26,418 nucleotides of DNA, from IMG/VR virus record IMGVR_UViG_3300037247_000644, positions 1 through 26,418 of that record. One strand, given 5' to 3'. Origin of the DNA: a virus. Below, one piece after another: positions 1 to 26,418 of this stretch. Below the pieces are notes generated by a model. It did not search any database and was not told where the DNA came from. It was given only the letters and a program-made list of their open reading frames with translations. The translations under genes were made by a program, and so were the position numbers. Numbering within the stretch: the first letter of the stretch is position 1; each line of letters begins with the position of its first letter.

Positions 1-368
1 TTGTAAACTGTAACAGTGGCAGTAATGGGGGTTTTCTTGGGTTCTGCTTCCATGTGCTCGAACTGTGATAGCTGCTGGTTGAACGTATAGTCATCGCTTC
101 CAGCGTACTTATTCGTGCGATCTGCGATCAGCCGATAGCCATCTATGGCTGTCTGAATACTCATGTCATGTTGCTGGTCGTTCGCGTTCCAGCGCAGAAC
201 ACAATATATCTGTCTGGCAAGTGGGTCTAAGCCCGTCCTTTGACATTGATAGAGGAATAACTCGAGCTGGTCGTCTGATGTGCCCTTGGCAATCGTCCTC
301 TTGATTAGCTCAACTTTATCATCTTCAAACTCAATAATATTTCCGCTGGTCGCTACTAATTCATTCAT
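1..368 (-). CDS. bet: Phage recombination protein Bet (partial)
   Basis: This is the N-terminal 122 residues of a Bet/RecT-family single-strand annealing protein; the C-terminus lies beyond the left edge. Recognisable family segments are TIAKGTSDDQLELFLYQC, then RTGLDPLARQIYCV, then MSIQTAIDGYRLIADRT followed by NKYAG, in the order typical of Bet. Proteins of this family bind single-stranded DNA and anneal complementary strands during phage recombination and replication, usually with a partner exonuclease (not in the window). The ATG at 368-366 overlaps the end of the preceding leftward gene by 8 bases, so the two are probably translationally coupled. It is the most distal gene seen in the leftward operon. 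The family assignment is firm; start choice is supported by the overlap. Confidence 0.9.
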   Translation of the reverse strand, partial: MNELVATSGNIIEFEDDKVELIKRTIAKGTSDDQLELFLYQCQRTGLDPLARQIYCVLRWNANDQQHDMSIQTAIDGYRLIADRTNKYAGSDDYTFNQQLSQFEHMEAEPKKTPITATVTVY

Positions 369-588
369 CACTATCTCCTGTTGCTAATTCGAGGGCGGGG
401 CTAACCATTTCGTCAACATAGCTAGTCCAGAGGTACGATGCCTCTAGTAAGTCTTTGGCAAATTTCAACGCCTCATACAAGGCTGGCGCGGCGGCGTGTT
501 TGGAACAGTAACTAATGAATACCTCTTTTGTGACTGTGTTATTGCCCAAGAGACATCCACAATCACGCTCTTCACTAACTAAATTCAT
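361..588 (-). CDS. Hypothetical small phage protein
   Basis: A 75-residue protein of unknown function. The central stretch resembles many tiny phage proteins that carry a short 'PALYEALKFAKDLLE' helix, but no function is known for it. Two start codons are possible, GTG at 591 and ATG at 588; the ATG is preferred because GAGGTG at 599-594 is five bases upstream and the ATG shares one base with the previous gene's stop (TGATG). It has two adjacent cysteines near residue 10 (CGC) and an acidic end. It sits between two overlapping genes, so it is almost certainly translated with them. Confidence 0.7.
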   Translation of the reverse strand: MNLVSEERDCGCLLGNNTVTKEVFISYCSKHAAAPALYEALKFAKDLLEASYLWTSYVDEMVSPALELATGDSDE

Positions 589-950
589 CACATCACCTCA
601 TCACAAATACAGGGAGCCTCATGGCAGCATAGGCACGGCCACATCTCCGGCTCAATATCCAATATTTCATACAGTGTGTACTCGTTCGGGTTCGCCCATC
701 GCCACAACCAGTATTCATCATACGCAAGGTATTCGGCTGCCAGAGGCGTGCCGGCCATGACACAAGTAAGACCGTCATAAGGTGGGCGCCAGAAGAATAG
801 ATAAGGTATAGGCGGCGCTGGATCGGCTTTAGCTTTTCGCCTTCTATCACGCCACCACTCGAATTCATCCAGGGCCAGCTCTCGATCTGACTTGGTTTGC
901 AGTTCCCAGGGCAGGCTGGAATCAACGGACATCCATGATTCTTTGGTCAT
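588..950 (-). CDS. Hypothetical Trp- and Cys-rich protein
   Basis: A 120-residue protein of unknown function. It is unusually rich in tryptophan and proline, and ends in a cysteine cluster (PCLCCHEAPCIC, about residues 105-116) that could bind a metal. It overlaps the genes on both sides by four bases (ATGA), the standard coupling in this operon, which selects this frame over a 110-residue frame on the same strand. I do not recognise a family. Confidence 0.7.
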   Translation of the reverse strand: MTKESWMSVDSSLPWELQTKSDRELALDEFEWWRDRRRKAKADPAPPIPYLFFWRPPYDGLTCVMAGTPLAAEYLAYDEYWLWRWANPNEYTLYEILDIEPEMWPCLCCHEAPCICDEVM

Positions 951-1348
951 GGCGTAGCCTCGTCAATGATCCCGGCTTCGATGGTGAGTTCAAGGATGCA
1001 ATCTAGCCATAACCGTTGGGCGGAGGCAGGGGATTCTTTAACGATGATAGTAAATCCAACACCAGAAAACCCAACTAGCCATTCGCTGAATCGACAAAGT
1101 AATATATCCCTAGGCTGTAAGCCATCAATTTTATTAGGGTTGCCATCACCTTCAGTCGCCCAATTCAGCACCCTCCAAGCAAGGGGCATGTGAATCGGGT
1201 TGCCGTCACTGTCAACCTCATAGAGATTGAAGAACTGATTATACTCAGTCCATTTTCCGGGTGGCAACGTTATCCACGCTGGACACCCCATCGCCTTTGC
1301 CAACAACACCGACTTTTCTTGGTCCGACAGCTTGCTAATGTCCGTCAT
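947..1348 (-). CDS. Hypothetical early protein, weakly ABA-sandwich-like
   Basis: A 133-residue protein. The pattern is an N-terminal helix ending in LLAKAMGCPAW, a central segment, and a C-terminal helix containing ASAQRLWLDCILELTIEAG. It loosely recalls the small phage 'ABA sandwich' proteins, in which a 'lv-aekvmGw' start is followed by a helix that handles 'ai-raal'. That likeness is by eye and weak; function is unknown. It starts with an ATG overlapping the upstream stop by four bases and ends overlapping the next start by four bases. Confidence 0.7.
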   Translation of the reverse strand: MTDISKLSDQEKSVLLAKAMGCPAWITLPPGKWTEYNQFFNLYEVDSDGNPIHMPLAWRVLNWATEGDGNPNKIDGLQPRDILLCRFSEWLVGFSGVGFTIIVKESPASAQRLWLDCILELTIEAGIIDEATP

Positions 1349-1539
1349 GTTCCTGACTCCTCAATATAAGCCTGCCTGCTGTTGTATGCGGCAAAGTAGC
1401 GGAACCATAGCAATTCGTCGCCCATGTTCGACTCCCACTCATCATAGCGGCGGTCGACATCTTGCTGGGTTGCCACCCGCTTGCCGTCCATAAACTCGAT
1501 TGTTTCTAGCTTTACTTCGATTGCTGAGAGTAGTAACAT
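1345..1539 (-). CDS. Hypothetical 64-residue protein
   Basis: A small charged protein of unknown function, with a clear AAAGGAG ribosome site six bases upstream of its ATG at 1539. Aromatic residues cluster in ELLWFRYFAAYNSRQAY. It ends in an ATGA overlap with the next leftward gene. No family recognised. Confidence 0.65.
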   Translation of the reverse strand: MLLLSAIEVKLETIEFMDGKRVATQQDVDRRYDEWESNMGDELLWFRYFAAYNSRQAYIEESGT

Positions 1540-1563
1540 TAGTTCTCCTTTGATGTGACCGAT

Positions 1564-1854
1564 TTACCCACTCCCAAATCGACTACATACTTTTTCTTTT
1601 AGATCATCGAAGGACTCAGATTGCAGTGTATCAATATGGGCGTGATATTGAAAAACCATGCACCGAAAGAAGCCGGCCTCATACCAAACATGTGCATAAA
1701 AATTCCACCCTGGATAGTCAGCAATAACCGGCTCCTGTTGTAAGTGCGTTAGTATAGATTGATTCACCACATGATCGGCATTAGAAACTACAGATTCACC
1801 AATATACTTATAGCCCGCCGGAGGTTCAATCATTCCAACACTCGTTACGTTCAT
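1564..1854 (-). CDS. Hypothetical 96-residue protein
   Basis: A protein of unknown function whose start (ATG at 1854) is served by the AAGGAG within the repeated junction element at 1861-1887. The C-terminal part, roughly SESFDDLKEKVCSRFG, resembles the end of many small phage proteins in which a short helix is followed by 'vc-rfg', but no activity is known. It contains several aromatics (YPGWNFYAHVWYEAGFF), suggesting a compact beta-rich core. Confidence 0.65.
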   Translation of the reverse strand: MNVTSVGMIEPPAGYKYIGESVVSNADHVVNQSILTHLQQEPVIADYPGWNFYAHVWYEAGFFRCMVFQYHAHIDTLQSESFDDLKEKVCSRFGSG

Positions 1855-1860
1855 TTCAAT

Positions 1861-1887
1861 CTCCTTGTCGAGCTATCATTGGGGTTA
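1861..1887 (-). repeat. Gene-junction repeat, copy 1
   Basis: A 27-base element which, read leftward, contains a stop codon (TAA at 1887-1885), then CCCC, AATGATAGCTCGAC and finally AAGGAG, the ribosome site of the gene starting at 1854. Near-identical copies are at 2081-2108 and 2304-2333. Confidence 0.85.
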
Positions 1888-2073
1888 ATCCAGTAAACCT
1901 TCGGCTATAAGAACCCCGACATTCATTCCTATTGCCCCAAAAACCATACCAACAAGAAAGGTAAGGCCCGGATCGTCGGGTGACAATAGCCAAGTTAGAA
2001 TGATCACAATCCCTAAGCCCACCACAGCACCTATTATTCCGATCATACTATGACGAAGTAAAAGACGTTTCAT
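1885..2073 (-). CDS. Small two-helix membrane protein
   Basis: A 62-residue protein with two predicted membrane helices: about residues 10-30 (IIGAVVGLGIVIILTWLL) and 37-58 (LTFLVGMVFGAIGMNVGVLI), joined by a short acidic loop SPDDPG. The N-terminus is basic (MKRLLLRH), so the N-end probably stays in the cytoplasm. Its role is unknown; superinfection exclusion or holin-like activity cannot be argued from sequence alone. Start ATG 2073 has AAGGAG from a junction repeat; its TAA stop lies in the next copy of that repeat. Confidence 0.65.
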   Translation of the reverse strand: MKRLLLRHSMIGIIGAVVGLGIVIILTWLLSPDDPGLTFLVGMVFGAIGMNVGVLIAEGLLD

Positions 2074-2080
2074 TTCATAT

Positions 2081-2108
2081 CTCCTTATCGAGCTAGTCGT
2101 TGGGGTTA
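2081..2108 (-). repeat. Gene-junction repeat, copy 2
   Basis: The same element with a few changes (TAACCCC, then AACGACTAGCTCGAT, then AAGGAG read leftward). It provides the ribosome site for the membrane protein gene starting at 2073. Here the preceding gene has already stopped at 2119-2121. Confidence 0.8.
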
Positions 2109-2118
2109 GGTGGAGCGC

Positions 2119-2298
2119 CTAACATCCCTTCATTTCAGCTTTTAGAGAATCATATAAAACCCTAGTGCGGTTTTCTATTTCAAGTGGTATTGTGTAACGT
2201 GCGCCAACGGTTCTATTTTTCGCAAGAGTTGAAACCACCCATTCAAGACCATCAAGCGCATCGATTAGTAGATCTCTTACTTCTTGGTCTTCCGTCAT
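2119..2298 (-). CDS. Hypothetical 59-residue protein
   Basis: A small, mostly helical protein of unknown function (begins MTEDQEVRDLLIDALDGLEW). A longer frame extends upstream to 2343, but the ATG at 2298 is chosen because AAGGAG of the repeat at 2304-2333 is correctly spaced for it, and the extension would only encode that repeat and the end of the neighbouring gene. Confidence 0.6.
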   Translation of the reverse strand: MTEDQEVRDLLIDALDGLEWVVSTLAKNRTVGARYTIPLEIENRTRVLYDSLKAEMKGC

Positions 2299-2303
2299 CT
2301 CAT

Positions 2304-2333
2304 CTCCTTGTCGAGCTATCATTGGGGGGTTAA
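2304..2333 (-). repeat. Gene-junction repeat, copy 3
   Basis: Third copy, with two extra G:C pairs in the C run. The HTH-nuclease gene ends inside it (TGA at 2321-2319, in a different register from copy 1), and its AAGGAG serves the gene starting at 2298. Confidence 0.85.
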
Positions 2334-3212
2334 TAAATCCCATCTATTATGGTACTTCTGATACTTGCCTATTTCGGGCCGCGCTGTGGGCCAAGTAATG
2401 GCCAGCCAACCCTTCGGCATTGGCAAAGCATCATACGGTATGATAAAGACATCCTCTGATTCAATAGCTATGCAGAAAAAGAAATCTATTGGGTCGCGAC
2501 CTTCTTGTTTTCTTAAATGAAAAGAATAACGAGGATTTTTCATTCTGCCCTGGAATGAGGGCGGGAAGCAGCTTGTAGCTGATTTAATATCGACTTTAAT
2601 ACAATCATCAACTAGAATATCGAAGTGCGTTCTAAATGGTTGTAGCTCTGCTAGATGCCCGCGTTTTTCAATTTCTTCAGCAGCCCACTTTTCCCAATCG
2701 TTGCCCTTGGCTGTCGATGAATCGCCTTTGATTGTGTGCCAACCTTCGCGATAGTGACTGATAGTTGCTAGGCCGACGTCAAGTCTATTGGCAAGTTCTG
2801 GGTTAGATTCCATCGGATCAGCAGCCGTTATTTTCTCGCGCATCATTTCCGCTGAAAGAAAACCAGTATTGCCTACAATTTGTCTTACCCGTTCACTGCT
2901 TATGCCGAACTTGTTCCCAATATCTATTAGCTTCCACCCTTCAACTAGCCTCAACCGTAGTATCTCCTCATCTCGTTCGTGTTGTGGATGACGTATGTGT
3001 TGGGAACGGCTAAGCTCAGTGGCTAGATTCTTCTCGATCTCGCAAAGCACGGAAATTTGGTTGTTGATAAGGGATGTGACGATCTGACTAGATAGGGTCC
3101 AACGACTACCGTTTCTCTGGCCAAATCTCTTACAGAAGGTCAGTGATCTTGGATAGGGCCAACCAGTAATGTTGCTAACTTGTCGCGGAGTCAGTTGATC
3201 TACTGTTTCCAT
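2319..3212 (-). CDS. HTH protein fused to PD-(D/E)XK nuclease-like domain
   Basis: A 297-residue protein, first gene of the leftward operon. Counting from ATG 3212, residues 6-42 look like a wHTH/excisionase-type segment (LTPRQVSNITGWPYP), and residues 84-113 like a sigma-70 region-4 HTH (WKLIDIGNKFGISSERVRQI). Residues 138-155 look like a further HTH (PELANRLDVGLATISHY). From about 171 to 270 a nuclease-like fold is suggested by DWEKWAAEEIEKRG, then HFDILVDDCIKVDIKSA, giving the E...D-x8-D-x-K signature of PD-(D/E)XK enzymes. It may be a DNA-binding nuclease, or a regulator whose nuclease core recognises DNA. A GTG at 3227 would add five residues, but the promoter places the transcript start at 3212. 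The combination of domains is inferred by eye; activity is not proven. Confidence 0.7.
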   Translation of the reverse strand: METVDQLTPRQVSNITGWPYPRSLTFCKRFGQRNGSRWTLSSQIVTSLINNQISVLCEIEKNLATELSRSQHIRHPQHERDEEILRLRLVEGWKLIDIGNKFGISSERVRQIVGNTGFLSAEMMREKITAADPMESNPELANRLDVGLATISHYREGWHTIKGDSSTAKGNDWEKWAAEEIEKRGHLAELQPFRTHFDILVDDCIKVDIKSATSCFPPSFQGRMKNPRYSFHLRKQEGRDPIDFFFCIAIESEDVFIIPYDALPMPKGWLAITWPTARPEIGKYQKYHNRWDLLTPQ

Positions 3213-3248
3213 GTATACAGTATACACTCAAGGTATATATAACTCAAG
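3213..3248. promoter_or_regulatory. Operator-like repeats in divergent control region
   Basis: GTATAC-A-GTATAC (3213-3225) is a 13-base palindrome covering the leftward -10 box and start site. Two direct copies of ACTCAAG (3226-3232 and 3242-3248), 16 bases apart, flank an AT-rich stretch; the second overlaps the leftward -35. These are plausible binding sites for the flanking HTH and ribbon-helix-helix proteins, but that is inference. Confidence 0.45.
3219..3247 (-). promoter_or_regulatory. Leftward sigma-70 promoter, leaderless start
   Basis: Read leftward, TTGAGT (3247-3242), a 17-base spacer and TATACT (3224-3219) form a good sigma-70 promoter. The expected start is seven bases beyond the -10 box, at 3212, which is exactly the A of the ATG of the HTH-nuclease gene. 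No Shine-Dalgarno sequence precedes that ATG. Confidence 0.7.
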
Positions 3249-3284
3249 CCGTTTTCATATTCTACTCATATACCTATCTATATA

Positions 3285-3312
3285 TTGACATACGCCACCA
3301 CATTCATATAAT
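3285..3312 (+). promoter_or_regulatory. Rightward consensus promoter, leaderless start
   Basis: TTGACA (3285-3290), a 16-base spacer and TATAAT (3307-3312) match both hexamers perfectly. Transcription should begin at 3319-3320, and ATG of the ribbon-helix-helix gene starts at 3320, so the mRNA would be leaderless. An earlier ATG at 3311 overlaps the -10 box and is not a plausible start. Confidence 0.8.
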
Positions 3313-3319
3313 GAAGCGT

Positions 3320-3529
3320 ATGACACAAAAAATATTATTCAATGCTCCTGACGATATGTACATGGCGCTTAAGTCTGAGTCAACAAAGCGACAAACGCCT
3401 ATGTCAGCGCTTATCCGGGTATCAATAGCTGAGTGGCTCGGGTATCAAGGATATGAGGTCACTAAGCATGTTGAATGGGGCGGCAAGCGCGACGGTCACA
3501 GCATTGACACCAACACCACAAATGACTAG
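3320..3529 (+). CDS. Ribbon-helix-helix DNA-binding protein
   Basis: A 69-residue protein of the Arc/CopG/MetJ class. A short beta strand (KILFNAP, residues 4-10) is followed by helix A (DDMYMALKSESTKRQ, 11-25) and helix B (TPMSALIRVSIAEWLGY, 26-42); a polar tail of about 27 residues follows. Such proteins dimerise through the strand, which inserts into the DNA major groove, and usually repress nearby promoters. Its position at the head of the rightward operon, next to repeats that overlap the divergent promoters, suggests autoregulation and control of the leftward operon. ATG 3320 is preferred over 3311 because 3311 lies inside the -10 element. Confidence 0.75.
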   Translation: MTQKILFNAPDDMYMALKSESTKRQTPMSALIRVSIAEWLGYQGYEVTKHVEWGGKRDGHSIDTNTTND

Positions 3530-3722
3530 ACTATCAATCATGCCCCGGCTTATCAGTTGCGTTGTGTACCCTTCATCGTTCCGCGAACTGATACAGGTAA
3601 CCGGGGCTTCTTTACCATCAATGGTCGACGGTACCTCCTTCCGTATCGACCTTGATCTTCCTGGCCGGTGTCCATCCTACCACCCTATCGGCAAACGACT
3701 GGTGCAGCAGACAATCCAATGA
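3522..3722 (+). CDS. Hypothetical 66-residue protein
   Basis: A short frame beginning MTRLSIMPRLISC, overlapping the end of the previous gene by 8 bases and ending in an ATGA junction with a tiny following frame. No Shine-Dalgarno sequence is visible, and no family is recognised. The overlap pattern is the main support; it may not be expressed. Confidence 0.35.
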   Translation: MTRLSIMPRLISCVVYPSSFRELIQVTGASLPSMVDGTSFRIDLDLPGRCPSYHPIGKRLVQQTIQ

Positions 3723-3787
3723 GTATAGTTAAACAAACACCGGCCAGGATTAAATCAGCGGGGGCAATCGTGAGCAATAATGGTTGA
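3719..3787 (+). CDS. Tiny ORF, 22 residues
   Basis: A 22-residue frame (MSIVKQTPARIKSAG...) starting in an ATGA overlap with the preceding frame and overlapping the following one. Basic and without recognisable features. It is listed only because the chain of overlaps continues through it. Confidence 0.2.
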   Translation: MSIVKQTPARIKSAGAIVSNNG

Positions 3788-3917
3788 GAAGCCACTAACG
3801 GTACAGAAGTACAAACGCGCAAAACGACAGTCGTACCGATGCTATCAGGGGTTGACAACTTTGATAGTCCGTAACGAGAGCAGTCAGCTCGCCCCCGCTG
3901 GTATAATATGGGGATGA
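3780..3917 (+). CDS. Small ORF, 45 residues
   Basis: A 45-residue frame with a basic N-terminal half (KYKRAKRQSYRCY). It overlaps the preceding tiny frame by 8 bases and its stop runs into the tRNA-like segment that starts at 3910. No clear ribosome site; no family recognised. Confidence 0.3.
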   Translation: MVEKPLTVQKYKRAKRQSYRCYQGLTTLIVRNESSQLAPAGIIWG

Positions 3918-3985
3918 CAGGTGAAGGCTGATTTGGTGCCTAATGACCCCAACCAGCAACGCGGGTTCGATTCCCGCCATCTCCA
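3910..3985 (+). ncRNA. tRNA-like element, possible attP core or relic
   Basis: GGGGATG at 3910-3916 can pair with CATCTCC at 3978-3984 (seven pairs, one G-T), followed by discriminator A at 3985. The span is exactly 76 bases, as in a tRNA. The T-arm is canonical: GCGGG, loop TTCGATT, CCCGC (3961-3977). The interior, however, does not fold into normal D and anticodon arms, so it is not a functional ordinary tRNA. Such a T-arm plus acceptor 3' end is what phages carry at attP when they integrate into a tRNA or tmRNA gene. A degenerate tRNA or a tRNA-mimic RNA are alternatives. The complementary strand encodes the 'MAGIEPA' string typical of false genes antisense to tRNAs. Confidence 0.45.
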
Positions 3986-4380
3986 CTGTATCCGAACCCC
4001 GGAACTCCCGGGTAGTAAGATACATCCGGTCCGTGTCACGTGGGCACCGCGTCACTAAGACGTAGCCTGGGGTGGAAATTCCCACACGTGGTAGTCTCCG
4101 ACAGGTTCCGAAGACAGTCGGCGAGACAGCATCAAGCAGGTGAGCGACCTGGATACGGACCGCTACTTTAATAAAGCAATAGACGCGGAAAAAGGTTCCT
4201 ACGGTTGCCCGAGTAATACGGGTCACAGACCCAGTCGCCAAGCCTCCAACGTTAGGCAAAGCCGTAAAGCAGTGGAAATTGTTGATATGCCGGTTGAAAT
4301 CCGGCCCGCGTAAATAAGCGATAGGCAGGACCGGCCCACGATACCCGTCGAATTCGACGGGGTTAGAATGAGGTGAAGGG
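3986..4380 (+). other. About 395 bases without a convincing gene, rich in hairpins
   Basis: No frame here has a credible start and family. Visible stems include CCCGG/CCGGG (3998-4012), CCGAC/GTCGG (4098-4121) and AGCG/CGCT (4143-4164). There is also a nested module at 4183-4311: ACGCGG pairs with CCGCGT and encloses TACGG/CCGTA (4200-4266), CCCG/CGGG (4208-4222), GCCT/AGGC (4242-4257) and a T-arm-like hairpin GCCGG-TTGAAAT-CCGGC (4289-4305). That hairpin abuts the closing strand, as in a tRNA. A frame at 4140-4316 (57 residues from a GTG) exists but has no ribosome site. The region may hold a structured RNA. Confidence 0.4.
4344..4361. promoter_or_regulatory. Perfect 18-base palindrome
   Basis: CCCGTCGAA followed by TTCGACGGG reads the same on both strands and sits 20 bases upstream of the methyltransferase start. 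It could be a repressor site or form an RNA hairpin; no T-run follows, so it is not a standard terminator. Confidence 0.45.
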
Positions 4381-4464
4381 ATGACGTTGATTCAAGGCGA
4401 TGCAATAAGGATACCATTGGCGGCGGGGAGCGTTCACTGTGTCGTGACCTCCCCGCCGTACTGA
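4381..4464 (+). pseudogene. N-terminal fragment of the DNA methyltransferase
   Basis: ATG 4381, behind GAGGTGAAGGG, opens a frame that reads MTLIQGDAIRIPLAAGSVHC then VVTSPPY and stops at TGA 4462-4464. This is the expected start of a beta-class N4/N6 methyltransferase, ending inside catalytic motif IV (S/D-PPY). The next residues of the motif, WGLRDYNL, are encoded at once in another frame (4466 onward). The break is a direct repeat of ACTG (4460-4463 and 4464-4467); removing one copy restores TSPPYWGLRDY and the full-length gene 4381-5716. Confidence 0.75.
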
Positions 4465-4486
4465 CTGGGGCCTTCGCGATTATAAC

Positions 4487-5716
4487 TTGGCACGATGGGA
4501 GGGCGGTGATGCGGAGTGTGATCATATGGGGCCATCGAAAGTAAGTGAGACAAGCACGCTTAAAAATGACGGCCGCCCATTAGATAAGGTAGGCTCGAAC
4601 AAGTATGAAAGAGAAACCAGTACCCCCTATCGTGATACCTGCCTCAAATGCGGCGCCATCCGACACGACGCCGGCATCGGCCTGGAACAAACGCCCTCCG
4701 ATTATGTTGCCAAGATGGTACAGGTATTTAGAGAGGTGTGGCGGGTGTTGCGGGATGATGGAACTGCCTGGATCAATCTTGGGGATTCTTACAATGCCAA
4801 TACAGGATCGGGGTTCAATGGCCAAAAGAGATATGACGATGCTAACCGTAATACAAGGATGAAGCTACCAGAGTTACGCCCAAAGAACTTAGTAGGAATT
4901 CCTTGGCGAGTAGCACTGGCACTTCAAGCAGACGGGTGGTATCTCCGCTCAGATATAATATGGGCGAAGCCAAACCCCATGCCCGAGTCGGTGACAGATC
5001 GGCCGACCAAGGCACATGAATACGTGTTCTTGCTGACGAAACGGGCAAGGTATTTTTATGATGCTGATGCGGTGAGGGAAGGCTATGCGGGTTCCTTTGA
5101 AAAATATATGTCGAGTTTGGCAAGTGCTAGACGATACTATGAAGGGTCACAGAACAAAAAAGCAACTGGTTTCAAAAATGATCGTCATAATTCCGGCCGC
5201 AACCGACGCACCGTATGGACAATAGCAACAGCCACCTACAGCGGCGCACATTTCGCCACCTTTCCCCCCAAGTTAATCGAGCCGATGATTAAGGCGGGAA
5301 CGTCAGAGCGCGGGTGTTGTCCTGAGTGCGGGAAACAGTGGGTGAGGGTGACGGAGAAGACAAGAATACCGAATCCGGGTCATAAATGGGGAAGCAGGGG
5401 AAATGACAAACACTCGCAACACGCAACCCTTACAACCTCTGAATTAACCGTATCGACAACCATCGGCTTCACCCCCACCTGCTCCCACGACCACACCCCG
5501 ATCCCCAGCACAGTCCTCGATCCCTTCGTCGGCAGTGGGACAACCGTGCAAGTGGCGAGGGCATTAGGCCGGCGCGGGATCGGTGTTGACCTGTCGGCCG
5601 AATATCTGCAGCTCGCCAGGCAGCGACTCGAGCTGGACAGGCTAGACGATTGGGGGAAGGGTATTACGGATGAGGCGGTGTATGAAGGATTGCCGTTGTT
5701 CGGTAATAGTGTATAA
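4487..5716 (+). CDS. Site-specific DNA methyltransferase (N4/N6), 5'-frameshifted
   Basis: The downstream open frame encodes 409 residues of a DNA methyltransferase that modifies adenine N6 or cytosine N4, probably protecting phage DNA from host restriction. Motif IV lies upstream and the AdoMet-binding motif I, DPFVGSGTT, is near the C-terminus (residues 345-353), the beta-class order. Family segments include YVAKMVQVFREVWRVLRDDG, WINLGDSY, PWRVALALQADGWYLRSDI and KAHEYVFLLTK. A metal-binding-like insertion (CCPECGKQW, then CSHDH) lies before motif I, and an N-terminal CLKCGA pair is also present. Without the N-terminal fragment the motif IV loop is missing, so this piece alone (TTG 4487) should be inactive. 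Confidence 0.85.
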   Translation: MARWEGGDAECDHMGPSKVSETSTLKNDGRPLDKVGSNKYERETSTPYRDTCLKCGAIRHDAGIGLEQTPSDYVAKMVQVFREVWRVLRDDGTAWINLGDSYNANTGSGFNGQKRYDDANRNTRMKLPELRPKNLVGIPWRVALALQADGWYLRSDIIWAKPNPMPESVTDRPTKAHEYVFLLTKRARYFYDADAVREGYAGSFEKYMSSLASARRYYEGSQNKKATGFKNDRHNSGRNRRTVWTIATATYSGAHFATFPPKLIEPMIKAGTSERGCCPECGKQWVRVTEKTRIPNPGHKWGSRGNDKHSQHATLTTSELTVSTTIGFTPTCSHDHTPIPSTVLDPFVGSGTTVQVARALGRRGIGVDLSAEYLQLARQRLELDRLDDWGKGITDEAVYEGLPLFGNSV

Positions 5717-5717
5717 T
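5690..5717 (+). promoter_or_regulatory. Candidate promoter of replication operon
   Basis: TTGCCG (5690-5695), 16 bases and a perfect TATAAT (5712-5717) overlap the end of the methyltransferase gene. The transcript would start near 5724, ahead of the structured leader and terminator. The -35 matches at four of six positions. Confidence 0.4.
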
Positions 5718-5735
5718 TGTGTGTGATATGAAAAG

Positions 5736-5837
5736 CTGTGACGGGCTATACACGATATTAAAGAGCTTCTATCAGTGGCCTTTGGCCTCCCTTCGTGGGG
5801 ACCGTCACAGGCCGAGGTCACTGACGGGAGCTTTTTT
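5736..5837 (+). terminator. Leader with long intrinsic terminator, possible attenuator
   Basis: AGCTTCTATCAGTGGCC (5764-5780) pairs with GGTCACTGACGGGAGCT (5816-5832) at 16 of 17 positions, counting G-T pairs, and is followed by a T run (5832-5837). Inside the stem, GGCCT/AGGCC and CCC-TTCGT-GGG extend the hairpin. Upstream, CTGTGACGG (5736-5744) is a perfect complement of CCGTCACAG (5802-5810) within that inner part, so an alternative fold can compete with the upper stem. The terminator stands 15 bases before the start of the replication gene, so transcripts from upstream must be stopped, or read through under control. Confidence 0.75.
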
Positions 5838-5851
5838 GTATGGGGGGCTTA

Positions 5852-6601
5852 ATGGCATCTAACTTCTGGGCCAAGATATACATCGAAATACTAGACGATT
5901 GGAAGATGGGCAGCATGACCGACCGACTATGGCGCCGAACGATAGAAATTATATTGCTGGCAAAAGAGCTTGACGACGATGGCCATCTCCCAGATATTCG
6001 CAGTATGGCCTATCGTTTACATTCCAGCATTGATGAACTAGAGGATGAACTAAACGGATTGGCCGCGGTCGGTATCGTCCAGTCATTGCCCGAAGGTTGG
6101 CACGTTATCAACTACGGCGCATGGCAAGGTCCGATGTCTGACGTAGAGCGCCAATCTAGGCGACGGGAACGTATCAGGAAACAAGAATATCACGAGCCAG
6201 TCACGGAAAGGTCACAAGATAGTCACACTACTGTCACGTTACGTGACACAGAAGAGAATAGAATAGAGAAGAATAGAGAAGAAAAGAACCTAGACAAGCG
6301 CGACCGCTTCTTCCCAGTCCATTTATCATCGCCTGAGATGCTTAATGCCTGGGGTGAATGGTTGGAACATCAGAAGAACCGAACGGGGAGGGAATTGCCA
6401 AAGGGAACCGCGCTAAAGCAATTCAAACGCATAGGAGAAATTGGAATTCCCCGGGCTATAGTAGCCATCGAGTACAGTATCGAATCCAATTATCAGCGAT
6501 TGGTAGAGCCAAAGGGACAATCACCAGACGGACAGCAAGAACCAGCAGGATTCGCCCCTGGTCGGGAAATCTTAAAGGAGATTCACAATGTCAACTCTTG
6601 A
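5852..6601 (+). CDS. Replisome organizer-like replication protein
   Basis: A 249-residue protein resembling phage replication initiators of the replisome-organizer/DnaD-like type. The N-terminal winged-helix segment reads ASNFWAKIYIEILDD, then MTDRLWRRTIEIILLAKE and HLPDIRSMAYRLHSSIDELE, then WHVINYGAWQGPMSD. A charged low-complexity linker (EENRIEKNREEKN) joins it to a C-terminal helical part with PKGTALKQFKRIGEIGIPRAI. Such proteins bind the phage origin and recruit a helicase loader; the next gene fits that role. ATG 5852 with G-rich GGGGGG just upstream is preferred over ATG 5840, which abuts the terminator. Confidence 0.65.
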   Translation: MASNFWAKIYIEILDDWKMGSMTDRLWRRTIEIILLAKELDDDGHLPDIRSMAYRLHSSIDELEDELNGLAAVGIVQSLPEGWHVINYGAWQGPMSDVERQSRRRERIRKQEYHEPVTERSQDSHTTVTLRDTEENRIEKNREEKNLDKRDRFFPVHLSSPEMLNAWGEWLEHQKNRTGRELPKGTALKQFKRIGEIGIPRAIVAIEYSIESNYQRLVEPKGQSPDGQQEPAGFAPGREILKEIHNVNS

Positions 6602-7115
6602 AGATGTAACAAAGTCATTGATGTTCTTATCAGCCGTATGGCCCAAGTTTCCGCTATCGGCTGCCACCATCAAGGCATACCATACCGTTCTTGGCGACTT
6701 GCCGGCCGACGCCCTGGCCTCGGCTGCTGAGCAACTAGGTGCAGACTCAACATTCTTCCCTGTAGCCTCCGAGCTTCGCAAATTGGCATTTGATCTGTCG
6801 CAAGGTGATGACTTGCCTTTAGCGGTTGAAGGCTGGAAGCAGATTCTTGATAGGTGGGGCGGCCGCTATGTTGAGTTCTTCCCGCTGACCGAAAGGACAG
6901 TCAAGGTGATGGGCGGTATTCGGCTATTGGGCCAGACGACTGACAGGGAAACGCCTTTCGTCCGCAACCAGTTTATCAGCATATTTGACACCTACCGGGC
7001 TCGAGCCAAAGAGGATAGGCGCCTACTGCCGTCAGTGAAGGAATACAAGAAACTCCAGGCCGGCAAGATTGACGAACATATCAGGATGTTAACCGATGAT
7101 TTACGAGGCAAATGA
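6588..7115 (+). CDS. Helicase loader/inhibitor-like protein
   Basis: A 175-residue protein whose N-terminal 65 residues (LMFLSAVWPKFPLSAATIKA, then YHTVLGDLPADAL, ending FFPVASELRKLA) match the pattern of small phage helicase-loader proteins of the G39P kind. In these a helical domain sizes up 'vWPnf' and ends in 'FfPtvaELr'. The C-terminal part, from about residue 80, is a separate helical region ending LTDDLRGK. Start ATG 6588 has AAAGGAG upstream and overlaps the previous gene by 14 bases. Its neighbour is the likely origin-binding protein, which supports the call; the family match is by pattern only. Confidence 0.5.
   Translation: MSTLEDVTKSLMFLSAVWPKFPLSAATIKAYHTVLGDLPADALASAAEQLGADSTFFPVASELRKLAFDLSQGDDLPLAVEGWKQILDRWGGRYVEFFPLTERTVKVMGGIRLLGQTTDRETPFVRNQFISIFDTYRARAKEDRRLLPSVKEYKKLQAGKIDEHIRMLTDDLRGK
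7090..7113 (+). repeat. Direct repeat left of RNA ligase
   Basis: TAACCGATGATTTACGAGGC plus AAAT matches 7877-7900 at 21 of 24 positions. Here it encodes the end of the helicase-loader-like protein (LTDDLRGK). Confidence 0.75.
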
Positions 7116-7124
7116 GGTGATGGG

Positions 7125-7886
7125 ATGAACAATGCAAAACCCCTTGGCCATAAAAACTACGGCAGCATTCCTCATCTGCCCGGCAGTCGCCGAGGGCCAT
7201 CTGATAAAGGGTGTCACGAGGGCCAGGCCCAGATTGCTACGGAGAAAGCCAGGGACAAGAACGACGAAATAATTGTTCAAGAAAAACTTGACGGCTCAAA
7301 TGTTGGTGTCGCACGAATCGGTGATGCAATATATCCCCTTGGCCGTGCAGGGTGGCTCGCCATTTCTTCACCTTATAAACAGCATAGATTATTTGCTCAG
7401 TGGGCTTACCAAAACAATGAGCGGTTCTTGGCCGTACTTCATGATGGGGAGCGTATTGTGGGCGAGTGGCTGGCCCAAGCGCATGGAACTAAATACGAGC
7501 TGCACCACGAGCCCTTTGTGCCCTTCGACATTATGAAAAAACACGAACGTTTACCCTACGCGCAGCTCAAGGCGCGTCTGGGCGGTTATTTATTTGCCAT
7601 GCCGACAACTATCCACGTTGGTTTGCCACTATCTATTGACGATGCGATGGCAAAACTTAATCCGGGTGGTTACTGGGGCTTTCATGGAGCCCAAGAACCA
7701 GTTGAGGGGGCTGTTTGGCGAATTGAACGAGACAAACCAACAGGCAAGAAAAGAGAAAAGGTTCGTGTTGTGGACTTTCTTGTCAAATACGTGCGTCCAG
7801 ACAAAGAGGACGGCAAGTATCTCTCTGAGATATCTGGAGAACCCGACATATGGAACTGGCAACCACACCAAGAGGCTAACCGATGA
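7125..7886 (+). CDS. RNA ligase, T4 Rnl2-like family
   Basis: A 253-residue ATP-dependent RNA ligase. Nucleotidyltransferase motifs are visible in order: motif I EKLDGSN with the predicted AMP-accepting lysine at residue 54, motif III-type IVGEWL (E114) and FDIM (134-137), motif IV EGAVWR (194-199), and motif V DFLVKYVRP (217-225, with the lysine of LVKY). These enzymes seal nicked RNA, for example host tRNAs cut during antiphage defence, using lysyl-AMP and 5'-phosphate RNA intermediates. The start ATG 7125 follows GAGGTGATGGG. The gene lies between direct repeats (7090-7113, 7877-7900), as if inserted as a cassette. The RNA target is not shown. Confidence 0.85.
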   Translation: MNNAKPLGHKNYGSIPHLPGSRRGPSDKGCHEGQAQIATEKARDKNDEIIVQEKLDGSNVGVARIGDAIYPLGRAGWLAISSPYKQHRLFAQWAYQNNERFLAVLHDGERIVGEWLAQAHGTKYELHHEPFVPFDIMKKHERLPYAQLKARLGGYLFAMPTTIHVGLPLSIDDAMAKLNPGGYWGFHGAQEPVEGAVWRIERDKPTGKKREKVRVVDFLVKYVRPDKEDGKYLSEISGEPDIWNWQPHQEANR

Positions 7887-7900
7887 TTTGCGAGCTAAAT
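7877..7900 (+). repeat. Direct repeat right of RNA ligase
   Basis: TAACCGATGATTTGCGAGCT plus AAAT, the partner of 7090-7113. In this copy the ATG inside it starts the next gene (MICELN), while another frame still spells the former gene end LTDDLRAK and stop. Confidence 0.75.
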
Positions 7901-8221
7901 AAAACACTGGTCCCTCAAAAGGCATATGACGATGCCCTGTCAATCAGGCGCAACGGTGGTAAGTGTCATCTTATGGTTGCTGACGTCATATCTGATGTGC
8001 TTAACCCATCGACGTGTCCGAACTGCGAAGGGACCGGCGAAATTATGATTGAAGTGATTACGGGCGGGCCGGCAATCATGCCTATTCCCGTTGACCCTTC
8101 TTCTGGCCATGTGACAACCTGGATTAAGGACAAGTGGTATAAGCGACAGCTGAATTGTTATGGCTGCCCGATGTGCCAGGCAACCGGTAAGGTGAAGGTG
8201 TCAGTTGAATACAATGATTGA
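7883..8221 (+). CDS. Zinc-binding protein with DnaJ-like CxxC pairs
   Basis: A 112-residue protein with two knuckles, CPNCEGTGEI (about 45-54) and CPMCQATGKV (about 95-104), of the CxxCxGxG type found in DnaJ zinc domains. Together they could hold one zinc ion. Between them lies a 40-residue loop with no recognisable features. Many phage accessory proteins use this fold for protein or nucleic-acid binding; a specific role is unknown. The start overlaps the RNA ligase stop by four bases. Confidence 0.65.
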   Translation: MICELNKTLVPQKAYDDALSIRRNGGKCHLMVADVISDVLNPSTCPNCEGTGEIMIEVITGGPAIMPIPVDPSSGHVTTWIKDKWYKRQLNCYGCPMCQATGKVKVSVEYND

Positions 8222-8230
8222 GGAGACAAC

Positions 8231-8449
8231 ATGGATAAAACAAAAGACAAGATTGAGGCAATGCTTGATTTAGCTTTGCGATTAGTACCGGAATGGGCTA
8301 ACCGAATAGATGATGACGATCCCCTTTTTGGTACACTACCCCCAGTATTGCAATTGATGATATTACACCGTCAAGCTGATGCAAAGGTAAAGGCGGCACT
8401 GGATAAGTTATTTCAAGATAAGGAGACCAATGAACGATACACCAGATAA
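8231..8449 (+). CDS. Hypothetical 72-residue protein
   Basis: A small, acidic, largely helical protein of unknown function (DKIEAMLDLALRLVPEWANR). Its ATG has GAGGAG six bases upstream, and it overlaps the next gene by 20 bases. Confidence 0.6.
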   Translation: MDKTKDKIEAMLDLALRLVPEWANRIDDDDPLFGTLPPVLQLMILHRQADAKVKAALDKLFQDKETNERYTR

Positions 8450-8753
8450 GGACACATTAGACCGATGGCGCAGATGGCACGATCGGCATGGCACAACGGC
8501 CAAGTCACCGAAGGAACGTCAGGTCGAAGCCCTGGAACTAGTTGTTGGTAAATTGAATATACAGAATGAGCACCTAAACCGGATTGCGGCGGCACTGGAA
8601 AAATTATCTTCCGGTGCCGCGATTAACTATTTTGGAACGCTTACCCAGAGCAGTGTCAATTTGCCGGTGGAGAAGATTCCTGGCGAGGAGATAACCCTGC
8701 CTAGATATGATGTAACTTTCGATGAAGCGATGGAAACAATGGAAACCGGCTAA
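8430..8753 (+). CDS. Hypothetical protein, probably shortened at its C-end
   Basis: A 107-residue protein of unknown function. A basic N-terminal segment (LDRWRRWHDRHGTT) is followed by a helical region with heptad-like spacing (QVEALELVVGKLNIQNEHLN) and an acidic tail. ATG 8430 follows AAGGAG. It ends at TAA 8751-8753, but the same frame continues open for 11 codons (TWQIGDHEETV) to a TGA that overlaps the next start (ATGA). Those codons match the tail of the following gene, so the TAA is probably a recent nonsense change. Confidence 0.6.
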   Translation: MNDTPDKDTLDRWRRWHDRHGTTAKSPKERQVEALELVVGKLNIQNEHLNRIAAALEKLSSGAAINYFGTLTQSSVNLPVEKIPGEEITLPRYDVTFDEAMETMETG

Positions 8754-8756
8754 ACG

Positions 8757-8777
8757 TGGCAGATTGGCGATCATGAG
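8757..8777 (+). repeat. Tail repeat, copy 1
   Basis: TGGCAGATTGGCGATCATGA plus G, differing at two positions from 8939-8959. Both encode WQIGDHE in the frame of their respective genes, but here it is past the stop codon. Confidence 0.7.
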
Positions 8778-8785
8778 GAGACGGT

Positions 8786-8986
8786 ATGAAACAAATACAA
8801 CCCAAACAATTGAACGATCGCCAGATGATAGCGATACAGCATGTAATGATTGCCTTAAAAAGGGTGGTTAGACTGCTAAATGAAACCATTGACAATTACG
8901 ACCGGGCGATGGATGCAACTTCCGCCACCGGCGAGTCCTGGCAGATCGGTGATCATGAGTTTGACGAATTGGAGGCAGAGGAATGA
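8786..8986 (+). CDS. Hypothetical 66-residue protein
   Basis: A small helical protein of unknown function (MIAIQHVMIALKRVVRLLNE), with tail GESWQIGDHEFDELEAEE, whose WQIGDHE is repeated after the stop of the previous gene. ATG 8786 follows GAGGAG; the end (EE, stop) overlaps the next start by four bases. Confidence 0.6.
   Translation: MKQIQPKQLNDRQMIAIQHVMIALKRVVRLLNETIDNYDRAMDATSATGESWQIGDHEFDELEAEE
8939..8959 (+). repeat. Tail repeat, copy 2
   Basis: The coding copy of WQIGDHE, partner of 8757-8777. Confidence 0.7.
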
Positions 8987-9228
8987 AAAAACACACAGGA
9001 ATGTATAATAAATTCGAAGTAGGCAGAACAGATGGCCGGGACAAAAATCCAACGGATATACATTATCAATGCGACTATTTTGTGCTGGATATGTCGCACG
9101 ATAGGCACGCCATGCCTGCGCTTATAGCATATGCAAAATCTATTGCTGGAGAGAAACCTATGTTGGCTGCGGATTTATTAGGGTTCGTTGCTGATTCGCG
9201 ACTATTTTACAAAGGAGTAGAGGAATGA
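8983..9228 (+). CDS. Conserved phage protein (FEVGRTDGRD family)
   Basis: An 81-residue protein with the arrangement of a widespread uncharacterised phage family. It has an N-terminal KFEVGRTDGRD, a central YFVLDMSHDRHAMPALIAYA and a C-terminal LAADL segment. The family has no known activity that I can name. It starts in the ATGA overlap of the previous gene, behind GGAGG, and ends in the same kind of junction. Confidence 0.7.
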   Translation: MKKHTGMYNKFEVGRTDGRDKNPTDIHYQCDYFVLDMSHDRHAMPALIAYAKSIAGEKPMLAADLLGFVADSRLFYKGVEE

Positions 9229-9413
9229 ACCAGCCTAAAGTAAGAGAAGCAATTGGGATAGCAATGGGTGTTATTACTCTTATTCCAATAGATGAGAACG
9301 AGTGTCCGACTGTTAGCGAACTACTGGCACACTCGTTTGATCTCTTAGTCGACGCCCATGCACTTATTGATTCAGCAATTGAACAAACAGGAGAATCGGA
9401 GGTAGAGGAATGA
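9225..9413 (+). CDS. Hypothetical 62-residue protein
   Basis: A small acidic helical protein of unknown function, with VSELLAHSFDLLVDAHALID in the centre. It begins and ends in ATGA overlaps and has the same Glu-Glu-stop ending as two neighbours. Confidence 0.6.
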   Translation: MNQPKVREAIGIAMGVITLIPIDENECPTVSELLAHSFDLLVDAHALIDSAIEQTGESEVEE

Positions 9414-9631
9414 TATATCCACATTTAACCTTTTTCATACTAGGCATGATTGTTGGCGGGCTGTTCGGCGCGTTTGTGATCCTGCTGTTCCAGGCGCATA
9501 TCGAGATTGACGAAGAACACCCAGAAGAATCGATTGATGGCATACCGTGGCGGCCAGTAGGATCGCATGAGACGAAACCGTTTCAGGTCGAGAAGCCGTG
9601 GCAGGAGGTTGATGGTGATCGAATGTCTTGA
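9410..9631 (+). CDS. Small membrane-anchored protein
   Basis: A 73-residue protein with one N-terminal membrane helix (about residues 6-28, FFILGMIVGGLFGAFVILLF) and a hydrophilic acidic tail of 45 residues. The tail contains EEHPEESIDG. It resembles signal-anchor accessory proteins, but role and topology are undetermined. It overlaps the next gene by 20 bases. Confidence 0.6.
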   Translation: MIYPHLTFFILGMIVGGLFGAFVILLFQAHIEIDEEHPEESIDGIPWRPVGSHETKPFQVEKPWQEVDGDRMS

Positions 9632-9824
9632 AGAAAGGGACTTCAGAATAATGCGAGAAACAGCATGTAAGACGCATACTCATGTATTCGCGTGGACTTC
9701 AAATGAGAGCAAAAGCGCGGTTCCGTCGACTCTACTATGTGACTGTGGTTGTTGGTCATGGCATAAATGGAGTGAAAGAAATGACGAGTGGGAATATGTA
9801 GCGAGACAGGACCGGGTGGTCTGA
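9612..9824 (+). CDS. Cys-rich small protein, possible metal binder
   Basis: A 70-residue protein beginning MVIECLEERDF, with a CDCGCWSWHKW cluster (about residues 44-54) and histidines nearby that suggest a zinc site. ATG 9612 follows AGGAGG at 9603-9608, spaced only three bases away; an upstream frame start at 9567 has no ribosome site. It ends in a TGATG overlap with the next gene. Function unknown. Confidence 0.5.
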   Translation: MVIECLEERDFRIMRETACKTHTHVFAWTSNESKSAVPSTLLCDCGCWSWHKWSERNDEWEYVARQDRVV

Positions 9825-10123
9825 TGGCAACTGAAGCCGACATCCAGCTACTCAAGATAGCGGTACACCGCAACTCACCCCTGATATATGACAATTTGGG
9901 TATATCTGTGAGCATGTCTGAGATGCCTAGCGCGCAGGACAAGCAAACAGTGTTGTCGGCTCTACAGCCACGTAGCCGATGGGGCCGTATTTTATTGTGG
10001 CTGCAGCCGAAAAAGCGAAAGAAACTGTTGCGAGAATACAATTATTTGGATGCGTTGGTACAAGTAGAACGGACTAACTATTACCTAGATAAAGCTATGG
10101 AGTTGATGAAAGATGCCAACTGA
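9824..10123 (+). CDS. Hypothetical 99-residue protein, duplicated start
   Basis: A protein of unknown function, beginning MATEADIQLLKIAV, with a basic middle (LQPKKRKKLLREYNYLDAL) and a C-terminal LDKAMELMKDAN. Its first 30 bases resemble the starts at 10113, 10422 and 10660, and its final 39 bases recur at 10394-10432. ATG 9824 overlaps the previous stop; a start at 9788 lies inside the previous gene. Confidence 0.55.
   Translation: MATEADIQLLKIAVHRNSPLIYDNLGISVSMSEMPSAQDKQTVLSALQPRSRWGRILLWLQPKKRKKLLREYNYLDALVQVERTNYYLDKAMELMKDAN
10085..10123 (+). repeat. 39-base gene-end repeat, copy 1
   Basis: Begins CTAGATAAAGCTATGGAGTT and encodes LDKAMELMKDAN and a stop. It matches 10394-10432 at 38 of 39 bases; the single change turns the last residue from N to K. 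Confidence 0.9.
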
Positions 10124-10163
10124 GGCTGATGTCCAGCTGGTGAATATAAGGAGGTATAAATGA
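10113..10163 (+). CDS. Mini-ORF, truncated copy of neighbouring gene start
   Basis: A 16-residue frame (MPTEADVQLVNIRRYK) that repeats the N-terminus of the gene at 9824 (MATEADIQLLKI). Its end contains the AAGGAGGT ribosome site for the gene at 10160 and stops in an ATGA overlap with it. It looks like the stub of a duplicated gene, perhaps retained as a translational leader. Confidence 0.35.
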   Translation: MPTEADVQLVNIRRYK

Positions 10164-10432
10164 GCGAAGATAGAACGCCAACGGGTTTCTGGAAACTTGA
10201 TGCGTATACAAATGGGTGTCAAATAGTTGTTTTAGGTGAAATACCCTACAAGGACGACTATGATGAAAACGACCCTAATGAGCATAACTGTGATGAACAG
10301 GGGTGCGGTAGTTTTGAGCACGTGCTTTGTAGAATACCGGTTATGAGTCCTATGCCGCAACTCAACTGGGCAAATCCAGAATATCTGGAGATGCTAGATA
10401 AAGCTATGGAGTTGATGAAAGATGCCAAGTGA
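10160..10432 (+). CDS. Conserved hypothetical protein with Cys pair
   Basis: A 90-residue protein whose middle (NEHNCDEQGCGSFEHVL) has the form of a widespread small phage family of unknown function, in which 'HNCdemGCgs' is followed by 'HVl'. AAGGAGG precedes ATG 10160. Its C-terminal LDKAMELMKDAK is a duplicate of the end of the gene at 9824, so this gene is partly chimeric. Confidence 0.65.
   Translation: MSEDRTPTGFWKLDAYTNGCQIVVLGEIPYKDDYDENDPNEHNCDEQGCGSFEHVLCRIPVMSPMPQLNWANPEYLEMLDKAMELMKDAK
10394..10432 (+). repeat. 39-base gene-end repeat, copy 2
   Basis: Partner of 10085-10123. As in copy 1, an ATGCCAA start of the next frame lies inside it (here at 10422). Confidence 0.9.
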
Positions 10433-10679
10433 AAGTGATATCCAAAACGCGATAATCGAGGCAGAACAGTGTCCACAGTGTAAGTGTTGCGATATGGAAT
10501 GGGAACAATGCTATGTCTGTGGTGGGGACGGATGGCTAGAAGTATACGACGAAGATCCACTATGGTACGACCCTGGAGATGTTGAAATGTGCGACGAATG
10601 TGAAAGTAGGGGTGGGTGGTGGTTTTGCATTAGTGGCTGTCATGTAAATGGAGGAGTACATGCGACAATCCGAGAGTGA
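10422..10679 (+). CDS. Zinc-ribbon protein of phage type
   Basis: An 85-residue cysteine-rich protein. Clusters are CPQCKCC, CYVCGGDGW, CDEC and CISGC, a layout that could bind two zinc ions. The middle motif GGDGWLEVYDEDPLWYDPGD recalls small DnaJ-like phage zinc proteins. The opening MPSESDIQNAIIEA is a copy of the start of the VRR-NUC gene downstream (SESDIQTAIIEA), suggesting fusion of a borrowed 5' end to a zinc protein. Function unknown. Confidence 0.6.
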   Translation: MPSESDIQNAIIEAEQCPQCKCCDMEWEQCYVCGGDGWLEVYDEDPLWYDPGDVEMCDECESRGGWWFCISGCHVNGGVHATIRE

Positions 10680-11049
10680 CATTCAAACCGCGATAATCGA
10701 GGCCCTCGTCTATGACGGCTGGCTTGTGCTGCGAATCAATCAGGGGGGAATGTTCGTTGGACAGCGCGAAGATAGATATGTCACTTTCGCACGCTGGCAA
10801 GCCCTTGGCCAACCGGTAACCGGCAAGGGCATTAGCGATATCTTGGCTTTCAAGGCGGAATCATGTCCGTATGATTCTTTTCCATCGGGTGTACTCGCCA
10901 TCGAAGTCAAGGCGCCTGGCAAGAAATTTAATACAAGTGAGCACCAGCAGGCATTCTTGGATGCTATTGCAGAGCATGGCGGCATCGCGATAGTGGCTGA
11001 TTGTCTGGAAGATGTGGCGCCGTATTTGGATTCAGTGGAGGTGCAATGA
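10660..11049 (+). CDS. VRR-NUC domain nuclease
   Basis: A 129-residue single-domain nuclease of the VRR-NUC (PD-(D/E)XK) family. Counting from ATG 10660, an N-terminal helix SESDIQTAIIEAL is followed by VLRINQGG, then the catalytic GISDILAF (D60) and AIEVKAP (E82, K84), then FNTSEHQQAFLDAI and IVADCLEDV. Phage proteins of this type act on DNA with branched or flapped structure, in replication or recombination. GGAGG at 10651-10655 selects ATG 10660 over 10648. It overlaps the preceding zinc-protein gene by 20 bases. Confidence 0.85.
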   Translation: MRQSESDIQTAIIEALVYDGWLVLRINQGGMFVGQREDRYVTFARWQALGQPVTGKGISDILAFKAESCPYDSFPSGVLAIEVKAPGKKFNTSEHQQAFLDAIAEHGGIAIVADCLEDVAPYLDSVEVQ

Positions 11050-11267
11050 TGGACGATGATGGTGTAACTTTCAGAAAGGAAATAGGTTTATCATATGCGG
11101 ATTCTGTGCGTATTGTGGAAGGATTGGATGAACTTTACAATAAGCGTTACTTAGATTGGGAGGGGGTTGAATGGAAATTCGCTAAAGAAATTATTGAAAG
11201 CGAAAAAGAACAAATACTGCTACTTCAGGATTCTTTTAAGGCAATACTGTCTAAGTGGGATGAATGA
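11046..11267 (+). CDS. Hypothetical helical protein
   Basis: A 73-residue helical protein (WKFAKEIIESEKEQILLLQD) without recognisable family. Two adjacent ATGs, 11046 and 11049, follow GGAGGTG; the second is better spaced, the first gives an ATGA overlap. It is the last gene before a 115-base gap with two hairpins. Confidence 0.55.
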   Translation: MMDDDGVTFRKEIGLSYADSVRIVEGLDELYNKRYLDWEGVEWKFAKEIIESEKEQILLLQDSFKAILSKWDE

Positions 11268-11382
11268 CGTTCTTATTAACTAGCACCCAAGGAGGTGCAT
11301 ATACGCTCAATATCGGCAGTTGGGGCGGGCGTGGGCGATCCCCCGTATGTAGACGCCCGCCCCTTATTGACAAGGAGATGTG
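11268..11382 (+). other. Intergenic gap with two hairpins
   Basis: GCACC-CAAGGA-GGTGC (11283-11298) carries a near-perfect ribosome site, AAGGAGG, in its stem-loop, but no usable start codon follows at normal spacing. GGGGCGGGCGT (11322-11332) pairs perfectly over 11 bases with ACGCCCGCCCC (11353-11363), with a smaller GGG/CCC pair inside. The T-run after it is weak (TTATT), so termination is possible but uncertain. Confidence 0.55.
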
Positions 11383-11631
11383 ATGGAAACGGTTGGATCA
11401 TCAAGAGATGGAGGCTATATTGTAAAAATGAGTTTGGAGGAGCACCGATTATTGGGCAAGCTGGGCGGTGTTAGTCAGGGCTGGACACACAATGACTTAC
11501 TATCGCGGGGGATTGACTTGACACAACCATTAGAGCGGGTGATAGCCTATACGAATACAAGGTCAATATTAAATGAGCTGGGTGGCTATTTTACACTGAT
11601 GGAAAAGGCGCTGGATCAAGAGAATAATTGA
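11383..11631 (+). CDS. Hypothetical 82-residue protein
   Basis: A protein of unknown function (METVGSSRDGGYIVKMSLEE). EEHRLLGKLGG and a C-terminal YFTLMEKALDQENN suggest helices. AAGGAG precedes ATG 11383. The consensus promoter for the packaging genes starts at its last codons. Confidence 0.6.
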   Translation: METVGSSRDGGYIVKMSLEEHRLLGKLGGVSQGWTHNDLLSRGIDLTQPLERVIAYTNTRSILNELGGYFTLMEKALDQENN

Positions 11632-11657
11632 CAGACCTAACCATCAAAAGCTATAAT
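11628..11657 (+). promoter_or_regulatory. Consensus sigma-70 promoter for packaging genes
   Basis: TTGACA (11628-11633), 18 bases and TATAAT (11652-11657) match both hexamers perfectly. Transcription should start near 11664, giving a leader of about 16 bases with GGAG before the GTG at 11680. A seven-codon ATG frame (11667-11690) overlaps that start. Confidence 0.75.
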
Positions 11658-11679
11658 GTTGGTGGCATGGAGATAGATA

Positions 11680-12063
11680 GTGGCGTATAAGAAAATAGCA
11701 GATGAGGACAAGGCGATTGCCATTATCGTTATGCAGGCTGCTGGTTATCCGGATAGGTCCGGTGCGCTTCGCCGGGCAGGAAAGGAGACCGGCATATCAA
11801 CTCGGACCTTGCGACGCTATTGGCTGGACAAAGATAATCCTATTGTTGACAACCTTGTCACCCCCAAAAAAGGAACCATTATTGAAAAGCTAGACAGTGT
11901 TATCCACATGATTCTTGACTCATTTGACATGGATACCATTAACGAGGCAGAACTAAGGGAGCGGGCAACGGCCTTGGGAATTGTGATAGATAAGATGCAA
12001 ATATTAACCGGTGGTCCAACTGAAAACGTCAACCAGCAAATTCTCATGAAGTGGGCTGAATAG
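11680..12063 (+). CDS. Terminase small subunit-like HTH protein
   Basis: A 127-residue DNA-binding protein immediately before the large terminase. The N-terminal HTH is AIIVMQAAGYPDRSGALRRA, then KETGISTRTLRRYWLDK; a helical C-terminal region (EKLDSVIHMILDSFDMDTI, then ERATALGIVIDKMQIL) would form the oligomer. Small terminases recognise the packaging site and hand DNA to the large subunit. The GTG start at 11680 follows GGAGATAGATA; the stop overlaps the large-subunit GTG by one base. Assignment rests on position and domain layout. Confidence 0.65.
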   Translation: MAYKKIADEDKAIAIIVMQAAGYPDRSGALRRAGKETGISTRTLRRYWLDKDNPIVDNLVTPKKGTIIEKLDSVIHMILDSFDMDTINEAELRERATALGIVIDKMQILTGGPTENVNQQILMKWAE

Positions 12064-13247
12064 TGGAAATCGTATTACCGGCACTTCACATAGGACAGCG
12101 GCGAGTTGCTGAGGATACGTCAAGATTCAAGGTTATGGCATGTGGAAGACGCTGGGGGAAAAGTCGTTTAGGTGCTGCCCTGTGCGTCAAGACAGCTCTG
12201 GAAGGCGGACGGGCCTGGTGGATTGCCCCTAGCTACCCAATGAGTCAAATTGGATGGAGACTGATTAAGCAGTTAGGTCGGCAGATACCCGGCTCAAAAG
12301 TAAGGCTTGTGGATCGGCTGGTCGATATGCCCGGAAACGGAAACATCCAGGTCAGATCAGCAGATAACCCCGATAGTCTCCGCGGCGAAGGGCTCGATTT
12401 CGTGGTACTAGACGAGTGCGCCTTTATGAAAGAGGATGCCTGGACACACGCTATCAGGCCGGCACTGTCCGACCGGCAAGGCGAAGCCATGTTCATCAGC
12501 ACTCCAAAAGGGCGTAACTGGTTTTTCAGGTTATATCAGCTCGGGCAAGACGACCTCAATGACGAGTGGGCTTCCTGGCACTTTCCGACAAGTGATAATC
12601 CGTACATTCCAGATGATGAAATAGAGGCAGCTCGAAAGGGAATGCCAGAGCGAATCTATCAACAGGAATTCCTTGCGCTATTCCTAGACGACGCTGGTGG
12701 CGTGTTCCGACGTGTCATGGAGGCTGCTACAGCGACGATACAAGAAGAGTCCGTGGGGGGCCATCAGTATTCGATGGGCGTCGATTGGGGCAGGCATGAG
12801 GACTTTACCGTGCTAACTTTATTCGATATGACGACTAAGGAAGTGGTCGCGACTGACCGCTATACACAAATTGATTATGGTATCCAGATCAACAGGCTCA
12901 AGGCCATGTATGAACGATTCCATCCGGTCACTATCGTCGCGGAATTGAACAGCATGGGCGGGCCATTGGTCGAACAACTACTAGGCGATGGCTTGCCGGT
13001 CCAAGGATTCCAGACGACCAATACAACCAAAGAGCAAATAATACGTGACCTTGAAGGCGCGTTTGAACGGGGCGAGATTCGGATCCCGAATGACCCTGTA
13101 TTGATTGGCGAGTTACAAGCATATGAGCAAGAACGATTGCCAGCGGGCAAGTTTAGATTCAATGCCCCATCAGGCATGCACGATGACCATGTGATTAGTT
13201 TGGCGCTAGCATGGTCGACGGTGCCATCATCGTGGTGGGCGTGGTGA
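12063..13247 (+). CDS. Terminase large subunit
   Basis: A 394-residue packaging motor and nuclease. The ATPase domain has Walker A CGRRWGKS (27-34), Walker B VVLDECA (114-120) and coupling motif STPKG (146-150). The RNase H-like nuclease domain shows acidic residues in GVDWGRHEDF (D241), AELNSMGG (E294) and HDDHV (D374, D375). It pumps DNA into the procapsid through the portal and cuts concatemers. The GTG start at 12063 is set by the overlap with the small-subunit stop. Length is short for the family but both domains are complete. Confidence 0.92.
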   Translation: MEIVLPALHIGQRRVAEDTSRFKVMACGRRWGKSRLGAALCVKTALEGGRAWWIAPSYPMSQIGWRLIKQLGRQIPGSKVRLVDRLVDMPGNGNIQVRSADNPDSLRGEGLDFVVLDECAFMKEDAWTHAIRPALSDRQGEAMFISTPKGRNWFFRLYQLGQDDLNDEWASWHFPTSDNPYIPDDEIEAARKGMPERIYQQEFLALFLDDAGGVFRRVMEAATATIQEESVGGHQYSMGVDWGRHEDFTVLTLFDMTTKEVVATDRYTQIDYGIQINRLKAMYERFHPVTIVAELNSMGGPLVEQLLGDGLPVQGFQTTNTTKEQIIRDLEGAFERGEIRIPNDPVLIGELQAYEQERLPAGKFRFNAPSGMHDDHVISLALAWSTVPSSWWAW

Positions 13248-13253
13248 GGTAAC

Positions 13254-13421
13254 ATGAGTTCACAAAATAGAGTTGGCTTTGTTATGCTACTCGTAATTAT
13301 CATTGGCTTATTAATCAACCTGACAAATGATGGTTATGTTGAAATAAATGAGTGGGCGGTATTTCTTGTAGTACTAGGTGCGGCTGGGGCTGCAATTAAA
13401 GATAGCGGTTTTGGGGTGTAG
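13254..13421 (+). CDS. Small membrane protein between terminase and portal
   Basis: A 55-residue protein with two hydrophobic segments, about residues 7-23 (VGFVMLLVIIIGLLINL) and 34-49, separated by a short polar loop TNDGYVEINE. ATG 13254 is preceded by GAGGT. Small membrane proteins between packaging genes are sometimes holins or superinfection-exclusion proteins, but nothing here decides that. Confidence 0.55.
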   Translation: MSSQNRVGFVMLLVIIIGLLINLTNDGYVEINEWAVFLVVLGAAGAAIKDSGFGV

Positions 13422-13439
13422 TAGGCTGGGGAGCCGATT

Positions 13440-14915
13440 ATGAAGAACAAAAAGACGATAACGATATTCGATGGCAAGCAGTTCAAAACCATTGCCTTTG
13501 AGTCGGTCGAGGATTGGGAGGCGTGGATAGCAGGCAAGGACGTATCAAACGATCCCTATATTTCATCTGCCTGGTATTACAGCAACGTCAGGAAGCGGGC
13601 GTCGATGTCGAAAGCCGTGCCGCGAATACTGACGAATATCAGCGGAAACACTGAACTGGAAGAGAAGGAACTGCCCTTCTTGATAGATATAGCCGACTTG
13701 ATTAGCCGGTCGTCTATTGCCCTCGACCGTTACGCCGCCGCCTATTGGGGCAAGATACGAAGCGGTAATACTCTAGTCAAAGTACGTTGGCTTGACCCAA
13801 CGACGATAGACCCTATTTACGATTCGGCTGGCGCTGGACTGATGTACTTCCAGCGGTCGGTTGGTGGCGAGCAACGGCAGTATCCTTATGATAAGGATAC
13901 CGACATGAGTCCTGATCTTGGATGGGTTTGGTTGCTCGGCATGAATGAAGCAGGGCCTGGCATAGCACCAGAGCATGTGGCCAAGCTACCAGCAAACATC
14001 CTGGCTAGCGGTGACAAGGTTATTCGCGACCACTACGAACGTGGCGCCATCAGCCAGCATTGGATAACAGCAAAGCATAATCCAGTGAAGGCAGAGAAAG
14101 AACGATTGTTGGCCAAGATAAGGCGGGTATTATTTGGCGGCGTTGATACCAGTCATGCCGTTGAGATTTTTAATGAAGCGCAGGGATTGACTATCCAGAA
14201 GATAGGCAGCAACCCGGACGAATTTTACGTCGAAGCGATTGACGAATCTAACAAGGTCGACGTTGGTGCTGTACTGGAAACACCCCGCCTGATAATCAAC
14301 CCTGATTCAGCTGCAAACAGGTCGATGCTTGACCGTACTTGGTCTTCCTGGATTGACTATACTATCGTGCCACATACGCAGATGATAGTTAATGCCTTAA
14401 ACTATCATATCCTTGAGCCGAATGGATACACGCTGAAACTGAACCCACACGCTATGACAATCAGCCAAGAAGAGGAGCGCCAGCGAGCCCAGGCGTGGAT
14501 GCTGTATGTTAGTCAGGGCGCTAACCCTAAAACAGCGGCGGCTATGCTTGGCCTGGATGTACCAGAGGGCATGAAACTCATGGCAGACGAGCCACCCATT
14601 AACGTCCAGAGGCCTAACATTACGCCAGAGCAAGAAGAACAGGAAGAAGCCAGAGATGAAAGCGAGAAAGAAAGCGATAAGATAATGGCACTTGCTCAGT
14701 TAGGCCGTTGGGTCAAGCACGGCAATCACTTGAAGCGACCGTTTCAAAGCGATATATTGACAAAGCAGGAAATAGCCGACGTTATATATGCGGCTAATAT
14801 AGGCAAGCCTAGTCTATCAGATGAAGAGAAACGACAGGCAATTGAGGAGGTGGGCAAGGCTCAAGATGCGCCCTTTCGTCCTCGAGAAGTCGGGGACTGG
14901 GAAAGCTATCCCTAA
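13440..14915 (+). CDS. Portal protein
   Basis: A 491-residue portal protein, by family pattern and position after the large terminase. Visible family features are SSAWYYSNVRKRASMSKAVP near the start, LVKVRWLDPTTIDPIY (about 113-128), HWITAKHNPVKAEKERLL and KIRRVLFGGVDTSHAV. LDVPEGMKL and a charged tail with EQEEQEEARDESEKES follow. Twelve copies of such proteins normally form the ring through which DNA enters and leaves the head and on which the terminase docks. ATG 13440 follows GGGGAG. The C-terminal 90 residues are a low-complexity, charged extension. Confidence 0.8.
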   Translation: MKNKKTITIFDGKQFKTIAFESVEDWEAWIAGKDVSNDPYISSAWYYSNVRKRASMSKAVPRILTNISGNTELEEKELPFLIDIADLISRSSIALDRYAAAYWGKIRSGNTLVKVRWLDPTTIDPIYDSAGAGLMYFQRSVGGEQRQYPYDKDTDMSPDLGWVWLLGMNEAGPGIAPEHVAKLPANILASGDKVIRDHYERGAISQHWITAKHNPVKAEKERLLAKIRRVLFGGVDTSHAVEIFNEAQGLTIQKIGSNPDEFYVEAIDESNKVDVGAVLETPRLIINPDSAANRSMLDRTWSSWIDYTIVPHTQMIVNALNYHILEPNGYTLKLNPHAMTISQEEERQRAQAWMLYVSQGANPKTAAAMLGLDVPEGMKLMADEPPINVQRPNITPEQEEQEEARDESEKESDKIMALAQLGRWVKHGNHLKRPFQSDILTKQEIADVIYAANIGKPSLSDEEKRQAIEEVGKAQDAPFRPREVGDWESYP

Positions 14916-14919
14916 ACGA

Positions 14920-15174
14920 ATGAATGATAGGCAATTGAGGCGATTCGAGAAAGAGGGCACAGGACAGATATCGGCGGCATTGGCCCGACTGCAAAGGGAA
15001 CTATTCCGTGGCATTAATTCAGACAATGTCGGTCTGTTACCGGGCAAGATGAATGACCCGGACATCATGGGCCCATTTCGTGATATGATAATAACATTAC
15101 TGAGAGAGTGGGCGTTAGCAGGATCAGAATTTGGACGAGAACGAATTGAAAAAGAAATCCTTGGAGTCAGCTAA
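14920..15174 (+). CDS. Minor head protein (Mu gpF-like), N-terminal part
   Basis: An 84-residue frame that appears to be the first part of the Mu gpF / SPP1 gp7-type minor head protein. It has an N-terminal helix (RQLRRFEKEGTGQISAALAR), a middle, and EWALAGSEFGRERIEKEILG, which in this family runs straight on into the next domain. The frame stops at TAA 15172 after GVS. The continuation AKQAASISINWELAN is in another frame (15170 onward), so one extra base around 15169 has split the gene. ATG 14920 is chosen after the portal stop; an in-frame ATG at 14821 lies within the portal gene and lacks a ribosome site. Confidence 0.6.
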   Translation: MNDRQLRRFEKEGTGQISAALARLQRELFRGINSDNVGLLPGKMNDPDIMGPFRDMIITLLREWALAGSEFGRERIEKEILGVS

Positions 15175-15646
15175 ACAAGCGGCTAGCATTTCGATTAACT
15201 GGGAGTTGGCCAATACCGAAGCCGTTGAATGGGCAAGATTATACGGCAGCGAACTGGTTAAAGACTTAACAGAGACAACCTTACGCCGATTGCAAGAAGA
15301 GATCGCCAACTTCATAGAACGCGGTGATATGACTATTCCTCAACTCAAGAAGCAACTCATCCCTTTGTTTGGTGAGAAGCGGGCAGACCTGATCGCAACC
15401 ACTGAGGTGACTCGTGCTTTCGCAGAGGGCAACCTGATCGCCTGGAAAGAGACGGGCTTTACTGAGGGCAAGGAATGGGTCACAGCTAATGATGAACTTG
15501 TCTGTCCTATCTGTGCTCCGCTGGATGGCGAGGTGGTGGCTATTAACGCTGACTTTTCTAGCGGTTATCATTCTCCGCCGGCTCATCCGCGTTGTAGGTG
15601 TGGCGTTAACCCTGTACCGATACTGGACATGGGAAATGAAGAATGA
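15131..15646 (+). CDS. Minor head protein (Mu gpF-like), C-terminal part
   Basis: The C-terminal 171 residues of the minor head protein. The signature is EWVTANDELVCPICAPLDG, followed by SPPAHPRCRCG, the cysteine/histidine pattern of the Mu gpF domain; TEVTRAFAEGNLIAWK precedes it, as in the family. Such proteins sit near the portal in the procapsid. It can start at TTG 15131, but the family context suggests it is translated as the continuation of the previous frame. Its stop overlaps the next gene by four bases. Confidence 0.75.
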   Translation: MDENELKKKSLESAKQAASISINWELANTEAVEWARLYGSELVKDLTETTLRRLQEEIANFIERGDMTIPQLKKQLIPLFGEKRADLIATTEVTRAFAEGNLIAWKETGFTEGKEWVTANDELVCPICAPLDGEVVAINADFSSGYHSPPAHPRCRCGVNPVPILDMGNEE

Positions 15647-16104
15647 CAATCAAAATTGAAGGATTAGAAGCCATCGTCAAAAAGCTGGATTCGCTAAACA
15701 AACCAGGCGTGTTCAAGCGGCCCATGACCCAGAGCGTTCAACACCTGCATCGAAAGATAGCCAGACCACCCGTGAAACAGCCGGGAGCGTTTAGCAGATT
15801 GGCCACACAAGCCCAGAAAAGGGCATATTGGGCACGGGTAAGCAGCGGCGAGATCCAAGAGATGCCCGGTGGTGGCTATAGACGAACCAATCAGCTCAAA
15901 AACAGTTGGACTACAAAGGTGTCACCCGATGGGCGAACGGGTGAAGTTGGAACCAACATTCCGTATGGTCGTTATGTGCAAGGTCAATGGCAGCAGCCCT
16001 TCCACAAGGCGTCCAACTGGCCCCGCGTCGACAAGGTAGTCAAAGAAGAGGCTAAGACGATTATTCGATTCTTCCAGCAGGCATATGAGAGGGCGTTGAA
16101 ATGA
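15643..16104 (+). CDS. Tail-completion protein, HK97 gp10-like
   Basis: A 153-residue protein with the shape of HK97 gp10-type head-tail or tail-completion proteins. It opens with a short beta segment (MTIKIEGLEAIVKKLD), then QSVQHLHRKIARP, TNQLKNSWTTKVSP, GEVGTNIPYGRYVQGQW and a C-terminal amphipathic helix. This family joins heads to tails; position after the minor head protein agrees. It starts and ends in ATGA overlaps. Confidence 0.65.
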   Translation: MTIKIEGLEAIVKKLDSLNKPGVFKRPMTQSVQHLHRKIARPPVKQPGAFSRLATQAQKRAYWARVSSGEIQEMPGGGYRRTNQLKNSWTTKVSPDGRTGEVGTNIPYGRYVQGQWQQPFHKASNWPRVDKVVKEEAKTIIRFFQQAYERALK

Positions 16105-16283
16105 AAAACGACGATTACAGCCATGCTAAGAATGCGGTTCTCCTAGACTTAGTTCACAGCTTGTTAAGCAGTTGGATTGTTTACAAGCCTGACTACATCG
16201 ATTCCGAAGAGCTGAGAGATGTGCGGGCCAAGATTCACGACTGGGCTGCAGCGGCATATGACGAGGTGTTGAAAGATGAGTGA
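16101..16283 (+). CDS. Hypothetical 60-residue protein
   Basis: A small mostly helical protein with LLDLVHSLLSSWIVYKPDYI, of unknown function, between the tail-completion gene and several other tiny genes. Its start overlaps the previous stop by four bases. Confidence 0.5.
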   Translation: MKNDDYSHAKNAVLLDLVHSLLSSWIVYKPDYIDSEELRDVRAKIHDWAAAAYDEVLKDE

Positions 16284-16422
16284 AACAATAAAACTTAAAG
16301 ATGCATATAAGCATTACGCGAAACAGCTTGGCACAAAAGTCGAAATGCTAACTGCTGAAGAAAAGAAGATAGCTTTACTAAACTGGATGCTTGAAAAGGA
16401 CAAGGTCGATGAACGAACCTGA
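16276..16422 (+). CDS. Hypothetical 48-residue protein
   Basis: A small frame starting MSETIKLKDAYKHYAKQLG. ATG 16276 overlaps the previous gene by 8 bases and it overlaps the following gene by 14 bases. It has a mixed-charge helical composition and no recognisable family. Confidence 0.5.
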   Translation: MSETIKLKDAYKHYAKQLGTKVEMLTAEEKKIALLNWMLEKDKVDERT

Positions 16423-16597
16423 ACCAAGCTACACGACCGCGACGTATCCAGATGTTGAGATGAAACCAGGGCCGCCAAAGCTACCCGTATGGATGCAGCG
16501 ATATCTTGAGCAACGGCATCGGGCATTACTGACTGAATTGCATGAGATTAGAATGATACTGGGCAAGCCACAACTGAAGGAACCTAGGGTTAGGTGA
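16409..16597 (+). CDS. Hypothetical Pro-rich protein, 62 residues
   Basis: A protein with a proline-rich N-terminal half (NEPEPSYTTATYPDVEMKPG) and a helical C-terminal half (MQRYLEQRHRALLTELHEIR). ATG 16409 follows AAGGACAAGG; an upstream TTG at 16391 in the same frame lies in the neighbouring gene and is less likely. Function unknown. Confidence 0.5.
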   Translation: MNEPEPSYTTATYPDVEMKPGPPKLPVWMQRYLEQRHRALLTELHEIRMILGKPQLKEPRVR

Positions 16598-16608
16598 AGG
16601 AGCATGAA

Positions 16609-16806
16609 ATGAACAAAGATTATTCAGCAAAGCAGTTCTTCAAGAAAAGGGACCGTCTACCTCAACAATTCTTTATATCAGCGTCGGCTCGTGTAGCTGT
16701 CAAAAAATACGTAGTAGCCCAACAGGAACTTGCAGAATCGTTACAAGAGTTCGCCAAAGCGTATGAGGATTTTGTTTCTGCTTATAACCGGGCGTGCGAG
16801 AATTAG
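16609..16806 (+). CDS. Hypothetical coiled-coil-like protein
   Basis: A 65-residue protein (MNKDYSAKQFFKKRDRLPQQ) with a C-terminal long helix (VVAQQELAESLQEFAKAYED). AAGGAG sits six bases before ATG 16609, which is preferred over the GTG at 16594. No family recognised. Confidence 0.5.
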   Translation: MNKDYSAKQFFKKRDRLPQQFFISASARVAVKKYVVAQQELAESLQEFAKAYEDFVSAYNRACEN

Positions 16807-16820
16807 GTAAAGGAGTGAGG

Positions 16821-16985
16821 ATGATAGACTGGAACATAGTTGAATTAGCATTAACAATAGGTACGGTGGTTTTTAGTCTTGTCGCCACCATAACAATATT
16901 TATTATCATATATACGCTCTGGAAGATGGACAATCGACAAGTAAGGAGCGGGAAAGATGATACCATTCATCAAGTTGATCTATGA
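16821..16985 (+). CDS. Small membrane protein
   Basis: A 54-residue protein with one long membrane helix (about residues 7-32, LALTIGTVVFSLVATITIF and continuing) and a basic cytoplasm-type tail (KMDNRQVRSGKDD). AAAGGAGTGAGG precedes ATG 16821. Role unknown; it overlaps the next gene by 29 bases. Confidence 0.55.
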   Translation: MIDWNIVELALTIGTVVFSLVATITIFIIIYTLWKMDNRQVRSGKDDTIHQVDL

Positions 16986-17328
16986 CCCATTGTGTAACTG
17001 GTGGGTTTGCGGTGATGAGGATGGACAGTTATTGACAGCAACCGCTGAGTTTATTGAGGATGCGGCTATTAAGTGGCGGTCAGAATCGCTTCGGGCGGTT
17101 GCCGTGCCAAAGGAGCTGGAGATTATGAATCCTATCCCAACACCGGACGAGAAGCCGATGACAAGCCAGGCGATCAGTATAAATAAATGTGTTGTTGGTC
17201 GATATATTATCCGTGCTGGTTTTTCACCTGATGATAATCTTTGGTTATATCACGACCAACTCTATCCAAATCCTGAGTACATTCCTGCTACACTAGAAGA
17301 CATGGCAGGAATATTTGACAGCAATTGA
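16957..17328 (+). CDS. Hypothetical 123-residue protein
   Basis: A protein of unknown function. Two similar halves are suggested by LIYDPLCNWWVCGDEDGQLL near the start and RAGFSPDDNLWLYHDQLYPN in the second half, each with a W-rich beta segment. ATG 16957 overlaps the membrane-protein gene. It is the last gene before the structured leader. Confidence 0.55.
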   Translation: MIPFIKLIYDPLCNWWVCGDEDGQLLTATAEFIEDAAIKWRSESLRAVAVPKELEIMNPIPTPDEKPMTSQAISINKCVVGRYIIRAGFSPDDNLWLYHDQLYPNPEYIPATLEDMAGIFDSN

Positions 17329-17353
17329 CAAAGAAACCATAAAAGTTTAGACT
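17325..17353 (+). promoter_or_regulatory. Candidate promoter of capsid operon
   Basis: TTGACA (17325-17330), 17 bases and TAGACT (17348-17353) form a moderate sigma-70 promoter. It lies across the stop codon of the previous gene, with the start expected near 17360, upstream of the hairpin leader. A TATACT just downstream (17353-17358) is at too long a spacing. Confidence 0.4.
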
Positions 17354-17370
17354 ATACTTCAGGTATATTC

Positions 17371-17396
17371 CCCGCCGTTGCTGCGGTGATGGCGGG
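17371..17396 (+). promoter_or_regulatory. Leader hairpin 1
   Basis: CCCGCC (17371-17376) pairs with GGCGGG (17391-17396) around a 14-base loop in the leader of the capsid operon. TATAC-TTCAG-GTATA just upstream (17353-17367) could form a second weak stem. Confidence 0.5.
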
Positions 17397-17421
17397 TAGG
17401 TATACTTAACAACTAAATAAG

Positions 17422-17441
17422 CCCCCTGGACCACCACCGGG
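17422..17441 (+). repeat. 20-base hairpin repeat, copy 1
   Basis: CCCCCTGGACCACCACCGGG, identical to 17456-17475. Each copy can form CCTGG/CCGGG (one G-T pair) closing a seven-base loop ACCACCA. Confidence 0.85.
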
Positions 17442-17455
17442 CGAACGGGTATCAA

Positions 17456-17475
17456 CCCCCTGGACCACCACCGGG
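17456..17475 (+). repeat. 20-base hairpin repeat, copy 2
   Basis: Exact second copy, 34 bases downstream. Its CCGGG end is also the 5' arm of the terminator at 17470-17505, so the two folds exclude each other. Confidence 0.85.
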
Positions 17476-17505
17476 TTAAGGATGAAAGTCCTCAGCCCGG
17501 TTTTT
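17470..17505 (+). terminator. Intrinsic terminator or attenuator before capsid genes
   Basis: ACCGGG (17470-17475) pairs with CCCGGT (17496-17501); AGGA-TGAAAG-TCCT forms an inner stem; a run of five T (17501-17505) follows. It is 15 bases upstream of the next gene, with a promoter and hairpins before it, as in attenuation or antitermination leaders. Confidence 0.7.
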
Positions 17506-17519
17506 GCGTTTATGGGGAA

Positions 17520-17780
17520 ATGACAGAATTAAATCATATGGCCTGTAGGAATCTAGAATCATCTGTCTTACATCAGGCGATAAAGGACGTGGCTTATGGG
17601 GCGCCAGAGCAAAGGGAACGGGCTCAGTGGTGGATTGCTGGTCCAAACGCAGATCACATAGCGGAACAACTAGGCATCACCAACTGGCCACCGGACGAAG
17701 ATTGCTACGATCGTGAACTAAAGGCGCATCTAAAACGCGGAGCGATACACATGGGGGTGAGTGATATATGGAGCCGTTGA
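17520..17780 (+). CDS. Hypothetical 86-residue protein
   Basis: A protein of unknown function, first gene after the capsid leader. The sequence SVLHQAIKDVAYGAPEQRERA followed by WWIAGPNADHIAEQLGI resembles many small phage proteins that contain a short helix and a W-W pair and seem to be linked with recruitment near virion genes. ATG 17520 follows GGGGAA; it overlaps the capsid gene by 13 bases. Confidence 0.55.
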   Translation: MTELNHMACRNLESSVLHQAIKDVAYGAPEQRERAQWWIAGPNADHIAEQLGITNWPPDEDCYDRELKAHLKRGAIHMGVSDIWSR

Positions 17781-20197
17781 AAGCAAGCAAAAGTAACGGG
17801 AGCCTAGAAGATGAACTATCAGAAATTGAGCGTGCGTTTCATCAGCAATATCCAAACAGAGAGACGCCGATAGAGGTCTATTCTTGGGTAGCTGAAACTC
17901 ATGATGACTACATTATTGTCAGCATGGATGACGGCTATTACAGAGTGAACTATTCAGGAAGCGGTGACGACATTGAGTTTGCAGAACGGGGAGAATGGCA
18001 AGAAGTTGAAAGAAACACCACATGGGAAGCCAAGCGTTTACGAAGATTGAAAACCCTGAAATTCATTAAAGCAGACGAGGACGAACTTCATCTGGACGGC
18101 TATCTGGCACTCTGGGGGGGAGTCGATTCCGATGGCGAGCATTTTACCACCGAAACCGACTTTGAGAGTAGCTATACCAGGACAGGACACCTTAATGTCG
18201 ATTGGGAGCATGGGTTGGAACCGGATGAAGAAGAAGACGGAACCAAGATATTGCAACCCAACCGCGATGATGTGCTCGGCTATGTGGAGTGGATGACGGC
18301 TCGAAAAGACGATATAGGCTTACTCGCCCGCCATGTTCTAGACCGCCGAGAAAGATACGTTAGCGAATTTGTTGAACCACTATCTAGGGCTGGGCTGATA
18401 GGCAGCTCGACAGAAGCTATCCAAACCAAGGTCAAGAAAAAAGAGGACGGCACGATAACCGTCTGGCCATTAAAACGACAATCAATCACAGTTATGCCGG
18501 CTGAATCCCGGCTGATGACTGACCAGCAATTATCTATTATCAAATCGTTGGCAGAGCAATACCCACACCTAAAGGCGTATGTTCCAAAGGCGGCCGGTAC
18601 AGCCGCGACGAACGACGCGACGGCAGAAGGCAAGCAAAAGCCACAATCAAATTCCAAAGGGGAGAGTAAGATGACTGAAATTAACGAGGAATTGGTGGCT
18701 AAGATCGCGGCTGATGCTGCGGCCGCAGCTGTCAAAGCAGAGCGTGAGGCGCGTGCTGCTGAAGAGAAAACGCGGGCTGAACTTGAAGCCCACGATAAAG
18801 AAGTAGTCGAGGCGGCTATCAAGGCTTATCAAGAAGCCAATCCGCCAGAGGACAAGTTCGGAACCAACGTCAACGTGGCCAAGAATAGTGAAGCATGGCA
18901 GTTCGATAACTACTCTGCTGATGACCTGGCCGCCGTACTTGAGATCGTTGGATCAGCTACCGGGCGCAAGTCTGGGCTGGTTGAAAAAAGCGAGGCACAA
19001 CGACCGGCGCTTGTTAAAACTCTAGCCCTTCGCCTGGAATCAGATGAGGCTAAGGACGAAAGTAAGGTGAACATTGGCGGCGGGCGTGAAATAGACGTAC
19101 CTGGCCCGCTCAAGATGGCCAGTCGAGCTATGAAGGCTGCCGGTGTTAAGGCCAATGAGCTGAACTATTCGACTAACGCCGGGTTTGGAGATGAGTGGAT
19201 TGGCGTAGCCTATGGAGGACAACTATGGGAGGCCGTTCGAGAATCGGCACCAGTTGTTCAGATGGTACCGCAATTTGAGTTTCCACCTGGCGCTGAATCA
19301 CTGGTTATTCCAGTTGAGTCAACCGACCCTATCTGGTATCTAGTAGCTGAAGCTGCTGATCCTGGCGCAACGACCAGATTGACCTATACCGTACCGGCGA
19401 AAGCAGTAGCAACCGCTTCCAAGACCATGACTCTATCCAAATTGGGTAGTTCAACGCTCTACACTGGCGAAATGGTCGAGGGGTCGGTGTTACCGTTCGT
19501 GTCACAGTTACGAGCCCAGATTACATTATCTGCCGGCGAGTACTTGACCCATTCCATTATCGATGGTGATACGGAGACAGGTGCATCAGCCAATGTCAAT
19601 GATATTGCTTCAACGCCCGTGGGTAATGAGGCTTTCCTGGCATTCAACGGTTTCCGCAAATCGCCACTTGTCACTACCACGGGCAACAGCCGTGACGGTG
19701 GCGTAATATCAAGTAGCGATTTCCTGGAGACAGTTAAACTGATGGGTGTTGGCGGCAAGGTAGGTTATGACCGTCGCCGCGTATCGTTCATCATTGACCC
19801 CAACGTTAATTGGAAAGTTCTTGAGCTGGCTGACGTGAAGACAAAAGACGTATTCACTAACGCCACCCTAGAAAGCGGTGAGCTAGTTCAAATCTATGGC
19901 TATCCGGTTATCGTGTCTTACCAGATGCACTTTGCAAGCGTCGGGGTAAATACTGGATACGAGTATAAAACCGAATCCAGCGGCAAGATCGACCTGAATA
20001 CCGCTTCAGACAATACCAAAGGCGCAATACTGGCTGTTCGGTGGGACCACTGGAGATTAGGTTTCCGACGTCGAATCACGACCGAAGTTGCACGTATTCA
20101 GCGAGCCGATTCATGGGATATCACATCCATGATGAGAGCAGGACTGGCGCAGCGGGATACCGAGGCGAGTTCGATTTCTTATAACTTGACAGTTTAA
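17768..20197 (+). CDS. Prohead protease - scaffold - major capsid fusion protein
   Basis: An 809-residue protein combining three head functions that are usually encoded separately. Residues 35-86 form a small N-terminal domain. Residues 105-250 resemble the HK97-type (S78) prohead protease: candidates for the catalytic His (VDWEH, 148), Ser (LIGSSTEAI, 213-214) and an acidic residue near MPAE (246). Residues 302-360 form an Ala/Glu-rich coiled-coil scaffold (delta-like) domain. Residues about 370-809 match an HK97-fold capsid protein, with WIGVAYGGQLWEAVRESAPV, FEFPPGAESLVIP and a C-terminal RWDHWRLGFRRRITTEV. It would be cut by its own protease. ATG 17768 follows GGGGGTGAG; a second start inside is listed separately. 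Confidence 0.8.
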   Translation: MEPLKASKSNGSLEDELSEIERAFHQQYPNRETPIEVYSWVAETHDDYIIVSMDDGYYRVNYSGSGDDIEFAERGEWQEVERNTTWEAKRLRRLKTLKFIKADEDELHLDGYLALWGGVDSDGEHFTTETDFESSYTRTGHLNVDWEHGLEPDEEEDGTKILQPNRDDVLGYVEWMTARKDDIGLLARHVLDRRERYVSEFVEPLSRAGLIGSSTEAIQTKVKKKEDGTITVWPLKRQSITVMPAESRLMTDQQLSIIKSLAEQYPHLKAYVPKAAGTAATNDATAEGKQKPQSNSKGESKMTEINEELVAKIAADAAAAAVKAEREARAAEEKTRAELEAHDKEVVEAAIKAYQEANPPEDKFGTNVNVAKNSEAWQFDNYSADDLAAVLEIVGSATGRKSGLVEKSEAQRPALVKTLALRLESDEAKDESKVNIGGGREIDVPGPLKMASRAMKAAGVKANELNYSTNAGFGDEWIGVAYGGQLWEAVRESAPVVQMVPQFEFPPGAESLVIPVESTDPIWYLVAEAADPGATTRLTYTVPAKAVATASKTMTLSKLGSSTLYTGEMVEGSVLPFVSQLRAQITLSAGEYLTHSIIDGDTETGASANVNDIASTPVGNEAFLAFNGFRKSPLVTTTGNSRDGGVISSSDFLETVKLMGVGGKVGYDRRRVSFIIDPNVNWKVLELADVKTKDVFTNATLESGELVQIYGYPVIVSYQMHFASVGVNTGYEYKTESSGKIDLNTASDNTKGAILAVRWDHWRLGFRRRITTEVARIQRADSWDITSMMRAGLAQRDTEASSISYNLTV
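18657..18673 (+). promoter_or_regulatory. Internal ribosome site for scaffold-capsid portion
   Basis: AAAGGGGAG (18657-18665) followed by ATG 18671 lies within the fusion gene, in frame (codon 302), at the junction of protease and scaffold domains. It would give a separate 508-residue scaffold-capsid protein, so capsid subunits could be made in excess over protease. Confidence 0.65.
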
Positions 20198-20221
20198 CAA
20201 CTCTGATATGAGAGCCTGATG

Positions 20222-20244
20222 GGGGTGGTCATAACGGCCACCCC
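20222..20244 (+). other. Hairpin between capsid and beta-helix genes
   Basis: GGGGTGG (20222-20228) pairs with CCACCCC (20238-20244). There is no T-run. It may stabilise the capsid mRNA end or modulate the ribosome site GGAGGCAAAGGAG that follows. Confidence 0.5.
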
Positions 20245-20263
20245 TGGAGGCAAAGGAGAACAA

Positions 20264-21196
20264 ATGGGTGACACTTATATTCTTAGAAAAGGCGTGGCAG
20301 AGCTCGATGACTTGGCCGATGGCTATCTGGCCCTTGGCCCGACCATTGGCGCCAAAAGTGTCTATTACGTAGAAGGCAACGCCGGCAACGATAGCAACTC
20401 GGGCTTGAGCTGGCCCGAAGCGTTCAAGACGCTGGCTGTGGCGCTTGCTGCGAGCCATGCCGATATCAGTAGTGGCAGCACTGGCTGGGCAGCACGCAAC
20501 GTTATCTATCTGAAAGCTGATCCAACGGCCGAGACGCTAACTGCGCTGGCACAGAAGACGACTGTGATCGGCGTCGGTTCAACCGACGGCATTGGTTCCG
20601 CTCGTGTTACTGGAGCGCATACGATCTCGGGCACCTATTCGGGAATGCACTTTGTTAATGTAGACTTTCTATGTGCGGCTGGCGCAACGACAATCTTCAC
20701 CTTACCTACTGGAGTCAGTGGCATAGAGTTTCACGGTTGCCGTTTCCTGGGATCGGCTGCAGCTAACGTTGCTGCTATTAAGGCGACGGCTGTTCATGGC
20801 CTGGTCGTTGATAATTGCCAGTTCATCGGCCATTGGGCTGATGCCGGCACATTCACGACCGCTGCAATAGACATTGCCACCGGAACAGCAAATCAAACGC
20901 AGATTCAAAATAGCACCTTCCAAGTAACTGGAACTGGGTTGGGCATTCGGGTGAACGCCGGCCGTTCGGGAGCGAATTCATTTATCAGGGATAACCTGTT
21001 TATGACCGCTGCTATGGCGATTGATGAGAACTCGGACACGTTCTACGTGGCCGACAATCGGATAATCGTAGGCGTCAATGCTGCAGCTGGCACATCAGTC
21101 GATATACCTGATCTGTTATCGGTGAATAACCTGGTGACAGGGAGCGACGGTAATACCCTACCTGTCCCGGCTTTTAATTCTGGATTCGGAGCTTAA
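20264..21196 (+). CDS. Right-handed beta-helix virion protein
   Basis: A 310-residue protein that looks like a parallel beta-helix. Its start (YYVEGNAGNDSNSGLSWPEA followed by FKTLAVAL) is the N-cap motif of pectate-lyase-like phage proteins. Repeated V-x-x-x-F and N/C ladders follow (GMHFVNVDFLC, IEFHGCRFLG, LVVDNCQFIG, TQIQNSTFQV, SFIRDNLF). It may decorate the capsid or form a fibre; an enzymatic role is not shown. AAAGGAG sets ATG 20264; the upstream start at 20219 overlaps a hairpin. It ends in a TAATG overlap with the next gene. Confidence 0.7.
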   Translation: MGDTYILRKGVAELDDLADGYLALGPTIGAKSVYYVEGNAGNDSNSGLSWPEAFKTLAVALAASHADISSGSTGWAARNVIYLKADPTAETLTALAQKTTVIGVGSTDGIGSARVTGAHTISGTYSGMHFVNVDFLCAAGATTIFTLPTGVSGIEFHGCRFLGSAAANVAAIKATAVHGLVVDNCQFIGHWADAGTFTTAAIDIATGTANQTQIQNSTFQVTGTGLGIRVNAGRSGANSFIRDNLFMTAAMAIDENSDTFYVADNRIIVGVNAAAGTSVDIPDLLSVNNLVTGSDGNTLPVPAFNSGFGA

Positions 21197-21510
21197 TGAT
21201 AATACGGTTTCTCGTTGACTATCGAGGCGTATTAACAAACGAAAAGTTTTACGAGGCGGGGGCAGTAGTCGAACTGGCTAAAGCCTCCGTCCTTGTATCT
21301 GATGGCCGCGCTGTATACGTTGACAAAAGCCCGCCATCTATCCCTGCAAACCACGAGCCGGTAAAGGCTGTTGCTTTGGGCTTTATTTTAGGCGGATTGA
21401 ACGTCCAGCAACTCAAAGGCATGGCGAAGACGGCGGGTATTAAAGGATATGGCCGTATGCGACGCGGCACACTAATTAAGAAATTAGAGGAGAACGATGC
21501 CGTTAATTAA
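21196..21510 (+). CDS. Small protein with Rho-N/SAP-like C-terminus
   Basis: A 104-residue protein with a beta-rich N-terminal half (MIIRFLVDYRGVLTNEKFYE) and a C-terminal helix-loop-helix NVQQLKGMAKTAGIKGYGRM followed by RRGTLIKKLEEN. The latter follows the pattern of Rho-N, SAP or HeH motifs that bind nucleic acid or proteins. Similar proteins occur in head or tail operons; its exact role is unknown. The start overlaps the previous stop by one base. Confidence 0.6.
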   Translation: MIIRFLVDYRGVLTNEKFYEAGAVVELAKASVLVSDGRAVYVDKSPPSIPANHEPVKAVALGFILGGLNVQQLKGMAKTAGIKGYGRMRRGTLIKKLEENDAVN

Positions 21511-21715
21511 TGGTACTGCCATTTCTAAAATGGCCCGTCCACCCCGCCCTGGCGCTAACTCTAGTTGTTATCAAGGTGTCGTGTCGATGGTGGCAGGGCA
21601 AGAAATTAAACTTGAAACGTCACCTGATGGGGAAGAATTGCTCGCGATCACCTGTCCAGAAGGAAAGGTGTGGCGTGTATCCGTTCGTGTGGACCTGGCA
21701 ATAGATGACGCATAA
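21497..21715 (+). CDS. Hypothetical virion-operon protein, 72 residues
   Basis: A mostly beta protein (GVVSMVAGQEIKLETSPDGE, then LLAITCPEGKVWRVSVRVDL) of unknown function. GAGGAG precedes ATG 21497, and its stop overlaps the next start by one base. Its context suggests a structural role. Confidence 0.55.
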   Translation: MPLINGTAISKMARPPRPGANSSCYQGVVSMVAGQEIKLETSPDGEELLAITCPEGKVWRVSVRVDLAIDDA

Positions 21716-22707
21716 TGCCTTTTTATGACGGTAGTGGCAGGTCTGGTACACAGTGGAAGAAATCTACGGGCGCCGGTACTAATGCTGACCCGTTCATTGA
21801 AGAAGTCAAACTCGGCGCCGGCGATAATAACATTGGCAATGTTGGCATTCTGAGCATCGCGGCCAGCAATAATAATATCGGCGATGTTGACGTAAAGCTG
21901 ATAGATGAAAACGGCACAGCATACGGTGTTAAGCATGTTGATAATAAGCCGCGGGTATCGGCCATGCCATACTATGTCGACATCGCAGAAGGTAATGTAC
22001 CTAACCACACGGCGGTTAATAAGTTTGGGCATAACAGCGCGGTGGCTGGAACGCTCGAAATTATCTGGGATTACAGCGGCACTTATGAATATCTGGCTGA
22101 CGATACCTTTGCGACGATGTACATATCAAGCGATGCGGCGGCGGATCAGAGTATGACTTATGAAGTTGGGGGGTTGGATAGTGATTATAACTATTCGGCC
22201 GTGACGGTCACGCTAGACGGAAGCGATGGCCGCACTTTCGTCGCCCTAACATCCGGCGCAACCGATAATAAATGGTGGCGAATATTCCGGGCGCTGAATA
22301 CATCAGGAACGGTAGCCGCCGGGAACATTTACATTAGCAAGAGTAATACCGATGTTGGCGGCAACGGTATACCAGACGATACAGATGATATTCAGGCCCA
22401 GATTAAAATAGGTCTGGAACAGACATTGATGGCTATTTGGAGCTGCCCGGTTGATAACGTGGCATTCCTAACGCATTATTATGCTGCCACTTCAACTAAT
22501 AAGATATCCGAAGTTCACTTATACGTTCGCCCCTTTGGCGGTGTCTTTAACATTAAGCACGTTATCACTATCAATCAGGGCGCCGATAGACATAGATTTG
22601 ACTTTCCAATACCTATTGGAGCCAAGAGTGATGTCAAAGTGATGGCACTAGCTACCGGTGGCGGTGGTGATGTATCGGCCGGTTTTGATTTATGGTTTGA
22701 AACATGA
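21715..22707 (+). CDS. Virion structural protein, 330 residues
   Basis: A protein with the pattern of common environmental-phage virion proteins. It includes an N-terminal linker (DPFIEEVKLGAGDNNIGNVG), IAEGNVPNHTAVNKFGHN, IWDYSGTYEYLADDTFATMY and a QTLMAIWSCP segment. It should be a trimeric or decoration protein of head or tail; no enzymatic motifs are visible. It is immediately coupled to the neighbours on both sides. Confidence 0.65.
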   Translation: MPFYDGSGRSGTQWKKSTGAGTNADPFIEEVKLGAGDNNIGNVGILSIAASNNNIGDVDVKLIDENGTAYGVKHVDNKPRVSAMPYYVDIAEGNVPNHTAVNKFGHNSAVAGTLEIIWDYSGTYEYLADDTFATMYISSDAAADQSMTYEVGGLDSDYNYSAVTVTLDGSDGRTFVALTSGATDNKWWRIFRALNTSGTVAAGNIYISKSNTDVGGNGIPDDTDDIQAQIKIGLEQTLMAIWSCPVDNVAFLTHYYAATSTNKISEVHLYVRPFGGVFNIKHVITINQGADRHRFDFPIPIGAKSDVKVMALATGGGGDVSAGFDLWFET

Positions 22708-22856
22708 TCGAATTATTACTAGCGGCGATTTTAGGATTGGTGTTATTGCAGTGGTTTGGCATAACGCCAGGCTCCGTTAGGGATTATGTAGGTTGGCGCT
22801 GGAGAGAAATAAGGCGCCGGTTTGGTAACTACCGGGCGCGGCGCAGGAAAGGATAA
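22704..22856 (+). CDS. Small membrane-anchored protein with Arg-rich tail
   Basis: A 50-residue protein: an N-terminal hydrophobic helix (MIELLLAAILGLVLLQWFGI) and a basic C-terminal tail (RREIRRR-type, RARRRKG end). The start overlaps the preceding stop by four bases. The layout resembles a membrane-anchored peptide; role unknown. Confidence 0.5.
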   Translation: MIELLLAAILGLVLLQWFGITPGSVRDYVGWRWREIRRRFGNYRARRRKG

Positions 22857-22860
22857 GACT

Positions 22861-23253
22861 ATGATGAAAGACCCGATTAGATTGATTGGCGCAGTAACAT
22901 CTGGGGGCGCTGGCACTTTTACGTCTGAACGGCCTTTGTTGGGCCGGCTATATGCAGTCGAGTGGGTTGATGGCGACCTAGCCGACAATAACACGGCTGT
23001 TCTATCGGTCACAGAAACCGACAGCGGTGTGGATCAGGTGTTACACACACAGGTAGCTGGAGAAGGTGACGCTGATGGCTGGTGGTATCCGCGCGTTAAA
23101 GTACATGACCTGAGCGCCGTTAACCTTTATTACAACGACGAAAGCGATGAAGAGGTTCAAGACTATGCCGTTGTAAATGGCTATCTTGAATTAGTGATCG
23201 CAGCTGGTGGGGTATCTAAAACCGGTGGCTGTATCGTGTACCTAATAGATTGA
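22861..23253 (+). CDS. Hypothetical virion-operon protein, 130 residues
   Basis: A beta-rich protein of unknown function (TSERPLLGRLYAVEWVDGDL, YPRVKVHDLSAVNLYYNDES). AGGAAAGGA precedes the two adjacent ATGs at 22861 and 22864. It sits among structural genes and resembles small phage proteins of about the same size that contribute to heads or tails. Confidence 0.6.
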   Translation: MMKDPIRLIGAVTSGGAGTFTSERPLLGRLYAVEWVDGDLADNNTAVLSVTETDSGVDQVLHTQVAGEGDADGWWYPRVKVHDLSAVNLYYNDESDEEVQDYAVVNGYLELVIAAGGVSKTGGCIVYLID

Positions 23254-23272
23254 GCTAAAGGGATTTTAACCA

Positions 23273-23362
23273 ATGCCTGCGCCTTCATATCAGCAAACAC
23301 AATCCCAGGAAAGTCCTGTTGTACGGCGTAAGATGGCAAGGCGTAAAGCCTGGAGGTATTAA
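23273..23362 (+). CDS. Tiny basic ORF, 29 residues
   Basis: A 29-residue frame with a Gln/Ser-rich start (SYQQTQSQES) and a basic end (RRKMARRKAWRY). AAAGGG lies about 10 bases upstream. Its stop overlaps the next ATG (TAATG), and GGAGG for the next gene lies within its final codons, consistent with translational coupling. Confidence 0.45.
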   Translation: MPAPSYQQTQSQESPVVRRKMARRKAWRY

Positions 23363-23637
23363 TGGGACTACTTGATAGATTACTCGGGGATGAAGATCCT
23401 AATTTATCGGTTCATGCTTTTGCTGCTGCCCTTGCAGAATACGAACGTGGGGCAGTAACAGGGGCGCAAGTTGTAAGTGCTTTTAATCTAACAGGGGCAG
23501 AGGCAACCAGATTACAAGATTTTCTGGATAACATTGACTCAGCAGGACTGACAAGGGCAATTATCGACGACGTTCTGATTCTTGGCACTGAGGGTTATTA
23601 TTCCAAAGCAATAGTCCAGAGTAGGCTCGGTGTGTAA
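23362..23637 (+). CDS. Conserved small virion-operon protein
   Basis: A 91-residue helical protein. NLSVHAFAAALAEYERGAVT, followed by GAQVVSAFNLTGAEATRL, belongs to a pattern found in many phage head or tail regions, where 'sVHaf-aal-ey-rG' is followed by a helix with 'nL'. No function is assigned. The start is coupled to the tiny ORF upstream by TAATG. Confidence 0.6.
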   Translation: MGLLDRLLGDEDPNLSVHAFAAALAEYERGAVTGAQVVSAFNLTGAEATRLQDFLDNIDSAGLTRAIIDDVLILGTEGYYSKAIVQSRLGV

Positions 23638-25473
23638 ATGGGTATAACAGTGGTGACTACTCGAGTAGCGGCAACGGTTGATACTGCTCCATATACGCAA
23701 GATATTACCACGCCCGATCTCGGTGAGTTATTTCCAAAGGGTGCGTTAATAATCGTCACAAAAGCGACAGTCGATGGGACGGCAGTAGACGATGCCGTTT
23801 TTAGTTGGGGTGCGGCGACAGGAGCAGCGAACGAATGGGTTACTTCTTTTACCAGCGATCACAATCTCGCGACATCTAATTCTTATAATGTTTGGGACTC
23901 AAGCAAGTGTATTAAACTTTTAAATCCTACCGACGGAACAATAGATGGGGAGGCAGAATTTTCTGCCTGGATTACAAATGGAATCCGCATTAATTGGACA
24001 AATGCGCCAGCCGCTGCATATCTCATAACAGTTGTCCTAGTTGCCGGAACTGATTTATTAGTTCACGCAAACAACAGCGGCGATTTAGACAATATACTAA
24101 ATCACGAAACCGATATTACTGCTCCAGGCTTTACACCAGATATTATTATAACGGGAATGACAAAAGGAACCGGCGGCCAAGAGGGATCGTCGCGAGGGAG
24201 CGGATGGTTTGGCCATGGGTTTGTTCACTTTGACGGTGATTCCACAATCACACAGCGTGGGTTAGGGATCTGCTGGAGAGATGGTCGGAACACAACCACT
24301 AACAATATGTTCATGCGAGATGATGCCGGTTGTGTCTGGGCGAATTTAGGCAACAACGTGGATTTCTGGCTGGAATTTAGCGATTTTGACGCCAATGGAT
24401 TCTCTGTCACAACTAGAAATGACGGTGGCAATAACCAAGTCATGAACTATTTGGCGCTGAGTTTTGGCGGCGCTGTTGATAGTTGGGTAGGAACCCACAC
24501 AACACCGACTGGTGTCAATGGTGATACTAGTGATGCAGGGCCTAGCTTTATACCACAAGCTGTCTTGCTGATACCGAATTTGGGCGAGGCATGGAATACA
24601 GGATATGTTGATAACCGTAGTGGCTCCCATGCTTTTTCTGTTTTTGATGCTGATGATGAATATGCAAACTCGACCAGCGACGAAGATAATGTAGGGACAA
24701 CAAATTCCCAAAGTTTAAGTGATGATCGAGCTGTGGCATTACCTGATGACGATGGAGCGTTGGATATTGAGGCGACATTTGTTTCATTCGATGCGAATGG
24801 TTGGACGTTAAATTACAGCAATGCGCCAGCAGCGGCAAAATTATGGCCTGCATTAGCGATTGAAGAAGAGGCAGGGGGGGTATCTTATACCCTGACTGCC
24901 GTTCAAGGTTCTCTAACCCTAACCGGGCAAGCCATAACACTGCCTGTAGCGCGGCAACTGACATCTGCTCAGGGGTCGCTGACGCTAACAGGCCAAACTG
25001 CACTGCTGCCACTTAATAGAATGCTTACGGCAAGTCAGGGCTCTTATGTTCTGTCGGGGCAGGCGGTAGGACTGGATTTTTCTGGTGGGGCAACACTGGT
25101 TGCAGCCCAGGGGTCTTACGCCTTATCTGGGCAAGCCATGACGCCAACAATAGCGGTGTACCTTGCGATGGCACAGGGGGCGTATGTATTAAGCGGCCAA
25201 ACTGCACTGCTGCCACTTAGTCGGTTATTGACGGCGGCTCAGGGCGCGTATGTCCTATCGGGCCAAGATATGCTATTGACAATTGCCATGATACTTACGG
25301 CAGCCCAGGGGTCTTACGTGCTAAGTGGCCAAGATATTACCTTGTTCACAGGGATTCTATTTGGAGATCCCGATAATACCACCTTCATATTCTTTAGGGA
25401 TGGGCGTAGCTTTGCATTATTCAGGGACCGTCGAAGCTATGTTGAATTTAATGATAGGCGGACGAAAGCCTAG
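23638..25473 (+). CDS. Fibre-like virion protein with tandem repeats
   Basis: A 611-residue protein. The N-terminal 410 residues contain similar beta-rich segments, recognisable by GIRINWTNAPAAAYL (116-130), DANGFSVTTRNDGG and GWTLNYSNAPAAAKL (388-402), suggesting a duplicated fold. Residues 417-573 carry seven repeats of about 22 residues with core LTAAQGSYVLSGQ. The C-terminus adds short FRDxRS-type repeats. Such proteins often form fibres or whiskers on head or tail. It has no evident enzymatic motif and starts directly after the previous stop. Confidence 0.65.
   Translation: MGITVVTTRVAATVDTAPYTQDITTPDLGELFPKGALIIVTKATVDGTAVDDAVFSWGAATGAANEWVTSFTSDHNLATSNSYNVWDSSKCIKLLNPTDGTIDGEAEFSAWITNGIRINWTNAPAAAYLITVVLVAGTDLLVHANNSGDLDNILNHETDITAPGFTPDIIITGMTKGTGGQEGSSRGSGWFGHGFVHFDGDSTITQRGLGICWRDGRNTTTNNMFMRDDAGCVWANLGNNVDFWLEFSDFDANGFSVTTRNDGGNNQVMNYLALSFGGAVDSWVGTHTTPTGVNGDTSDAGPSFIPQAVLLIPNLGEAWNTGYVDNRSGSHAFSVFDADDEYANSTSDEDNVGTTNSQSLSDDRAVALPDDDGALDIEATFVSFDANGWTLNYSNAPAAAKLWPALAIEEEAGGVSYTLTAVQGSLTLTGQAITLPVARQLTSAQGSLTLTGQTALLPLNRMLTASQGSYVLSGQAVGLDFSGGATLVAAQGSYALSGQAMTPTIAVYLAMAQGAYVLSGQTALLPLSRLLTAAQGAYVLSGQDMLLTIAMILTAAQGSYVLSGQDITLFTGILFGDPDNTTFIFFRDGRSFALFRDRRSYVEFNDRRTKA
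24889..25356 (+). repeat. Seven tandem coding repeats
   Basis: Seven in-frame units of about 22 codons with core sequences such as LTAAQGAYVLSGQ and LTASQGSYVLSGQ. The first two read SLTLTGQ rather than SYVLSGQ, and the TALLPL spacer occurs in units 2 and 5, hinting at unequal copying. Confidence 0.85.
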
Positions 25474-25484
25474 GGGAGAATACT

Positions 25485-25922
25485 ATGGCAGCTTACGTAA
25501 AGATTAATGATTTTGTTGAACACGTAGCAGAAAAGGAACACGACTTGGGAGCGGATCAATTAGTCGTTGCTCTATCAAATACCGCTCCAGGCGCGGAGTC
25601 TCCTGTCCCAACTGCAGACGGCAATGGAGAGCTGGCGAACATTACGCAAATCTCTTATACCAATCTGAGCAGCCGTAATATTACCACATCAACCAGCGCT
25701 CAGACCTCGGGAACATATAAGCTGGTTCTAACCGATCTGGTTCTAACTGCATCGGGATCCGTTGCGACATTCAGATATATCTATATTTATAATGACGCTG
25801 GTACTACGCCGACAGATCCTCTTATTTGCCATTATGATTATGGGAGCGCCCTGACATTGGAAAATGGCGATTCGTTGACCCTAGATTTTGATGGTTCAAA
25901 TGGCTTGTTACAAATAGCATAA
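25485..25922 (+). CDS. Conserved phage virion protein (AAYVKINDF type)
   Basis: A 145-residue protein with the pattern of a widespread small virion family. It opens MAAYVKINDFVEHVAEKEHD and continues VVALSNTAPGAESPVPTADG, TSGTYKLVLTDLVLTASGSV and TFRYIYIYNDAGTTPTDPLI, ending LDFDGSNGLLQIA. It is expected to be structural; its exact place is unknown. GGGGAG sets ATG 25485. Confidence 0.7.
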   Translation: MAAYVKINDFVEHVAEKEHDLGADQLVVALSNTAPGAESPVPTADGNGELANITQISYTNLSSRNITTSTSAQTSGTYKLVLTDLVLTASGSVATFRYIYIYNDAGTTPTDPLICHYDYGSALTLENGDSLTLDFDGSNGLLQIA

Positions 25923-25938
25923 TATAAAGGAGTAAAAC

Positions 25939-26274
25939 ATGGCTAAATTACATGAAGTTCAAGCTGAATTGGCTAACGCCATAGCCGCATATAATGCGCT
26001 TATTGACCCTAGGCCATCAGAGCGTAAACCTATAAAAGAAAAGGTTGAAACGCTTCGAGCTGACTTACAAGAGCTTTTGATCGTAGGCGCAGAATCATGC
26101 CCTGAATGTAGTCAGCTTCCCTTTGGTATTGAACAGCCTTACGCCTATGAGATTTGCTGCTTATCTGAATCTTGCTCATCGAAAAACTATTTGCCAAAGG
26201 GTCGGAGGGCGCAGGGGCGCACAATCGAACAAGCAGTTGATAACTGGAACGCTGAAAGCTATATCCAGAAGTAG
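25939..26274 (+). CDS. Lar-like zinc protein with coiled-coil start
   Basis: A 111-residue protein. An N-terminal helical region (LHEVQAELANAIAAYNALI, then KVETLRADLQELLI) precedes a Cys-rich domain: SCPECSQL, then CCLSESCSS and a closing EQAVDNWNAES. Two CxxC-like pairs followed by a helix ending in 'WN' is the pattern of restriction-alleviation (Lar) zinc domains. Anti-restriction activity is an inference only; it may simply bind metal. AAAGGAG precedes ATG 25939. Confidence 0.55.
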   Translation: MAKLHEVQAELANAIAAYNALIDPRPSERKPIKEKVETLRADLQELLIVGAESCPECSQLPFGIEQPYAYEICCLSESCSSKNYLPKGRRAQGRTIEQAVDNWNAESYIQK

Positions 26275-26280
26275 GTTAAC

Positions 26281-26418
26281 GTGGCTAATCCATTTATCAA
26301 GGACCCAGACAGTGTAGAACCTTTTTATATCGTCTGGTGCTCGCCGGACAATACCAATGACGGTAGTGCCAACGATACGGGCGAGCTACAAAGCGCAACG
26401 ATTAGCACGACTACCTGG
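26281..26418 (+). CDS. Virion protein, N-terminal part only
   Basis: A partial protein of 46 residues starting at a GTG just after AGGTTAAC and running off the right edge. FIKDPDSVEPFYIVWCSPDN followed by SATISTTTW resembles the N-terminus of phage fibre-tail adaptor or similar virion proteins ('kDPDav-dy-idWs...i-tstW'). The identification is by pattern. Confidence 0.55.
   Translation, partial: MANPFIKDPDSVEPFYIVWCSPDNTNDGSANDTGELQSATISTTTW

Follow-up and report, generated by a model that had tools for sequence, protein, structure and literature searches.

A gene that fuses a prohead protease to a capsid protein raises the question of how its parts can be supplied in unequal amounts, since such a fusion seems to impose one protease per shell subunit. 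The window analyzed here, a 26,418-nucleotide stretch of viral DNA (the 26.4-kb IMG/VR virus record IMGVR_UViG_3300037247_000644), carries terminase, portal, and neck genes upstream of a single frame at positions 17768 to 20197 that is open over 809 codons and has a predicted product of 89.0 kDa; this frame and all of its features described below lie on the plus strand. A sequence-only reading of the window had proposed that protease, scaffold, and capsid are encoded together in this frame, as a departure from the HK97-like norm, and that an ATG with a strong Shine-Dalgarno (SD) site at codon 302 marks the protease/scaffold border. Such a second start, where it is conserved, removes the problem of the fixed ratio and predicts simple control of the protease dose through translation initiation.

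Protease, scaffold, and capsid in one frame

The capsid parts of the window gene and of its nearest relative, L002 (47% identical), were aligned and used in a family search that returned 56 viral-contig loci, while a search of genome contigs found no relative. After removal of near duplicates, 38 genes (window included) were fused and 5 were split, such that 37 of the 42 further IMG/VR relatives carry the fusion; a search with the protease part alone returned no relative. Capsid-part identity to the window falls to 18 to 20% within this family. The window protein alone matched nothing in Pfam, NCBIfam, or the PDB, its sole match being PHROG 267 ("major head protein"), but the family alignments did match. 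Phage_capsid (PF05065) was found by Pfam search in 20 of the 34 aligned members and Peptidase_S78 (PF04586) in 11 of the 34, with a best value of 1.1e-23 and with the window protein itself unmatched, and the family also matches PHROG families for the head maturation protease, the major head protein, and a "major head and protease protein."

The protein opens with an extra domain (residues 1 to 95, positions 17768 to 18052) that forms a separate alpha/beta segment in the model and resembles the N terminus of the Virus Rctr41k fusion (27 of 78 residues identical). By eye, the ~80 N-terminal residues encoded in this segment also resemble those of L036; Pfam has no name for the domain. The prohead serine protease domain follows (residues ~96 to 260, positions 18053 to 18547), with D120, H148, and S214 invariant across the 35 sequences of the protease-part alignment; H148 and S214 (and D120) are presumably catalytic. 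A linker of low model confidence that is not conserved in the alignments (18548 to 18670) then leads to a scaffold- or delta-like segment (residues 302 to 454, positions 18671 to 19129) and to the HK97-like major capsid domain (residues 455 to 809, positions 19130 to 20194), for which the family profile matches the solved capsid 5tjt (1.1e-16). AlphaFold2 modeled the protease and capsid parts with mean pLDDT values of 76 and 81, respectively. The capsid-part model begins with a predicted 51-residue helix (its residues 6 to 56), as expected for a scaffold domain, and its predicted secondary structure is consistent with an HK97-fold major capsid protein. A protease and an HK97-like capsid domain are therefore found in one unbroken frame, and between them the model places the helical scaffold-like segment that a protease-scaffold-capsid fusion gene should have. 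The open frame and the family profile matches bear out the proposal of a single 809-codon gene. Its product starts with an N-terminal domain, followed by a serine-type prohead protease and a helical scaffold segment, and ends in an HK97-like capsid protein.

Codon-usage scores preferred frame 0 throughout the linker up to the ATG of codon 302 and gave no hint of a switch, which makes a frame error unlikely. Both of the other frames stop right at this codon: a TAA (18667 to 18669) stands out of frame immediately before the internal ATG, and a TGA (18672 to 18674) lies in the third frame, so that one indel in the linker would be enough to give two separate genes. The capsid genes of the split relatives start at or near the aligned position of codon 302. 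In L002, L017, and L059, the protease stop and the capsid ATG share bases as ATGA; in L023 the stop lies just 5' of the ATG, and the protease frame of L011 ends ~690 bases upstream of the capsid start. On the capsid-part tree the split genes fall within the fused ones, and at least three changes of state are required; the split forms may have arisen by a single indel in the linker. With the homologs mostly fused and no break in the frame, neither a frame error that joined two genes nor a family of uniformly separate genes describes this locus. The protease-scaffold-capsid fusion is natural and the rule in the family, not an assembly error.

A probable internal start at the protease/scaffold border

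The full-length start of the window gene is preceded by the SD-like site GGGGGTGAG (17753 to 17761, read from the sequence), with a duplex energy of −9.7 kcal/mol. The internal site, AAAGGGGAG (18656 to 18664), is separated by 6 nucleotides from the ATG of codon 302 (18671 to 18673), from which a product of 508 amino acids with a predicted mass of 54.7 kDa would be made. At −8.3 kcal/mol, its SD:anti-SD duplex is surpassed among in-frame ATGs by that of the first start alone and equals or beats those of most neighboring structural genes; the known internal start of lambda Nu3, taken as a control, scored −7.4 by the same measure. An SD of this strength is nevertheless not rare in the window sequence alone, arising in 27% of synonymous resamplings with the amino acids fixed, and the case for a restart therefore rests on the family.

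Across the family, the alignment column of codon 302 holds a start codon in 35 of the 38 fused genes (34 ATG and 1 GTG), even though the linker before it does not align. When every alignment column was scanned for a start codon with a duplex energy of −5 or lower, this column had 29 such sequences and the next best had 7. The median SD energy at the junction was −6.9, versus −2.5 at other in-frame ATGs (Mann-Whitney p = 1e-14), and the junction SD was stronger than in synonymous resamplings of the preceding codons (Wilcoxon p = 8e-8); these p values overstate independence, as the sequences are related, although the depth of divergence (identity down to 18%) limits the concern. For the energy comparison, the junction ATGs of L038, L039, and L046 were assigned manually; the column counts are independent of that assignment. 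Energies of −6 or lower were found at 24 of 35 junction starts, against 7.4 ± 2.2 expected and a maximum of 15 in 1,000 synonymous resamplings, and a chance SD, weakly tested by the window gene, is thus excluded at the family level. A few fused relatives (L009, L010, and L051) have a weak junction SD or lack one. The capsid core has a conserved methionine as well, Met455, but a restart at it is unsupported, as the SD is weak there (−3.3; −5 or lower in 7 of 20).

The SD core is not tied to one codon phase: each of the three is represented (in 17, 9, and 8 sequences), mostly at 5 to 9 nucleotides from the start, and the residues before the methionine vary (KGESK, TSEENE, NLRGVK, KLQEEA). An SD found in every phase, within a linker that is not conserved, points to selection on the nucleotides and not to a peptide motif. 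An internal restart at codon 302 is probably functional, on strong comparative evidence, and both its conservation and its SD strength support the border that had been placed there. Surveyed across the homologs, as the sequence-only reading had proposed, the fusion and the internal ribosome site are both the common state; the family thus has an in-frame SD-start at the protease/scaffold border, as lambda does in C/Nu3.

Two probable products from one gene

We favor, with a probability of roughly 0.75, a fusion gene with two starts that would give a full polyprotein and a scaffold-capsid chain, of which the long form may bring the protease into the procapsid. Initiation at 17768 would produce the 89-kDa protease-scaffold-capsid chain, and initiation at the internal SD-ATG (18671) would produce the 55-kDa scaffold-capsid chain. 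As the scaffold and capsid parts are present in both, the two chains would be expected to assemble together through them. The scaffold of HK97 is fused to the N terminus of the capsid protein and projects into the procapsid (PMC10275583), and in HK97 (genes 4 and 5), as proposed here, the N-terminal scaffold domain of the capsid protein is removed by a dedicated protease (PMC10275583, PMC8508860). With the scaffold N terminus facing the interior, the protease of the long chain would lie within the shell and cut off the scaffold and itself there, and its dose would depend on how often each start is used relative to the other. We infer that both products are made, as well as their ratio, the excess of scaffold-capsid chains, the coassembly, the delivery of the protease, and the cleavage; the case for excess and delivery is one of analogy, since HK97, unlike the window, has separate protease and capsid genes and supplies its protease from one of them.

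Four other explanations were weighed against this scheme. A base lost or gained in the linker of the contig could have joined genes that are truly separate, as they are in L002, L017, and L059. The existence of five split relatives, three with the ATGA overlap at this very codon, the stops of the other frames at the ATG, and the AAAA (18636) and GGGG (18659) runs in the linker would all suit such an error, but 37 other relatives are fused and codon usage keeps frame 0 across the linker, and we consider it highly improbable. The internal SD-ATG might instead be an unused relic of an older, separate capsid gene, with only the full polyprotein made and then cut. Split relatives do exist, and the site could predate the fusion; however, it has been retained through the deep divergence of the capsid parts while the surrounding linker has not, its SD is stronger than synonymous expectation and appears in all codon phases, and an unrelated group of fusions swaps ATG, GTG, and TTG at one site. 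A relic is therefore unlikely, if the least so of the four.

The methionine and its surroundings could also be conserved for a reason at the protein level, such as self-cleavage of the protease from the capsid, as the position is a domain boundary at which a cut is expected. This explanation appears very doubtful given that the residues before the methionine vary widely, that the SD is retained whichever of the codon phases it falls in, and that in the other fusion group the start codon can be one for M, L, or V. The short product might, lastly, be made from a separate mRNA with a promoter within the protease part instead of by internal initiation. Such an mRNA is compatible with a restart, since the internal SD-ATG would serve either message, but a scan of positions 17300 to 18760 for sigma-70-like promoters found no site inside the fusion gene; the only one, at 17325, lies upstream of the gene, and the count did not exceed that of shuffled sequences. 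There is thus little reason to expect a separate message here.

Fusions and internal start sites in other phages

While the fusion that the sequence-only reading described is real, it is not the exception that the reading took it to be, as such genes have been published in several phage groups and a PHROGs family for them exists. Fusions of protease and capsid, or of protease, scaffold, and capsid, have been reported in clusters EE, EL, AN, AX, FE, CW, and DM and in RRH1 (PMC7302621), fusions of the same kind in actinophage clusters AM and AU (PMC5513430), and a protease-scaffold-capsid fusion in MD8-like Pseudomonas phages (PMC8508860). The actinophage fusions (EE, EL, AM, AU, AN, AW, DJ, and Rhodococcus phage RRH1) thus resemble the window in having a protease, a scaffold, and an HK97-like capsid in one gene (PMC7302621, PMC5513430), and no sequence relation between them and the window protein was detected in a search of the phage collection. 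The internal start goes unmentioned in these three papers (PMC7302621, PMC5513430, PMC8508860); our literature search covered few subscription journals, and novelty is unproven. The fusion is of a known kind, and, as far as we could check, a conserved internal start has been described for none of these fusions, the precedent being lambda C/Nu3. Like the window gene, the lambda protease-scaffold gene has an in-frame internal start that, according to its annotation, yields the scaffold alone (Shaw and Murialdo 1980, as cited in PMC8508860). Lambda encodes its capsid protein E separately, whereas the restart in the window would yield scaffold and capsid together.

We examined 24 published fusions, namely 12 from one homologous group, 10 from a small-genome group, Rctr41k, and F10. 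All 12 genes of the homologous group (AU/AM/AW/DJ/EL/Streptomyces/Lactococcus) have a start codon at one conserved position (8 ATG, 2 TTG, and 2 GTG), with energies of −6.4 to −11.7, and M, L, and V codons interchange there. In the published fusions L062, L065, L067, L071, L072, and L073, another strong SD-start (ATG or GTG, about −8 to −12) is found upstream of the conserved one; many members of the group have such an upstream site, which may be a nested restart. The small-genome actinophage fusions are mixed, with a clear internal site in EE, RRH1, GMA5, and McGonagall and weaker sites or none in the others. The search from the small fusions of Gordonia, Rhodococcus, and Arthrobacter phages led to the fusion gene of one Pseudomonas phage only, L080 (OR067381, "Pseudomonas phage Hadban"), whose stated host may merit checking.

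Gene 30 of Virus Rctr41k encodes an 871-residue "putative phage capsid protein and protease" whose 80 N-terminal residues are related to those of the window protein, and its internal ATG at codon 293 has an energy of −8.5; similarity of its protease and capsid parts to the window protein was not detectable by BLASTP. Gene 5 of Pseudomonas phages MD8 and F10 is, like the window gene, a single protease-scaffold-capsid gene, but its protease part is similar to ClpP and lambda gpC and not to S78 (PMC8508860). The internal start of F10 is ambiguous, as its longest frame has strong SDs at both codon 245 and codon 280.

A restart at the border may be a general rule of phage protease-capsid fusions that has arisen or been kept in several unrelated lineages, possibly with two nested restarts in one group, that sets the protease dose, and whose site would permit a switch between fused and split genes by a single indel; we give this generalization an even chance. 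In genes annotated as "major capsid and protease fusion," one or more additional products have probably escaped annotation. Among culturable phages with a fused gene, Arthrobacter phage ScienceWizSam (gp14) has the conserved site at Met306 and another strong candidate at Met241, and the site in Lactococcus phage P162 is TTG 251.

Two smaller observations concern the protease end of such proteins. The 516-residue "major capsid protein" chain of PDB entries 9sz9 and 9sza, on which our literature search found no paper, has a weak N-terminal match to the protease profile (E = 0.064) and is perhaps another capsid-protease fusion. Some relatives of the window gene carry a 2'-5' RNA ligase/LigT-type 2H phosphoesterase domain (PF13563; E values down to 3e-16) N-terminal to the protease (L044, positions 3342 to 4475; L052, 3198 to 4526; L047, 3282 to 6047), where it would end up inside the procapsid, and in L052 this domain has a weak match to the anti-CBASS protein Acb1.
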